In this document: positions 1-64,000 of the stretch, one piece after another
Layout of the letters: every line of letters begins with the position of its first letter
How positions within the stretch are numbered: the stretch's first letter is position 1
Origin: Shewanella waksmanii ATCC BAA-643
GTDB taxonomy: Bacteria; Pseudomonadota; Gammaproteobacteria; Enterobacterales; Shewanellaceae
Assembly (NCBI RefSeq): GCF_000518805.1
Contig: NZ_JAEH01000007.1
Coordinates: 62,001 to 126,000 of the forward strand
Reading direction: 5' to 3'
Length of the DNA stretch: 64,000 bases
Translations under genes and position numbers: made by a program
Notes under the pieces: model-generated
The model's database searches: none
What the model saw: the letters and a program-made list of their open reading frames with translations, nothing else
Told to the model about the DNA's origin: nothing

Positions 1-346
1 TCAGTTGCAACTTAGATGACTCTGCTTGCTGCTTTTGGGTTTTGTCATGAAAAAAGATACAGCTACGATATTGGCTACCGATATCCCCGCCTTGCTGGTT
101 TAAACTGGTCGGATTATGGTTTTGCCAGAACACATTTAGTAATGCTTCATAGCTAACTTGCTGCGGATCAAATTCAACCTGCACGACCTCAGCATGGCCT
201 GTTTCACCTTGTTTGACCTCTTCATACCGAGTGAACCGATCATTGCCACCCATATAACCACAGGTAGCAGTTAGTACCCCTTCGATTTGTCTGAAAAAGT
301 ACTCAACACCCCAAAAGCAGCCCGCGCCGAAAGTTGCTATCGCCAT
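1..346 (-). CDS. msrA: Peptide-methionine (S)-S-oxide reductase MsrA (3' end missing)
   Basis: The reverse strand reads MAIATFGAGCFWGVEYFF from an ATG at 346-344 and stays open to the left edge, giving 115 codons of a protein usually near 160-210 aa, so the C-terminal part lies outside the window. The GCFWG motif holds the catalytic cysteine (residue 10) that reduces methionine-S-sulfoxide in proteins, with thioredoxin as the usual electron donor. Family features GYMGG, TGHAEVVQVEFDP and FWQNHNPT follow in order. A GGTGAAGG ribosome site lies just upstream of the ATG. It is transcribed divergently from astE. Family identity is clear from sequence; the physiological role is inferred from the family. 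Confidence 0.95.
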   Translation of the reverse strand, partial: MAIATFGAGCFWGVEYFFRQIEGVLTATCGYMGGNDRFTRYEEVKQGETGHAEVVQVEFDPQQVSYEALLNVFWQNHNPTSLNQQGGDIGSQYRSCIFFHDKTQKQQAESSKLQL

Positions 347-760
347 ACTTAAACCTTCACCTTTATCTCTTTAGCCATCCAAACGTCTACACGTCCTAAT
401 AATGGCTTAGCGGTAAAATGATTGCAACACCTTTTTGTAAAAGTCATGCTTATGCTCGGTTGACTTAGCCAATAAATCGGCACGTTGGCGCAATGTTTAT
501 CGCTTTAATGAGTGTAAGCTCAATTGCACTCAACTGGTGTAAGGGGCTGCCTCAATAAGCTATCTAATGGTATAAGCCTTCAGTTGCGCTTTAAGGTAAA
601 AGTCTTTAACTGCCGTAGTGGTAAAAGTCCTTAACTGTCGTAGTGGTCAAATACTTTAAATGCTATTATCGGTGCCAAATCGCGCCGAGCGCATCAAGGA
701 TCTAACTGCACGAGAGCATGTTGACATGCCCAGCAGCGAGCACAATTAAAGGAGACCACC
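347..760. other. Divergent intergenic region between msrA and astE
   Basis: This 414-bp gap must hold the promoters of msrA and astE. I see no protein-coding frame with support in it. The only obvious structure is a short tandem repeat at 596-660, listed separately. No confident sigma-70 pair was identified. Confidence 0.6.
596..660 (+). repeat. Tandem 25-nt repeat, two full copies and a degenerate third
   Basis: The unit GTAAAAGTCTTTAACTGCCG plus TAGTG occurs at 596-620 and again at 621-645 with two changes (CTTT to CCTT, GCCG to GTCG). A shorter, decayed copy (GTCAAATACTTTAAA) begins at 646. It lies about 100 bp upstream of the astE start. It could be a slippage product or a repeated protein-binding site; no known operator is recognised. 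Confidence 0.75.
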
Positions 761-1795
761 GTGTTACAAGCACTCCAAGCATCAAAAGATTTTTTAAAAC
801 TCACCCTAGATAACCCTTTCAGCCTCGATGAGGAACTCGCTTTTAGCTTAGAAAACGCCACCCAAGTGTCGGTTTGGGACACAGGTGTCATTGTGTTTGA
901 GCCCAGTGACAGTCAAGGTAAAGACATCATTTTATCTTGTGCGGTGCATGGTAATGAGACAGCACCGATAGAGCTGTGCAACGAGCTCATTAGCGAAATA
1001 CTTGCCGAAACGATTACCCTGAATCAACGGGTGATGTTTCTAATTGGTAATCCGGCTGCAATTCATAACGGCACCCGTTTTATTGATGAGAATTTAAATC
1101 GCTTGTTCAGTGGCGCGCATTCAAAAGGTGAGGGATTAGCTAATCCCGAGCGAGTACGGGCTAAAAAGCTTGAAAGCTACGTTGACCGTTTTTTTGAAGC
1201 GGGCGATGCCGCTAGTCAAAAGATTCATTATGATCTGCATACAGCGATTCGTGGCTCTAAACATGAGAAGTTTGCTATCTACCCTTATCGTCCCGGACGC
1301 GCATACAGCAGCGAACAGATTATGTTTTTAGCTGCGTGCGGTATTGAAACTGTGCTGTTTCACCATGAACCGACCACAACTTTTAGCTATTACTCATCAG
1401 AAAAATACCAAGCAGATGCCTTTACGATTGAGCTTGGTAAGGTCATGCCAATGGGGCAAAACGATATGACTCGTTTTATCGCCCTTAAAGAAATGCTAGT
1501 GAGATTAGTTAGCGCTAAACCGCTCGAACTTGAGCCGTTTGATGCCGCTAAGCTGAATCTTTATCAAGTGTGCCGAGCCATCAACAAAGGCTTTGAAGAT
1601 TTCGAGTTTACCTTTGCTAATGATGTAGAGAATTTTACTGCTTTTCCACAGGGCTACATTTTAGCGAAAGAGGGTGGCAATGATATTAAAATTGAACAAC
1701 CTGTTGAAGCCATTGTGTTCCCTAACGCCAATGTTCCTGTAGGGCAGCGCACAGTATTGATGTTAAAACCTGCATCGACTGAAAATATTGCTTAG
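761..1795 (+). CDS. astE: Succinylglutamate desuccinylase AstE
   Basis: This 344-aa protein belongs to the AstE/aspartoacylase branch of zinc carboxypeptidases and hydrolyses N-succinylglutamate to succinate and glutamate, the last step of arginine catabolism by the AST pathway. Visible zinc ligands are His63 and Glu66 in AVHGNETAP and a His near residue 160 in [17 protein letters not shown] (111-116) and [11 protein letters not shown] are typical of the family. The start is GTG at 761, preceded by GGAG at 751. Other ast genes (astA, astB, astC, astD) are not adjacent; the neighbours are msrA and the bkd operon. Cytoplasmic location is inferred from the lack of a signal peptide. Confidence 0.93.
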
Positions 1796-1885
1796 ACTGC
1801 GATAATAGGATCGTTGTAAAGCAAATTATACAATTAAATTTAGCCTTAGTTGATGTTCAATATGTGCTATTGCTTGATAGGTAGT

Positions 1886-1899
1886 TTACGTTAACGTAA
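1886..1899. promoter_or_regulatory. Palindrome upstream of bkd operon, candidate LiuR operator
   Basis: TTACGTTAACGTAA is a perfect 14-bp palindrome 90 bp upstream of bkdA1. It resembles the ACGT-rich inverted repeat described for LiuR, the MerR-family regulator of branched-chain amino-acid degradation in gammaproteobacteria. The position before a bkd operon fits that role. The symmetry is seen directly; assignment to LiuR is inference from memory of the motif. Confidence 0.5.
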
Positions 1900-1989
1900 T
1901 GTCTTTCCGGCGTATAACAAACAGTTAAGTTTCGATGAGTTTATCGGGGCTTCAAGAACAATAGCACTCAGCTGATTAAGAGATAGAGT

Positions 1990-3168
1990 ATGAGCAACGC
2001 AACAAGCAGCACAGAAACCGTGCATCGCGTGAGTTTTTTAGACAAGGATTCGATGAACATTCCTATTCTAAAAATTCTTCAAGCTGATGGCACGACATAT
2101 GAAAAGGCCGTGTTACCGGTCATTGATCAGGCGTTGGCCGAAAAGATTTATGACACTTGTGTCTTTACACGGGTGTTAGACGAGCGCATGTTAGGCGCGC
2201 AGCGTCAGGGGCGTATCAGCTTTTACATGACCTGTACCGGTGAAGAAGCATCGATTATTGGTAGCACGGCCGCGCTAGATGATGGCGATGTCATCTTAGC
2301 TCAGTACCGTGAACATGCAGCGATTCGTTATCGCGGCTTCACCACTGAGCAGTTTATGAATCAGCTGTTTAGTAATGAAAAAGATTTGGGTAAGGGCCGA
2401 CAAATGCCGATTCACTATGGCAGCGAAGCGCTTAATTACCAAACCATTTCTTCTCCTTTGGCGACACAAATCCCCCAAGCAACGGGTGTGGGCTACTCGC
2501 TAAAAATGTTGGGTAAGCGCAATCTGGCTATCTGTTATTTCGGTGAAGGTGCTGCATCTGAAGGTGATTTTCATGCCGGGCTAAATATGGCGGCAGTGCT
2601 TAATTCTCCCACTATCTTCTTTTGTCGTAACAATGGCTACGCAATCTCTACACCTACTGAAGAGCAGTTTGTTGGTAATGGCATTGCAAGCCGCGGTGTG
2701 GGTTACGGGATGCACACAATCCGCGTTGATGGCAATGACATGCTAGCGGTGTTAGCTGCAACGCAACAGGCCAGAGCCTACGCGATAGAGAATAACGCAC
2801 CCGTATTAATTGAGGCGATGACTTACCGTCTTGGTGCTCACTCTTCATCAGATGACCCATCGGGTTATCGCTCTAAAGAGGAAGAAGAGAAGTGGCAAAT
2901 GCATGATCCTGTCAAACGCTTTAAGTTGTGGATGATGAATAAAGGCTGGCTAACTGAAGAGCAAGATAATCAGTTGTATGATAAGTATCGTCAAGAAGTC
3001 TTAGCTGAGTTGAAAGTAGCTGAAAAGCTGCCACTGCCGCATGTGGATACCTTAATACAAGATGTCTACGATGAACCTACGCCAAGGCTAAAAGCCCAAC
3101 TTGAGTCATTAAAACAGCATGTGAAGAAATATCCAGAGTCTTATCCAAATAGCGCAGGGAGAGTGTAG
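1990..3168 (+). CDS. bkdA1: Branched-chain 2-oxoacid dehydrogenase E1 alpha subunit
   Basis: This 392-aa thiamine-diphosphate enzyme subunit starts the oxidative decarboxylation of the 2-oxo acids of valine, leucine and isoleucine. The thiamine-binding segment is visible as [17 protein letters not shown] followed by [10 protein letters not shown]. The phosphorylation-loop-like segment [17 protein letters not shown] is typical of E1 alpha. It forms an operon with bkdA2, two bases downstream, and bkdB. The ATG at 1990 is the first start with the conserved N-terminus; its ribosome site is weak (AAGAGA about 9 bp upstream). Length and order match other bacterial bkd operons. Specificity for branched-chain acids rather than pyruvate is inferred from family resemblance. 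Confidence 0.93.
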
Positions 3169-3170
3169 TC

Positions 3171-4148
3171 GTGGCTAAAATTAATATGTTGCAAGCCATC
3201 AATGATGCTTTGTCGATTGCGATGGAAACAGACGATAAGGCCATGCTATTTGGTGAAGATGTCGGTCACTTTGGTGGGGTTTTTAGAGCGACTTCGGGAT
3301 TACAGGAAAAGTTTGGTAAACAGCGGTGCTTTAACTCGCCATTAACCGAGCAAGGCATTGCTGGTTTTGCCAATGGTCTAGCATCAAATGGTATGACGGC
3401 GATTGCTGAGATCCAGTTTGCAGATTACATCTTTCCGGCCATCGATCAGATAGTCAACGAAACCGCAAAGTTCCGTTACCGCAGTGGTAATGAATTCAAT
3501 GTTGGTGGCGTTACCTTCCGTACGCCATATGGCGGTGGCATCGCCGGCGGACACTATCATTCTCAGTCTCCAGAAGCCTATTTTACCCAAACTGCAGGGC
3601 TTAAAGTGGTTGTACCGCGTAATGCTTATCAAGCAAAAGGATTATTACTTGCCTCTATTCGCGATAAAAACCCGGTGATTTTCTTTGAGCCTAAACGTAT
3701 ATACCGCGCCAACGTCGGCGAAGTGCCAGATGAAGCTTATGAGATAGAACTGGGCAAAGCTGAAGTGGTAACACAAGGCTCAGATATCACCTTGCTAAGT
3801 TGGGGGGCACAAATGGAAATCATTGAAGACGCCGCCAAAATGGCTGCGAAGAAGGGCATTTCGTGCGAAGTGATAGATCTGCGTACACTGGCACCTTGGG
3901 ATGTTGAAACCGTGGCTAACTCTGTTCGTAAAACAGGGCGTCTACTGATAAACCACGAAGCGCCACTGACTGGTGGCTTTGCCGGTGAAATTGCTGCGAC
4001 AATTCAAGAAGAGTGCTTTTTGCACTTAGAATCACCGATTGCACGTGTATGTGGGCTCGACACTCCTTACCCGTTAGTGCATGAAAAAGAATACATGCCA
4101 GACGCCTTAAAGACGTTTGAAGCGATTAAAGCATCGGTTAAATTTTAG
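3171..4148 (+). CDS. bkdA2: Branched-chain 2-oxoacid dehydrogenase E1 beta subunit
   Basis: This 325-aa transketolase-like beta subunit pairs with BkdA1 to form the alpha2-beta2 E1 component. The N-terminal pyrimidine-binding domain begins [14 protein letters not shown] and contains [15 protein letters not shown] and the Glu-containing [14 protein letters not shown]; the C-terminal transketolase domain includes [14 protein letters not shown] and [13 protein letters not shown]. The start is GTG at 3171, two bases after the bkdA1 stop, consistent with translational coupling. bkdB follows closely at 4159. Confidence 0.94.
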
Positions 4149-4158
4149 GAGCAAAACT

Positions 4159-5760
4159 GTGATTAAAGAATTTATTTTGCCCGATATCGGTGAAGGTGTC
4201 GTTGAGTGCGAACTGGTAGAATGGCTAGTATCTGAAGGCGATACTGTGGTTGAAGACCAACCTATTGCCGATGTGATGACAGATAAAGCTTTAGTGCAAA
4301 TTCCAGCACCTCACGCTGGTGTTATCAAAAAACTTCATTACAAAAAAGGTGAGATTGCCATCGTGCATGAGCCTTTATATAGCGTTGATGTGGGCGCTAG
4401 CGCTGAGGTTGAACAAGTTGAAACATCAAGTGCTCCGGTAGAAGCGGCAGTTGAGCAAGTTATTGATGAAAAACCTTCAATTCAAAGTGCCCAACAAATT
4501 GAAGAGTTTTTGTTGCCCGATATCGGTGAAGGCATAGTAGAGTGTGAGCTAGTAGAGTGGTTGGTTGCTGAAGGTGATTATGTCGTTGAAGATCAGCCGA
4601 TTGCTGATGTAATGACCGATAAGGCTTTAGTGCAAATTCCTGCTATTAAAAATGGTCGAGTGGCTAAACTGCATTATCGTAAAGGGCAGTTAGCTAAAGT
4701 TCATCAGCCATTATTTGCCATTGAGGTTGCGATTGAAGTTGCAGGTGAAACAGCGGCTGTTGACCCAGTGAATGCGCAAAGCGCCGAGCAACCATCGGCA
4801 GGCCAAGTCGAGACAAGCAGCAATAACAATGTGGCTCAAGGAAAAGCATTGGCCAGTCCAGCTGTACGCCGTTTAGCGCGTAGTTATGATATTAATATCG
4901 CAGAAATCCCTGGCAGCGGTAAAAATGGCAGAGTCTACAAAGATGATGTTGAACGTTATCGTGGTCAATTAGTAAAAGCGACTACAGCGCAAAGCTCGCC
5001 GCAAACGCAAGCAAGCCAGAGTGCGATCAGTAGTCAAACTGTGGCGAGTGGTGCAGGGGATCGTGTCGAGCCGATTAAGGGCGTCAAAGCGGTGATGGCT
5101 AAGATGATGACCGAGTCGGTTTCAACGATTCCACACTTTACTTATTGTGAAGAGCTGGATTTAACCGAGCTTTGTGCACTAAGAGAGCAGATGAAAGTGA
5201 AATATTCGTCTGATGATCTTAAGTTGACCATGATGCCATTTTTCATGAAAGCCATGTCTTTGTCACTTAAGCTATACCCGATCATCAATAGTCGAGTGAA
5301 TCAAGACTGTACCGAGCTGACTTATCTAGCGGATCACAATATTGGTATGGCCGTGGACTCTAAGGTTGGTTTGTTGGTACCGAATGTGAAAAATGTGCAG
5401 GCCAAGTCAATTTTGGAAGTCGCTGCTGATATTACCCGCTTAACTAACGATGCGCGTAGTGGCCGAGTGGCGCCAGCGGATCTTAAAGGCGGCAGTATCT
5501 CTATTTCTAACATTGGTGCGTTAGGTGGTACGGTAGCAACGCCGATTATTAATAAACCGGAAGTGGCAATCGTAGCTTTAGGTCAGTTGCAAACTCTACC
5601 GCGCTTTAACGATGAAGGTGAAGTAGAAGCTCGTAAGATTATGCAGGTGAGTTGGTCTGGTGATCACCGAGTCATTGATGGTGGCACCATTGCGCGATTC
5701 TGTAATCAATGGAAAGCTTACCTTGAGCATCCTCAAGAAATGTTATTAGCTATGCAATAA
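4159..5760 (+). CDS. bkdB: Branched-chain 2-oxoacid dehydrogenase E2 (dihydrolipoyl acyltransferase)
   Basis: This is the E2 core of the Bkd complex, 533 aa, which moves the acyl group from E1 to CoA on a swinging lipoyl arm. It has two tandem lipoyl domains (about 2-77 and 115-190), each with DKALVQIPA and lipoyl lysines at 43 and 155. A peripheral-subunit-binding domain follows near 225-262 (SPAVRRLARSYDINIAEIPG). The catalytic acyltransferase domain ends with SWSGDHRVIDGG, where His503 and Asp507 are catalytic. I chose the GTG at 4159 because GGAGC lies just before it and the protein then starts VIKEFILPDIGEG; the ATG at 4117 lies inside bkdA2 and adds an unrelated leader. No E3 gene follows, so lipoamide dehydrogenase is presumably shared. 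Confidence 0.94.
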   Translation: MIKEFILPDIGEGVVECELVEWLVSEGDTVVEDQPIADVMTDKALVQIPAPHAGVIKKLHYKKGEIAIVHEPLYSVDVGASAEVEQVETSSAPVEAAVEQVIDEKPSIQSAQQIEEFLLPDIGEGIVECELVEWLVAEGDYVVEDQPIADVMTDKALVQIPAIKNGRVAKLHYRKGQLAKVHQPLFAIEVAIEVAGETAAVDPVNAQSAEQPSAGQVETSSNNNVAQGKALASPAVRRLARSYDINIAEIPGSGKNGRVYKDDVERYRGQLVKATTAQSSPQTQASQSAISSQTVASGAGDRVEPIKGVKAVMAKMMTESVSTIPHFTYCEELDLTELCALREQMKVKYSSDDLKLTMMPFFMKAMSLSLKLYPIINSRVNQDCTELTYLADHNIGMAVDSKVGLLVPNVKNVQAKSILEVAADITRLTNDARSGRVAPADLKGGSISISNIGALGGTVATPIINKPEVAIVALGQLQTLPRFNDEGEVEARKIMQVSWSGDHRVIDGGTIARFCNQWKAYLEHPQEMLLAMQ

Positions 5761-5783
5761 TATTTAACTATCTTTAGTCTATA

Positions 5784-5807
5784 AAAGAGCGCTTGGCGCT
5801 CTTTTTT
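5784..5807 (+). terminator. Rho-independent terminator of the bkd operon
   Basis: AAAGAGCGC (5784-5792) pairs with GCGCTCTTT (5796-5804) around a TTG loop, followed by more T residues. It lies 24 bp after bkdB and ends that operon before nadA. A TATAAT box for nadA follows at 5832-5837. Confidence 0.9.
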
Positions 5808-5868
5808 GTTTAATGCATTCGCAAGTTTGAGTATAATCCCGCTAATTAGTCCCGTTTATGGTTTGAGC

Positions 5869-6936
5869 ATGAGTCAGTTAGCCCCACAAGTCGCAGAAAT
5901 CCAGTACCCATTTCCCGCAAAACCTATTCCGCTAAGCGATGCTGAAAAGCAAGCTTATAAAAATAGAATCAAACAGTTATTGGTAGAGAAACAAGCGGTT
6001 TTAGTGGCGCATTATTATACCGATCCAGAAATTCAAGCCTTGGCAGAAGAAACTGGTGGTTGTGTTTCAGACTCACTCGAAATGGCGCGCTTTGGTCGCG
6101 ACCATCCAGCACAAACATTGATTGTTGCGGGTGTGAAGTTTATGGGTGAAACCTCTAAGATTTTAAGCCCTGAAAAAACAGTACTAATGCCGACACTCGA
6201 AGCAACGTGTTCGTTAGATGTTGGCTGCCCAATAGACACGTTCACCGAGTTTTGTGATGCACACCCAGATCATACTGTTGTTGTGTATGCAAATACTTCA
6301 GCAGCGGTTAAAGCCCGTGCAGATTGGGTCGTAACCTCAAGTATTGCCTTAGAGATTGTTGAGCACTTAGACAGTGAAGATAAGAAAATTATCTGGGGAC
6401 CGGACAGACATTTAGGCAGCTATATTGCTAAAGAAACCGGTGCCGATATGTTGATGTGGCAAGGTGAGTGTATTGTCCACGATGAGTTTAAAGCTAAAGC
6501 CTTGCGCGAACTTAAGCAGCAGTATCCAGATGCAGCAATTTTGGTTCACCCAGAATCGCCAGCGAGTGTGGTAGAACTTGCCGATGCAGTAGGTTCAACG
6601 AGTCAACTAATTAAAGCTGCTCAAACAATGGACAACCAAACCTTCATTGTGGCTACGGATAAAGGCATTTTTTATAAGATGCAACAAGCCGCGCCTGGAA
6701 AAGAGTTAATTGAAGCTCCTACAGGTGGTAATGGTGCAACCTGTAGAAGTTGTGCCCATTGCCCTTGGATGGCAATGAATGGGCTTAAGGCGATTGAGGC
6801 GGCACTGATTAACGATAATTCGTCAGAACATGAAATTCATGTTGATGATCAGTTGCGTGAAAAAGCGCTTATACCACTGGACCGCATGCTTAACTTTGCT
6901 AAAACACTTAATATGAAAGTCAAAGGTAATGCTTAA
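5869..6936 (+). CDS. nadA: Quinolinate synthase NadA
   Basis: This 355-aa enzyme condenses iminoaspartate with dihydroxyacetone phosphate to make quinolinate in de novo NAD synthesis. It is a [4Fe-4S] protein: cysteines at about 114 ([11 protein letters not shown]), 201 (WQGECIVH) and 298 ([15 protein letters not shown]) match the three ligands of long-form Nad[18 protein letters not shown] and [14 protein letters not shown] are family signatures. I start it at ATG 5869 ([12 protein letters not shown]): the frame is open to 5806, but that extension overlaps the bkd terminator and the TATAAT at 5832-5837. No nadB or nadC lies next to it. Confidence 0.95.
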
Positions 6937-6994
6937 TTATTAGCCAATGATGTACAAAGTGTCACTGAAGATTCCGGTGTAGTTGATATTAAAC

Positions 6995-7026
6995 AAAAAA
7001 AGTCCCTTAATTTAGGGACTTTTTTT
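6995..7026 (+). terminator. Terminator after nadA
   Basis: AAAAAAAGTCCCT (6995-7007) and AGGGACTTTTTTT (7014-7026) form a 13-bp stem with a six-base loop. The T-rich arm works for nadA, and the A-rich arm would act as a T tract on the other strand. Confidence 0.92.
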
Positions 7027-7091
7027 GTTTGTGCTTGAGAATCAGCTAGACTAAGTGAACTTGTATTACTTCTTTTTTCAGGGACGATATC

Positions 7092-9086
7092 ATGAAGATG
7101 CGTTGGATTGGTGATGTTAGCATTAAGAACAAGCTTTTCTTAGTTCTTATGCCACCCATTATCGGCTGTATTCTGTTTGGTTTTTATGTGCTTCATAGCC
7201 AATATCAAGTGAGCAAAAGCCTTAGCCAAGTGGCAGTGTTAAGTGAGTTAGCCGTGGTTAACGGGAACTTAGTGCACGAGTTACAAAAAGAGCGCGGCAT
7301 GAGCGCCGGGTTTATTGGCTCTGGTGGTAAAAGTTTCGCATCTAAATTACCCCAACAACGCCAACTCAGTGATAGCCAAATCGCGATCTATCAGCAGTTC
7401 GTCCGCAGCAATAGTTTGCCAGCCAGTTTTGATAGCACTTTACGCCAAGTGGAAACGGCATTAAATGAGCTCAGCAGTATAAGGCAACGTGTTACGGGGC
7501 TGAGTATTAGTGTTCCCGAAGAAGTTAAATTCTACACTGACTTAAACAGTGCGTTGTTATCCATTGTCGACCATACCGTTAAAGCCTCTGCAGATAAGCA
7601 GATCGCCATTCAGGCCGCGGCCTTTAGCGCGTATTTACAGATGAAAGAACGTGCGGGAATTGAACGGGCGGTCCTGAGTTCCACTTTTGGTAATTCCGCT
7701 TTCAAACCAGGCATGTTTGTAAAGTTTATTAATTTGGTTTCTGAGCAAAATAGTTATCAAGAGCGTTTCTTAGCGCTTTCAAGCGACAGTGCCGCGCGTA
7801 ATTATCAACAGATCGCCAACTCTCAGCCATTTGCGGCGGTGCAAACCTATCGTGATTTGGCGCAGTCGCAAGATCCACAAAAGTTAGCCAATGCCTCATC
7901 TGAGCAATGGTTTGCTACCTCTACCGCACGAATCGATTTAGTGCGCCAAAATGAACAAGCACTCTCTAGTGAGTTGATTGGCGATACCCAGCAGCGTTTA
8001 AGTGCAGCCAATACCTTAATGTATGGCGTGATTATATTGATGCTGGTATCGGGTGTGGTGGTTATCAGTCTGTCTATCGCCATTGGTTCTTACTTTCATA
8101 ATAGTTTGGCCTATCTACATAAAACTATTGTTAATGCGCAACAAAATTTCGATTTAACCGTACGGGTTAACAGCAACCATCAAGATGAAGTGGGCCAGTT
8201 AGCCACGGCGTACAACGCTATGATGCAAGATTTTGAAGCCGTGATCACCCAAGTGGTCGTTAGTAGCGACTCGTTGATTAAGGCTTCTAAGGCGATGGAA
8301 GGTTGTGCCGTGACCATGCAAAATGATGTCTCTGCCGGCCATGTTGAAGCCGATCAGGTTGCTTCAGCGATGACGGAGATGAGCGCGACCGTGCAAGAGA
8401 TTGCCCATAATGCTGAAAAAGCCTCCGAGGCATCTGCGGCGGCAAACATAGAAGCAAAAGAGGGTAACCGCGAAGTTGTCAAAACTTCTGAATCTATCCA
8501 TGTATTGGCCAGTGAAATTGAGCAAGCATCGTCTGCCATTCATAGCTTAGATCAAGATATACAGGGCATTGTTAGCGTACTGGGCGTGATAAGTGGCATT
8601 GCAGAGCAAACAAACTTATTGGCGTTAAATGCTGCCATTGAAGCTGCGCGAGCAGGGGAGATGGGCCGCGGTTTTGCTGTTGTTGCCGATGAGGTTCGCA
8701 GCTTGGCGCAGCGAGCGCAGGCCTCTACCGAAGATATCCGCAATATGACAGAGCGGTTAGAAAAAGGCGCAGATGTGGCTGTTAAGGCGATGGCAGTCGG
8801 TAAATCTCAGGCCACAGTCAGCGTAGAAGAGTCGGAAAAAGCGGGAGAAGAACTGCAGCGTATCGTTCGTGAAGTGGGCGTGATTGACAGTATGAATGAG
8901 CAGATAGCGGCCGCAACCCATGAGCAATCTGCTGTGTCTGAAGAAGTTAATCGCAATGCGATGAAGATAAGTGAAATTTATCAAAGCACCCAGCAAGTTG
9001 CTGATGAACTTAGTATGCTCAATGAAAAGTTACTCAAAGAAGCCAGTGAAATGGTTAACTTAGTGAGTAAATTTAATGTGTCGTAA
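7092..9086 (+). CDS. Methyl-accepting chemotaxis protein with NIT-type sensor domain
   Basis: This 664-aa inner-membrane chemoreceptor has a short cytoplasmic start, a first membrane segment (about 15-35), a large periplasmic domain (about 36-307), a second membrane segment (about 308-331), HAMP, and a cytoplasmic signalling coiled coil. The periplasmic part contains [17 protein letters not shown], characteristic of the NIT nitrate/nitrite-sensing family. The signalling tip is visible around 503-538 ([20 protein letters not shown] and [13 protein letters not shown]). It would control CheA in the polar array. Ligand identity is not shown: NIT domains bind nitrate or nitrite in characterised cases, and here that is only inference. 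It sits alone between nadA and tRNA-Ser. Confidence 0.92.
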
Positions 9087-9161
9087 AGAGACTGATGCGC
9101 ATTAGCCTAGCGTAAAATCGCTTAGCAATTATGCAAACGTCTGGTATTACAGTTTTTTCCC

Positions 9162-9190
9162 TTGACCCTAAAAGGGCTTTTGCGTAAAGT
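9162..9190 (+). promoter_or_regulatory. Sigma-70 promoter of tRNA-Ser
   Basis: TTGACC (9162-9167) and TAAAGT (9185-9190) are separated by 17 bp, ideal for sigma-70. A GC-rich stretch (AGCGCTCCG) follows the -10 box, like the discriminator of stringently controlled stable RNA promoters. The tRNA begins 34 bp downstream. Confidence 0.75.
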
Positions 9191-9224
9191 AGCGCTCCGT
9201 TAACGGCATCTATCCGTTAACTCC

Positions 9225-9312
9225 GGTGGGGTGTCCGAGTGGCTGAAGGAGCACGCCTGGAAAGTGTGTATACGGCAACGTATCGAGGGTTCGAATCCCT
9301 CCTCCACCGCCA
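9225..9312 (+). tRNA. tRNA-Ser (anticodon GGA)
   Basis: The acceptor stem GGTGGGG (9225-9231) pairs with CTCCACC (9302-9308), followed by discriminator G and an encoded CCA (9310-9312). The anticodon stem CACGC/GTGTG encloses loop CTGGAAA, so the anticodon is GGA, reading UCC and UCU. A long variable arm, typical of class II tRNA-Ser, and a TTCGAAT T-loop are present. At 88 nt the length fits. The sequence and cloverleaf are directly visible. Confidence 0.97.
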
Positions 9313-9318
9313 TATTTA

Positions 9319-9352
9319 AAAAAGGGTGATAGTGTTTACTGTCACCCTTTTT
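9319..9352 (+). terminator. Terminator after tRNA-Ser
   Basis: AAAAAGGGTGATAGT (9319-9333) pairs with ACTGTCACCCTTTTT (9338-9352) around a GTTT loop, with one G-T pair. It begins seven bases after the tRNA CCA end. Confidence 0.92.
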
Positions 9353-9439
9353 GCGTTTTAGTCTCACTTGCTTTAGCGCATCTTCCTTTCAAATTTTTCG
9401 CCTACACTTAATACTAGTATTGGTTTACAGAGTGTATCC

Positions 9440-10363
9440 ATGGCTAGCAAACTATTAGTATTGGCAATTTTACTCGGGGGTGTCTTAGCCAGTATCACCA
9501 GCAAAGCCGATCCTGTCACAGCAGTAAGAACCATAGCGCCACAATCAGAAAATGATGCATCCCATAGCTATTTTATAGGCTTGCTTGAATTGGCGCTTAG
9601 CCATTCGCAAGATAAATATGGCGAAGCGCAAGTTTTACTCAGTCCAGACACTTCGACTCAGGGTCGTTGGTTTCGTATGCTGCAAGGCAGTCGCTACCTT
9701 GATGTTATTTGGGCTGGCAGTGATGTGCAAAGAGAGCAAGACTATGCTGCTGTGCCAGTCGATCTGCTCGGTGGTATTCTTGGGGTAAGGGCGTTGATAA
9801 TTCGCAAGCAGGATAGACCCCAATTCCTCACTATCAACAAGCTTGCTGATTTAAAACAAATGGTCGCTTGTCATGGAAAGCATTGGCCCGATACCGAGAT
9901 TTTACGCCAAGCGGGTTTATCGGTAATGACCTCATCCAAATATGAAGCCAACTTTGTGATGCTTGAGCGTGAACGCTGCGATTACTTTCCCAGAGGCATA
10001 CATGAAGGCTACAGCGAGATTGCCCAATATCATGTGTTAAACGGGAATCGGTTAACGCTGTTTGATGATCTGCTTATTGTCTACCCGTTCAATATGTGGT
10101 TCTTTGTCGACAAGCAAAACACCAAGTTACTTGAACGCCTAACTTACGGGTTAACTGCTGCGAGGGACGATGGCAGTTTAGTGGCTTTTCTGCAACAACA
10201 TATGGTGACTGCCCACCTGTTTCCATTAAACAAATGGGCTGATAAGACGGTGATCTTTTTACCCAATGACCAAGTCGTCTCTACTGAAGATAAAAAGGCT
10301 TGGTGGCTTTTACAGCAAATGCCTTTTTATAGTCGTGGTTATAGTAATGGGCTAAACAAGTAA
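9440..10363 (+). CDS. Periplasmic solute-binding-like protein, orphan
   Basis: This 307-aa protein has a signal peptide (KLLVLAILLGGVLASITSKA) with likely cleavage near residue 23. The mature part resembles the two-lobed periplasmic binding proteins used for amino-acid-type solutes, with RWFRMLQGSRYLDVIWAGSD followed by a hinge-like crossover. Resemblance is weak and I do not assign a ligand. No permease or ATPase gene is adjacent; such lone proteins in this lineage may serve sensors or unlinked transporters. The 3' end overlaps the convergent cls gene by 25 bp. The ATG at 9440 is directly followed by the signal peptide. Confidence 0.7.
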   Translation: MASKLLVLAILLGGVLASITSKADPVTAVRTIAPQSENDASHSYFIGLLELALSHSQDKYGEAQVLLSPDTSTQGRWFRMLQGSRYLDVIWAGSDVQREQDYAAVPVDLLGGILGVRALIIRKQDRPQFLTINKLADLKQMVACHGKHWPDTEILRQAGLSVMTSSKYEANFVMLERERCDYFPRGIHEGYSEIAQYHVLNGNRLTLFDDLLIVYPFNMWFFVDKQNTKLLERLTYGLTAARDDGSLVAFLQQHMVTAHLFPLNKWADKTVIFLPNDQVVSTEDKKAWWLLQQMPFYSRGYSNGLNK

Positions 10364-11793
10364 AACACTTGCTCAATTACACGTTTATAGTAGGGGCGAC
10401 GTTGCCAGCGCTGGTAATCTAGTTTTTCAGAGTCAGCCATATAACCCTGTTGTAATTCTATAAGCGATTGGGTAAATGCGCGCTCATCAACGGCTAAGGT
10501 CACTTCAAAATTAAGCCATAAACTGCGCATATCTACATTGACGGTTCCAATCAAACAATGACTATTGTCGACGACCACAGATTTGGTATGCAATAGGCCG
10601 CCTTTAAAGCGATAAATGTTAACCCCAGCTTTGAGTAAATCATTAAAGAATGACCTACTGGCCCATTTAACCATCGTTGAGTCATTATGCCTCGGGATGA
10701 TGATATTCACGTTCACACCACGATTGGCAGCGGCTATGAGTGCATTTTGTAAATTCTCGCTGGGTACAAAATATGGGGTGGTGATGACTATCGATTCAGT
10801 GGCTTGATAGATACTTTGCATCAACACTTGATGAATGATCTGCTCAGGCATGCCTGGGCCAGATGGGATAACTTGTAATTGATTATCACTTTGAGCAGCA
10901 GCGTCGCTTTGTACTTCAATGGCGGGAAGGGTGCGCTGATTGGTCTCAACCTCCCAACCCCAAGCATGGATACAGCTCATAACAGGAACGCTAGGTCCAA
11001 CAATACGTACCATGACATCGATCCATTGGCCAACGCCAGCGTTTTGTTTAAAGCACTTGGGGTCAACCATGTTCATAGAACCGGTATAGCCAATACGGTT
11101 ATCAATGATGACGATTTTACGGTGTAGTCGCAGATCTAGCCGGCGGAAAAACATTCTTAAAGGGCTGACTTTTAGCGCTTCAACCACTTCAATATGATGA
11201 CTGCGCATACTTTTGGGCCAGCTAGATTTAAAAAATTGTCGGCTACCTGCGCTATCTATCAATAGCTTTACCTTGACGCCTCGTTGCGACGCCTTAATCA
11301 AGGCGTTGGCTACATCATCAGCTAAACCGCCGGGATACCAAATATAGAACTCCATGAAGATATGAGATTGGGCATTGTCTATATCGTCGATGATCGCGCT
11401 AAGAATTTGCTCAGGCGTGGTTTTTAACGTCATCTGATTATCAGATAAGCTCGGTATACCGACATGAGTATCGCAATAAGCACTAATAGAGCGTGCATAG
11501 GAACTGAGTTTTTCGGGACGATGTTGTGGCAATTGGTAAAGCTGTGCAAACCATTGTTTATAGGGTTCATACATCTCTATCGCTCGCTTGGCTCTGGTTT
11601 TACCTAGGTTGAGCTCACCAAACATTAAATAGGCGATGACGCCGACAAAGGGCACAAAGTAGATAATAAGCATCCAGGCTAATGATACGCCAATATTTCT
11701 GCGCTTGCTGATCACACGGACGACTACGCCCGCAAGCACAAGCCAATAGAGCAATACACTCAAAAGCGTGAGGATCTGGTAAAAATTTTCCAT
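10339..11793 (-). CDS. cls: Cardiolipin synthase (ClsA-type)
   Basis: This 484-aa inner-membrane phospholipase-D-superfamily enzyme joins two phosphatidylglycerols to give cardiolipin and glycerol. Two N-terminal membrane segments are visible (LTLLSVLLYWLVLAGVVVRV and the hydrophobic stretch near IIYFVPFVGVIAYLMFGE). Two HKD motifs follow: HRKIVIIDNRIGYTGSMNM and HTKSVVVDNSHCLIGTVNVD. The length matches E. coli ClsA. It is a single-gene unit, convergent with the upstream solute-binding-like gene; the start at 11793 has no strong ribosome site. Confidence 0.93.
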   Translation of the reverse strand: MENFYQILTLLSVLLYWLVLAGVVVRVISKRRNIGVSLAWMLIIYFVPFVGVIAYLMFGELNLGKTRAKRAIEMYEPYKQWFAQLYQLPQHRPEKLSSYARSISAYCDTHVGIPSLSDNQMTLKTTPEQILSAIIDDIDNAQSHIFMEFYIWYPGGLADDVANALIKASQRGVKVKLLIDSAGSRQFFKSSWPKSMRSHHIEVVEALKVSPLRMFFRRLDLRLHRKIVIIDNRIGYTGSMNMVDPKCFKQNAGVGQWIDVMVRIVGPSVPVMSCIHAWGWEVETNQRTLPAIEVQSDAAAQSDNQLQVIPSGPGMPEQIIHQVLMQSIYQATESIVITTPYFVPSENLQNALIAAANRGVNVNIIIPRHNDSTMVKWASRSFFNDLLKAGVNIYRFKGGLLHTKSVVVDNSHCLIGTVNVDMRSLWLNFEVTLAVDERAFTQSLIELQQGYMADSEKLDYQRWQRRPYYKRVIEQVFYLFSPLL

Positions 11794-11907
11794 AGACGGA
11801 ATTAATTATCCAACTGAGATGGTTTGCAAAATGAGGTTGTCAGTAGTATACAGTAAAATTTATTCTACGGTTAAAAGCCGAAGTGATTCATTGACTGAGA
11901 TAGGCAT

Positions 11908-12756
11908 TTGAAAATCCGTAGCATTAAATTTGGCCTAGCGGCAGTGTTATTGAGCAGTGTTGCCATAGTCTGTTACCATCAAATTATTGCATCCTTCAAT
12001 GGAGACGCTGCTGTTATGAGTGTTGGCCAACAACCCCATTTTACCCACCATTGTATCTCTGAGTCAGGTTCAGAGGTGTTAGATGATGCTGGGGTGTTAT
12101 CAGTGGCGGTTTGGAATATCTACAAGCAACAAAAGCCCAATTGGCAGCAACAACTACATGCTTTGGCGACCAAAGATCTGGTCTTATTGCAAGAAGCTAA
12201 GTTAAATCAGGCTTTAAACCAGCAAATCGTTGAAGTAAACAAACATGCGGTAATGGCGAAAGGTTTCGCTATTCGCGGCGTCACGATGGGCGTGATGACG
12301 CTATCTAATAGTAAGGCGCAAGAAGCTTGTGCTTATCAGAGTACTGAGCCCTGGATTCGGTTTGCTAAATCTACCTTGGTGAGTCGCTATCCGTTATCGA
12401 ATGGTCAAACACTGTTAGTCGTTAATCTTCATGGAGTTAACTTTGATTGGCGCTTATCGAGTTACCAAGCGCAGTGGGGCTTGGTCGCTAAGCAACTACA
12501 AGTCCATTCGGGGCCTATAATTGTTGCTGGTGATTTTAATACTTGGCGGGCAGGGCGAATGGCTGTGGTCAGTGATTTCGCTGCACAATATGATTTGATT
12601 TCTGCCAAATTTCAACACGACTACCGCAGTCGTGTCCTTGGTCAACCATTGGATCATCTGTTCTACCGTGGGTTACAGCTAGTACAGGCTAGTGCAACCC
12701 CTTCAACCGCGTCAGATCATAACCCGATAACGGCTAAGTTCAATCTAGATAACTAA
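11908..12756 (+). CDS. Endonuclease/exonuclease/phosphatase-family protein, membrane-anchored or exported
   Basis: This 282-aa protein has an N-terminal hydrophobic stretch (FGLAAVLLSSVAIVCYHQIIA) that is either a signal anchor or signal peptide. The rest has the EEP fold motifs: VWNIYKQQ, LVLLQEAK, NLHGVNF, VAGDFNTW (metal-binding Asp and Asn) and SDHNPI at the end. The family cuts phosphodiester bonds in nucleic acids, lipids or inositol phosphates; the substrate here is unknown. The start used is TTG at 11908, with only a weak purine-rich site before it. The stop codon overlaps that of the convergent gene downstream. Confidence 0.8.
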   Translation: MKIRSIKFGLAAVLLSSVAIVCYHQIIASFNGDAAVMSVGQQPHFTHHCISESGSEVLDDAGVLSVAVWNIYKQQKPNWQQQLHALATKDLVLLQEAKLNQALNQQIVEVNKHAVMAKGFAIRGVTMGVMTLSNSKAQEACAYQSTEPWIRFAKSTLVSRYPLSNGQTLLVVNLHGVNFDWRLSSYQAQWGLVAKQLQVHSGPIIVAGDFNTWRAGRMAVVSDFAAQYDLISAKFQHDYRSRVLGQPLDHLFYRGLQLVQASATPSTASDHNPITAKFNLDN

Positions 12757-13514
12757 CTTTCGTTATTGTCTTGGCTAAAGCGACATTGCTGCGTAGCTTG
12801 ATTGAACTTACCTAAAAAGCTGGGATACTGATTCAAAAATCGCTTACCAAAATAGACCCCTAATGGCTTTTCGATATTGTCGACTTTTATGAAGGTATCG
12901 CTCTTTACTTCGGCATGATACAGGGCGTTGTTGAACAGAATTTCGTTTTCCATAATGGCATCAATACGACGGTTAACCAGTAATTTAACTAAGTCATCGA
13001 CATGATTAAATTTATGAATATTCTTAAAGCCATTATCTTGCAGCCAAAAAAGCGTATTTGAGTGTTTTCTGCTACCAAAAACGGCCTTAGTTTGTAACGT
13101 GTTGAGGTCGGTGGCCAGCGTGCTGTCTTTATGTAGGTAGAACGACCATTTCTGTTCAATGAAGGTATCGCTTAAAATGGCGTATTCATCTCTACCTGTA
13201 TGTTTTGATGCAGAGAAAAAGCCATCATAAGTCCCTAGGGCTGTGCCCGACTGGGCTCTTCCCCAAGGCACAAATTCAACACGGTAATCCTGTTTAATAG
13301 AAGTCATGACACATTCAAGTGCTTCTATGGCATAACCGTATTGCTTATCGCCATTTTCTATTTGATAGGGGGGCCAAGCCTGGGTGGCTATGGTAATGAC
13401 ATTAGGCATTGCGGGTGATGCCGCGTTGCTATAACAGCTGATGAAACTGATGCTTGATAACAGCGCAATTTTGCAAAGCGAATAACGAGACTTCAAATGG
13501 TTTCTCCAATACAT
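12753..13514 (-). CDS. Periplasmic solute-binding protein, family 3-like
   Basis: This 253-aa protein has an N-terminal signal peptide (KIALLSSISFISCYSNAA) and then ITIATQAWPPYQIE, the typical opening of family 3 amino-acid-type binding proteins. Later features such as VPWGRAQSGTALGTYDG and a two-lobe layout agree. No transporter subunits are adjacent, so the partner is unknown. Its stop codon interlocks with that of the convergent EEP-family gene (12753-12756). Confidence 0.75.
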   Translation of the reverse strand: MYWRNHLKSRYSLCKIALLSSISFISCYSNAASPAMPNVITIATQAWPPYQIENGDKQYGYAIEALECVMTSIKQDYRVEFVPWGRAQSGTALGTYDGFFSASKHTGRDEYAILSDTFIEQKWSFYLHKDSTLATDLNTLQTKAVFGSRKHSNTLFWLQDNGFKNIHKFNHVDDLVKLLVNRRIDAIMENEILFNNALYHAEVKSDTFIKVDNIEKPLGVYFGKRFLNQYPSFLGKFNQATQQCRFSQDNNES

Positions 13515-13710
13515 GGGGCGACCTAATGTAGATATTTTTTATTGTTATTTGTCTATAATGCCGCGTTCAAAGTAGTTTGCAACAAAATGTTAACGTTAAG
13601 TATATGGCAAAGCCTAAAAACGACATAAGATCTATAGTTTTAATTATTTTTTTGCACTTAAAAACATCCACATGCATGATGGTTGCACTAAAGGCCATGG
13701 TTAAAGTCTC

Positions 13711-15618
13711 ATGTTAAAGCAACTATTAGAAAATGCGTTCGGCTTCTCACATTTTAAACCCGGGCAACAAGCTGTTGTTGAGTCAATTCTTGCCGGCCAT
13801 AGCGCCGCGGCGATTTTTCCAACAGGGTCTGGTAAATCACTTTGTTACCAGCTAAGCGCAGTACAGCTTCCCCACCTCACCATTGTGGTGTCGCCATTGC
13901 TAGCCTTAATGCAAGACCAACTCGCATTTCTTACGCAACACGGTATCGCGGCAACCAGCATAGACTCTTCGCAAAGTCGTGAGCAAATACAAGCGGTGAT
14001 GGCTGATATAAGGCAAGGTAAGATTAAAATCCTTATGGTGTCGGTTGAGCGCTTTAACAATGAGCGCTTTCGGCAGTTTATTAACGCCGTGCCAATCTCT
14101 TTGTTAGTGGTTGATGAGGCCCATTGTATTTCTGAATGGGGCCACAACTTCAGGCCTGATTATTTGAAGTTACCGGGCTATCAGCGAGAGTTGGCCATTG
14201 ATCAGGTGCTGCTATTAACCGCAACGGCCACTGCACAAGTCGCCGATGATATGCGTGCTAAGTTCAATATATTGCCGCAACATATCGTCCGTACCGGCTT
14301 TCACCGACCTAATCTGGCCCTGAATGTGCGAGGGGTGGCTACAAAAGATAAGTTTTCTCAGCTAACTCAGTGGTTACATAGTCGAAGCCAGAGTAGTGGC
14401 ATTATTTATGTGACCTTGCAGCAAAGTGCCGAAACATTAACTGAACAGCTTAAGCAAGCAGGTTTTTCTGCCTGTGCGTATCATGCGGGACTGGGCCACG
14501 AGGTACGCCAACAACTGCAACAACAATTTATGCAGGGTGAGATCCCGTTAATGGTGGCTACGATCGCGTTTGGTATGGGGATTGATAAAAGCGATATTCG
14601 TTTTGTGGTGCACTACGATTTACCCAAATCAATTGAGAACTACGCGCAAGAAGTGGGCAGAGCGGGTCGAGATGGGCAAGCGTCTGAATGTTTGGTGCTT
14701 GCCAATAAAGACAATTTGACTGTGTTAGAGAACTTTGTCTACGGCGATACCCCAGAAGCAAGCGCAATTGAGTCTGTGTTATCTCGTATCAGCCGGGCTC
14801 AAGGTCAATGGGAAACCATGCTCAACTCATTGTCTACAGAAACTAATATCAGACCTTTGGCACTAAAAACCTTACTTGTATACATAGAGCTAAAGGGCAT
14901 CATTCGCCCAGCTTATAGCTATTTTGCAGAGTATAAGTTTAAGTTTATTGCTGACAAAGGTGCGATTCTTAATCGTTTTGATCCCCAGCGCTCGGCATTT
15001 TTGGGGCAAGTTTTCGCAGCGGCAAAAAGCGCCCGTGTTTGGCATAGTATCGACTTGAAAGACATCGATAGTGACTATCGCCAACAACAACGAGGATTGA
15101 CAGCACTAAGCTATCTCGACGAGCAGAACTTAATCGAGTTGCAAAGTAAGCAGATGACACAAGTCTATGAAGTACTGACGCCTCTGTTTGACCTAGATAG
15201 TGTCACTAAACAACTTAGTGAGCAGTTTAGAGACAAAGAAGCGAGCGAAATTGCGCGCATTCATAATCTACTTAATTTACTACAAACTGACCAATGCTTA
15301 AGTGTTGCCTTAGCCAGTTACTTTGATGATCAACAAGAGATCGAACCCTGTGGCCAGTGCTCAGCTTGCATCTCAGGCGCCGCCCATATACCTGAAATTG
15401 ATACGCTATCACCTTTAGCGAGTGTAAATGTTGCTTCAATGGCCGCAGAACTCAAGGCTGGTTTAACTAAACACTATAGTGATGAACGGCTTGCACGCGC
15501 GCTTTGTGGTTTGCATATGCCGCTTTTTACCAAACTTAAACTGCGAAAAGTAAATGGCTTTGGCCAGCTTAGCGATTATCCCTATGCTGAGGTTCTGCAT
15601 AGGGTCAATACAATGTGA
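13711..15618 (+). CDS. RecQ-family ATP-dependent DNA helicase
   Basis: This 635-aa superfamily 2 helicase has Walker A in FPTGSGKSLCYQLS, the DEAH box in LLVVDEAHCISEWGHNFR, motif III LLTATAT, and motif VI in YAQEVGRAGRDGQ, with an upstream Q-like GFSHFKPGQQAVVESIL. A cysteine cluster (CGQCSACI) near residue 550 resembles the RecQ zinc site. It would unwind DNA 3' to 5' during repair and recombination. The C-terminus is not a recognisable HRDC domain, so it may be a second RecQ paralogue rather than canonical RecQ; I give no symbol. The ATG at 13711 fits the family N-terminus; its ribosome site is weak. Confidence 0.9.
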   Translation: MLKQLLENAFGFSHFKPGQQAVVESILAGHSAAAIFPTGSGKSLCYQLSAVQLPHLTIVVSPLLALMQDQLAFLTQHGIAATSIDSSQSREQIQAVMADIRQGKIKILMVSVERFNNERFRQFINAVPISLLVVDEAHCISEWGHNFRPDYLKLPGYQRELAIDQVLLLTATATAQVADDMRAKFNILPQHIVRTGFHRPNLALNVRGVATKDKFSQLTQWLHSRSQSSGIIYVTLQQSAETLTEQLKQAGFSACAYHAGLGHEVRQQLQQQFMQGEIPLMVATIAFGMGIDKSDIRFVVHYDLPKSIENYAQEVGRAGRDGQASECLVLANKDNLTVLENFVYGDTPEASAIESVLSRISRAQGQWETMLNSLSTETNIRPLALKTLLVYIELKGIIRPAYSYFAEYKFKFIADKGAILNRFDPQRSAFLGQVFAAAKSARVWHSIDLKDIDSDYRQQQRGLTALSYLDEQNLIELQSKQMTQVYEVLTPLFDLDSVTKQLSEQFRDKEASEIARIHNLLNLLQTDQCLSVALASYFDDQQEIEPCGQCSACISGAAHIPEIDTLSPLASVNVASMAAELKAGLTKHYSDERLARALCGLHMPLFTKLKLRKVNGFGQLSDYPYAEVLHRVNTM

Positions 15619-15784
15619 CATTTCCGTGTAGTTAGTATAAACCAAGCGGACTATTAATGGATTTGTAACAAGCTATGAATTGTCGCAATAGTTAGCTGAA
15701 TCTTTACTGAGAAAGTGGTTAACTTAGGTAGAGAGTAAGATGATAACAATATATAAGAACAACAACATATCACAGGATAGGATA

Positions 15785-17563
15785 ATGAAAAAAGCGCTAA
15801 TCGCACTGACCATTGCCAGTGCTCTGACAGGTCTCACTGCATGTACTTCACAACAGTCTTCATCGACCACGCAGCCTACCGCTGCTGAGCAAGTCGCTGT
15901 CGAAGGCTTTGCCGCCTTTTCTGAGCAATTTATTGAAGGGTTATGGCAACAGTCGCCAACTTGGGCTTTATACAGTGGCTATCATAAATATGATGGTATT
16001 TTACAGATTCCCAATGATACGGCGCGCAGTGCCTACTTAGCCTTTGTTACGGCAGAACTCAATAAGCTACAGTCGTTTGATAAATCGCAACTATCGCCAA
16101 ACGAACTGATCGACTATCGCTTGATTGAAAATCTGTTGCAACGTGGTGCTTGGGAGATTGAAGTCTTTAAATCTTGGCAATGGAACCCCAGCAGCTACAA
16201 CGTGTCGGGCGGTTTTGCACAAATCATTAATAAAGACTTTGCTCCACTAGATGAAAGGTTAAGATCCTTCCTAGCAAGAATGGAAAACGTACCGGCTTAC
16301 TACCTTGCTGCTCAAGCGAATATCAGTAATCCTACACTTGAACACACCCAGCTAGCTGTTATGCAAAATAAAGGCGCATTCAGCGTTTTTTCTGATGAAT
16401 TACTTGAAAAAGTGTCAAGATCAGGCTTAACAGATCAAGAAAAACAGTTGTTTAAACAAAGGTTCGAGCAATCAACCACGGCAATCAACCAGCATATAAG
16501 CTGGTTAGAAGATCTCGAATCTAAGTTAGTTAAATCTGGCGCTAAGAGTTTTAGAATTGGTGAAGAGTTGTATGAGCAAAAATTTGCCTTTGATATTCAA
16601 GCGGGAATGAGTGGCAAAGCGCTTTATGAAAAAGCCATGGATGACAAAGCTCGTGTGCAAGGTGAAATGGCGAAAATTACCGATAAGCTATGGAGCAAGT
16701 ATTTTGATACACCTCAGCCGAAGCAGAGTAATGTCGCTATAAAACAATTGATTGATCACTTAAGTGCCAAACATGTGCAACGTGATAATTTTGTTGCTGA
16801 GGTTCGAGCGCAAATCCCTGAGTTAGTCAAATTCGTCAATGACAAAGAACTCATTACCCTGGATCCCTCTAAGCCGCTGGTTGTAAGAGAAACACCGGAA
16901 TACATGCGCGGTTTTGCGGGTGCTTCTATCAGTGCACCTGGCCCTTATGAGAAAAGTAGCAACACTTATTATAATGTGACGCCGCTGGATGACATGAGTG
17001 ATGAACAAGCTGAAAGCTATCTTCGCGAATATAACCACTGGATACTGCAAGTGCTAAACATCCATGAAGCCATTCCAGGCCACTATACCCAACTGGTTTA
17101 CAGTAACGAATCTCCCAGCATGATAAAAAGCCTGTTTGGTAACGGTGCTATGGTTGAAGGCTGGGCGGTGTATACCGAGCGTATGATGCTGGAAGAGGGC
17201 TACGGCAACTTTGAGCCAGAAATGTGGTTGATGTACTACAAATGGAATTTACGTGTTATTGCCAATACCATTTTAGATTACAGTATCCAAGTTAAAGGCA
17301 TGACCGAAGCGGAGGCGATTGAGCTTATGACTCAAGAAGCGTTCCAGCAATAGGCGGAAGCTGAAGGTAAATGGCGCCGGGCAACACTGAGCCAAGTACA
17401 GTTAACTAGCTACTATTCTGGTTACCGTGAGATCTATGACTTTAGAGAAGAGCTCAAAGGTATGCAGGGTGAGGCTTTTAACTTAAAAGCGTTCCACGAG
17501 GAGTTCTTAAGTTATGGCAGTGCACCGGTAAAATATGTAAGAGAGCTGATGTTAACCCAATAA
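15785..17563 (+). pseudogene. DUF885 peptidase-like lipoprotein, interrupted by in-frame TAG
   Basis: The frame encodes a DUF885-family protein with a lipoprotein signal (MKKALIALTIASALTGLTAC, lipobox LTAC), so it would sit in the envelope. The metalloprotease-like motif HEAIPGHY near residue 435 and VEGWAVYTERMMLEEGYG are intact. Codon 523 (17351-17353) is TAG, yet the same frame continues for 69 sense codons with clear family sequence (AEAEGKWRRATLSQVQL, YYSGYREIYDFREELKG) to TAA at 17561. A single substitution, for example of GAG or CAG, explains this. The product would lack its last 70 residues. Start chosen at ATG 15785 (GGATAGGATA before it) rather than the upstream ATG at 15740. It may be a real nonsense mutation or a sequencing error. 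Confidence 0.88.
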
Positions 17564-17582
17564 CGAAACTTAGACTCTGTTT

Positions 17583-17610
17583 AAAAAGCCAGCACAAATG
17601 CTGGCTTTTT
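17583..17610 (+). terminator. Terminator after the DUF885 gene
   Basis: AAAAAGCCAGCA (17583-17594) pairs perfectly with TGCTGGCTTTTT (17599-17610) around CAAA. It lies 20 bp after the TAA at 17561, supporting 17563 as the original end of the DUF885 gene. Confidence 0.93.
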
Positions 17611-17695
17611 GTTTATTTGCTTAGAGTAAATGTTACTAAGATCGCAAATTTAGCAAAAACTACTAGCACCTGTCACACCTTTGATGTAACCTTAA

Positions 17696-17710
17696 TGATA
17701 ATCGTTCGCA
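17696..17710. promoter_or_regulatory. Candidate Fur box before the response regulator
   Basis: TGATAAT-C-GTTCGCA (17696-17710) sits within AATGATAATCGTTCGCATT and fits the 7-1-7 Fur box with a perfect left half and four of seven matches on the right. It ends 17 bp before the response-regulator ATG. The resemblance is seen directly; binding is inference. Confidence 0.55.
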
Positions 17711-17727
17711 TTCGTAGTAAGTGATAA

Positions 17728-18405
17728 ATGAGCCAAATATTATTAGTTGATGATGACCAAGTGTTTCGTGATCTTTTATGCCAGGCGTTAGAGCAACAGG
17801 GGCATGGAGTCACCTGTGCAGCCGATGGTATTGAAGCATTAACTTGTTTAAAGCACTTTCAACCAGATGTCATCCTACTCGATATTATGATGCCTAAGAT
17901 GGATGGTTTTGGCTTACTTAATAGTTGCGACAAATCGACACCCGTTATCGTGATTTCTGCCATAGATAACGAAGAAGAACGGATTAAAGGGTATGAACTA
18001 GGTGCGGATGATTTTGTCACCAAGCCTTTCAGTATAAAGGAGTTACTAGTCAGAATGGTTGCACTACAACGCCGTGTTGAAATTGCGCAAGCGCAAGGGG
18101 TAAATCAACAAGTCAATAGCGACATTAACTTTAACGATTTGGATTACTCAGTCCTGATTGACAGTCGTAAAGTCACTTTAACGCAGACCGAATACAAGTT
18201 ATTTAAATATCTGTTTGAACGTAAAGGTGAGGTCATTACTAAAGCTGAGTTGCAGCGGCGTGTATTGCAGAAAGAGCTGGGTAAATTTGACCGCAATCTT
18301 GATATGCACATCAGCAATACGCGAAGAAAGCTGGCGCAAATAGAATTACCTAAAACCTTGATTAATACTGTACGGGGCCAAGGATACAGCTACGCCGCCC
18401 TATAA
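17728..18405 (+). CDS. OmpR/PhoB-family response regulator, orphan
   Basis: This 225-aa protein has a receiver domain with acidic Asp8-Asp10, phosphoacceptor Asp52 (LLDIMMPKMDG), Ser77 and Lys99 (FVTKPF), followed by a winged-helix DNA-binding domain (about 130-225) with LTQTEYKLFKYLFERKGEVI and TVRGQGYSY. It would bind promoters when phosphorylated. No histidine kinase gene is adjacent, so its partner is unknown. It is a single-gene unit with its own terminator and a candidate Fur box just upstream, which suggests iron control. Confidence 0.93.
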   Translation: MSQILLVDDDQVFRDLLCQALEQQGHGVTCAADGIEALTCLKHFQPDVILLDIMMPKMDGFGLLNSCDKSTPVIVISAIDNEEERIKGYELGADDFVTKPFSIKELLVRMVALQRRVEIAQAQGVNQQVNSDINFNDLDYSVLIDSRKVTLTQTEYKLFKYLFERKGEVITKAELQRRVLQKELGKFDRNLDMHISNTRRKLAQIELPKTLINTVRGQGYSYAAL

Positions 18406-18420
18406 AAGTTTAACTTTGAT

Positions 18421-18450
18421 GAAAAAAGCCACTCTTGAGTGGCTTTTTTC
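18421..18450. terminator. Terminator after the response regulator
   Basis: GAAAAAAGCCACTC and GAGTGGCTTTTTTC form a perfect 14-bp stem with a two-base TT spacer. A and T tracts on both sides make it usable on either strand. Confidence 0.92.
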
Positions 18451-18547
18451 ATGTCATACATGGGTAAAACGTTAGGTTTAGGTTATTCTATGGCCTATCT
18501 CGCAGCCGCTTAGGCCCTGCACGAACAAATACAATTAAGGATAAGAT

Positions 18548-19675
18548 ATGCGGATAAGTGCCAATTTTGATGGTGGGAACATCGAAGTAATTAATCAAGA
18601 GAACTTCGACGATGTTCAGCTTGCTATTCGTCCAGACGAAGGCGGGGAGTTTTACCAGTGGTTTAACTTCAAATTGGAAGGCGTTGTTGGGGCTAAATAC
18701 ACCCTCAACATTATTAATGCCGATGGCGCGTCCTATCCTAAAGGCTGGGAAAATTACCAAGCTGCTGCAACCTATGACAGACAAACCTGGTTCCGCTTAC
18801 CGACAAGTTATCAGGATGGCAAACTCACCATTGATGTGCAGTTAGATTGCGATGCGATTCAAATTGCTTATTTCGCACCTTATAGCTACGAGCGTCATCA
18901 AGATCTGTTAGCCGCAGTACAAGTTCACCCGCTAGTGTCATTAACACATTTAGGTGAAACACTTGATAAGCGTGACCTGACGTTAGTCAAAGTCGGTGAC
19001 GATGATGAGCAAAAAGCCAAGATTTGGATCACTGCAAGGCAGCACCCAGGTGAAACCATGGCTGAGTGGTTGGTCGAGGGGCTACTCAACAACCTATTAG
19101 ATAGCGATTGCCCAACAGCTAAAGCGCTACTTGATAAAGCCAATTTCTATATTGTGCCAAATATGAATCCAGATGGTAGCGCGCGAGGTCATTTGCGCAC
19201 CAATGCGGCCGGAGTGAACTTAAATCGCGAATGGCAAAATCCATCTTTAGCTCGCAGTCCTGAAGTGTTTCATGTGATCAACAAAATGAAACAAGAAGGT
19301 GTTGATCTATTTTATGACGTGCACGGTGATGAAGGCTTGCCTTATGTATTTCTGGCAGGTTGTGAAGGCGTGCCGTCTTATACTCAAGAGATGGCAACGT
19401 TGCAGCAGTCTTTCGTGAACGCTTTACTGATGGCTAGCGCAGATTTCCAAGATAAGTTTGGCTATGACAAAGATGAACCAGGTAAAGCGAACCTTACCGT
19501 GGCTTCAAACTGGGTGGCAGAGCACTTCAAATGTTTATCAAATACGCTTGAAATGCCATTTAAAGATAATGCAAATATGCCTGATCCCATTTCAGGTTGG
19601 TCTCCAGAGCGCAGCATGTATTTAGGTGAAGCTTCACTTTTGGCCATGCTAGCTGTAGTTGATAAATTAAGGTAA
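18548..19675 (+). CDS. M14-family zinc carboxypeptidase, cytosolic (CCP/Nna1-like) type
   Basis: This 375-aa protein has no signal peptide. Residues 1-120 form a beta-rich N-terminal domain (YFAPYSYERH at its end) typical of cytosolic carboxypeptidases. The catalytic M14 domain has the zinc motif HPGETMAEW, MNPDGSARGHLRTNAAGVNLNRE-type sequence with NREW, and a third-ligand region DVHGDEG. It would trim C-terminal residues from peptides or proteins; in animals relatives remove glutamates from tubulin, but the bacterial substrate is unknown. It precedes a zinc-ribbon membrane protein and a YeaC-like gene within a few bases, so the three are probably an operon. Confidence 0.88.
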   Translation: MRISANFDGGNIEVINQENFDDVQLAIRPDEGGEFYQWFNFKLEGVVGAKYTLNIINADGASYPKGWENYQAAATYDRQTWFRLPTSYQDGKLTIDVQLDCDAIQIAYFAPYSYERHQDLLAAVQVHPLVSLTHLGETLDKRDLTLVKVGDDDEQKAKIWITARQHPGETMAEWLVEGLLNNLLDSDCPTAKALLDKANFYIVPNMNPDGSARGHLRTNAAGVNLNREWQNPSLARSPEVFHVINKMKQEGVDLFYDVHGDEGLPYVFLAGCEGVPSYTQEMATLQQSFVNALLMASADFQDKFGYDKDEPGKANLTVASNWVAEHFKCLSNTLEMPFKDNANMPDPISGWSPERSMYLGEASLLAMLAVVDKLR

Positions 19676-19680
19676 CGGCG

Positions 19681-19998
19681 ATGGCGTTAGTAGAATGTCA
19701 GCAGTGTAATAAGCGCATATCGAGTCAAGCTAAGTCTTGCTCTCATTGTAGTAGCGTGATGGGTGAGGTTAATGAATCGCAAATGCGCATTAGCCATATA
19801 CGTCGCTCTAATCAGTTAATGAACCAAAGTTTTATCGCCATGACCTTGTTTATAGCCGGTGTGGTTATTTGGTTCTGGGGTGGCGAAAGTGCGACAGGGA
19901 TGCGCGCCTATGTCGCGGGCAGCTGTTTTGTTTTTGGCTTTGTCGGCTACCTGATTGCTAGGGTAAGAATCGTACTACACAAACGGAAAAGCGTATGA
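19681..19998 (+). CDS. Small zinc-ribbon membrane protein
   Basis: This 105-aa protein begins with a four-cysteine ribbon (CQQCNKRISSQAKSCSHC), then two hydrophobic segments (SFIAMTLFIAGVVIWFW and VAGSCFVFGFVGYLIARV). It starts five bases after the carboxypeptidase gene and overlaps the next gene by four bases (ATGA), so it is cotranscribed. The function is unknown. Confidence 0.8.
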   Translation: MALVECQQCNKRISSQAKSCSHCSSVMGEVNESQMRISHIRRSNQLMNQSFIAMTLFIAGVVIWFWGGESATGMRAYVAGSCFVFGFVGYLIARVRIVLHKRKSV

Positions 19999-20276
19999 GC
20001 GAGATTAACAAAGTGATTGATGATATGCCTGAAGAGGTCTATCAAAGCTTATTAAGTGCCGTTGAAATTGGCAAGTGGGAAGATGGCACAGTATTAAGCC
20101 AGCAGCAGCGGGATCAAACCCAGCAGTTGGTGATGTTATATCAGGCGCGCAGGCTTAGTCAAACTGATCATTTCACCATCAATAATCAAGGCGAAGTGAA
20201 CGAGCTGTCGAAGGCGGAATTGAAAAAACAGTTTAAAGGTGAGTCGATAGCTCAGTTTAAAGAGCAAGATCTTTAA
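19995..20276 (+). CDS. YeaC-like protein (DUF1315)
   Basis: This 93-aa acidic protein matches the YeaC/DUF1315 family: MPEEVYQSLLSAVEIGKWEDG, LSQQQRDQTQQLVMLYQARR and the C-terminal FTINNQGEV. No biochemical role is established for the family. It overlaps the preceding gene by ATGA and is followed by a strong terminator. Confidence 0.85.
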   Translation: MSEINKVIDDMPEEVYQSLLSAVEIGKWEDGTVLSQQQRDQTQQLVMLYQARRLSQTDHFTINNQGEVNELSKAELKKQFKGESIAQFKEQDL

Positions 20277-20290
20277 CTTATAAAACTTTG

Positions 20291-20325
20291 GCGCCAATTT
20301 AGATCATACCGATCTAAATTGGCGC
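20291..20325 (+). terminator. Terminator after yeaC-like gene, convergent with ansA
   Basis: GCGCCAATTTAGATC (20291-20305) and GATCTAAATTGGCGC (20311-20325) form a perfect 15-bp stem with an ATACC loop, then TTTTATTTTT. It separates the operon from the convergent ansA. Confidence 0.92.
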
Positions 20326-20364
20326 TTTTATTTTTGAGTGATATTGCAAAATCGAGTAGCAGGA

Positions 20365-21378
20365 CTAGTCTTCGCTTAATTCACCAAATAGGTTTTGCTG
20401 CATCTGACTGCGGATTTGCTCCGGACTTAATTGCTGAGACAATAAATAGTGCAGCTTGGTCAGTGCCGCCTCTGTTGTCATATCAAAGCCGCTTATCACG
20501 CCGGCCTTAGCAAGCGCATTGCCTGTTGCATAGCCGCCCATATTGACCTTGCCCTGTAAACACTGAGTCAAGTTCACTAGAATGATACCCCGCTCAGAGG
20601 CCCGTTTTAAGCAGGCTAACAACTCTGGATTCTGCGGCGCGTTACCCACACCATATGTTAGCAAGATTAAGGCTTTAACTGGCTGCCTTAGCAAATTATC
20701 AATCACATCTGTGGTGATCCCTGGATACAGGGTCACTACACCAACAGGTTGTGGGGTAATCGTCTTTACCGCTAATTGCTGCTTAGATTCATCGGCAATT
20801 TTACCGGCTTTAAGTCGTATTTTAATCCCGGCTTCGAGTAACAGTGGGAAGTTTGGGGACGCAAAAGCATCGAACCCATCGGCATGGGCCTTAGTGGTAC
20901 GATTGCCCCGAAACAGCTTATTGTTAAAGAACAAGCATACTTCAGCCACTGGATAATTGGCCGCAATGTATAACGCGTTAAGCAGGTTAGTTTGGCCGTC
21001 CGAGCGAAGTTGCGCTAGCGGAATTTGAGAGCCGGTAACAATGACAGGTTTGCCCAATCCTTGCAGCATAAACGATAGTGCTGAAGCGGTGAATGCCATG
21101 GTATCTGTGCCGTGCAAAATAACAAATCCATCGTACTTGTCATAATTGGCTTTAATATCATTAGCAATCATTTGCCAATCAGTGGGAGCCATGTTCGAAG
21201 AGTCAATCAGCGGGCAATACTCTGATATTTCAAAATGAGGCATCTCTTCATGAAAAAACTCGGGCATTGATTTGACACAGTCGGTTAAAAAACCTGGAAC
21301 AGGTGCAAAACCATTAGCGGTTTTTTGCATACCTATGGTACCACCGGTGTAGGCGACATAAATCGAACGTTTAGTCAT
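20365..21378 (-). CDS. ansA: L-asparaginase I, cytoplasmic
   Basis: This 337-aa enzyme hydrolyses L-asparagine to aspartate and ammonia. The two catalytic threonine regions are visible: YTGGTIGMQ near residue 10 and VILHGTDTMAF near residue 90. It lacks a signal peptide, fitting type I rather than the periplasmic type II. The length is the usual one. It lies downstream of sppA on the same strand but behind a terminator (21436-21459), with a TATAAT on the reverse strand near 21411-21417, so it probably has its own promoter. Confidence 0.95.
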   Translation of the reverse strand: MTKRSIYVAYTGGTIGMQKTANGFAPVPGFLTDCVKSMPEFFHEEMPHFEISEYCPLIDSSNMAPTDWQMIANDIKANYDKYDGFVILHGTDTMAFTASALSFMLQGLGKPVIVTGSQIPLAQLRSDGQTNLLNALYIAANYPVAEVCLFFNNKLFRGNRTTKAHADGFDAFASPNFPLLLEAGIKIRLKAGKIADESKQQLAVKTITPQPVGVVTLYPGITTDVIDNLLRQPVKALILLTYGVGNAPQNPELLACLKRASERGIILVNLTQCLQGKVNMGGYATGNALAKAGVISGFDMTTEAALTKLHYLLSQQLSPEQIRSQMQQNLFGELSED

Positions 21379-21435
21379 TGATTTGGGCTTTCAGCTAATA
21401 TTTTTCGCCGATTATACTGAGGTTGTCGCCATTAA

Positions 21436-21459
21436 AAAAGCCCGCTGTTGCGGGCTTTT
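21436..21459 (-). terminator. Terminator of sppA
   Basis: On the reverse strand AAAAGCCCGC pairs with GCGGGCTTTT around AACA, followed by more T residues. It lies between the sppA stop and the ansA start. Confidence 0.9.
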
Positions 21460-21471
21460 AACTCAATGACA

Positions 21472-23310
21472 TTAAATATTGCAAGTATCGCAATACAAGT
21501 AGATATTATTGGGGTCATCAAACGATGAGAACTCTTCAATTGCTGAGTCCAATTGCTGCAAGATATCTTGCAATATCGTACTTTGAAGCTGTGACTCAGG
21601 TAGATAACTGACCGCCTTGGCAAACATCGCTTGAATCAATTGATCTTGAGCACTCAATTCTTGCTCAATCACTTTGGTATCATATTTATCGAGTTCGGCA
21701 AGTTCAGCCGCTTTTGCCACAGCATTGTTTAAGTCGCCGAGCTCATCAACCAGACCCAGTTGTTTTGCTTTGGCGCCTGACCATACACGACCTTGTGCAA
21801 TGGCATCGACTTCATCGAGACTCATGTTACGCTCAGTGGCCACCAGTGAGATAAAATCATGGTAACCGCGCTCTATATAGCGTTGAATAACCGCTTTAAG
21901 TTCGCTGTTTAGCCCTTTAGCTGTCGAGAACGTAGACCATTCAGAAGTTGCGACTCCATCAGTATGGATACCCAGGTGAGCTAAAGAATCTTCAAAAGTG
22001 GTTACCATACCGAAGATACCGATAGAGCCGGTTAGCGTGGTTGGGGTTGCCATAATATAGTCGGCACTTGCCGATATCCAGTAGCCTCCTGAAGCGGCAT
22101 AACTACCCATGCTGACAACAACTGGTTTGCCGGCTGATTTAAGTGCGATGACTTCCTGACGGATCTGCTCAGATGCAAACGCGCTACCACCTGGACTATC
22201 AACTCGCATAACAACGGCTTTCACATTGTCATCAAAACGTGCATCGCGGAGTAATTTAGCGGTGCTTTCGCCGCCAATTTGGCCAGCAGGCTGATTACCA
22301 TTTAAGATGGTGCCTTTAGCAACGACAATACCAACGGTATCTTCAATGCTTAAACTAGGGTGTTTAGCGACTAGTGTTTGATAATCGTTAAAGCCTATTT
22401 GCTTATAGCTATCGGCATTGGCTTGTTCACCTACTAGTTCAACCATCGCAAGTCTAAACTCTTCTGCCGATGCGAGTTGGTCGACTAAACCAAGATTAAC
22501 CGCCATTTGAGCGCCTTTACCTTGCGCTTTGTCGAGTTCTTGTAGATAACGCTCACCGCTTAGCATGAGGGCATCGTCGGCAATGCCGCGATTAGTGGTT
22601 ACGGTTTGCTGGTAACTTTGCCAGATGTCATCAAGAAGGTCTTTATTCGCAGCCTTGGCTGCGTCGGACATATCATCACGCAGGTAAGGTTCAACAGCGG
22701 ATTTGAAGGTACCAACTCTAAACACATGAGCTTTAATTTTTAGCTTATCTAGCGCAGATTTATAATACTGGCGATAACGGCTTAAGCCTTCAATTTCAAC
22801 GCTGCCTTGCGGATTTAAATAGATGGTATCGGCAAAACTGGCTAATAGGTATTGGTTTTGTCCATACCAGTTACCGTTGGCAACAATAGGTTTACCACTT
22901 TGCTTAAACTGATGCAGCGCTTCACCTATGGATTGGAGTTTACTGATCCCAGTCCACTTAAGGTGACCAATATCTAGCACTAATGCGGAAATACGGCGGT
23001 CTGATGCGGCGTTATTTATGACATCCAGTACATCGGCTAGCAGTATTTCGCCATCGCCTTGATTGCTTCCGCTTTTCATTGCTGCTTCTATTGGGTCAAC
23101 AGGGCGCTTTTGTTCTACTATCACCCCGGAAAGGTCGAGTACCAGCGCAGAGCCTTTTTCTATCTCTATGGTTTCTTCATTTGTTAAGACAAAGACAAAC
23201 AGCAGTAAAAATCCAAAAAAGAACAGGTTCAGCAAAAGTTTGCGAGTACCGTTCACTAGGTTCCATATAAGCTTTACTATTCTTTTAAATAATGAGGGTT
23301 TAGCGGACAT
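21472..23310 (-). CDS. sppA: Signal peptide peptidase SppA (67-kDa type)
   Basis: This 612-aa inner-membrane serine protease digests signal peptides left after secretion. It has one N-terminal membrane anchor (LLNLFFFGFLLLFVFVLT) and two tandem S49 domains. The N-terminal half supplies the catalytic lysine (GTFKSAVEPY) and the C-terminal half the serine (GSYAASGGYWISASAD), as in E. coli SppA. AAAGGAG lies just before the ATG at 23310. It is divergent from fadH. Confidence 0.94.
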   Translation of the reverse strand: MSAKPSLFKRIVKLIWNLVNGTRKLLLNLFFFGFLLLFVFVLTNEETIEIEKGSALVLDLSGVIVEQKRPVDPIEAAMKSGSNQGDGEILLADVLDVINNAASDRRISALVLDIGHLKWTGISKLQSIGEALHQFKQSGKPIVANGNWYGQNQYLLASFADTIYLNPQGSVEIEGLSRYRQYYKSALDKLKIKAHVFRVGTFKSAVEPYLRDDMSDAAKAANKDLLDDIWQSYQQTVTTNRGIADDALMLSGERYLQELDKAQGKGAQMAVNLGLVDQLASAEEFRLAMVELVGEQANADSYKQIGFNDYQTLVAKHPSLSIEDTVGIVVAKGTILNGNQPAGQIGGESTAKLLRDARFDDNVKAVVMRVDSPGGSAFASEQIRQEVIALKSAGKPVVVSMGSYAASGGYWISASADYIMATPTTLTGSIGIFGMVTTFEDSLAHLGIHTDGVATSEWSTFSTAKGLNSELKAVIQRYIERGYHDFISLVATERNMSLDEVDAIAQGRVWSGAKAKQLGLVDELGDLNNAVAKAAELAELDKYDTKVIEQELSAQDQLIQAMFAKAVSYLPESQLQSTILQDILQQLDSAIEEFSSFDDPNNIYLYCDTCNI

Positions 23311-23477
23311 TACCCACTCCTTTATCGCTCGATTAGGCCTATGCTAACTGAAAAGCGAGGGCAGGGGAAAATAGAATTGTAAATGAATCTAATCATGCCA
23401 ACCGTTGGCTGGCTATTGAGCAAATACTTCAGCCGTTGTATGCTGGATTAAATCACTTGTTTAAAAAGGATGTTTGA

Positions 23478-25493
<2,016 letters not shown>

Positions 25494-25509
25494 CGGTTAA
25501 CGTTAGATT

Positions 25510-25545
25510 GAAAACCAGCTTGGTTACGAACCTAAGCTGGTTTTC
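25510..25545. terminator. Bidirectional terminator after fadH
   Basis: GAAAACCAGCTTGGTT and AACCTAAGCTGGTTTTC form a long stem around ACG, with a one-base bulge. It lies between convergent fadH and the small membrane-protein gene. Confidence 0.88.
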
Positions 25546-25563
25546 TATACTATTTGCAGCAGA

Positions 25564-26010
25564 TTATTGCGCTGCTTGCTTGTGATATTGCTTAACGCCG
25601 AGTTTTTCACCCCATTTAAAACAGTAATAAGCAATCAAAAGATAGACAATCATCGCGACTGCAATCACTAAGTTAAACCAACCTAGCTCACTAAAATCGT
25701 CTATCAAAGCCGTATCCATTGTTAACATTAGCAGTGCCAACGCGACTAAGTTTAAGCCAGTCCAACAGATTATCGCTAGCCATCGCGTTTTTCGGCTGAT
25801 TAATGCCCCGGTAGTTTGGCCTAAATATAGGCCAATACATATAGCTGGCATCACAATGGTCATAACATTGCCGCTAGTAGATTCACTGCCTAATATCTCT
25901 TGAAATACGCCAAGTAGAATACTTGCTAGTGTCGAGGCCAGCCAAAGCATTAAACCAATTACAACTGGAGCGGGTAAACGAGATAGGTATTGTGAAAACT
26001 GCTGTTTCAT
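25564..26010 (-). CDS. Small four-helix membrane protein, unknown
   Basis: This 148-aa protein has four hydrophobic segments (VVIGLMLWLASTLASILLGV; VMTIVMPAICIGLYLG; WLAIICWTGLNLVALALLML; FNLVIAVAMIVYLLIAYYCF). I choose the ATG at 26010 because AAGGAAGAAG lies just upstream; the frame is open further to 26049 but without a ribosome site. I do not recognise the family. It is convergent with fadH across a shared terminator. Confidence 0.7.
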   Translation of the reverse strand: MKQQFSQYLSRLPAPVVIGLMLWLASTLASILLGVFQEILGSESTSGNVMTIVMPAICIGLYLGQTTGALISRKTRWLAIICWTGLNLVALALLMLTMDTALIDDFSELGWFNLVIAVAMIVYLLIAYYCFKWGEKLGVKQYHKQAAQ

Positions 26011-26276
26011 TACTTCTTCCTTAAAGTAAATTATAGGTGTCGACAACATGGGTAGCGTAATAGCTCGGGCATGTTGCTAGAGGAGCCGCATTTAGGCTTA
26101 ACTAGGCAGGTTTTACCCTGAAATTTAATTTGACCGGACTATAGCAAACTAGGCATAGGGCAACTACGTCGCTAAGTACTAATACTCTCAGTCAATAGAC
26201 TGAATTTAATCTAGTTTGTTGCTTGCTAAAATGTATTTCTCAGTTAGTTTTAATACTAACAATAAGGCAACAGGTC

Positions 26277-26801
26277 ATGTTAATGAAAGTATCCTCGACT
26301 AAATTTCATTTAGGTTTAACCCATCAACTTACAACTTGGTTGCAGCGCTCGAACTTCCTGCTGTGGTGCGCGGCCTTTATTTTTATGATGTGTATCAGTG
26401 TCAGTACAACGGTTAGAGCACAATACGATGCGCAGCTTGCCGAGCGATTACAAGGCGATGACTATGGAATGAAACGCTATGTAATGGCATTACTTAAAAA
26501 AGGGCCTCATCGCCCTCAAGACAAGCAGCACGCTAGTACATTGCAAAAACAACATATGGACAATATAAGTCGCTTAGCAAAAGAGGGGAAATTAGTACTA
26601 GCGGGTCCGTTTTTGGATGAGGGTGACTTAAGGGGGATTTATATATTTAATGTCAGCACCATTGAAGAGGCGCAAGCATTAACTGCTACAGATCCAGCCA
26701 TACAAGCGGGCAGCTTAGTTATGGAGTTGCATCCGTGGTATGGCAGCGCAGCGTTGATGGATATTAATCGAATTCATCAGTCAATTACTAAATCTAAATA
26801 G
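26277..26801 (+). CDS. Exported YciI-like protein
   Basis: This 174-aa protein carries a long N-terminus with a hydrophobic segment (FLLWCAAFIFMMCISVSTTV ahead of RAQYD) that looks like a signal peptide. The mature part is a single YciI-type ferredoxin-like fold: KRYVMALLKKGP, HMDNISRLAKEGKLVLAGP, GIYIFNVSTIEEAQALTATD and the conserved HPWYG. YciI-like proteins are usually cytoplasmic and of unclear function; an exported one is uncommon. The start is uncertain: AAGG sits about 10 bp before ATG 26277, with a second ATG at 26283. Confidence 0.75.
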   Translation: MLMKVSSTKFHLGLTHQLTTWLQRSNFLLWCAAFIFMMCISVSTTVRAQYDAQLAERLQGDDYGMKRYVMALLKKGPHRPQDKQHASTLQKQHMDNISRLAKEGKLVLAGPFLDEGDLRGIYIFNVSTIEEAQALTATDPAIQAGSLVMELHPWYGSAALMDINRIHQSITKSK

Positions 26802-26917
26802 CGGGTCTTTGACTACAAACAAATCCTTTATGTCGGGTAAATATCTATAGCTGATGACTTTGCTATCAAGCAAGATTCAACTATTTTTAGTAGTAACATC
26901 TCTCAAGTGGGGCAAGT

Positions 26918-27664
26918 ATGCTGGATAAATGCCTATCTTTTAGCATAATCCTATTAATTGTTAGTTTTACTCAGACGAGTTCAGTTAAGGCTGAACCATT
27001 ACAGTTAAATATCTATACCATAGGTTTTAAGCCCTACGGCATTGACGAAGATGGTCATTTCAGTGGTATCTATTTCGAATTTGCAAATGCGCTGGCGAAA
27101 GACGCGGGCTATGTCGATAACAATAAAGTGGTGCCTTACGCACGCGTTGTCAGTGCATTAAAACAAGGCAAAATAGACCTTACCATTATGTTTCGTAATC
27201 CCGCACTAGAACAATATGTTGATTATGTTGCCGCGCTGCCGTCAAAAAAAATAGTCGTCATAGGTTTACAAAATTGGGCGATATCCCATTTGGACGATTT
27301 AGCAGGCCAAAAGTTAGCCTATTTACGCGGGGCTAAGTTTTATGAACCAATTGACACCAATACGGCGATATCTAAATATCATGTTGTGGACTATCGCCAA
27401 GGTGTTCGGCTATTAATGGCAGGAAGAGTTGATGCGATTATTGGGTCGCTGCAGTCGATCAATAATGCAGTCGCATCAATACAGAATGAAGATAATATGC
27501 AACTGACATTGGGTGAGCCCTTGGTGTTAGAAGTGAAAACACCTTGGGTACAGTTATCTAAAAAACATGCTGAACACATAGATATGGAAACGCTAAAACG
27601 CAGTTTTAGCAAATTACAAGCAAGCCAAACCTTCGAAGCACTGCAAACTAAATATGGTCAATAG
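26918..27664 (+). CDS. Periplasmic solute-binding protein, family 3-like, orphan
   Basis: This 248-aa protein has a signal peptide (SIILLIVSFTQTSSVKA) and family 3 features: LNIYTIGFKPYGIDEDG at the mature N-terminus, FEFANALAKDAGY, VPYARVVSALKQGKIDLTI, and LLMAGRVDAIIG. No permease or ATPase gene is adjacent. It is the third such lone protein in the window, with those at 9440 and 12753. The ligand is unknown. Confidence 0.78.
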   Translation: MLDKCLSFSIILLIVSFTQTSSVKAEPLQLNIYTIGFKPYGIDEDGHFSGIYFEFANALAKDAGYVDNNKVVPYARVVSALKQGKIDLTIMFRNPALEQYVDYVAALPSKKIVVIGLQNWAISHLDDLAGQKLAYLRGAKFYEPIDTNTAISKYHVVDYRQGVRLLMAGRVDAIIGSLQSINNAVASIQNEDNMQLTLGEPLVLEVKTPWVQLSKKHAEHIDMETLKRSFSKLQASQTFEALQTKYGQ

Positions 27665-27686
27665 ATGGAAAAGCCGGGGTAACGCT

Positions 27687-28064
27687 TTAGCGGGTTTTTA
27701 CGTTATTGTCGTTATCTACTCGTTCCTGAGTGTTTAACGTTTGTCTGACAGGAAAGATATCGGCCCCTTGGCTGGAAAGCTCAAGGTCGACGTCACTGTC
27801 GGGATGACAGCAACAAGGTAAACATTCGTCGGACTCTAACTCTACAAGCGGATCGGTATGATATTTTACTTTACCGCTCAGTACTTTGGTTTTACATGCA
27901 CCACAAAAGCCGTTACGGCATTCTGAAAATACCTTCACTTTCTTGGCTTCTAGTGCGTGCAACAGACTTGTGTGCTGCTGGGTATACAGCAGCACAGGTT
28001 GTCCTTTAAGGCTAACGATAGGCGCCTTTTTGATGACGTTATAGGTCAAAATCGGCAAACTCAT
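27687..28064 (-). CDS. 2Fe-2S ferredoxin, YfaE-like, partner of NrdB
   Basis: This 125-aa plant-type ferredoxin contains [14 protein letters not shown] and CLPCC, which supply the 2Fe-2S cysteines. In E. coli the equivalent YfaE, encoded next to nrdB, maintains and repairs the di-iron tyrosyl-radical cofactor of ribonucleotide reductase. The ATG at 28064 ([10 protein letters not shown]) overlaps the 3' end of nrdB by 26 bp in another frame, suggesting coupled translation; an upstream extension to 28097 would lie deeper inside nrdB. The C-terminal tail beyond the last cysteines is longer than in E. coli YfaE. Confidence 0.88.
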
Positions 28065-29169
28065 CTTCATCGATAGACGCATCGATTTGACCAACAAGAT
28101 AAGAAGATACTTCTACTTCTTGTGGTGCGACTTGCACAGAATCACTTTCCAACCAGTTTTTCATCCAAGGTAGTGGGTTAGTGATCTCACTATAGGGGCT
28201 AACCAAGTTAACAGAGCGCATGCGCTCGTTGGTAATGTATTCTACATATTGGCAAAGGATCTGCTCGTTAAGACCGATCATCGAGCCATCTTTAAATAGG
28301 TATTTAGCCCATTCTTTTTCTTGCTCTGCAGCCTTAACAAAGATGGCGGTAGCTTGCTCTTCACACTCTTTGGCTATCTCACCCATTTCTGGATCGTCTT
28401 TGCCACCTTGCATTATCTTGATGATGTGTTGAGTACTATTTAAATGCAGCGCTTCATCGCGGGCAATCAAACGAATAATCTTTGCATTGCCTTCCATGAC
28501 TTTACGTTCTGCAAATGCAAAAGAGCAAGCAAAACTAACGTAAAAGCGAATCGCTTCTAGTACATTGACGGACATCATGCACAGATAGAGGGCTTTTTTA
28601 ATCTCGCGACGAGTCACATTGATTGATTGACCATCAATCTCATGCACACCTTCACCATGCAAGTTGTACGCTTGGGTAAGATTAATCAATGTATCGTAAT
28701 ACACAGCAATATCGCTGGCTCGTTTTAGGATTTCGTCGTTTTCAACAATGTCATCAAAAACTACCGAAGGATCATTGACGATATTACGAATGATGTGGGT
28801 ATAAGAGCGCGAGTGAATTGTTTCAGAAAATGACCAAGTCTCAATCCAAGTCTCTAGTTCCGGTAATGACACCAACGGCAAAAAAGCCACGTTAGGTGAA
28901 CGACCTTGAATCGAGTCTAACAAGGTTTGATACTTTAGGTTTGAGATGAAAATGTGTTTCTCATGCTCTGGTAGTGCATTGTAATCAATTTTGTCTTTGC
29001 TGACGTCAACTTCTTCTGGGCGCCAGAAAAAAGACAGCTGCTTTTCAATGAGCTTCTCAAACACTTCATACTTTTGCACATCGTAACGAGCAACATTGAC
29101 AGGTTGGCCCATAAACATAGGCTCGAGTTGGGCATTATTAGGTGTTTGACAAAAAGTTGAATAGGCCAT
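28039..29169 (-). CDS. nrdB: Class Ia ribonucleotide reductase beta subunit NrdB
   Basis: This 376-aa subunit carries the di-iron centre and tyrosyl radical used by NrdA to make deoxyribonucleotides aerobically. Iron-ligand regions are visible ([39 protein letters not shown]). The C-terminus [12 protein letters not shown] resembles the acidic tail that docks onto NrdA. It is downstream of nrdA by 65 bp, separated by a GC-rich hairpin (29188-29204), and overlaps the ferredoxin gene. Confidence 0.96.
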
Positions 29170-29187
29170 TTTTACTCTTCCATTCTA

Positions 29188-29204
29188 TGGGGGCTAGGCC
29201 CCCA
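29188..29204 (-). other. GC-rich hairpin in the nrdA-nrdB gap
   Basis: TGGGGGC and GCCCCCA form a perfect 7-bp stem with a three-base loop. No T tract follows on the transcribed (reverse) strand, so it is more likely an mRNA stability or partial-attenuation element than a full terminator. Confidence 0.6.
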
Positions 29205-29234
29205 CATTATTATCTAATTAACTAGGATACGGGC

Positions 29235-31523
29235 TTAAATTTTACACGCACCGCCGGCACAGCTATCGTCTTCTTTTTCTATGCTGGTAATGTCATCGTG
29301 CTTATCAGAAGCACCATCTCGAGTGTTGTGATAATAAAGCGTCTTCACACCGTATTTGTAGGCAAGCAATAAATCTTTTAATAGTGCTTGCATCGGTACT
29401 TTTTGACCTTCAAAACGCGTCGGGTCATAGTTTGTATTGGCCGAAATTGCTTGGTCGACAAACTTCTGCATTAACCCGACAAGTTGCAAGTAACCTTCGT
29501 TATTTGGCATTTGCCAAAGTAGCTCGTAGCTATACTGGTACTTTTCAAAATCAGGTACCACTTGCTTCAACTGACCATCTTTACTGGCTTTGACACTGAT
29601 CAACCCGCGTGGCGGTTCAATACCGTTGGTCGCATTCGAGATCTGAGAAGAGGTCTCTGACGGCATCAATGCTGAAAGGGTAGAGTTACGCAGACCATGT
29701 TGTTTGATCTCTTCACGTAGCGTGTCCCAATCCATATGCAGTGGTTCATCACAAATCTTATCCAAATCGCGCTTGTAAGTATCAATCGGTAAGATACCCT
29801 TAGCGTAATTGGTTTCGTGGAATGACGGGCAGGCGCCTTGTTCTTTAGCCAATTTCATAGACGCTTTCAATAGATAATATTGAATCGCTTCAAATGTTTT
29901 ATGGGTAATATTGTTTGCAGAACCGTCAGAGTAACGCACACCTTCTTTAGCTAAGTAGTTAGCAAAGTTAATCACACCTATACCTAAGGTACGGCGATTC
30001 ATCGATGCTTTATGTGCTGCGGTAATAGGATAGTCTTGATAATCAAGCAAACTATCTAGCGAACGCACGGCTAAATCCGCTAATGGCTCTAGCTCATCTA
30101 GATTTTTAATTGCACCTAAGTTCAACGCTGATAGCGTACATAGCGCGATTTCACCATCAGGATCGTTGATGTTGTTCAACGGCTTGGTAGGTAAGGCAAT
30201 CTCTAAACAAAGATTCGATTGACGTACAGGTGCAACGCGCGAATCAAACGGACTATGTGTATTACAGTGATCCACGTTTTGAATATAAATACGACCGGTT
30301 GAGGCACGCTCTTGCATCATCAGTGAGAACAACTCTGATGCCTTTATCTGCTTTTTACGGATAGACTCATCGGCTTCGTATTGCAAATACAGGCGTTCGA
30401 ATTCTTGTTGATCTTCAAAGAATGCATCATACATACCAGGGACGTCTGATGGACTAAACAAACTAATGTGCTGGCCCTTAATCAAGCGCTGGTACATTAA
30501 CTTGTTAAGTTGTACACCATAATCAAGATGGCGAATACGGTTGTCGTCCACACCACGGTTGTTCTTAAGTACCAGCAGTGACTCGACTTCTAAATGCCAC
30601 ATCGGGTAGAAAAGGGTAGCTGCGCCACCACGTACACCGCCTTGCGAGCAGGATTTAACCGCTGTTTGAAAGTACTTGAAAAAAGGTAAGCAACCGGTGT
30701 GGAACGCTTCTCCGCCACGGATTGGGCTACCCAGTGCACGAATACGGCCAGCATTGACCCCAATACCCGCACGTTGTGATACGTACTTAACAATAGACGA
30801 CGCAGTAGCGTTAATAGAATCTAAGCTATCGCCACATTCAATCAATACACAAGAACTAAACTGGCGAGTGGGCGTACGAACGCCGGCCATGATTGGTGTT
30901 GGTAATGAAATCTTAAAGGTAGAGGTTGCGTCGTAAAAATCTTTAATGCACTTAAGGCGCGTCTCTTGTGGATATTTAGCAAATAGGCATGCCGCCACTA
31001 AAATGTATAAAAACTGTGCGCTTTCATAAATTTCATGGGTTACGCGGTTTTGAACTAGATATTTACCTTCTAGTTGTTTAACTGCTGCGTAAGAGAAGTT
31101 CATGTCACGCCAATGATCGATATAGCTATCTAACGTGTCTATCTCTTCGCGGCTATAGTCTTGCAATATATGTGCATCGTACTTGCCCATCTCAACCAAA
31201 CCGACCACATGGTCGTAAAGCTTAGGAGGCTCAAATTGGCCAAATGCTTTCTTGCGTAGGTGGAAAATCGCTAAACGTGCTGCTAGGAACTGATAATCTG
31301 GAGACTCTGGAGAGATCAGATCGGCAGCAGCCTTAATAATGGTCTCGTGAATGGCTTCGGTGGGGATGCCGTCAAAAAACTGTAGGTGCGAGCGTAATTC
31401 AACTTCTGAAACGGAGACATTGTTTAGACCTTTGGCTGCCCAAGTGATCACGCGATGGATCTTGTCTAAATCAATGGTTTCCCGCTCGCCACTACGTTTG
31501 GTGACTTTCATATTGCTGTTCAT
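29235..31523 (-). CDS. nrdA: Class Ia ribonucleotide reductase alpha subunit NrdA
   Basis: This 762-aa catalytic subunit reduces ribonucleoside diphosphates. An N-terminal ATP-cone (about 5-90; KRSGERETIDLDKIHRVITW) provides allosteric control. The active-site NxCxE motif is in QSNLCLEIALPT, and redox cysteines appear at SSCVLIECG and at the C-terminal end (DDSCAGGACKI). It is the first gene of nrdA-nrdB-ferredoxin. Candidate NrdR and DnaA sites lie upstream. The start at 31523 has a weak ribosome site; an internal Met four codons later is an alternative. Confidence 0.96.
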   Translation of the reverse strand: MNSNMKVTKRSGERETIDLDKIHRVITWAAKGLNNVSVSEVELRSHLQFFDGIPTEAIHETIIKAAADLISPESPDYQFLAARLAIFHLRKKAFGQFEPPKLYDHVVGLVEMGKYDAHILQDYSREEIDTLDSYIDHWRDMNFSYAAVKQLEGKYLVQNRVTHEIYESAQFLYILVAACLFAKYPQETRLKCIKDFYDATSTFKISLPTPIMAGVRTPTRQFSSCVLIECGDSLDSINATASSIVKYVSQRAGIGVNAGRIRALGSPIRGGEAFHTGCLPFFKYFQTAVKSCSQGGVRGGAATLFYPMWHLEVESLLVLKNNRGVDDNRIRHLDYGVQLNKLMYQRLIKGQHISLFSPSDVPGMYDAFFEDQQEFERLYLQYEADESIRKKQIKASELFSLMMQERASTGRIYIQNVDHCNTHSPFDSRVAPVRQSNLCLEIALPTKPLNNINDPDGEIALCTLSALNLGAIKNLDELEPLADLAVRSLDSLLDYQDYPITAAHKASMNRRTLGIGVINFANYLAKEGVRYSDGSANNITHKTFEAIQYYLLKASMKLAKEQGACPSFHETNYAKGILPIDTYKRDLDKICDEPLHMDWDTLREEIKQHGLRNSTLSALMPSETSSQISNATNGIEPPRGLISVKASKDGQLKQVVPDFEKYQYSYELLWQMPNNEGYLQLVGLMQKFVDQAISANTNYDPTRFEGQKVPMQALLKDLLLAYKYGVKTLYYHNTRDGASDKHDDITSIEKEDDSCAGGACKI

Positions 31524-31613
31524 TAAAGATAGGCCTGTTTATATCGCTTAAAAAAGGAGCCTTGATTGGCCCTTCGTTTTTATATGAAAACAATCTTGCA
31601 ACAAAAAAAGACG

Positions 31614-31622
31614 TTATTCACA
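31614..31622 (+). promoter_or_regulatory. Candidate DnaA box upstream of nrdA
   Basis: TTATTCACA matches the DnaA consensus TTATNCACA exactly. It lies about 90 bp upstream of the nrdA start. In E. coli DnaA regulates nrdAB through similar boxes; binding here is inference. Confidence 0.6.
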
Positions 31623-31655
31623 TCCGTGTTCTGTGGTGCGTTGATTGCTACCTAC

Positions 31656-31671
31656 ACACAATATATGGTGC
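31656..31671. promoter_or_regulatory. Candidate NrdR box upstream of nrdA
   Basis: ACACAATATATGGTGC closely matches the 16-bp NrdR palindrome ACACWATATWTWGTGT. NrdR represses ribonucleotide reductase operons, usually through two boxes about three helical turns apart. A much weaker second match starts near 31685, 29 bp away. Confidence 0.7.
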
Positions 31672-31740
31672 TTTTAATTTTGTTAGGTACAAGATAGTGA
31701 GGTTAACGCCATAATGCAAGTACGAAATCAGGGGGTATCT

Positions 31741-31749
31741 TGTGGATAA
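31741..31749 (-). promoter_or_regulatory. Second candidate DnaA box upstream of nrdA
   Basis: TGTGGATAA is the exact reverse complement of the strong DnaA box TTATCCACA. With the box at 31614 it brackets the NrdR site. Confidence 0.65.
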
Positions 31750-31854
31750 GTTGAGGATAATGTGAAGAGTTAGTAACAGCTAACCTTTAAAGCTTGTTTT
31801 ACTATAGACTTAAACTTAATGGATGATTTTTGCGCGGCTAAACTTAATCAGCTA

Positions 31855-31886
31855 GATCGCAAGATCCTAGTATGGATCGTGCGATC
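31855..31886. other. GATC-rich hairpin between gph and nrdA
   Basis: GATCGCAAGATCC (31855-31867) and GGATCGTGCGATC (31874-31886) form a 13-bp stem with one mismatch. It contains four GATC sites within 32 bp. It may be a gph transcript terminator without a clear T tract, or a Dam/SeqA-responsive site. Confidence 0.6.
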
Positions 31887-31955
31887 GACTCGCTTGATGA
31901 TACGGCGATTATTTGCGCGTGCCTGTGGCAATATTGGCCATCAATAGTGCAAGGT

Positions 31956-32651
31956 TTAGCGACTTTGATTTATAGCGTCAATGGTCTTAATGATTTCTTC
32001 TACTTGATTAAAATAGAAATGATGTGGCCATTGCGCTGCACTATCGGCATCTTTTATATAGCCCCAGCCTGCAACGCCACCAAGCATGTTCGTCACCTTA
32101 GCTGCTTCAAGATCTCTGAGTGCATCACCAAGATAAAGAATCTGCTGTGGCTCGATTGCCATCTGTTGTGCTGCCAGCAACATAGGCGCTGCGTGCGGTT
32201 TTGACAACGTGGTGGTATCACCACTGATTATGGTTGCCATTTTACTTGTTAGGCCGGTTTGGTCCATATAGGGGCGTGTGTAGCGTGCAGGTTTGTTTGT
32301 TACTAACCCGAAAGCGATATTACGATCGCTAAGTGCAGTTAATAGTGCCGCCATGCCAGTAAATAATTCCGCTTGCTGACCATTCACGCTGGCATAATGC
32401 GTCAATAAACTCTGGCGAACCTGTTCTAACTGCTCATCATTAAGACCTGTAGTTGAGGCTTTAACCAGAGCCAAACTACCATCTGAGGCAACGTGGCGCA
32501 TCGCGTCAAGCGTCACGGCTTCATGGCCATGATCTATTAATGCTAGGTTCAATGCAGCGACTAAATCGGCCGCTGTATCAGCCAATGTGCCGTCTAAATC
32601 AAACAGCACCGCCTTTATACTAGCCTGCGGGGGTAGGGGGAGTTTATTCAT
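31956..32651 (-). CDS. gph: Phosphoglycolate phosphatase Gph
   Basis: This 231-aa HAD-superfamily enzyme removes phosphate from 2-phosphoglycolate, made during repair of oxidised DNA ends. HAD motifs: [14 protein letters not shown] (motif I, nucleophile Asp), LVTNKPARY (motif II) and [14 protein letters not shown] (motifs III/IV). It overlaps the end of ubiG by 8 bp, an arrangement also seen in other gammaproteobacteria. Substrate assignment rests on family resemblance and this linkage. Confidence 0.9.
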
Positions 32652-33357
32652 CTATCTTCTTAGTCGCTATCATGTAGTTGACATCTAAGCTGTCTGTGTA
32701 TTTGAAAATATCAGTTAGCGGGTTGTAGGTGATACCAGTAGCATCAGTACACAATAAATCTGCATGGTCTGCCATCGCTATTAATTCAGCCGGTTTGATG
32801 TACTTGTTGTGGTCATGGGTGCCAACAGGCAACATTTTTAACAGGTATTCTGCGCCGATGACGGTTTCTATATAAGCACGGATGTTACGGTTAATGGTGC
32901 TGAAAAACACATAGCCGCCAGGTTTAACCATATCGGCACAGGCTTGGATGACAGAGCTTGGATTAGGCACATGCTCGAGCATCTCCATACAGGTAACGAC
33001 ATCGTATGCTTGGCGATGTTGATCTCGGTGGGCTTCGGCGGTCGATTGGATATAGTTAATAGTGACTTGTGATTCAAGTGCATGGAGCTTAGCCACTTCC
33101 AGTGGTTCTTCACCCATATCGAGCCCATCAACTTGTGCACCTATTCGCGCCATGCTTTCTGATAGAATTCCGCCACCACAGCCAACGTCGATAACTTTTT
33201 TGCCAAATAGACCACCGACAGTTTGGTCGATGTAATTAAGGCGCAATGGGTTTAACTTATGTAACGGCTTAAATTCGCCATTTAAATCCCACCATGTAGC
33301 GGCCATTTTTTCGAATTTAGCGATCTCTTGCGGATCAACATTTTGGTTATCTACCAC
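32644..33357 (-). CDS. ubiG: Ubiquinone biosynthesis O-methyltransferase UbiG
   Basis: This 237-aa class I SAM methyltransferase performs both O-methylations in ubiquinone synthesis. The SAM-binding motif [19 protein letters not shown] and the typical [21 protein letters not shown]-terminus are clear. The start is GTG at 33357, with AAGGTG six bases upstream. It is divergent from gyrA and overlaps gph, so the two are cotranscribed. Confidence 0.95.
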
Positions 33358-33658
33358 GTGCGCACCTTAATTAAGCGAAATAGTCTTAACGGCATTATAC
33401 CGATACCGAGAATATTGCCTAGCAACAAAGTGACGCTAATTGACGATTATCTAAACAGTTGAACACTAGTTGCTAGCGTTTTGATTTGGGTCAACCTTTT
33501 TGCTGGCTAGCAGTTATTTTTAGGGAAATTTCAATAGGGTCTAGCACCAATAAATAACTGTGTTAGAATGCCAAATCACGTTTTCAGGCTTTATCCAGAT
33601 TGCGTACATAAAGTAGGCAGTTTTTGGGTAAGCTAAATTTCAAGGGATCGAGCAGTTT
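33358..33658. promoter_or_regulatory. Divergent ubiG/gyrA intergenic region
   Basis: This gap of about 300 bp holds promoters for ubiG and gyrA. A possible gyrA extended -10, TGTTAGAAT, lies at 33561-33569, about 90 bp before the gyrA ATG; its -35 is poor, as in supercoiling-regulated gyrase promoters. No coding frame with support is seen. Confidence 0.45.
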
Positions 33659-36358
33659 ATGACTGATCTGGCTTCATCTATAACACCAATTAATATTGAA
33701 GACGAATTAAAGAATTCATATTTGGATTACGCCATGAGCGTAATTGTCGGGCGTGCTCTACCTGATGTAAGAGACGGCTTGAAACCTGTTCACCGCCGCG
33801 TATTATTCGCGATGAACGAACTAAAAAACGACTGGAATAAACCGTATAAAAAGTCTGCCCGTGTTGTGGGTGATGTGATCGGTAAATATCACCCTCACGG
33901 TGATTCAGCGGTATATGACACTATCGTTCGTTTAGCACAGCCATTCTCAATGCGTTATACGTTAGTAGACGGCCAAGGTAACTTCGGTTCTGTAGATGGT
34001 GATGCCGCTGCTGCAATGCGTTATACAGAAATCCGCATGGATAAGCTGGCGCATCAACTATTAGCGGATCTTGACAAAGAGACTGTAGATTTTGTACCTA
34101 ACTATGATGGTACAGAACATATCCCAGCTGTATTACCTACTCGTATTCCGGCACTGTTAGTTAACGGTTCTTCGGGTATTGCGGTCGGTATGGCAACGAA
34201 CATTCCGCCACATAACTTATCGGAAGTCATCTCAGGCTGTTTAGCATTAATTGATGAGCCAAGCTTGTCGATTGAACAGCTAATGGACTATATACCAGGC
34301 CCTGATTTCCCAACCGCTGCCATCGTTAACGGACGCAAAGGTATTGAAGATGCCTACCGTACCGGTCGTGGTAAAGCTGTGATGCGTGCCCGTGCAGAAG
34401 TTGAGATTGAAGATAATGGTCGTGAACGCATCATCGTCACCGAAATCCCTTATCAAGTTAACAAAGCCCGCTTAATTGAAAAAATTGCTGAGCTTGTTAA
34501 AGACAAGAAGATCGAAGGCATTAGCGGTCTACGTGATGAGTCTGATAAAGACGGTATGCGCATCGTTGTTGAAGTTAAGCGAGGCGAAGTGGGCGAGGTT
34601 GTCCTTAATAACCTTTATTCACAAACGCAACTTCAAACTTCTTTTGGTATTAACATGGTGGCGTTGACTAACGGTCAACCTAAACTATTTAACCTAAAAG
34701 AGATGCTTGAGTGCTTTATCCTTCACCGTCGTGAAGTCGTCACTCGACGTACAGTATTTGAATTACGTAAAGCTCGTGATAGAGCGCATATCCTTGAAGC
34801 GCTAGCAATCGCACTGGCCAATATCGATCCGATTATTGAGTTAATCAAAGCGTCACCGACACCAGCTGAAGCAAAAGTGAAACTGGTTGCCCAAGGTTGG
34901 CAGCTTGGTAACGTGCAAGGCATGCTAGAAAAAGCCGGCGATGATGCAGCACGCCCAGAATGGCTAGAGCCAGAGTATGGTATTCGTGACGGTAATTATT
35001 TCCTTACTGAGCAGCAAGCACAAGCGATTCTTGATCTACGTCTACACAAGTTAACCGGACTAGAGCACGAAAAAATTCTTAGCGAATATGAAGAGCTATT
35101 AGAATTTATTGCAGGGCTATTATTTATCTTACGCAGCCCTGAACGCTTAATGGAAGTGATCAAAGAAGAACTGCAAGAAGTGCTTGAGAACTTTGGCGAT
35201 GAAAGACGTACTGAGCTAAACGCATCAGCAGTCGACATCAGCTTAGAAGATTTGATTAACGAAGAAGATGTTGTCGTTACTTTATCTCACCTAGGTTATG
35301 CCAAGTATCAGCCTTTAACCGATTACCAAGCGCAACGTCGAGGTGGTAAAGGTAAAGCGGCAACTAAAGTCAAAGACGAAGATTTTGTCGAAAAGCTATT
35401 GGTTGCTAACACGCACGATACCATTTTGTGTTTCTCTGACTTTGGTAAGATGTACTGGCTTAAAGTATATCAACTGCCATTGGCAAGTCGTCAGGCTCGT
35501 GGTCGCCCAATCGTTAACCTACTGCCATTGGCTGATGGTGAACGCATTACTGCAATTCTGCCGGTACGTGAATATGCTGATGATAAATATATCATCATGG
35601 CCACTTCACACGGTACTGTTAAGAAAACTGCCTTAACGGCTTATAGCAATCCACGTGCTAACGGTATTATTGCAGTTAACCTGAAAGATGGTGATCAGTT
35701 AATCGGTGTTGATATTACTGATGGCAGTAACGACATCATGCTGTTCTCAAATGAAGGTAAAGTGGTTCGCTTTAACGAGAAAGCACGTGATGCCGAAACT
35801 GGCCAAGTGAAAGTTGACCCTGAAACCGGCGAAGAGATTGTCGCACTACGTGCCATGGGCCGTACCGCAACAGGTGTTCGCGGTATTAAGCTTGAAGAAG
35901 GTCAAAAAGTTGTATCTTTGATTGTGCCTAAAGAAGATGGTGCAATTCTAACGGTTACAGAGAATGGTTATGGTAAGCGCACAGAGCTTGCAGAGTATCC
36001 AGCTAAGAGCCGTGGCACTAAAGGTGTTGTTTCTATTAAGGTGAGTGAACGTAACGGCGCAGTAGTCGGTGCGGTGCAGGTTGGCCTTAATGATGAAATC
36101 ATGTTGATTAGTGACAAGGGCACCTTAGTTAGAACGCCAGCTGAAGGCGTATCAATCATTGGGCGTAATACCCAAGGCGTAACAATCATTCGCACGGCAC
36201 AGGATGAACACGTCGTTGGTCTGCAGCGTATCGAAGAGATTCAGGAAGAGATTGAGCTAGACGAGGAGGGAAACCCAATCGTAATAGCGAACGATAATCC
36301 TGATGAAACTGTTGAAGCACAGGACGATGCGACAGACGCTGAACAACCTGAAGCATAA
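33659..36358 (+). CDS. gyrA: DNA gyrase subunit A
   Basis: This 899-aa subunit breaks and rejoins DNA in the gyrase A2B2 complex, which introduces negative supercoils. The catalytic Tyr122 is in [13 protein letters not shown]. The quinolone-resistance region [17 protein letters not shown] keeps Ser83 and Asp87, the sensitive state. The GyrA box QRRGGKG begins the C-terminal DNA-wrapping beta-pinwheel, and an acidic tail ends the protein. It is a single-gene unit with its own terminator. Confidence 0.98.
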
Positions 36359-36371
36359 GCAGTAAGTATAT

Positions 36372-36399
36372 AAACGGGCGTCCATTTGGACGCTCGTTT
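36372..36399 (+). terminator. Terminator of gyrA
   Basis: AAACGGGCGTCC (36372-36383) pairs with GGACGCTCGTTT (36388-36399) through one G-T pair and an ATTT loop, followed by GTTTT. Confidence 0.9.
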
Positions 36400-36475
36400 T
36401 GTTTTAACTATATAAAAATAATCATTACACACCACAAGCAAAAACTAGTCATTAAGTGGAATAAAGGAGTACTAA

Positions 36476-37567
36476 GTGAGCGCAACATATAATTTCTGTG
36501 CAGGTCCAGCGATGTTACCCGCTGCCGTGATGCAAAAGGCACAAGAGGAGTTATTAGACTGGAATGGACTGGGTGTGTCGGTGATGGAAGTAAGCCACCG
36601 AAGTAAGGAATTCATTGCGCTAACGGAGCAAGCAGAAGCCGATCTACGTGGATTAATGAACATTCCTGACAATTATCATGTGCTATTTATGCATGGCGGC
36701 GGCCGGGGACAGTTTTCAGCTGTTGTGAATAATTTTCTCGGCAATGATGGTAGAGCGCTGTATTTAACCGATGGGAGTTGGTCTAACGCAGCTGTTGAAG
36801 AAGCCAAGAAACTGGCTGGTGACGATAAGATTGATACCGTTAACATTGTAAAAAAAGAAAATGGTATCAATAGTATAGAAATTCCAAAGTTCACAGGCTC
36901 AGTTGAAGATTATCGTTACCTGCACTATTGTCCAAATGAGACCGTTGACGGTATCGAAATTTTTGAAAGTATTGAATGCCCATGGCCCGTTATCGCCGAC
37001 ATGTCCTCTAATATTATGTCGCGAGAGATTGATGTAAACCAATTTGGCCTCATCTATGCCGGCGCTCAAAAGAATATCGGACCATCAGGGTTAAGTATCG
37101 TCATTGTACGCGATGACATGCTTACTTTACCGGCGTTACCGCAGTCGTCAATTATGGATTATCGTTTAGCGGTTAAACACGGCTCAATGTACAATACGCC
37201 GCCTACCTTTGCATGGTATCTCGCAGCAGAGGTGTTTGCCTGGCTTAAAGCCCAAGGCGGCATCAGTGCCATGGCGGCAATCAATAAACAAAAAGCGGAT
37301 GCGCTATATCAATACCTTGATAGCAGTAATTTTTACTTGTCTAAAGTTGAGAGAGAAAATCGTTCACAGATGAACGTCACTTTTTATCTGCAAGATGAAA
37401 GTTTAAATCAGCAGTTTCTTGAGGCGGCAAAGCAGTGCAATTTAGTCGCGCTTAAAGGCCATCGCAGTGTAGGCGGGATGCGTGCAAGTATTTATAACGC
37501 GATGCCTCTTTGTGGTGTGGAGGCCTTAATTAAATTTATGCAAGATTTTGAACGAAGTGTTGTTTAA
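36476..37567 (+). CDS. serC: Phosphoserine aminotransferase SerC
   Basis: This 363-aa PLP enzyme makes 3-phosphoserine from 3-phosphohydroxypyruvate, and a related reaction for pyridoxine synthesis. The N-terminus [19 protein letters not shown] and the PLP-lysine region [13 protein letters not shown] are diagnostic. The start is GTG at 36476, with AAGGAG at 36463-36468. It is close to aroA as in other gammaproteobacteria, though a convergent aminotransferase gene separates them here. Confidence 0.96.
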
Positions 37568-37570
37568 ATG

Positions 37571-37602
37571 AAAAAAGGGGCTGTAAATACCGCCCCTTTT
37601 TT
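37571..37602. terminator. Bidirectional terminator between serC and the aminotransferase gene
   Basis: AAAAAAGGGGC (37571-37581) and GCCCCTTTTTT (37592-37602) form an 11-bp stem with a ten-base loop. Both strands end in a T tract, serving two convergent genes. Confidence 0.92.
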
Positions 37603-37624
37603 ACTCGCAAACTAATGGCTGATT

Positions 37625-38818
37625 TTATAGTACGTCAGCGATGGCTTTAGCTAAGTAATCAACGTTAGCCTCACCAATCCCTGCGATCGATATGCGACTC
37701 GAATCAACCATGTAAACACTATGCTTAGTTTGTATTTCCGCTACCTGCTGTGGATTAATACCTAAGAATGAAAACATGCCTTTCTGGCTAGCGATGAAGC
37801 TAAAGTCTCGCTGTACACCTAGGGCTTTTAGTTGGTCAACTAGCATGGCACGATTGCCATTGATGCGATTTCGCATGACAGCTAATTCATCTAACCATTG
37901 CTGCTTTAACTCTTGTGAACCCAATATTGTTTCTACTATCGCTGCCCCGTGCGCTGGCGGCATAGAGTAGATACAGCGAACCACGTATAACAACACAGAA
38001 AACGCGATATCCGCTGCTTGACTGTCTTTGCCAATAATAGAACACGCACCAATGCGTTCGCGGTATAAGCCAAAGTTCTTAGAGCATGAGCTACACAAAA
38101 TCATGCTTTCTACTTGAGCTGCAACTGTTCTGACTCCGTGAGCATCTTCATCAACCCCGTCACCAAAACCCTGGTAGGCCATATCGATAAGTGGCGTAAA
38201 GCCCTTATCGCTCGCAAGAGTTGCAATTTGATCCCATTGCGGATTCGTTAAGTCCATGCCGCTTGGGTTATGACAACAAGCATGCAGTAATACCACATCA
38301 TCGCTGCTAACTTGTTCTAGGCAAGCGAGCATCTCATCGAATTTAAGTGTCTTGTTGTCATGATCATAGTAGGGGTATGTTTTAACTGTAATACCCGCGG
38401 CTTCAAATAGACCAGTATGGTTTGCCCAGGTTGGGTCGCTGACCCAAATGACAGCTTGTGGATTTACTCGGGTTATAAAGTCCGCAGCCACGCGCAGTGC
38501 ACCGGTTCCACCAGGAGTGGATACCGTTCTCACTCGATTTTGCTCAATCACTCGATGAGACGCTGAAAAAGCCAATTCAGCAATGAGTTGATTAAAGTCA
38601 GCAGAACCGGTGGGCCCAATGTAAACTTTAGTTTCCTCTGTATCGATTCGATGTTGTTCCGCTGCTTTTACACAAGCCAAAATTGGCGTATGACCCGCTT
38701 CATCTTTATACACACCTACACCCAAATCAATCTTATGAGGGTGATTATCGAGGCGATATTGTGTCATTAATCCTAAGATGGGATCGGCTGGCATAGGGGA
38801 GAGAGAATCGAACTTCAT
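37625..38818 (-). CDS. Aspartate/aromatic aminotransferase (AspC/TyrB family)
   Basis: This 397-aa class I PLP aminotransferase would transfer amino groups between glutamate and oxaloacetate or aromatic 2-oxo acids. The N-terminus ADPILGLMTQYRLDNHPHKIDLGVGVYKDEAG is family-typical in pieces such as IDLGVGVYKDEAG, and the PLP lysine lies in CSSCSKNFGLYRERIGA. The sequence does not decide AspC from TyrB; the neighbours serC and aroA favour aromatic amino-acid synthesis. No TyrR box is visible upstream. Confidence 0.9.
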   Translation of the reverse strand: MKFDSLSPMPADPILGLMTQYRLDNHPHKIDLGVGVYKDEAGHTPILACVKAAEQHRIDTEETKVYIGPTGSADFNQLIAELAFSASHRVIEQNRVRTVSTPGGTGALRVAADFITRVNPQAVIWVSDPTWANHTGLFEAAGITVKTYPYYDHDNKTLKFDEMLACLEQVSSDDVVLLHACCHNPSGMDLTNPQWDQIATLASDKGFTPLIDMAYQGFGDGVDEDAHGVRTVAAQVESMILCSSCSKNFGLYRERIGACSIIGKDSQAADIAFSVLLYVVRCIYSMPPAHGAAIVETILGSQELKQQWLDELAVMRNRINGNRAMLVDQLKALGVQRDFSFIASQKGMFSFLGINPQQVAEIQTKHSVYMVDSSRISIAGIGEANVDYLAKAIADVL

Positions 38819-39203
38819 GAAAACTACCTTTAATCTGTTTGAGGGTTGGCAAAGCCGTTTTTGTTATTAGGGTTAGCATAAACTAATTATCCGCTGAGGG
38901 AACACCTACCAGGGTAGATATCTGATCTAATAGATTGGCAATCTAGAGTTCCAACATTGAACAAATGACAATTTAGCCCTTAGATTTGGCCTTGAAATTC
39001 AGTTTTCGGATTAGAGTGAAATAAAAACACACAAAAGCAGGCCTATTTTGCAAAAAATGGTTGAATCCTGCGGCTCAATCAGTAATTTAATAACCACGAG
39101 GTTCAATGCTTGATTAGTCAGTATTTGAACAGCCCACCATTTTGTCGTGATGGTAATCTAAAAACTGCGAGCTCGGGTTCGCCATAAATCAAAGAAGTGA
39201 TCA
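38819..39203. other. Divergent intergenic region between the aminotransferase gene and aroA
   Basis: This 385-bp gap is AT-rich. It holds the two start-side regulatory regions. I looked for a TyrR box (TGTAAA-N6-TTTACA) and did not find one. No supported coding frame, repeat or clear sigma-70 promoter is seen. Confidence 0.5.
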
Positions 39204-40484
39204 ATGAAGCAATTACGACTAGAACCAATCAAACACGTTCAGGGCACCATTAATATCCCAGGCTCTAAAAGCATTTCAAATCGTGCACTACTACTGGCAA
39301 CACTCGCCAGTGGCACAACAACACTGACTAATTTATTAGACTCAGATGATATTCGCTACATGTTAGCCTCGCTCAAACAACTTGGGGTTAAATTTAGTCT
39401 GTCTGAGAATAATACTGTATGTGAGCTTGAAGGGTTAGGGCGACCACTCACCACGACAGAAGCGCAAACCTTGTTTTTGGGTAACGCTGGCACCGCTATG
39501 CGTCCGTTGTGTGCGGCATTAGCACTGGGAGCGGGAGAGTTTACGTTAACCGGTGAACCTCGTATGGAAGAGCGCCCCATTGGCGATTTAGTCGATGCAC
39601 TGAGAACCTTAGGCGCTGATATTACTTATTTAAAAAATGACGGTTTTCCGCCTTTAACCATTAATGCCACAGGGATTAATGGTGGTGATGTCGATATTGC
39701 CGGTGATCTATCCAGCCAATTTCTTACCGCTTTATTGATGGTCACACCGCTAGCTAAAGGCCAAGTTAATATCAATATTACTGGCGAGCTTGTCTCTAAA
39801 CCTTATATTGATATTACCCTAGCGTTAATGGAACGTTTCGGAGTCAAGGTCATTAATCAAGATTACAAACGCTTTGAAATACCGGCAAATCAACAGTATC
39901 AATCCCCAGGTTCCGTATTAGTAGAAGGTGATGCATCTTCAGCATCCTATTTCTTAGCAGCGGGCGCCATTCAAGGTGGCGAAGTTAAAGTCACCGGTGT
40001 TGGGCTTAAGAGTATTCAAGGCGATGTTAAATTTGCCGATGTGTTAGAAAAAATGGGCGCACAGATCACCTGGGGCGATGACTATATTATTGCCAAAAAA
40101 GGGGAGTTGAACGCTATCGATTTAGATATGAATCATATTCCAGATGCGGCCATGACCATTGCCACGGCGGCTATGTTTGCCAAAGGCACGACGACCATGC
40201 GCAATATCTATAACTGGCGTATTAAAGAAACCGATCGACTGGCAGCGATGGCAACGGAGCTTCGCAAAGTGGGCGCTACCGTCGATGAAGGACATGATTA
40301 CATCAGCATTACGCCACCGAGTGTGCCGCATACTGCGGCCATTGATACCTATAACGATCACCGGATGGCGATGTGTTTTTCAATGATGGCGTTCGCAGAT
40401 TGTGGCATAACCATTAACGATCCTGATTGCACCTCTAAGACTTTTCCAGACTATTTCACTCAATTTGCTAGCTTAGCAGAGTAA
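39204..40484 (+). CDS. aroA: 3-phosphoshikimate 1-carboxyvinyltransferase (EPSP synthase)
   Basis: This 426-aa enzyme joins phosphoenolpyruvate to shikimate 3-phosphate in aromatic amino-acid synthesis. Diagnostic segments are [47 protein letters not shown], and [17 protein letters not shown]. The class I pattern ([10 protein letters not shown]) indicates a glyphosate-sensitive type. The terminator at 40500-40528 separates it from cmk. Confidence 0.97.
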
Positions 40485-40499
40485 AATCCTAGATGTATC

Positions 40500-40528
40500 A
40501 CTAGCGCCAGCCAATAGCTGGCGCTAGT
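40500..40528 (+). terminator. Hairpin after aroA
   Basis: ACTAGCGCCAGC and GCTGGCGCTAGT form a perfect 12-bp stem around CAATA, followed by TCCTGTTTGTTT. The T tract is interrupted, so termination may be partial. Confidence 0.8.
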
Positions 40529-40675
40529 TCCTGTTTGTTTCCTGAATCAATTTGTTTTCAAGAGTAAGTTTTTACCGCTTTATACTGTGAATTGGTATAT
40601 AATGCGCGCGCTTATTTTTTCGTAGACTTATTAACGAATCTTTTAGGGATGATGGATTTTATTTTGGAGAATCAT

Positions 40676-41365
40676 ATGTCACAACGGGCTCCTATTGTCA
40701 CAATCGACGGCCCTAGCGGTGCTGGGAAAGGTACCATTAGTCAGCTTTTGGCGGACCGTTTAGGATGGAAGCTTCTTGATAGTGGTGCAATTTATCGAGT
40801 ATTGGCGCTAGCCGCTTTACACCACAATGTCAGCGTTGAAAATGAAGAATCTTTAGCCTTACTGGCCGCGCACTTAGACGTGCAATTCATTACCAACAAA
40901 GATAATGGCATTAAAGTTGTCCTAGAGGGTGAAGATGTATCGAAAGCGATACGTAGCCAAGAGTGCTCTAATGCGGCGTCAAAAGTGGCCGCTTTTCCTC
41001 GAGTAAGAGAAGCGTTATTACGTCGCCAACGCGCGTTTAACGAAGCACCTGGCCTGATCGCAGATGGGCGAGATATGGGCACAGTGGTCTTCCCGAATAC
41101 ACCGGCCAAATTATATTTGACAGCTTCTGCTGAAGAAAGGGCGCAAAGACGCTATAATCAGTTGCAGGACAAGGGCTTCGATGTTAATATCGACCGTCTT
41201 TTGACCGAGATTAAAGAGCGAGATGACCGCGATATGAATCGCCCGGTTGCACCTTTAGTCCCAGCAGAGGATGCATTAGTTATTGATACCACGGGTGTGA
41301 GTATCGATGATGTATTGCACCAATGCTTGAGTCACATTGAAGATAAATTATCAAACCTTGCATAA
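40676..41365 (+). CDS. cmk: Cytidylate kinase
   Basis: This 229-aa nucleotide kinase phosphorylates CMP and dCMP. The P-loop is in [18 protein letters not shown], followed by [12 protein letters not shown] and [22 protein letters not shown] start it at ATG 40676 (MSQRAPIV), which has TTGGAGA just upstream; the frame is open to 40592 but the extension overlaps a TATAAT at 40598-40603. rpsA follows after 102 bp, the conserved cmk-rpsA-ihfB order. Confidence 0.96.
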
Positions 41366-41467
41366 ATGTGTGAGGTTTTTTGCCATTCGCAACAAGGATG
41401 ATGCGGATAACTATACTGACTCCACGTCTAGGATAGACCGTGGTTTATTACTTAAAGTAAATTAAAC

Positions 41468-43135
41468 ATGACTGAATCTTTTGCTGATCTATTTGAACAA
41501 TCCCTTCAACAACTTGAGTTCCGTCCAGGTTCTATCGTTCGCGGCGTAGTAGTACGCATCGAAAACGGTACTGTACTTGTTGACGCTGGCCTTAAGTCTG
41601 AAAGCCCAATCCCAGCTGAACAGTTCAAAAACGCTCAAGGCGTACTTGAAATCGCTGTTGGCGACGAAGTTGACGTTGCGCTTGACTCTGTTGAAGATGG
41701 TTTCGGTGAGACTCAACTTTCTCGTGAGAAAGCTAAGCGTCACGAAGCTTGGATCGTTCTAGAAAAAGCTTACGAAGATGCTGAGACTGTAATCGGTATC
41801 ATCAATGGTAAGGTTAAAGGCGGTTTCACCGTTGAATTAAACGGCATCCGTGCATTCCTACCAGGTTCTCTAGTTGACGTTCGCCCAGTTCGCGATACTG
41901 CTCACCTAGAAAACAAAGAACTAGAATTCAAGGTTATCAAGCTAGACCAGAAGCGTAACAACGTTGTTGTTTCTCGTCGTGCTGTTATCGAATCTGAAAG
42001 CAGTGCAGAGCGTGATGCTCTTCTTGAAAACCTACAAGAAGGTCAATCAGTTAAAGGTATCGTTAAGAACCTTACTGACTACGGTGCATTCGTAGACCTA
42101 GGTGGCGTTGACGGTCTTCTACATATCACTGATATGGCTTGGAAGCGCGTTAAGCACCCATCAGAAATCGTTAATGTTGGTGACGAAATCAACGTTAAAG
42201 TACTTAAGTATGACCGTGAGCGCACTCGTGTATCACTAGGTCTTAAGCAACTTGGCGAAGATCCATGGTTAGAAATCAGCAAGCGCTACCCAGAAAACAC
42301 TAAGTTAACTGGTCGCGTAACTAACCTAACTGACTACGGTTGTTTCGTTGAAATCGAAGAAGGCGTTGAAGGTCTTGTTCACGTTTCTGAAATGGATTGG
42401 ACTAACAAGAACATCCACCCATCTAAGGTTGTTAACCTAGGTGACGAAGTAGAAGTTCTTGTACTAGATATCGACGAAGAACGTCGTCGTATCTCTCTAG
42501 GTCTTAAGCAATGTAAAGTTAACCCATGGGATGACTTCGCAGAGCGCTTCCAAAAAGGCGACAAGGTTTCTGGTAAGATCAAGTCAATCACTGACTTCGG
42601 TATCTTCATCGGTCTTGACGGCGGCATCGACGGTCTAGTTCACCTTTCAGACATTTCTTGGAACGGTACTGGCGAAGAAGCTGTTGCTGAATACAAGAAA
42701 GGCGACGAAATCTCTGCAGTAGTACTTTCAGTAGACCCTGAGCGTGAGCGTATCAGCCTAGGTGTTAAGCAAACTGAAGACGATCCTTTCAATGCATACC
42801 TTGCAGATAAGAAGAAAGGTGCTATCGTAAACGGTACTGTTACTGCAGTTGATGCTAAAGGTGTAACTATTGAGCTAGCAGAAACCGTAGAAGGTTATCT
42901 ACGTGTTGCTGATATCTCACGTGAGCGCATCGAAGACGCTTCTACTGTATACTCAGTAGGTGACGCTGTTGAATCTAAGTTCATGGGCGTTGATCGCAAG
43001 AACCGTACTATCAGCCTATCTATCCGTGCGAAAGATGAAGCTGATGAGAAGGAAGCGATGGCTAACTTGAACAAGCAAGATGACGTTGCAATGAGCAATG
43101 CCATGGCTGAAGCGTTCAAAGCAGCTCGTAAGTAA
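41468..43135 (+). CDS. rpsA: 30S ribosomal protein S1
   Basis: This 555-aa RNA-binding protein brings mRNA to the 30S subunit. It consists of six S1 domains, visible as repeated patterns such as [20 protein letters not shown] and LGLKQ. Codon use is strongly biased to a small set (GGT, CTA, GAA, AAC), as expected for a very highly expressed gene and unlike its neighbours. It lies between cmk and ihfB. A short GC-rich hairpin follows (43151-43166). Confidence 0.98.
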
Positions 43136-43150
43136 ATCGCCTGAAGTTCG

Positions 43151-43166
43151 GGGGTGCTTGCACCCC
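43151..43166 (+). terminator. Compact hairpin between rpsA and ihfB (attenuator candidate)
   Basis: GGGGTGC and GCACCCC form a perfect 7-bp stem with a TT spacer, 15 bp after rpsA. The following sequence is not a T tract, so it may reduce rather than stop read-through into ihfB. Confidence 0.6.
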
Positions 43167-43207
43167 TGTTAGGTGACTGTGTTTGGCTTGATAATAGAGG
43201 GTATAGG

Positions 43208-43495
43208 ATGACAAAATCCGAACTGATCGAAAAACTTGCCACTAGGCAGTCGCAGCTGTCGGCAAAAGAAGTAGAAAGTGCAATTAAAGAGATGTTGGAG
43301 CAAATGGCTCAAACATTAGAAGGCGGTGATCGCATTGAGATCCGTGGCTTTGGTAGCTTTTCTCTTCATTATCGTGCACCGCGTACTGGTCGTAATCCTA
43401 AAACTGGCACTTCAGTTGAATTGGATGGCAAGTATGTACCGCACTTTAAGCCTGGCAAGGAACTGCGCGAACGCGTTGATCTCGTCAACTCGTAA
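43208..43495 (+). CDS. ihfB: Integration host factor subunit beta
   Basis: This 95-aa HU-family protein pairs with IhfA to bend DNA sharply at specific sites. The sequence [26 protein letters not shown] and the DNA-intercalating arm [10 protein letters not shown] are typical. The ATG at 43208 is preceded by TATAGG; an in-frame extension to 43154 runs through the rpsA-ihfB hairpin and is rejected. Confidence 0.97.
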
Positions 43496-43508
43496 ATGAG
43501 TTTGTTTT

Positions 43509-43534
43509 AAAAGCCTCCAACTGGAGGCTTTTTT
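43509..43534 (+). terminator. Terminator after ihfB
   Basis: AAAAGCCTCC (43509-43518) and GGAGGCTTTT (43523-43532) form a perfect 10-bp stem around AACT, followed by TT. Confidence 0.92.
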
Positions 43535-43617
43535 GTGCCTATCTTTTAGGTAACGCTGGCTAGTTAGGTGAAATTCTTAGATAATTGGCGTCTATGACCG
43601 AGTAAATGGAGAACAAG

Positions 43618-43920
43618 GTGAAGTCTTTTATTGTAACCATATTAGTCGCGCTGTTTTTTGTATTAGCACTGATATTCGGTGCGCGTAATGAACAAGTGGT
43701 AACCATCAGTTACTTTGTCGCTCAAGGCGAGTATCGTCTTCCTGTCGTGTTAGCCGTGGTTTTTCTCGCTGGATTTTTAGTAAGCTGGCTATTTGCTATC
43801 TACCATATTACTCGTATGCGCCTCACGGTTAGGGCGTTAAAAAAAGAAAATCAATTACTTCAAGGTAAACAACCGCCTGTCGAAACCGCGGTTTCGGTTG
43901 CCAAGGACGCTAACGCTTAA
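43618..43920 (+). CDS. lapA: Lipopolysaccharide assembly protein A
   Basis: This 100-aa inner-membrane protein has two hydrophobic segments (IVTILVALFFVLALIFGA and VLAVVFLAGFLVSWLFAIY) joined by ARNEQVVTISYFVAQGEYRLP, as in LapA/YciS. With LapB it takes part in control of lipopolysaccharide synthesis. I prefer the GTG at 43618, preceded by TGGAGA, giving MKSFIVTI as in E. coli; an ATG at 43606 adds four residues. The stop overlaps the lapB start (TAATG). Confidence 0.9.
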   Translation: MKSFIVTILVALFFVLALIFGARNEQVVTISYFVAQGEYRLPVVLAVVFLAGFLVSWLFAIYHITRMRLTVRALKKENQLLQGKQPPVETAVSVAKDANA

Positions 43921-45080
43921 TGTTAGAGATTTTATTTTTGCTTTTGCCCATCGCAGCTGGCTACGGTTGGTATATGGGGCGGCGTAGCGTTCGCCATAAG
44001 CAAAAAACTCAGCGCAAGCAGATGAGCCGTGATTATTTTACTGGCCTTAACTTTCTGCTTTCTAATGAATCTGACAAAGCAGTTGATCTATTTATTTCGA
44101 TGTTAGATGTCGATGACGATACCATCGATACCCATCTCTCTTTAGGCTCACTATTTCGTAAACGCGGAGAAGTCGACCGCTCGATCCGCATTCATCAAAA
44201 CCTCATTGCCCGCCCAAGTTTAACTACAGAGCAACGCGACATTGCGATGATGGAGTTAGGTAAAGACTATCTTGCAGCGGGTTTTTATGACCGCGCCGAA
44301 GAAATATTTATCAATCTAGTTGAGCAAGACGATCACAGCGAGGAAGCAGAAGATCAGCTTATCGCTATCTATCAAGTCACAAAAGAGTGGCAAAAAGCAC
44401 TTGGCATTATTAAAAAGCTTAAGCGTAAGCGCCAGCAGACGCTAAAACACCTTAGTGCGCATCTTTGCTGTGAATTAGCAGCAGAACAATCCGATAAGTC
44501 GGAATCTTTAGCACTGTTTCAACGGGCGTTAAAGTTCGATAATCAATGTTGCCGGGCATTAATTGCTGCTGCCCAGTGTTATTTAGATGCCAAAGAGTAT
44601 GCCAAAGCAAATGAATGTTTGCAGCGGATTATTGATGCAGATATCGCGTTTTTCCCTGAAGCGCTCAATATTGCCAAACAAACCTTTAAGGCGTTGGGAG
44701 ATAACCAAGGCTATGAAGACTTGCTGCGTCAAGCGCTATCCCAAGGGGGCGGGGCAAGTGTGGCTATTACTCTGGCGCAACACATGATTGAGCTAGGTGA
44801 AATAAAAGAAGCCGAACAATTGGTGTTAGATGGATTATACCGTCACCCAACCATGAAAAGTTTCCAGCATTTGATGAAAATGCATCTGCAACAAGCGGAA
44901 GATGGTCAAGCAAAAGAGAGTTTGACCATGTTAGAAAAGCTTGTTGAACAACAGATTAAGTTCCGCCCAGGTTACCGCTGTATAGAGTGTGGCTTCCCAT
45001 CCCATCGACTCTATTGGCACTGTCCGTCTTGTAAAAATTGGGGCAGTATTAAGCGCCTGCGCGGCTTAGATGGTGAGTAA
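43920..45080 (+). CDS. lapB: Lipopolysaccharide assembly protein B
   Basis: This 386-aa protein has an N-terminal membrane anchor ([19 protein letters not shown]), nine or so tetratricopeptide repeats, and a C-terminal rubredoxin-like zinc domain ([18 protein letters not shown]). In E. coli it directs FtsH to degrade LpxC and so limits lipopolysaccharide synthesis. It overlaps lapA by one base, and pyrF follows 31 bp after its stop. Confidence 0.95.
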
Positions 45081-45111
45081 CGATAACAACGCAAAGCAAT
45101 TGGAGAACATA

Positions 45112-45807
45112 ATGAGTAATAAACCTATCATTGTCGCTTTAGATTATGACAACAAAGATACCGCTTTGCAGCTTATCGACCAGCTTGACCCAAGTATGTG
45201 TCGATTGAAAATCGGCAAAGAGATGTTTACTTTATTTGGTCCGCAATTAGTCAAAGATATTCACAGTCGAGATTTTGATCTGTTTCTTGATCTAAAGTTT
45301 CATGATATCCCTAACACCGTCGCTAAAGCGGTAAGCGCAGCGGCCGAACTTGGCGTATGGATGACCAACGTCCATGCAAGCGGCGGCTTGGCAATGATGG
45401 AAGCGGCCAGTAAAGCGCTACAAAGCTATGGCGATGATGCGCCGATGCTCATTGCCGTGACTGTGCTGACATCTATGAGCGATCAAGACTTAGCGCTGCT
45501 CGGTATTGATGTTAGTGCTGCCGACCACGTTAAGCGATTAGCTGGGTTAACTCAGCAGGCTGGTTTGGATGGCATCGTCTGCTCAGCGCAAGAGGCTCAA
45601 ATGCTTAAGCAGCAATTTGGACAAGATTTTAAATTAGTCACGCCAGGCATTCGACCAGTAGGGGCAGAACAAGGTGACCAACACCGCGTGATGACCCCAG
45701 CCAAAGCGCTAAGCGCAGGATCAGATTACTTAGTAATTGGCCGACCAATAACCAAAGCAGACAAACCTTTAGAAGCGCTAACCGCTATCTACCAATCGAT
45801 AAAATAA
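45112..45807 (+). CDS. pyrF: Orotidine 5'-phosphate decarboxylase
   Basis: This 231-aa TIM-barrel enzyme makes UMP from OMP. The catalytic segment [14 protein letters not shown] with its Lys and Asp residues, IIVALDYDN at the start and TPGIRPVG near the end are diagnostic. The ATG at 45112 has TTGGAGA upstream; the in-frame start at 45070 overlaps lapB and is rejected. lapA-lapB-pyrF is also the E. coli order. Confidence 0.96.
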
Positions 45808-45808
45808 G

Positions 45809-45824
45809 TTGACTAATCAGTCAA
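45809..45824. promoter_or_regulatory. Inverted repeat upstream of the SDR gene
   Basis: TTGACT and AGTCAA (45809-45814, 45819-45824) are perfect 6-bp arms around AATC, just after pyrF and 45 bp before the SDR start. The length and symmetry suit a TetR-type operator, but no known motif is matched with confidence. Confidence 0.4.
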
Positions 45825-45868
45825 ACCTTTTAGGTTGGACGCTTAACTGAAATACGGTCGGAGTAACT

Positions 45869-46672
45869 ATGTTTGATTACCAAGGCAAGAACGTTGTTGT
45901 AATTGGTGGTACAAGCGGCATCAATTTACAAATAGCTAAGTCCTTTGCAGCACAAGGTGCCAATGTGGCGGTAGCAAGTCGTAGCCAAGATAAAGTCGAT
46001 GCAGCAGTCAGCGCGCTTAACAGTGTTAACCAAAGTGGTGTTCACTTAGGAGTGAGTTTCGATGTTCGCGACGTTAATGCGGTAGCCCAAGGTTTTACTA
46101 CGATTGTTGAACAGTTTAAAAATATCGATGTATTAGTTAGCGGTGCAGCAGGTAACTTTCCTGCAACTGCGGCGAAGCTCTCTGAAAATGGTTTTAAATC
46201 CGTTGTTGATATCGACTTACTGGGCAGTTTCCATGTGATGAAGCAAGCTCATCAATATCTTACTCGGCCCGGGGTCATTATTCAGATTAGTGCACCGCAA
46301 GCGTATATTGCCATGCCAATGCAAAGTCATGTCAGTGCAGCAAAAGCCGGCGTGGATATGCTGACTAAGAGCTTAGCACTGGAGTGGGGCGCTGAAGGAA
46401 TTAGAGTTAATTCCATTGTCCCAGGCCCAATTGCCGATACAGAAGGATTTAATCGCCTAGCACCGAGTGAAGCTTTGCAACAGCGGGTCGCACAGAGTGT
46501 ACCTTTGCAACGCAATGGCGCTTGCCAAGATATCGCCAACGTAGCGTTATTTTTGGCATCGCCAATGGCTAGTTATGTCACTGGCACGGTTATTCCAGTG
46601 GATGGTGGTTGGTCATTGGGCGGTGCCAGTATGGCAATGGCTGAGCTAGGCAGGTTGGCACAGCAACAGTAA
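45869..46672 (+). CDS. SDR-family oxidoreductase, 2,4-dienoyl-CoA reductase (DECR)-like
   Basis: This 267-aa short-chain dehydrogenase has the NADP-binding GGTSGINLQIAKSFA and the segment SGAAGNFPATAAKLSENGFK, which closely resembles NAAGNF of eukaryotic-type 2,4-dienoyl-CoA reductases. RVNSIVPGPIADTEG also matches that group. The classic YxxxK is absent: the lysine is in SAAKAG, and a tyrosine (QAYIAMP) lies 13 residues earlier, as broadly seen in DECR enzymes. It would act in oxidation of unsaturated fatty acids. It precedes a DUF2058 gene and an acyl-CoA dehydrogenase. Confidence 0.85.
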   Translation: MFDYQGKNVVVIGGTSGINLQIAKSFAAQGANVAVASRSQDKVDAAVSALNSVNQSGVHLGVSFDVRDVNAVAQGFTTIVEQFKNIDVLVSGAAGNFPATAAKLSENGFKSVVDIDLLGSFHVMKQAHQYLTRPGVIIQISAPQAYIAMPMQSHVSAAKAGVDMLTKSLALEWGAEGIRVNSIVPGPIADTEGFNRLAPSEALQQRVAQSVPLQRNGACQDIANVALFLASPMASYVTGTVIPVDGGWSLGGASMAMAELGRLAQQQ

Positions 46673-46707
46673 CCGGTTTTAAAAAGTAAATAATAGCGAG
46701 ATGTAAA

Positions 46708-47250
46708 ATGGCTAACCCATTTCAAGAACAACTGCTCAAAGCAGGCCTTGTCAGTAAGCAAAAAGTGCAAAAGGCTAAAACGCAAAAGCGTAGAGACAGA
46801 AAAGCAAAAGTTGATGACGGCAGTGACGCATTAAAAGCTGAGATCGCAGAGAAGAAACGTCTGCAAGCAGAAAAAGATAAAGCGCTTAATACCGAACGTT
46901 TTAATCAAGCTAACGAAAAAGGGTTAGTGCGTGGTTTAGTCACTGAGTTTACTCGCTTAGCAATTAAGCCACCGCAGTCTGCGGAGATAAAGTTTAACTA
47001 CACGTTAAATAATAAAATTTTTGCGGTTTATGTTGATGATAAATTGCAGAACCAGTTGCTTAACGGCCAGTTAGGTATTGTTCGTCATGATGATACTAGT
47101 TACCTAGTGCCGCATAAGTTAGCAGAAAGGGTTAACTTGTTAGTACCAGATTGGTGTGGCTATCTTTGGCAGGCAACCGACAATACGACTCAGGTGGAAG
47201 AGGACGACCCTTATGCAGATTATGTTATCCCAGATGACTTAATGTGGTAA
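46708..47250 (+). CDS. DUF2058 (YaiL-like) protein
   Basis: This 180-aa protein has a very basic and charged N-terminal helix (KQKVQKAKTQKRRDRKAK, then EKKRLQAEKDKA) and a C-terminal folded half (INKIF-type AVYVDDKLQNQL, YLVPHKLAERV). This matches DUF2058/YaiL; the basic helix suggests RNA or ribosome binding, which is inference. It starts 36 bp after the SDR gene and ends at a terminator. Confidence 0.88.
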   Translation: MANPFQEQLLKAGLVSKQKVQKAKTQKRRDRKAKVDDGSDALKAEIAEKKRLQAEKDKALNTERFNQANEKGLVRGLVTEFTRLAIKPPQSAEIKFNYTLNNKIFAVYVDDKLQNQLLNGQLGIVRHDDTSYLVPHKLAERVNLLVPDWCGYLWQATDNTTQVEEDDPYADYVIPDDLMW

Positions 47251-47265
47251 TGGTTACCGCCATAT

Positions 47266-47289
47266 AGCCCTAAGCGCAAGCTTGGGGCT
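47266..47289 (+). terminator. Terminator after the DUF2058 gene
   Basis: AGCCCTAAGC (47266-47275) pairs with GCTTGGGGCT (47280-47289), with one G-T pair and a GCAA loop, followed by a run of T residues. Confidence 0.9.
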
Positions 47290-47377
47290 TTTTTTTGCTT
47301 AGGCTTTACCGATTAGCATCACAGATTAACGGTGGATAGGTTAAAAAAAGGTTTGCTTTAACCTTAGAGTACGTTAA

Positions 47378-47397
47378 ATTAAAACAACTGTTTTAAT
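47378..47397. promoter_or_regulatory. Inverted repeat upstream of acyl-CoA dehydrogenase, PsrA-like
   Basis: ATTAAAACA-AC-TGTTTTAAT is a perfect 9-bp inverted repeat with a two-base centre, 20 bp before the acyl-CoA dehydrogenase ATG. Its AAAC-N4-GTTT core resembles the operator of PsrA, a TetR-family regulator of fatty-acid degradation; the flanking bases differ from the Pseudomonas consensus. The symmetry is seen; the regulator is inference. Confidence 0.5.
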
Positions 47398-47417
47398 CCC
47401 ATGTTTGAGAGAGTCGA

Positions 47418-49175
47418 ATGAACCCATACCAAGCTCCACTGACTGAAATGCGCTTTTTATTAGAAAAGGTGTTTGACGCACCAGCCACTTGGGCGCAAAC
47501 GCCAGCTTTAGCTGAAGCCGTCGACCTTGATACTGCAAGTGCTATTTTGGAAGAAGCTGACAAAATCAGCCGAGAGCTAATTCATCCTATAAATAGAGAA
47601 GGGGATGAGCAAGGTGTGCGCTTTGAAGATGCTAAGGTGATCACACCCGATGGCTATAAACAAGCCTATGACCAGTATGCTGAAGGGGGTTGGGTTGGTC
47701 TATGTGGCGATCCTGAGTATGGCGGTATGGGTATGCCTAAAATGCTTGGCGTACTTGTAGATGAAATGGCTTATAGTGCATGTAACGCCTTTACCTTGTA
47801 TGGCTCACTCACCGCTGGTGCTGCACTGGCGATCAATGCCCACGCGACAGCAGAGTTAAAAGAAAAATACTTGCCCAATTTGTACAGTGGCCAATGGGCC
47901 GGTGCTATGGATATGACAGAGCCTCAAGCGGGTTCCGATTTACGTAATATCCGCACTAAAGCCACGCCTAACGACAATGGTAGTTACCATATCACAGGTA
48001 GCAAGATATTTATTACTGGTGGCGATCATGATTTAACCGAAAACGTTATCCATCTGGTGTTAGCAAAACTGCCGGATACCAACGGTATTAGCCTGTTCTT
48101 AGTGCCTAAATATAAAGTCGATGACAATGGTAGTATCGGCGCAGCCAATGGCGTGACTGTGGGCTCAATTGAGCACAAAATGGGCCTCAAAGGTTCTGCA
48201 ACCTGTGTGATGAACTTTGACGCAGCCGAAGGCTATTTGGTCGGTAAGCCTAACCGCGGCTTAGTGTGTATGTTCACTATGATGAATTACGAACGCTTAG
48301 CAATTGGCATTCAAGGTTTAGGCACCTCGCAAGCAGCGTATCAAATGGCTGCCGATTATGCCAAAGAGCGGGTACAAGGTATTGCAGCCGGCGGCTCTCC
48401 CACTGGCGCAACGAGCGATCCGATTATCGTCCATGGTGATGTTCGCCGTATGCTATTAACCATTCGCGCGCTAACTGATGCTGGGCGAGCTTTGTCAGTG
48501 TTTACCGGTAAACAACTGGACTTAGCTAAGCATGGAGAAGGTGAGGTAAAAGCCAAAGCTGCTCGCTACGTAGGCCTACTGACCCCGGTGGCAAAAGCCT
48601 TTTTGAGTGACCGAGGATTAGATGCGGCAATCATGGCGCAGCAAGTGTTTGGTGGCCATGGCTATATTCGTGAAACAGGTATTGAGCAATTGGTCCGTGA
48701 TACACGTATTGCGCAAATTTACGAAGGCACCAATGGCATTCAAGCGATTGACTTTTTGGGCCGTAAAACCACTGGCGATAACCTAGTAGCTTTGACTGAA
48801 TTTAGTGAAGAGTGTCTATCGACATTGGCGCAATTACAATCAGTTAGCGATAAAGACAAATTGGCACTCAGTCAGCGTTTTGATGCCTTACTTTCAACAG
48901 CTAAATATATCAACGCCAACAAATTAAGCGCTCCGGCACTGATCAATGCCTGTGCTGTGGATTTCCTCGATGCATTTGGCTACCTCATCTATGGCTATTA
49001 CAGTGTGTTATTAGCCGACAGAGCCGTAGGCCACGAAGACCAACAATTTGCCGATATCAAGTTGGCGGTCGCCAAGTTCTATATGGATAAATTACTGCCT
49101 AAAGTAGACTATCATCTTGCTCAAGTGGATGCTGGTGATAGGGCGATTATGCAGGTCGACCAAGATTTATTCTGA
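47418..49175 (+). CDS. Acyl-CoA dehydrogenase, long form
   Basis: This 585-aa FAD enzyme carries out the first dehydrogenation of fatty-acid beta-oxidation. It has the extra N-terminal domain of the long type (NPYQAPLTEMRFLLEKVFDA), then the FAD-binding part (MDMTEPQAGSDLRNIRTKA; GSKIFITGGDHDL), and the C-terminal helices with QVFGGHGYIRETG and YEGTNGIQAIDFLGR, where a glutamate is the usual base. Chain-length preference cannot be read. It is a single-gene unit behind a PsrA-like inverted repeat. Confidence 0.93.
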   Translation: MNPYQAPLTEMRFLLEKVFDAPATWAQTPALAEAVDLDTASAILEEADKISRELIHPINREGDEQGVRFEDAKVITPDGYKQAYDQYAEGGWVGLCGDPEYGGMGMPKMLGVLVDEMAYSACNAFTLYGSLTAGAALAINAHATAELKEKYLPNLYSGQWAGAMDMTEPQAGSDLRNIRTKATPNDNGSYHITGSKIFITGGDHDLTENVIHLVLAKLPDTNGISLFLVPKYKVDDNGSIGAANGVTVGSIEHKMGLKGSATCVMNFDAAEGYLVGKPNRGLVCMFTMMNYERLAIGIQGLGTSQAAYQMAADYAKERVQGIAAGGSPTGATSDPIIVHGDVRRMLLTIRALTDAGRALSVFTGKQLDLAKHGEGEVKAKAARYVGLLTPVAKAFLSDRGLDAAIMAQQVFGGHGYIRETGIEQLVRDTRIAQIYEGTNGIQAIDFLGRKTTGDNLVALTEFSEECLSTLAQLQSVSDKDKLALSQRFDALLSTAKYINANKLSAPALINACAVDFLDAFGYLIYGYYSVLLADRAVGHEDQQFADIKLAVAKFYMDKLLPKVDYHLAQVDAGDRAIMQVDQDLF

Positions 49176-49193
49176 TAGGCATTGGTTTTAATG

Positions 49194-49224
49194 AAAAGCC
49201 ACAGCATAAAGTGCTGTGGCTTTT
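49194..49224 (+). terminator. Bidirectional terminator between acyl-CoA dehydrogenase and dacB
   Basis: AAAAGCCACAGCA (49194-49206) and TGCTGTGGCTTTT (49212-49224) form a perfect 13-bp stem around TAAAG. It serves the convergent genes on both sides. Confidence 0.93.
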
Positions 49225-49230
49225 TTTGTC

Positions 49231-50655
49231 CTATTGATTGCTAGGCGGTTGGCTTCTATCGAGCAAACTTTGCAAAAACAACGCATTGAAAGGGGCTAAC
49301 TGTTGTTCTTTCTCATTAGGACTTAAACCATTTTCTAGTATGACAAACAGCGTATCAGCGAAGCGCTTTGTATGAATAAAACCTGCCAAATTATCCACCC
49401 CTTGCATTGAGCCCGTTTTGGCGGCAACAGCACCAGCTAGGGGAGCTTGGGTGTACAGCGATTTATATCTCAACGTACCACTCTTACCCGATATCGGTAA
49501 AAGCTCACGTAAGTATTTGAATTTTGGCTCTGTATGGATCAGCGTTAAAACTTGCGCTAGTTGATTAGCCGTTATTAGGTTGTAACGTGACAAGCCTGAA
49601 CCATCCGCGATTTGCGCGTGTTTAATGTCGACACCAAGATCGGTTAAAGCCGATGCCATCGCTTGGGCGCCATTATTGAAATTTCCTTGACGTTGATAAA
49701 AACGTTGTCCAAGTTGCTTAAACAGACTGTCAGCAATGAGGTTATCAGAATCTTCCAGCATTGTTTTGAGTAGTGCGGTTAATTTTTGCGAGCGATGTTC
49801 AGCAATCAGGAACAGATCAGCTGGCGAGCGCTCTATTACGTAAACACCTTTAGCCACTGAAATTTGACTGTGGCTCAGTAGGCTAGATAAGGTTTTTTGC
49901 GCGTACAGTCCGGGATCAGATACTGCAATCGCTAGGGGTAATGTTTTGTTGTCCGCATGACAACCACTGATGTGATAATGATTCTCAGGCAAGCGTTTTA
50001 GATCTAAATGGCAAAATGTTTTGTCGCGGGTTTTATCAAATGTAGCGGACGTTGTAATCACTGCTGGTAGATAGTTAGGGTACACGACTCTGCTTTGCTT
50101 ACTGGCCAGCTTGGGCTTTAACTGTGCCTTGATACAGTTTTGGTTTATTACAAAGTCAGAGACAGGCGCCGCATAACAGATCCCAAGGTCGTCCCACACC
50201 CAACCGTTTGCTTGGGTTTGGCTACTGTTATTGCCGACAAGATAAACTGCGCCATCAACATGTTCAACGCCATGTTGTTTAAGTTGTAATAGTAAACTGC
50301 GGATCTCATCACTGGATAGGGTCGGATCGCCATTGAACTCTATGAACAGATCGCCCTGTAAATGCCCGTGAACGATTGGGCTTGCCGCTTTAAGCTGAGT
50401 TTGGAAACTAAAATCCGGGCCTAATAGATAACTTGCAGTGACTGCGGTTAACAATTTTTGAGTACTGGCAGGTAACATCAGCGTATCGGCGTTCTGTTCA
50501 AAAATTAGCTTGCCGCTAGCCAAGTCTGTTGCTGTTATGGCGATTTGTGAATGGGGCGGTTGAATAACCTTTAGCACATTAGCCATGTAATCTGCGGCCA
50601 GCGCACTCTGTGAGGCGCCCCAAAGTATTGCTAATGTTGTTAGCCGTTTTAGCAT
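49231..50655 (-). CDS. dacB: Penicillin-binding protein 4 (D-alanyl-D-alanine carboxypeptidase/endopeptidase)
   Basis: This 474-aa periplasmic S13 peptidase trims and cuts peptidoglycan cross-links. It has a signal peptide (LTTLAILWGASQSALA), the SxxK motif ASTQKLLT (Ser64, Lys67), SDN in DSDNLIADSLF, and KTG in AAKTGSMQGVDNLAGF. The long insert between the first two motifs is typical of PBP4. A small membrane-protein gene lies upstream on the same strand. Confidence 0.95.
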   Translation of the reverse strand: MLKRLTTLAILWGASQSALAADYMANVLKVIQPPHSQIAITATDLASGKLIFEQNADTLMLPASTQKLLTAVTASYLLGPDFSFQTQLKAASPIVHGHLQGDLFIEFNGDPTLSSDEIRSLLLQLKQHGVEHVDGAVYLVGNNSSQTQANGWVWDDLGICYAAPVSDFVINQNCIKAQLKPKLASKQSRVVYPNYLPAVITTSATFDKTRDKTFCHLDLKRLPENHYHISGCHADNKTLPLAIAVSDPGLYAQKTLSSLLSHSQISVAKGVYVIERSPADLFLIAEHRSQKLTALLKTMLEDSDNLIADSLFKQLGQRFYQRQGNFNNGAQAMASALTDLGVDIKHAQIADGSGLSRYNLITANQLAQVLTLIHTEPKFKYLRELLPISGKSGTLRYKSLYTQAPLAGAVAAKTGSMQGVDNLAGFIHTKRFADTLFVILENGLSPNEKEQQLAPFNALFLQSLLDRSQPPSNQ

Positions 50656-50740
50656 GGATAGTAATTATGACGGTATGATGCCAAGCATTATGTCGAGCCT
50701 AGCGATTAAGTTCAAACCCTATACCTGAGTAAATAGGCTT

Positions 50741-50917
50741 TTATTGAGGATCGCTTGGTTCATCCTTTTCCATAAGGCGATATAGTTTGATGGTCACAAA
50801 GGTCACTAAGCCAAAAAATAGTGGTAACACCAATAATCCAAGTTCAGCTTTAAAGTGAAAAATTAACCAAGCCGCGAGCAGGGTACCAGCAAGAGTAAGT
50901 AGCAGTTTTATATTCAT
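50741..50917 (-). CDS. Small membrane protein, 58 aa
   Basis: The reverse strand encodes 58 aa from ATG 50917 to TAA 50741. It has two hydrophobic segments (LLLTLAGTLLAAWLIF and LLVLPLFFGLVTFVTI) and a charged tail (RLMEKDEPSDPQ). The positive-inside pattern and codon phase look genuine, though the ribosome site is weak. It lies upstream of dacB on the same strand. The family is unknown. Confidence 0.5.
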   Translation of the reverse strand: MNIKLLLTLAGTLLAAWLIFHFKAELGLLVLPLFFGLVTFVTIKLYRLMEKDEPSDPQ

Positions 50918-51143
50918 TAGGGTAAGGCAAGTATCTAAGTTTCTATATTGCTAATCTAACAGGTATAGCCTGCGGTTAACGTGAGGATGTTAGAATTTTC
51001 AAACAAAATTATTCGCTCTTGTTCAATTGGTTACAATTAAGTCAAATTGATGGGCACTGTTAACCAATTTAACAGAAAAACCTTGCCCAATCGCCGTTAA
51101 ATCGGTAGTTTCTTAAGCCTTATAAAGAAAGCACGGGATTGCT

Positions 51144-51476
51144 ATGCCACACATACGGATGAGAGGGCTACCAGAACATATAGTCGCTCAGCTAAGTCAG
51201 ACCTTATTAAAAGATTTAGCCAGTGTTACCCAGATAAAACCTGACGCTTTTACGTTAGATTGGGTGCCAAGTATCAGTTACCGTGGCGGGAATATTGACA
51301 TATCAGTCGTACAGGTCGAAGTCCTGTGGTTTCCAAAAGCACCCGAAATCCAAGACGAAGTAGAGCGAACGATTCGCAAACAATTATTGACTGTCTACAG
51401 CCAGGCTACTCATATTGCCATTTTGTTTACCGCACTTGAACCACGCGGCTACTATCGTAATGGGACCCATTTTTAA
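51144..51476 (+). CDS. DUF1904 (tautomerase-superfamily) protein
   Basis: This 110-aa protein begins with Met-Pro (MPHIRMRGLPEHIVAQLSQ), like tautomerase-fold proteins whose Pro1 is exposed after Met removal. The rest (DFTLDW-like FTLDWVPS, VEVLWFPKAPEIQDEVE, RGYYRNGTHF) matches DUF1904. Function is unknown. It is 11 bp before pssA, with the pssA ribosome site overlapping its stop. Confidence 0.85.
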   Translation: MPHIRMRGLPEHIVAQLSQTLLKDLASVTQIKPDAFTLDWVPSISYRGGNIDISVVQVEVLWFPKAPEIQDEVERTIRKQLLTVYSQATHIAILFTALEPRGYYRNGTHF

Positions 51477-51487
51477 AGGAGGATACC

Positions 51488-52801
51488 TTGCTGGATAAGC
51501 TTGGTGGAATAGCATTATCACCTGACGCTTTACGCTGGTTACACACCCCAGAAAAGCTTAAGTCAGAGTTGATCTCGCAAATCAATGCAGCAAAGCATTC
51601 TATTTATATTGCGGCACTTTATTTAGAAGATGATGAAGCGGGTAGAGAAGTTTTAAAGGCCCTCATCGATGCCAAAAACCGTAATCCGCAGTTAGACGTA
51701 AAAGTACTGGTAGATTTTCATCGTGCTAGACGCGGCCTGATCGGTCATAAAGGCGATAGTGGCAACTACTTAATGTACCGTAAAGCGAATGCAGAGACCG
51801 AGAACCCTATCGATATTTTAGGTGTACCGGTTAAGTCTCGCGAATTTATGGGCGTGTTGCACTTAAAAGGTTTTGTGATTGATGACACAGTGATCTATAG
51901 CGGTGCCAGCATTAACGACATCTATCTGCATCAAAATGAAAAATATCGTTTTGATCGTTATCATGTCATTGAATCGGCTGAGCTTGCTAGAAGTATGCGG
52001 CAGATGATCAAAACCTATTTGGTTGACGATATTGCCGTTTGCTCTTTATCACAAGATAAAGACTGTGAAACGTTACCAGAGAAAAATGATGTTCGCAGCT
52101 TAAAGCTACGTTTAGGTAAAGCGCAATACAAATTCGAATCAACCAGTATTGGTAACCGTGTCACGCCCATTGTGGGTCTTGGGCGTAAGAAGAACAAACT
52201 CAATAAGTTAGTGGTTGATATGGTATCGCAATCACGTCAACACTTATTTATTTGCACTCCTTATTTTAATCCGCCTTACATTTTAGCAAGAGCACTCGCT
52301 AAGCATTTACGAGACGGTAAGCGCATTGATATTGTGGTAGGCGATAAAACCTCGAATGACTTTTATATTCCACCAGAAGAAGAGTTTTCTACTATTGGTG
52401 CTTTGCCTTATATGTATGAGCAATCGTTACGTAAATTTGCTAAAAGGCAGCAATGGGCAATTGAAAGTGGCCAGCTTAATATACATTTGTGGAAACATGG
52501 CCGAAATAGCTATCATTTAAAAGGGATTAGTGCTGACAGCAAGCAGCATCTAATCACCGGGAGTAATCTCAACCCTCGCGCGTGGGCACTAGATTTAGAA
52601 AACGGCCTATTATTGCAAGATGAATGCGGTGCCTGGAAAGACAGTTTTGAGCAAGAGCAGCAACATATACTCGAGCATACTGAACGTTTGTACCATTATA
52701 GTCAGATAGAGACGTTAACCAACTATCCGGCACCAGTTCGTAAAATCATGACCCGAATCCGGCGTTTAAAAGCCGATTTCTTGCTCCGGAGGATCCTATA
52801 G
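51488..52801 (+). CDS. pssA: Phosphatidylserine synthase PssA
   Basis: This 437-aa phospholipase-D-fold enzyme makes phosphatidylserine from CDP-diacylglycerol and serine, leading to phosphatidylethanolamine. The two catalytic HxK motifs are LHLKGFVIDDTVIYSGASI and YHLKGISADSKQHLITGSN. The length matches E. coli PssA. The start is TTG at 51488 with a strong AAAGGAGG seven bases upstream. It probably forms an operon with the DUF1904 gene. Confidence 0.94.
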   Translation: MLDKLGGIALSPDALRWLHTPEKLKSELISQINAAKHSIYIAALYLEDDEAGREVLKALIDAKNRNPQLDVKVLVDFHRARRGLIGHKGDSGNYLMYRKANAETENPIDILGVPVKSREFMGVLHLKGFVIDDTVIYSGASINDIYLHQNEKYRFDRYHVIESAELARSMRQMIKTYLVDDIAVCSLSQDKDCETLPEKNDVRSLKLRLGKAQYKFESTSIGNRVTPIVGLGRKKNKLNKLVVDMVSQSRQHLFICTPYFNPPYILARALAKHLRDGKRIDIVVGDKTSNDFYIPPEEEFSTIGALPYMYEQSLRKFAKRQQWAIESGQLNIHLWKHGRNSYHLKGISADSKQHLITGSNLNPRAWALDLENGLLLQDECGAWKDSFEQEQQHILEHTERLYHYSQIETLTNYPAPVRKIMTRIRRLKADFLLRRIL

Positions 52802-52813
52802 TTGCAATTTAAT

Positions 52814-52843
52814 AAGGTGGTAAAGGGAATCCTTTGCCACCTT
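52814..52843 (+). terminator. Hairpin after pssA
   Basis: AAGGTGGTAAAGG (52814-52826) pairs with CCTTTGCCACCTT (52831-52843), with one G-T pair and a GAAT loop. It lacks a T tract. It lies before the chosen start of the DTW gene, which supports that start. Confidence 0.75.
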
Positions 52844-52909
52844 ATCGATTCAAGCATCGTATACTTAACAACACACCGCCATCTAACGTTCTTATCAATC
52901 GGAATCTCT

Positions 52910-53653
52910 ATGTCGCTGCCGCAACACGCTGTGCATCGTTTGTACCAATATCGAAAAGCCATATCTAGTCGCCCTTACATGGCGCGGGGTAAGAACTTAG
53001 TGCGTTGTGAGCTTTGTCTATTGGCGCAAAAGTTCTGTACCTGTCACGCTAGAAAGGTGCTTGATTCAAAGGTCAGTTTTTTACTGATTATGTACGACGA
53101 TGAAGTGCTTAAACCCAGTAACTCAGGCCGCTTAATCGCAGACTTAATCGAAGATACCCATGCCTATATTTGGTCCCGAACCCATGTGAATCGTAAAGTG
53201 CTGCAATTGCTTAGCGATCCGCAATACCAACCCTATCTGATATTTCCCAGTGAATATGCCGAGAAAAGCCAACAGGTCGTAACTGAAATTCAGCCCCATG
53301 CTGATTCAGATAAAAGGCCGCTGTTTGTTTTACTTGATGGAAGTTGGCGCGAGGCAATTAAAATGTTTCGTAAATCGCCTTATCTTCATCAGCTTCCTAT
53401 GCTTTCATTTACGCCAGAATCCGTGGCAACCTATGGGTTACGTAAAGGCAGTCGCGACTTTCAGCTCGGGACCGCTGAAGTGGCCAGCTTAGCACTGGGG
53501 GCAGCAGGAGAGATTAACAATCTACAGGCCCTTAGTGCTTGGTTTGACTTATTTATTCAATCGTCTCTATTTAGCCGCAGCCGTAAGAGTACTCACGACA
53601 CATCGATATTAGATGAGTTAGAGCAGCAATTTGTCGTTAGCGCCCAGCTGTAG
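52910..53653 (+). CDS. DTW-domain protein, likely tRNA-uridine aminocarboxypropyltransferase (TapT/TuaA-like)
   Basis: This 247-aa protein has an N-terminal zinc cluster (CELCLLAQKFCTCHARK) and a C-terminal DTW domain with MYDDEVLKPSNSGRL, FVLLDGSWREAIKMFRKSPYL and YGLRKGSRDFQLGTAEVASLAL. E. coli YfiP (TapT), encoded near pssA there too, makes acp3U47 in tRNA from SAM. I start at ATG 52910 because the open extension to 52802 crosses the hairpin after pssA and is not family-like. The assignment is by family and linkage. Confidence 0.85.
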   Translation: MSLPQHAVHRLYQYRKAISSRPYMARGKNLVRCELCLLAQKFCTCHARKVLDSKVSFLLIMYDDEVLKPSNSGRLIADLIEDTHAYIWSRTHVNRKVLQLLSDPQYQPYLIFPSEYAEKSQQVVTEIQPHADSDKRPLFVLLDGSWREAIKMFRKSPYLHQLPMLSFTPESVATYGLRKGSRDFQLGTAEVASLALGAAGEINNLQALSAWFDLFIQSSLFSRSRKSTHDTSILDELEQQFVVSAQL

Positions 53654-53867
53654 ACACACCAACCACATCGTGACAATCTCTTTAGAATCGGTAGCTCCCG
53701 TGAGGATTGATATAAAATTTACATGGCTTGTTGTAGCGCTCGGTGCCTAGGTTCAGTGATCAATTTACCAGAATAGGACTAGACAATAAGTTGGCAAAAT
53801 ACTGCAGTAGTGGTTATATTGAATAGAACAGCCATTTAATTTGCATAACTAGTGATGCTGAGGAGCG

Positions 53868-54137
53868 ATGAGCGTGATACTAAAACCACTCAAGCATGCT
53901 TTTAAGCGTCCATTTAACAGATGGTCTTATGTGATAGGTCTGGTGATACTAACCCATAGCGTGTCCGTATCAATTAATAGCGATAAGCTAGATCATCGTC
54001 TGTCCAATAAGTCCGAGGCAGCAGGCAAACTAGAAATAGCCGCATTCAATCGCTATCAAGTCAGTAAAGTCTGTAAAGAGAATCGTTGGGAGTTTTGCCA
54101 AACCTGGCGAGATTACCGTTATCGGCTCGTGGCTTAG
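53868..54137 (+). CDS. Hypothetical small membrane-associated protein
   Basis: This 89-aa protein has one hydrophobic segment (WSYVIGLVILTHSVSVSI) after a basic start and a charged C-terminal half with two cysteines (SKVCKENRWEFCQTW). A GAGGAGCG ribosome site precedes ATG 53868, and a terminator follows at 54187. I do not recognise the family. Confidence 0.65.
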   Translation: MSVILKPLKHAFKRPFNRWSYVIGLVILTHSVSVSINSDKLDHRLSNKSEAAGKLEIAAFNRYQVSKVCKENRWEFCQTWRDYRYRLVA

Positions 54138-54186
54138 CCTAACAGCTTCAACTTAATGTCGAAATTTAAGACGGTAAGCGTGACCC

Positions 54187-54208
54187 AAAGGGGCTATCAG
54201 CCCCTTTT
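54187..54208. terminator. Terminator between the 89-aa gene and hmgA
   Basis: AAAGGGGCT and AGCCCCTTT form a 9-bp stem around ATC, followed by T residues. A and T tracts allow use by the convergent hmgA as well. Confidence 0.85.
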
Positions 54209-54227
54209 GTCGTTTTAGACCTTTCTA

Positions 54228-55520
54228 TTAAGCCTTAAACAGTTTACGTATTCCTTGCCAACAGTCGCTGTAATTAGGCTGGCGGGTTTCACCATTAAGC
54301 GCATAGTGAGTAGGCTCGATAATATAACGAGACTCAAACATAAAGGCGAGGGTGTTTTCATATCGCTGTGGGGCCAACTCAGCATTAGAGGCTTTATCAA
54401 ATACATCGGCTTCAGGACCATGAGGTGACATGCAATTGTGTAAACTAGCACCTCCTGGCACAAATCCATGCTCCTTCGCGTCATATACACCTTCAATGAG
54501 TCCCATAAACTCACTCATCATATTTCTATGATAGTAGGGCGGTCTGAAGGTGTTCTCTGCAACCATCCATCGCGGCGGAAAAATAACAAAATCGATATTT
54601 GCTACACCTGGTGTACCAGACGGCGAGGTTAAAACGGTGAATATCGATGGATCAGGATGATCGAAACTGACGGTATTCATCACATTAAAACGGGAAAGGT
54701 CATACTTGTAAGGTGCGCTGTTTCCTGTCCAAGCCACAACATCCAACGGTGAGTGGTTCAAATCACAACGAAATAGATTACCAGCAAATTTTGTTACCAG
54801 TTCAAAGTAACCCTCACGGTCTTCAAAAGCCGCAACTGGGTATTGGAAGTCTCTATCATTAGCATAACCATTAGCGCCAACGGGTCCACGTTCAGCTAAA
54901 ACGTAGGGGTGACCATAATTTTCACAAATATAGCCACGTGCATGTTCGCTTAATAGTTCAACTGAAAACTTAATTCCTCTTGGAATTACCGCTATTTCGC
55001 CTTTTGATAGTGACAGTTTACCGCATTCGGTGTGAAGAATGAGCTCGCCCAATTCTGGGACGAATAACAGCTCGCCATCGGCATTACAAAAATAGCGATC
55101 TGTCATAGAGCGATTAGCGGCGTAAATATGGATACCAATCCCGGCTTGCCCAGTTACGCTACCATTAGCAGCCATCGTCACTAGCCCATCAACAAAATCT
55201 GTATTTTCAGTAGGTAAGGGAACAGGATCCCAACGCAACATGGTAGGCGGTGGGGTCGCTTCAGTAATTGGCGCGCTGCGAAGTAAACCATTATCTATTT
55301 GCTGATATTCTCCCTGTACCACAGATGGACGGATTCGATAGAACCAGTTACGACGATTATCCGCTCTTGGGGCTGTAAAGGCGGTAACATTAAATTGTTC
55401 AGCATATAAATCGTATTTGACCTTTTGCGGACTAAACTGACCAATTGGTAGTGCTCCAGGCAGTGCTTCGGTTTCAAACTCATTGCCAAAGCCTGTCATG
55501 TATTCGATATTGCCTGCCAT
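54228..55520 (-). CDS. hmgA: Homogentisate 1,2-dioxygenase
   Basis: This 430-aa non-haem iron enzyme opens the ring of homogentisate during tyrosine and phenylalanine degradation. Diagnostic segments are [19 protein letters not shown], the [15 protein letters not shown] region, and the iron-site region [15 protein letters not shown]. The length is normal. No other gene of the pathway is adjacent. It is divergent from a MarR-family gene; the shared gap has a palindrome inside the predicted hmgA promoter. Confidence 0.95.
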
Positions 55521-55571
55521 TGCCTCATCCTCTTATGCCGTTACAGTGCTAATTGTTTGTGTTATGCTTTA

Positions 55572-55600
55572 AAACTACTCTCACGTGAGAATAGATTCAA
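55572..55600 (-). promoter_or_regulatory. hmgA promoter with palindromic operator in the spacer
   Basis: On the reverse strand, TTGAAT (55600-55595) and TAGTTT (55577-55572) are separated by exactly 17 bp, a sigma-70 spacing. The spacer contains TCTCACGTGAGA (55579-55590), a perfect 12-bp palindrome. A repressor bound there would block RNA polymerase. The adjacent divergent MarR-family protein is the obvious candidate. Confidence 0.6.
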
Positions 55601-55743
55601 GTCAGAGCCGACAAAAGCAACAGGAAATAGGCCCTAGCGGCTGGCAAGATATACGCCCACAGTGGCAGCTAAACTTTACAAACGCCTTTGCAGACAACGA
55701 ATGCTTTCGATGCGCTTAAGTAAACAACGAGAATAGACAATTT

Positions 55744-56229
55744 ATGGATAACAATCTCCCACCGCTTAGCGCTGCAAACATCCAACTGTCTTTGGCAGAG
55801 TTTCTGCCTTATAAACTAGCAAAATTAAGCCATCAGATAAGTGATAGCCTCGCTAAGCAATATCAACAACAATTAGGCTTATCGGTGCCGGAGTGGCGAA
55901 TATTGGTGCATGTGGCCGATATGGCAGCCCGCACAAGTAGTTATGTCAGTGGTAAACAGATCACTCAAGCAGCATCTTTAGACAAGTCTACCGCGTCTAG
56001 GGCGGTACAATCGCTTGTGAACAAAGCTTATTTGATAAAACATCGAGATCCGGCCGATAAACGTTCGGCGTTGCTATCATTAACGATAGAAGGAGAAAGG
56101 CTGGTACAAACCATTATGCCGCTAGCCATAGAATGGCAACAGGCATTACTGCAAGGACTAAGCTCGAAGCAATTGGAAGATTTTAATCAAGTGTTAGATA
56201 TCCTGAGCCAGAAACTCAATGATATCTAA
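55744..56229 (+). CDS. MarR-family transcriptional regulator, candidate hmgA repressor
   Basis: This 161-aa protein has the winged-helix MarR layout: PEWRILVHVADMAARTS, the recognition helix region AASLDKSTASRAVQSLVNKAYL, and the wing RDPADKRSALLSLT. Members usually repress neighbouring catabolic genes until an aromatic ligand binds. Divergence from hmgA and the shared palindrome suggest it senses an intermediate of tyrosine degradation; that is inference. Confidence 0.9.
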   Translation: MDNNLPPLSAANIQLSLAEFLPYKLAKLSHQISDSLAKQYQQQLGLSVPEWRILVHVADMAARTSSYVSGKQITQAASLDKSTASRAVQSLVNKAYLIKHRDPADKRSALLSLTIEGERLVQTIMPLAIEWQQALLQGLSSKQLEDFNQVLDILSQKLNDI

Positions 56230-56252
56230 CATTCATTAGCCATGTAACGCTA

Positions 56253-56327
56253 TTACTTTTTTGGTGTCGCCATTACCAATACAACGGCACACACGATAAT
56301 TGTTCCAATAACAATAATACTATTCAT
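56253..56327 (-). CDS. 24-aa single-helix microprotein
   Basis: The frame MNSIIVIGTIIVCAVVLVMA plus TPKK starts with an ATG that overlaps the stop of the 59-aa gene (TAATG, 56325-56329). It is essentially one membrane helix with a short basic tail. The stop-start overlap suggests translational coupling. Without homologues this is a tentative call. Confidence 0.45.
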   Translation of the reverse strand: MNSIIVIGTIIVCAVVLVMATPKK

Positions 56328-56506
56328 TACTTACCTCGTTGAAAGATTTGTTTTAAAGCTAAATAGCTTCCAACAGCAATAATCGCTGTAGGAATCAAAA
56401 TAATGGAGATATTAAATAACAGCTTAGTAAGCGGGATCAGCATATAAGTCGTGACGGTAAATGCTAAAACTGTTGCCACCACGATTAACAAAATGTTTTG
56501 CTTCAT
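56327..56506 (-). CDS. 59-aa two-helix membrane protein
   Basis: ATG 56506 to TAA 56327 encodes 59 aa with two hydrophobic segments (ILLIVVATVLAFTVTTYMLI and LLFNISIILIPTAIIAVGSY) and a basic tail (LKQIFQRGK). It overlaps the 24-aa frame by one base. The family is unknown. It lies between the MarR gene (convergent) and the amidohydrolase gene (same strand). Confidence 0.5.
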   Translation of the reverse strand: MKQNILLIVVATVLAFTVTTYMLIPLTKLLFNISIILIPTAIIAVGSYLALKQIFQRGK

Positions 56507-56695
56507 AACCCACTGACACTCCGACTGAAGACATACTGTTTAGTAGTGGTTATTATCACAAGAGAGGCTTAGTTGGGGCTTAATTGAATATTGAAAATGG
56601 TAGAAACTTAGTTACTACCCTACAAACCTAGTTAGCAAATTAATGCTAACCAGGCTGTTTGAGTTAAGTGGTTAAAGGACGAAATTGTGTAACCA

Positions 56696-58006
56696 TTACT
56701 GATTTTTATAGACTTTGCCGTCTTTCATTACAAAGCTGACACTTTCTAGTAAAGCAATATTGGAGATAGGGTTGCCATCGACAGCTATGATATCTGCGAG
56801 AAAACCGGCTTTGATTTGACCTAGATTGTCCTGTTGCAATAGTGCCGCACTGTTGATTGTAGCTGATTGCAGCGCCTGCATCGGAGTCATTCCAAACTTA
56901 ACCATTCTTGAGAACTGTTTACCGTTATCACCGTGAGGGTAAATAGCAGCGTCTGATCCAAATACCATATTGGCGCCTGCATTGACCGCTAACCGAAAAC
57001 TTTCTCGCTGTGCTTTGGAAACTAACTTCTCTTTATTAATATTCTCTTCTGGTACGCCATTAGCTGCACCAAAAGCCAATGTGTACTCGGTATTATAGAT
57101 ATCACATGACAAGTAGGTGCCAGCTTTGAGCGCCATATTGATGGCTTCATCATCCATAAAACTGCAATGTTCTATGCTATCTACCCCCGCTTTAATAGAC
57201 GCTTTTATGCCATTAGTACCATGGGCATGGGAAGCAACCGTTAAGCCACGCATATGCGCTTCATCTACGGCAGATTTAATCTCTTCGTAGGTTAACTGTT
57301 GTACGCCAACTTTCGTGCCCTTAGAAAACACACCACCTGTTGCACATACTTTAATGGCATTGGCGCCATATTTAATATTTTCTCTCACTTTTGCCCGCAC
57401 AGCCCAAGGGCCGTCTGCTACACCTTTTGCTTTCTGGGCTTTTTCAGGTGCTGAAAAATTGTCATCACAATGACCGCCGGTAATACTAATAGAATGGCCA
57501 GTTGCCCATATTCGTGGCCCGGCTATCTCACCAGCATTAATTCCATCTCGTACACCAATAACAGCATAACCTGACGCGCCAAGGTTTCTTACTGTGGTAA
57601 ACCCAGCCATTAAGGTTTTGTTGGCGTTCTTTACAGCTTTAACGGTTTGTCTAGGTAATGAATACTCTCTTGAGGCTAGAAAGTTATCCTCAGCATCTCC
57701 AGTCAAATGCACATGCATATCCATCACACCGGGGATTAATGTTTTGCCAGACAAATCGATAACTTCAGCATGGTCAGTTACAGGTTTATCTTTATAACTC
57801 TCTATCTTAGTAATGATATTACCTTCGATATATACCGCGACATCGTCTATTACCTTGCCCGCTTTAACATCTACATAGGCGTCTGCAATAAGTATCTTAT
57901 GTTGCGCTTCTGCAGCTGAGATTTGTGGGCTTATAAAAACAGTAGAAAAGGTCATTATTGAGGTGAGCTGCATCAACTTGCGCAGCGTTAGTGTTGGCTT
58001 AACCAT
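56696..58006 (-). CDS. Exported metal-dependent amidohydrolase (prolidase/imidazolonepropionase-like)
   Basis: This 436-aa protein has a signal peptide (LMQLTSIMTFSTVFISPQISAAEA) and an amidohydrolase TIM barrel. Metal-binding motifs are DMHVHLTG, HAHGTNGIKASIKAGVDSIEHC and the Asp in FGSDAAIYPHGDNGKQF; a beta-sandwich wraps around both ends (GKTLIPGVMDMH; GFLADIIAVDGNP). Relatives include Xaa-Arg or Xaa-Lys dipeptidases and related enzymes; the substrate here is not known. It probably works in the periplasm. Confidence 0.85.
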   Translation of the reverse strand: MVKPTLTLRKLMQLTSIMTFSTVFISPQISAAEAQHKILIADAYVDVKAGKVIDDVAVYIEGNIITKIESYKDKPVTDHAEVIDLSGKTLIPGVMDMHVHLTGDAEDNFLASREYSLPRQTVKAVKNANKTLMAGFTTVRNLGASGYAVIGVRDGINAGEIAGPRIWATGHSISITGGHCDDNFSAPEKAQKAKGVADGPWAVRAKVRENIKYGANAIKVCATGGVFSKGTKVGVQQLTYEEIKSAVDEAHMRGLTVASHAHGTNGIKASIKAGVDSIEHCSFMDDEAINMALKAGTYLSCDIYNTEYTLAFGAANGVPEENINKEKLVSKAQRESFRLAVNAGANMVFGSDAAIYPHGDNGKQFSRMVKFGMTPMQALQSATINSAALLQQDNLGQIKAGFLADIIAVDGNPISNIALLESVSFVMKDGKVYKNQ

Positions 58007-58411
58007 CTTAGTGGTTTCCTTATTGTAATTGTTAAAACTTGTAAGGCAGTCAATATGCTACGTTAGCATCACTTGCTTACCAAGAGCAATTAGCAACTAA
58101 GGAACAGTAGGGCAAGTAGTTAACAAGCGAAACAATATTTTGTGATGAAAGTGATCTTTTTGATCTGCACCCACGCAATGCATTTTGAAACAGACATTGT
58201 TTCACCATCGTCTACTAAGCAAACTTCACCAGTTTGCTTAGTACATTACCTGCCTTGATGAACTTTACCTTTAAGCTTATCCCTCTGTTGAAAGGGTATA
58301 CCCATTTAGTACCCTTTCATTCTTTTAACGCTTTCGTATTTTGTTCATACAGCGGTTTAAGCTAAGTTGATGGGGGACGGCAAGCGCAACAAGTATAAAG
58401 GAACTTTAAAA
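58007..58411. other. Intergenic region with two strong hairpins
   Basis: This 405-bp gap lies between the divergent amidohydrolase and small-peptide genes. TACTAAGCAAACT (58213-58225) and AGTTTGCTTAGTA (58231-58243) form a perfect 13-bp stem around TCACC. TGAAAGGGTA (58289-58298) and TACCCTTTCA (58310-58319) form a second perfect stem, followed by TTCTTTT. The second looks like a terminator that would end an RNA starting further left. Possible small RNA or leader attenuator. Confidence 0.55.
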
Positions 58412-58585
58412 ATGAAAAAAGCGCACTTAGTCGCGCTTGCATTCGGCATCAGCGTGGGATTGTCCAACTTTGCTAACGCGATTGATACGGCTTGGCTTTA
58501 TGATTGCCAAAACACTTATCGCGAATATGGTAATACACAATATTATGGTGAGCAATTTAAAGCTTGCAAAGCACGCTGTCGTTAA
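58412..58585 (+). CDS. Small exported cysteine-containing peptide
   Basis: This 57-aa frame begins MKKAHLVALAFGISVGL and has a signal peptide ending near SNFANA. The mature peptide is about 34 aa with three cysteines (DCQNTYREYG; KACKARCR). AAAGGAAC lies upstream of ATG 58412; the frame is open to 58367 but the extension is not signal-like. The family is unknown. Two hairpins lie upstream. Confidence 0.6.
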   Translation: MKKAHLVALAFGISVGLSNFANAIDTAWLYDCQNTYREYGNTQYYGEQFKACKARCR

Positions 58586-58620
58586 AAATCAAACAAAATT
58601 ATATAGGTGATGTTTTACTA

Positions 58621-59769
58621 TCACCCTTTATGACTCTTCTCATATTGCTCAAATACGTCTGACCAAAACTGGGAACCGAGTTCCGCAATAACCCGCGACT
58701 CCCCATTGAGCAGTATAGCCATACCCACATTGAGCTCTGGTGAGTAAGCCACTTCAGCGACGTATCCGGCGACCCAACCAGCGTGATAAATAAGCTCTTT
58801 ACCATTGAAGTCATACACGCGCCAGCCTTTGCCATAATGAGCGTTATCTAGATGTTCTCGCCAATCTCTACGACGTAATTCTTTTCGGGTACGAACCCCA
58901 GGTTCCGTAATATCAGACAGAAGTATTGGGCTAAGTACATCAGGTCTATTACCCATGTTTGCCATAAGCCATTTAGAGATATCGCTGATGCTGGCGTTAA
59001 CACCTGCTGCAGGTGCCAACTGATAGTAGTTTGGCTTTACGGTTACTTGCCTAAACCCTGATTTGGTTTTGACATGAGGTTCAGCGCGATTTTTGGTGGT
59101 AAGAAAGTTATCGATTCCTAAAGAGGCACTGGTCATTTTTAATGGCGTAAAGATGCGCTCATTGATTAATGTTTCATAGGATTTACCCGTTGTCTCTTCA
59201 ATAGGCTCTTGGATAAGTGAAAAAGCAATATTTTGGTAGCTATAGCACTTTCCGGGCGTACACATTGGGGTTAATTTAGAAAACTTGGGGATTATCTTTT
59301 CCAACTTACCATTGGCATTAATGATGTTGTCGTAACTATTGGGCATTAAGCCGGTACTTTGACCAATGACATGGCCTAAGTTAATGTCTTTGCCTGCAGT
59401 GGGTCCGGCGAGTGTAAAGTCAGGTACATACTTATTGACCGGCTCTTCCCAGGAAAACTTACCTTCTTGTACCAGCATAGTTGCTAGGGTACCCGCAAAT
59501 GTTTTAGATACGGACGCTAATCTAAAAACCGTGTCAGCGTTAACATTAAGATCACCGCCTATTTTGCGCTTGCCGTAGGTACTCAGTTTGATGATCTTAT
59601 CGTCTTTAACAATAACAAAAGCCCCACCAGGAACATTATTGGCTTTTAGCTGTTTATGAAATTCGGTTTTGAATCGATCACTGATACCTGTGTAGGTAGT
59701 TGCCTCGGAAAACTGAGGTACAGCAGCTAACGTTAGACCAACTATTGATATTATTGACTTTAATGACAT
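58621..59769 (-). CDS. Exported serine hydrolase, beta-lactamase class C fold
   Basis: This 382-aa protein has a signal peptide (IISIVGLTLAAVPQFSEA) and beta-lactamase-type motifs: SVSK in RLASVSKTFAGT (nucleophile Ser), YSYQNIAF (YxN) and HAG in YHAGWVAGYVAEVAYS. Family members are mostly esterases, D-amino-acid peptidases or PBP-like; real beta-lactamase activity is unlikely from sequence alone. It is convergent with the small exported peptide gene. Confidence 0.85.
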   Translation of the reverse strand: MSLKSIISIVGLTLAAVPQFSEATTYTGISDRFKTEFHKQLKANNVPGGAFVIVKDDKIIKLSTYGKRKIGGDLNVNADTVFRLASVSKTFAGTLATMLVQEGKFSWEEPVNKYVPDFTLAGPTAGKDINLGHVIGQSTGLMPNSYDNIINANGKLEKIIPKFSKLTPMCTPGKCYSYQNIAFSLIQEPIEETTGKSYETLINERIFTPLKMTSASLGIDNFLTTKNRAEPHVKTKSGFRQVTVKPNYYQLAPAAGVNASISDISKWLMANMGNRPDVLSPILLSDITEPGVRTRKELRRRDWREHLDNAHYGKGWRVYDFNGKELIYHAGWVAGYVAEVAYSPELNVGMAILLNGESRVIAELGSQFWSDVFEQYEKSHKG

Positions 59770-60028
59770 GAAAATACCGTACTGATTAGGCGCAGTGCAC
59801 CCTTATTCTTATCTTATTATGCTAAATCATCTGCTAGAAAAACTGCAGATGTGATAAATATATCTGCAACCGGCAACTATCTTAACCAAGTCACTTTAAG
59901 GATGTAAGCGCTATTTTAATAAATCCTTAATCTGGGCATAATACGTCGATTTTGTCGCCAGTTTTTGTCATTTTATCGACTTTATTGCACATAGGCTCGG
60001 CGAATACTTTGGCTCTAAAGGGGAACCT

Positions 60029-60580
60029 ATGCCAACAATCAACAAACAGACGTTGCATTATCGACTGCTTGATGACAGTGATGCTTTGCTGATGTATGAC
60101 TTAGACAGTAACCCCAATGTGATGCGCTATATTACCGGTGGACGTACTTCTACTATGGATGATATCACTCAGTTGATGCTACCAAGGTTAAATGCATATC
60201 GTAATGCAGATAAAGGGTGGGGGTTATGGGGCGTATTTACAAAGTTAGAAAAACAAAGAGACAGTTTTATTGGCTGGATATTAATAAGGCCCATGCACTT
60301 TTTTGGCCCAAAGCCGAATTTTAATAATTTAGAAATTGGCTGGCGATTTAAAGAGTCATGTTGGGGCAAAGGAATAGCGACTCAAGCGGCTAAACACACC
60401 CTAAATAAATTATGTTGCATGCAAGATATAACCACTATCAGTGCAATCGCTGAGCCTGATAATCTGGGGTCTATTAATATAATGGCCAAACTAGGTATGG
60501 ACTTTGATAGCTATCAACAAGAGCAAGGACCATTTGACGGAAAACCAGTTAAAGTAGCCTTATATTCTAAGTCGGTTTGA
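60029..60580 (+). CDS. GNAT-family N-acetyltransferase (RimJ/RimL-like)
   Basis: This 183-aa protein matches the RimJ/RimL branch: LHYRLLDDSDALLMYDLDSN at the start, NLEIGWRFKESCWGKGIATQAAKH (acetyl-CoA binding, Q/RxxGxG/A-like) and a C-terminal AEPDNLGSINIMAKLGM. The substrate is unknown. AAAGGGGA precedes ATG 60029. It is a single-gene unit before the subtilase. Confidence 0.88.
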   Translation: MPTINKQTLHYRLLDDSDALLMYDLDSNPNVMRYITGGRTSTMDDITQLMLPRLNAYRNADKGWGLWGVFTKLEKQRDSFIGWILIRPMHFFGPKPNFNNLEIGWRFKESCWGKGIATQAAKHTLNKLCCMQDITTISAIAEPDNLGSINIMAKLGMDFDSYQQEQGPFDGKPVKVALYSKSV

Positions 60581-61022
60581 TTGAAAGTTAATATTGGCAA
60601 CCATTCAATCTTGTTAAAGCAAATTGTTTTATTACACCTGATAGCGCTTACATTAACAAATAACACTTATTGATGATAAACTGTCAATTTTATCGGTACT
60701 AAAGTATTATCAATGTAAGCTATCAAACTTTAAATCTTTGGTCATTACCTCTTACAGTCTTGGCGGTATTCACTGTTATTATGCAGCATTCTAGCAATTA
60801 CCGACATATGCAGCATGAAAAGCAATCCTTTTAAGATGATTCCTCTAAATGAGCGATTCTCGGTCTTTTTTACGTCTATTTAAACCTATTTGTAAATCAT
60901 ATGTTACAAAACGTATCTATGGAGATTATTAGATCGAACCAGTCTAATTTTTTATTAATTGTATTTGTACTAAGTTAATTCAGCCCTGAGGCAAAACTAA
61001 TAATATAATAAATGGAGTTAAC
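60581..61022. other. Leader region of the subtilase gene
   Basis: This 442-bp AT-rich gap must hold the subtilase promoter. GCTTACATT (60646-60654) and AATGTAAGC (60712-60720) are 9-bp inverted arms 57 bp apart, with further partial pairing inside. TGGAG precedes the subtilase ATG. No coding frame with support is seen. Confidence 0.45.
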
Positions 61023-62909
61023 ATGTATAAAAAGCAATTAACAGCACTTGCGGTCGCAGCAAGTTTAAGTCAGTTTGGTTTGAGCGCAGCGGAATATCAG
61101 GCTGAATTCATACCTGCACCAAGTGAAAATGCAATTGAAGATAATTATATCGTTGTTTTCAATACACCCAGTGTACTTAACATTAATAATAACGCAGCTA
61201 TCGCTGATTTTGCAGTGCAACAATCTAAAGCGCTATCTAATAAATATGATGTTACTGTTAAACGAACTTTCGGTAATACCCTTAATGGTGTTTTAGTCAA
61301 AGCTGACAAACATCAGCTCAAGGCTTTACAGCAAGACAGCAGTGTAAAGTACATTGAACAAGACCAACTTATGTCGATTTCACCTTTAGCGGCAACCAAT
61401 GCCGACCAGGTTAGCCCTACATGGGGCTTAGATAGAGTTGATCAACGTGACTTGCCATTGGATAACAATTACCACTATGACTTTGATGGTAGCGGCGTAA
61501 CCGCATACGTTATTGATACTGGCGTACTCAACAGTCACAGCGAATTTGGCGGTCGCTCTACCAGTGGTTACGACTTTATAGACAATGACAGCAATTCAAC
61601 TGACTGTAACGGCCATGGTACTCACGTTGCGGGCACCATTGGCGGCGCGACTTATGGTGTGGCTAAAAACGTTAATATTGTTGGCGTTCGCGTATTGGGC
61701 TGTTCTGGTTCAGGTTCTAATTCCGGTGTGATAGCCGGTATTAACTGGGTAAAGAACAATGCCAGCGGGCCGTCTGTCGCCAATATGAGCTTAGGTGGCG
61801 GCGCTTCACAAGCGACTGATGATGCGGTAAATGCTGCAGTAGCAGCAGGGATTACCTTTGTAGTGGCGGCCGGTAACGACAATAGCAATGCCTGTAACTA
61901 TTCACCGGCCAGAGCGAGTGATGCACTTACTGTTGGGTCAACCACTAGCAGCGATAGTCGTTCGAGTTTTTCTAATTACGGCTCATGTCTAGATATTTAT
62001 GCACCGGGTTCTAGCATTACTTCAGCTTGGTACACTTCTAATAGTGCAACGAATACTATCAGCGGTACATCGATGGCAGCGCCTCATGTTGCAGGGGTTG
62101 CAGCACTCTATCTGGATGAAACGCCAAATTCTTCTCCCACTCAAGTTGAGTCAAAATTAATATCTCAGTCATCGAGCAATAAAGTATCAGACGCTAAAGC
62201 GGGTTCTCCTAATCAATTGTTGTTTAGTCTTAACGGTGATGGCGGTGGTTGTGGTAGTAACTGCCCGGTTGATGAAACAGAACTTAGCAATAATACCGCT
62301 GTCACGGTTAGCGGACAGACAGGCTCTGAAACAATGTACTTTATAGATGTTCCTGCAGGCGCAAGTAACTTCTCGGTTAACCTTGCGGGCGGTAGCGGTG
62401 ATGCGGATATCTATGTACAGCAAGGCAGTGCGCCAACGCAATCTAGCTACCAATGTCGACCATACAAAAACGGTAACAACGAATCGTGCAGCTTCTCTTC
62501 ACCTACCGCAGGCAAATGGTATGTGATGGTAAGAGGCTATTCGAGCTATAGCGATGCAACATTGACCGCAAGTTATACCACCGGCAGTGGAACATGCTCG
62601 ACTAGTGACTGTTTAGAAAATGGGGTGGCGAAGACTAATCTAACTGCGTCTACCTCTTCGCAGGATTTCTATAAGATAGATGTGCCTGCCAATAAAACCC
62701 TTACAGTGTCTATGTCAGGCGGCAGTGGTGATGCGGACTTGTATGTAAGAGCGGGGAGTAAACCCACTACAGCGAGTTATGATTGCCGACCTTATCTCAA
62801 TGGTAATAATGAAACGTGTACCATAAACTCAGGTAGTGGCGGTACTTTTCATATTATGCTTAGAGCCTACAGTACTTATAGTGGTGTAAGCGTTACAGCA
62901 AGTTACTAA
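61023..62909 (+). CDS. Secreted subtilisin-like serine protease with two PPC domains
   Basis: This 628-aa preproprotease has a signal peptide (1-22), an I9 inhibitor propeptide (about 40-120; YIVVFNTPSVL, VKYIEQDQLMS), an S8 catalytic domain (about 130-405) with Asp165 (YVIDTGV), His198 (NGHGTHVAG) and Ser350 (SGTSMAAPHVAG), and two C-terminal PPC repeats (about 430-515 and 535-628), each with SGGSGDADLYV- or AGGSGDADIYV-type sequence. PPC domains usually aid export or are cleaved after secretion. It would digest extracellular protein. Confidence 0.95.
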   Translation: MYKKQLTALAVAASLSQFGLSAAEYQAEFIPAPSENAIEDNYIVVFNTPSVLNINNNAAIADFAVQQSKALSNKYDVTVKRTFGNTLNGVLVKADKHQLKALQQDSSVKYIEQDQLMSISPLAATNADQVSPTWGLDRVDQRDLPLDNNYHYDFDGSGVTAYVIDTGVLNSHSEFGGRSTSGYDFIDNDSNSTDCNGHGTHVAGTIGGATYGVAKNVNIVGVRVLGCSGSGSNSGVIAGINWVKNNASGPSVANMSLGGGASQATDDAVNAAVAAGITFVVAAGNDNSNACNYSPARASDALTVGSTTSSDSRSSFSNYGSCLDIYAPGSSITSAWYTSNSATNTISGTSMAAPHVAGVAALYLDETPNSSPTQVESKLISQSSSNKVSDAKAGSPNQLLFSLNGDGGGCGSNCPVDETELSNNTAVTVSGQTGSETMYFIDVPAGASNFSVNLAGGSGDADIYVQQGSAPTQSSYQCRPYKNGNNESCSFSSPTAGKWYVMVRGYSSYSDATLTASYTTGSGTCSTSDCLENGVAKTNLTASTSSQDFYKIDVPANKTLTVSMSGGSGDADLYVRAGSKPTTASYDCRPYLNGNNETCTINSGSGGTFHIMLRAYSTYSGVSVTASY

Positions 62910-62931
62910 TTGGTTTTAATGATTGTTTACT

Positions 62932-62960
62932 AAGAGAGGCTAACAGCCTCTCTTTTTTTG
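62932..62960 (+). terminator. Terminator after the subtilase gene
   Basis: AAGAGAGGCT (62932-62941) and AGCCTCTCTT (62945-62954) form a perfect 10-bp stem around AAC, followed by TTTTT. Confidence 0.93.
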
Positions 62961-63123
62961 CCTGTAAAACGTAAGTAGATATGTATTAACTGGCTTTTAG
63001 CATGGAGAGCTTGTTACAATTTTTGCTGTTTAGGTAATTAAAATGCTACGGCAATTAGTAGATTGCAGCTGTGCATCACCAACGACAAGTAGCTAATAAA
63101 ATCTATAAGTATAAGGAAAATAC

Positions 63124-64000
63124 ATGTCACTCCTAGTCAGAACCAGCGTGGTAGCGCTGGCATTGGTGAGCAGCGCTGCCTCTCACGCTAATGAATATGT
63201 ACTAAAAAAAGTCGCCAAACCCAAGTCGCAATCAGTCAACCTTAAGCTAGATCCCAATCTAGAAACCTTTTCTGGTTCAACCAACATAAAAATAGAAGTG
63301 CTTAAAGCCACTAATGTCATCGAATTAAATGGTGTTGACTATCAAGTGACTGAAGCATTGTTGTCCGGGCAATCCGATTGTGATCTTGCCAGCCAAGCCA
63401 ATGATAAAGGTATTGTTAGCTTTAGTTGTGCCAGCACAATACAACCTGGCAGTTACCAATTAGATATTGATTTTACTGCCCCCTATAATCGTAATTCGGT
63501 TGGGCTTTATAAAACCATCGATGGCGATCTACCGTACTTATTTACCCAATTTGAAATGAGTGATGCACGTCGAGCATTTCCACTCTTTGACGAACCAGAA
63601 TATAAGGTACCGTTTCAGTTAACCATTGCTTCGCCACAAATTAATAAAGTTTACAGCAACACTCCGGTGGTCAGTGAAGAAAATAACGATGGCTGGACTA
63701 CCCATACTTTCGCGCCAACTAAAACAATCTCTAGCTATTTAGTTGCGTTAGCAGTAGGGCAGTTTGAAGAGATACCGGTTGAAGGGATGAGTGTTCCTGG
63801 CCGAGTCATCACAACTAAAGGCAAAATTCATTTAGCCAAGTATGCCGCAGAGCAAATGCCCATCGTGCTTAAGGCGTTAGAAGACTATTTCGGTTCAGAT
63901 TATCCATTTGCAAAGTTAGATTCTGTCGCGGTACCTGAGTTTCCTTTTGGTGCAATGGAAAATGCCGGACTAGTTACTTATCGCGAAGATATCCTGCTAT
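63124..64000 (+). CDS. M1-family aminopeptidase, exported (3' end missing)
   Basis: From ATG 63124 the frame runs to the right edge (292 codons). It starts with a signal peptide (LVRTSVVALALVSSAASHA) and has the N-terminal M1 saddle domain (SDARRAFPLFDEPEYKVPFQLT) and the substrate-binding GAMENAG motif near residue 280. The zinc site HExxH would lie beyond the window. Signal-bearing relatives act in the periplasm or are lipoproteins. It follows the subtilase, fitting stepwise protein digestion. Confidence 0.9.
   Translation, partial: MSLLVRTSVVALALVSSAASHANEYVLKKVAKPKSQSVNLKLDPNLETFSGSTNIKIEVLKATNVIELNGVDYQVTEALLSGQSDCDLASQANDKGIVSFSCASTIQPGSYQLDIDFTAPYNRNSVGLYKTIDGDLPYLFTQFEMSDARRAFPLFDEPEYKVPFQLTIASPQINKVYSNTPVVSEENNDGWTTHTFAPTKTISSYLVALAVGQFEEIPVEGMSVPGRVITTKGKIHLAKYAAEQMPIVLKALEDYFGSDYPFAKLDSVAVPEFPFGAMENAGLVTYREDILL

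What the first reader, a model, noticed from the sequence alone, without database searches (positions are those of the whole stretch)
17345..17563. DUF885 lipoprotein broken by a single in-frame amber codon
The frame is intact on both sides of TAG 17351-17353. The 69 codons after it encode recognisable family sequence and lead directly to TAA and a terminator. This is a very recent nonsense mutation, programmed read-through, or a sequencing error. Loss of the last 70 residues may inactivate the enzyme while the catalytic motif is kept.
Basis: seen in the sequence. Interest (0 to 1): 0.6.

Follow-up and report, generated by a model that had tools for sequence, protein, structure and literature searches.

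The report
Recently stop-interrupted Shewanella DUF885 lipoprotein gene
In this Shewanella genome the gene for a metallopeptidase-like lipoprotein has an early stop signal that removes its last 70 residues; nearly all related species searched have it intact, so this looks like an ordinary, very recent loss-of-function mutation (or a sequencing error), not a new decoding mechanism.

Summary
A 592-codon DUF885 lipoprotein gene (15785-17563) is cut at codon 523 by TAG 17351-17353. The 69 codons after it are real family sequence: PF05960 runs 1-532/532 across the stop and the solved homologue 3U24 aligns through it. Of 128 other genomes of the genus, 121 hold an open full-length copy; 0 of 108 distinct orthologous sequences has a stop at the site. 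The tail shows no decay, so the stop is very young or artefactual. TAG is an ordinary terminator here: 10 other ORFs of 45 in the window end in it, RF1 is intact, and no CUA-anticodon tRNA was found, though the tRNA set is incomplete. Programmed read-through is therefore unlikely. The lost part is helical and holds 12 residues shared with three DUF885 paralogues, so the 522-residue product is probably non-functional. Four other genomes show broken or remnant copies, so the gene seems dispensable. Mutation versus sequencing error cannot be settled without reads or a second isolate. Ordinary; low interest.

The parts
15785..17350 (+). Open part of the DUF885 lipoprotein gene, 522 codons: signal with C20, HEAIPGH at residues 427-433 and the glutamate E458 of VEGWAVYTE
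   Evidence: H427 E428 P431 G432 H433 E458 invariant among 25 aligned sequences; HE..PGH also in the 3 paralogues of the genome
17351..17353 (+). In-frame amber codon TAG at codon 523; 0 of 108 distinct orthologous sequences has a stop there (Q 45, R 39, T 13, K 5, I 3, E 2, L 1)
17354..17560 (+). 69 codons of conserved C-terminal family sequence after the stop; 12 residues identical in 4 orthologues and 3 paralogues (R532 Q539 Y543 G546 I550 R554 G562 F565 F570 H571 G578 P581)
   Evidence: helices in the model
17561..17563 (+). TAA, the ordinary end of the gene; orthologous frames end 0 to 8 codons beyond their matched stretch
17582..17611 (+). Terminator-like hairpin (13 pairs) followed by a T-rich stretch

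Best explanation
A very recent single nonsense mutation in a conserved but dispensable chromosomal gene of a Shewanella species. The gene encodes an exported lipoprotein of family DUF885 with a zinc-metallopeptidase-like fold. Translation ends at the amber codon and gives a 522-residue product that keeps the HEAIPGH motif but lacks the last four helices; it most likely misfolds or is inactive (inferred). Loss is probably tolerated because three intact DUF885 paralogues remain (inferred). Shown: the stop, the intact relatives, the undecayed tail, TAG as a normal terminator. Inferred: that the base is real in the strain, that the product is inactive, that the paralogues compensate.
For: The frame is intact apart from one codon. 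Relatives have sense codons at the site: Q 45, R 39, T 13, K 5, I 3, E 2, L 1 of 108; the parsimony set of the sister group is glutamine codons in both gene trees, and at least 46 codon changes at the site mean that the residue itself is not critical. The tail is undecayed: 0 of 47 strongly conserved columns changed; tail/body nonsynonymous ratio 0.595 against a median of 0.656, with 83 of 108 relatives at or above it. A rough rule-of-three bound is under 0.028 nonsynonymous changes per site since any loss of constraint, against a terminal branch of 0.43 nucleotide or 0.22 amino-acid changes per site. The gene is broken elsewhere in the genus in other ways: G034 (two frames and a TAA), G094 (two TGA, a gap and a frame change), G072 (two frames), G037 (remnant of about 90 residues); G059 has no DNA match. 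Three intact paralogues lie in the same genome. 12 of 69 tail residues are identical in 4 orthologues and 3 paralogues, 27 of 465 in the body.
Against: No reads and no second isolate of the species were available, so a wrong base call is not excluded. An undecayed tail would equally be seen if the tail were still translated. Typical intact relatives also have 0 deviations at the conserved tail columns (median 0), so that test cannot date the stop finely. The node that holds the sister group is weakly supported (0.576 and 0.386). The broken copies in G072 and G094 were judged from the listing only and could themselves be assembly errors. Inactivity of the truncated protein was not measured.
Confidence: 0.72

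Rival explanations
1. Sequencing or assembly error: the strain has a sense codon and an intact gene, and the draft assembly carries one wrong base.
For: Draft in 82 contigs; perfectly preserved reading frame and undecayed tail; no other strain seen with the stop.
Against: No sign of an error-rich assembly: 0 of 33 TonB-receptor and 0 of 28 chemoreceptor family matches in this genome contain a stop (these cover only the matched spans). Of three window ORFs with a same-frame continuation of 45 codons or more, this is the only one whose continuation belongs to the same family match.
Confidence: 0.2
2. Programmed or tolerated read-through: a fraction of ribosomes reads UAG, giving a low level of full-length lipoprotein.
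For: Tail as conserved as in relatives; in-frame stops with dN/dS below 1 are reported as widespread in bacteria by Belinky et al. 2021 (PMC7918605; abstract, first part of the results and first part of the discussion read).
Against: The stop is in 0 of 108 orthologous sequences. TAG ends 11 of 45 mechanical window ORFs, the cut gene included, and PssA reaches the last profile position exactly at its TAG. RF1 intact. No CUA anticodon among 27 tRNA types found (incomplete set) and no tRNA at 15 pattern hits. Pyrrolysyl-tRNA synthetase profile only below cut-off, and it also rings in 13 of 14 control genomes. The same paper says that such stops mostly persist for a short time and assumes that the vast majority are not functional recoding.
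Confidence: 0.05
3. Functional truncation: the 522-residue form is a stable, useful protein.
For: Zinc-site motif and most of the domain are retained.
Against: The tail holds residues shared with distant paralogues and four helices of the domain; 0 of 108 orthologous sequences ends at this place.
Confidence: 0.03

Closest known systems
PDB 3U24, putative lipoprotein of Shewanella oneidensis (DUF885)
   Same: Aligns over residues 21-590 and through the stop; fold match Z 40.2, rmsd 2.3 over 536 residues, 71% identity
   Different: Not interrupted; a sense codon (R) stands at the position of the amber codon
In-frame stops in otherwise conserved bacterial genes (Belinky et al. 2021, PMC7918605)
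   Same: Single in-frame stop with the sequence beyond it undecayed; short-lived by inference
   Different: That study focused on stops at the same position in two or more species; here the stop is seen in one genome
M32 carboxypeptidases and M2/M3 peptidases (PDB 3HQ2, 1K9X, ACE, neurolysin; family names M2, M3, M32 partly recalled)
   Same: Similar helical fold by structure comparison, Z about 8-11
   Different: 7-12% identity, rmsd about 5-8; for mostly helical models Z under about 13 may be only a common arrangement (note); Foldseek gives E above 0.1

Membership tests
DUF885 (PF05960) | Pfam profile above its gathering score | tested here: met
   364.0 bits read through, 279.5 truncated, cut-off 32.4
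DUF885 (PF05960) | Metal-site motif HE..PGH with a downstream glutamate | tested here: met
   H427 E428 P431 G432 H433 E458 invariant in 25 aligned sequences and identical in 3 paralogues; that such residues bind zinc in this family is a prediction in PMC12572635 (one passage read), not tested here
DUF885 (PF05960) | Complete C-terminal region in the translated product | tested here: not met
   Stop at codon 523; profile positions 466-532 lie beyond it and are not translated by the standard code
Recent nonsense pseudogene | Disabling stop where relatives have a sense codon | tested here: met
   0 of 108 orthologous sequences has a stop at the site
Recent nonsense pseudogene | Stop really present in the strain | not testable with these tools
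   No reads and no second isolate held
Recent nonsense pseudogene | Product inactive | not testable with these tools
   Needs an assay
Programmed stop-codon read-through gene | Stop conserved among relatives, with a constrained tail | tested here: not met
   Tail conserved, but the stop is in 0 of 108 orthologous sequences
Amber-recoding genome (suppressor tRNA or pyrrolysine) | CUA-anticodon tRNA or PylS | tested here: inconclusive
   None found, but the recovered tRNA set lacks Gln, Glu, Ala and Ile and only 150 of 258 candidates were scored
Amber-recoding genome (suppressor tRNA or pyrrolysine) | TAG no longer used as an ordinary terminator | tested here: not met
   11 of 45 mechanical window ORFs end in TAG, the cut gene included; PssA reaches its last profile position exactly at its TAG

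The most novel reading that the evidence does not exclude
The amber codon is a maintained switch: a small share of ribosomes reads it and yields a low, possibly condition-dependent dose of full-length lipoprotein, which would explain the undecayed tail.
Probability: 0.04. Interest if true: 0.45.

Novelty: new member of a known kind. Interest (0 to 1): 0.12.

Why it matters
Mostly as a clean annotation case: the gene should be marked as interrupted and not read as a shorter peptidase. It also suggests that this conserved Shewanella gene has been broken or lost in several species in different ways, so its lipoprotein is dispensable.

Tried and rejected
Second amber-split gene in the window: the scan for same-frame continuations flagged 51488-53653 (437 codons, TAG, 283 open codons) and 1990-3168 (58 codons after TAG) besides the finding. 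Both rejected: the first is PssA reaching profile position 451/451 at its TAG, followed by a separate DTW-domain gene in the same frame; the 58 codons after the E1 dehydrogenase gene match no family in Pfam or NCBIfam.

Re-initiation after the stop: among ATG, GTG and TTG the tail has in frame only ATG at 17462 and 17549, both inside the conserved region, so a separate small gene is unlikely.

Suppressor tRNA: RF00005 gave 61 matches in the own genome, with only 150 of 258 candidates scored; aragorn on loci L125-L165 gave 27 tRNA types, none reading a stop codon; one more tRNA, Ser, lies in the window. A CUA-anticodon-to-T-arm pattern gave 15 hits against 45 for the reversed control, and aragorn found no tRNA at any of the 15 loci.

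NCBIfam has no family for either form of the protein. Papers: a full-text search for DUF885 gave 13 papers, 12 listed, none with the term in title or abstract, of which I read one passage (PMC12572635); '3U24' with 'Shewanella' gave none; three broader searches were seen as listings with the starts of abstracts only, apart from PMC7918605.

dS was saturated (pS 0.79-0.96 for body or tail against the eight nearest relatives, except where noted), so no classical dN/dS for the tail could be given; nonsynonymous proportions were used instead, each sequence against a random 30 of the relatives. Support around the window's sequence in the gene trees is weak at the nearest node (0.576 and 0.386; 0.99 and 0.94 one node further out), so the immediate sister is not certain. 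The structure model has low confidence at residues 383-442, which include the HE..PGH motif, so the active site was not compared in three dimensions. A first script for the codons at the site left 22 of 119 rows blank because of loci on the other strand; it was replaced, and no count is taken from it.

Rows dropped: the orthologue filter (identity 58% or more, start by residue 35, end at 585 or later) kept 136 loci, 109 distinct sequences with the window's own; by my count 139 loci went in, and I take the three dropped to be the paralogues L001-L003, which the script did not print. Of 371 related loci in genome contigs only the best 80 were returned. Of the genus genomes only the best-scoring matches were given as loci (30 each), so the 108 sequences lean towards near relatives.

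Full report
What is there. The window lies in an unnamed draft genome (4.97 Mb, 82 contigs) whose nearest relatives by this gene in named records are Shewanella (best 77-78% protein identity). The gene runs from ATG 15785 to TAA 17563: 592 codons before the TAA, of which codon 523 (17351-17353) is TAG. It is the only stop inside the matched frame. The product begins with a lipoprotein signal, with C20 among the columns 90% or more conserved, and matches PF05960 over the whole profile when read through (364.0 bits, 1-532/532) and over 1-465/532 when truncated (279.5 bits). A terminator-like hairpin lies at 17582-17611 (such sites as a class are not in excess over shuffles).

The tail is real family sequence. 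phmmer aligns the S. oneidensis protein 3U24 with residues 21-590, with no gap near the stop. In the genus search with the protein (129 genomes, the window's own included), 126 have a match at E 1e-60 or better. Among the 128 others, 121 have a match from residue 22 or earlier to 589 or later in a frame without stops; G113 is cut by a contig edge; G034 (two frames, one TAA), G072 (two frames) and G094 (two TGA, a gap and a frame change) are broken; G037 keeps only about residues 501-590; G059 has no match at this threshold and none at DNA level; G120 is 52% complete and has none. These counts are read off the listing. G072 and G094 were not looked at further and could be assembly errors.

The site. 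Parsimony on two gene trees needs at least 46 codon changes there; the set of the sister group is glutamine codons in both trees, deeper sets mix glutamine and threonine codons. So the column is fast-evolving and the residue is not critical; what is unusual is termination.

Age of the stop. The tail is more conserved than the body in the family (mean modal frequency 0.86 against 0.79). The window's copy has 0 deviations at 47 strongly conserved tail columns and 1 at 224 in the body; its tail/body ratio of nonsynonymous difference is 0.595, against a median of 0.656, and 83 of 108 relatives are at or above it. Relatives also have a median of 0 deviations in the tail, so this says 'no decay' and no more. 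A rule-of-three bound gives under 0.028 nonsynonymous changes per site since constraint was lost, taking about 2.25 nonsynonymous sites per codon, an assumed figure, while the terminal branch is 0.43 (nucleotide) or 0.22 (amino acid) per site. The stop is therefore young compared with the lineage, or artefactual, or the tail is still translated.

Is UAG read here? Of 45 non-overlapping mechanical ORFs of 120 codons or more in the window, 11 end in TAG, the cut gene among them; PssA at 51488-52801 reaches the last profile position exactly at its TAG. RF1 is intact. No stop-reading anticodon was found among 27 tRNA types, but that set is incomplete (no Gln, Glu, Ala or Ile; only 150 of 258 candidates scored). 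A pattern for CUA tRNAs gave no tRNA. The pyrrolysyl-tRNA synthetase profile finds only a sub-threshold match; it also rings in 13 of 14 control genomes, over the cut-off in only one. No stop was seen within 33 TonB-receptor and 28 chemoreceptor family matches of this genome. Reassignment of TAG as such is excluded by the window's genes; suppression or gene-specific read-through is not, but has no positive evidence.

Consequence. The AlphaFold2 model of the read-through frame (mean pLDDT 77.2) has helices at 523-534, 542-564, 567-575 and 582-591, pLDDT about 71-94 by block from residue 521 on; the motif region 383-442 is poorly modelled. The model matches 3U24 (Z 40.2), 3IUK (26.1) and 3O0Y (24.3) over ranges that reach residues 590-592, then M32, M2 and M3-type peptidases at Z about 8-11, which for a helical model is only suggestive. 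In an alignment of 4 orthologues (the window's included) with the three intact DUF885 paralogues of the same genome, 12 of 69 tail residues and 27 of 465 body residues (58-522) are identical. In related peptidases C-terminal residues help bind substrate (recalled, not tested). The 522-residue product keeps HEAIPGH but very probably is not a working enzyme.

Context. Nine named Shewanella loci of the 80 were compared, and two of other genera. In six of the nine (L035, L038, L041, L044, L047, L059) the gene stands between a recQ-like helicase gene and a response-regulator gene on the same strand, as in the window; in three of these six (L035, L038, L041) the M14-like peptidase gene follows too. 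(The names recQ, response regulator and M14 are my reading of the sequences, not from a family search.) In L050, L053 and L056 this order was not found: L050 and L056 have only a 26-27% identical helicase match on the other strand, and L050 is cut short. In L084 and L098 (Pseudoalteromonas, Alteromonas) none of the neighbours was found. In G034 the neighbouring response regulator is also split over two frames.

Verdict. An ordinary, very recent nonsense allele of a dispensable gene, with sequencing error as the main rival. Belinky et al. 2021 (PMC7918605; abstract, first part of the results section and first part of the discussion read) describe in-frame stops as widespread and mostly short-lived in bacteria.

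Noticed in passing
window 51488-53653: A PssA-like gene ends in TAG and the same frame stays open for 283 codons through a DTW-domain gene; by family matches these are two genes, and the DTW gene probably starts further downstream than the mechanical ORF, perhaps at the in-frame ATG 52910.
   Followed up: yes
L166 (G034), about 2074-4642: In this relative both the DUF885 gene and the neighbouring response-regulator gene match in two different reading frames, as if the small region were decaying together.
   Followed up: partly
L167 (G037), about 4300-4563: Only a C-terminal remnant of about 90 codons of the DUF885 gene is left, beside a response-regulator gene and an M14-like peptidase gene that match over nearly their whole length.
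   Followed up: partly
G026:C144:23431-23958: A second, partial copy (residues 415-590, 90% identical to the window's) besides a full-length gene; contig length suggests this genome is the metagenome-assembled Shewanella sp. DT_112, so strain mixture is possible.
   Followed up: no
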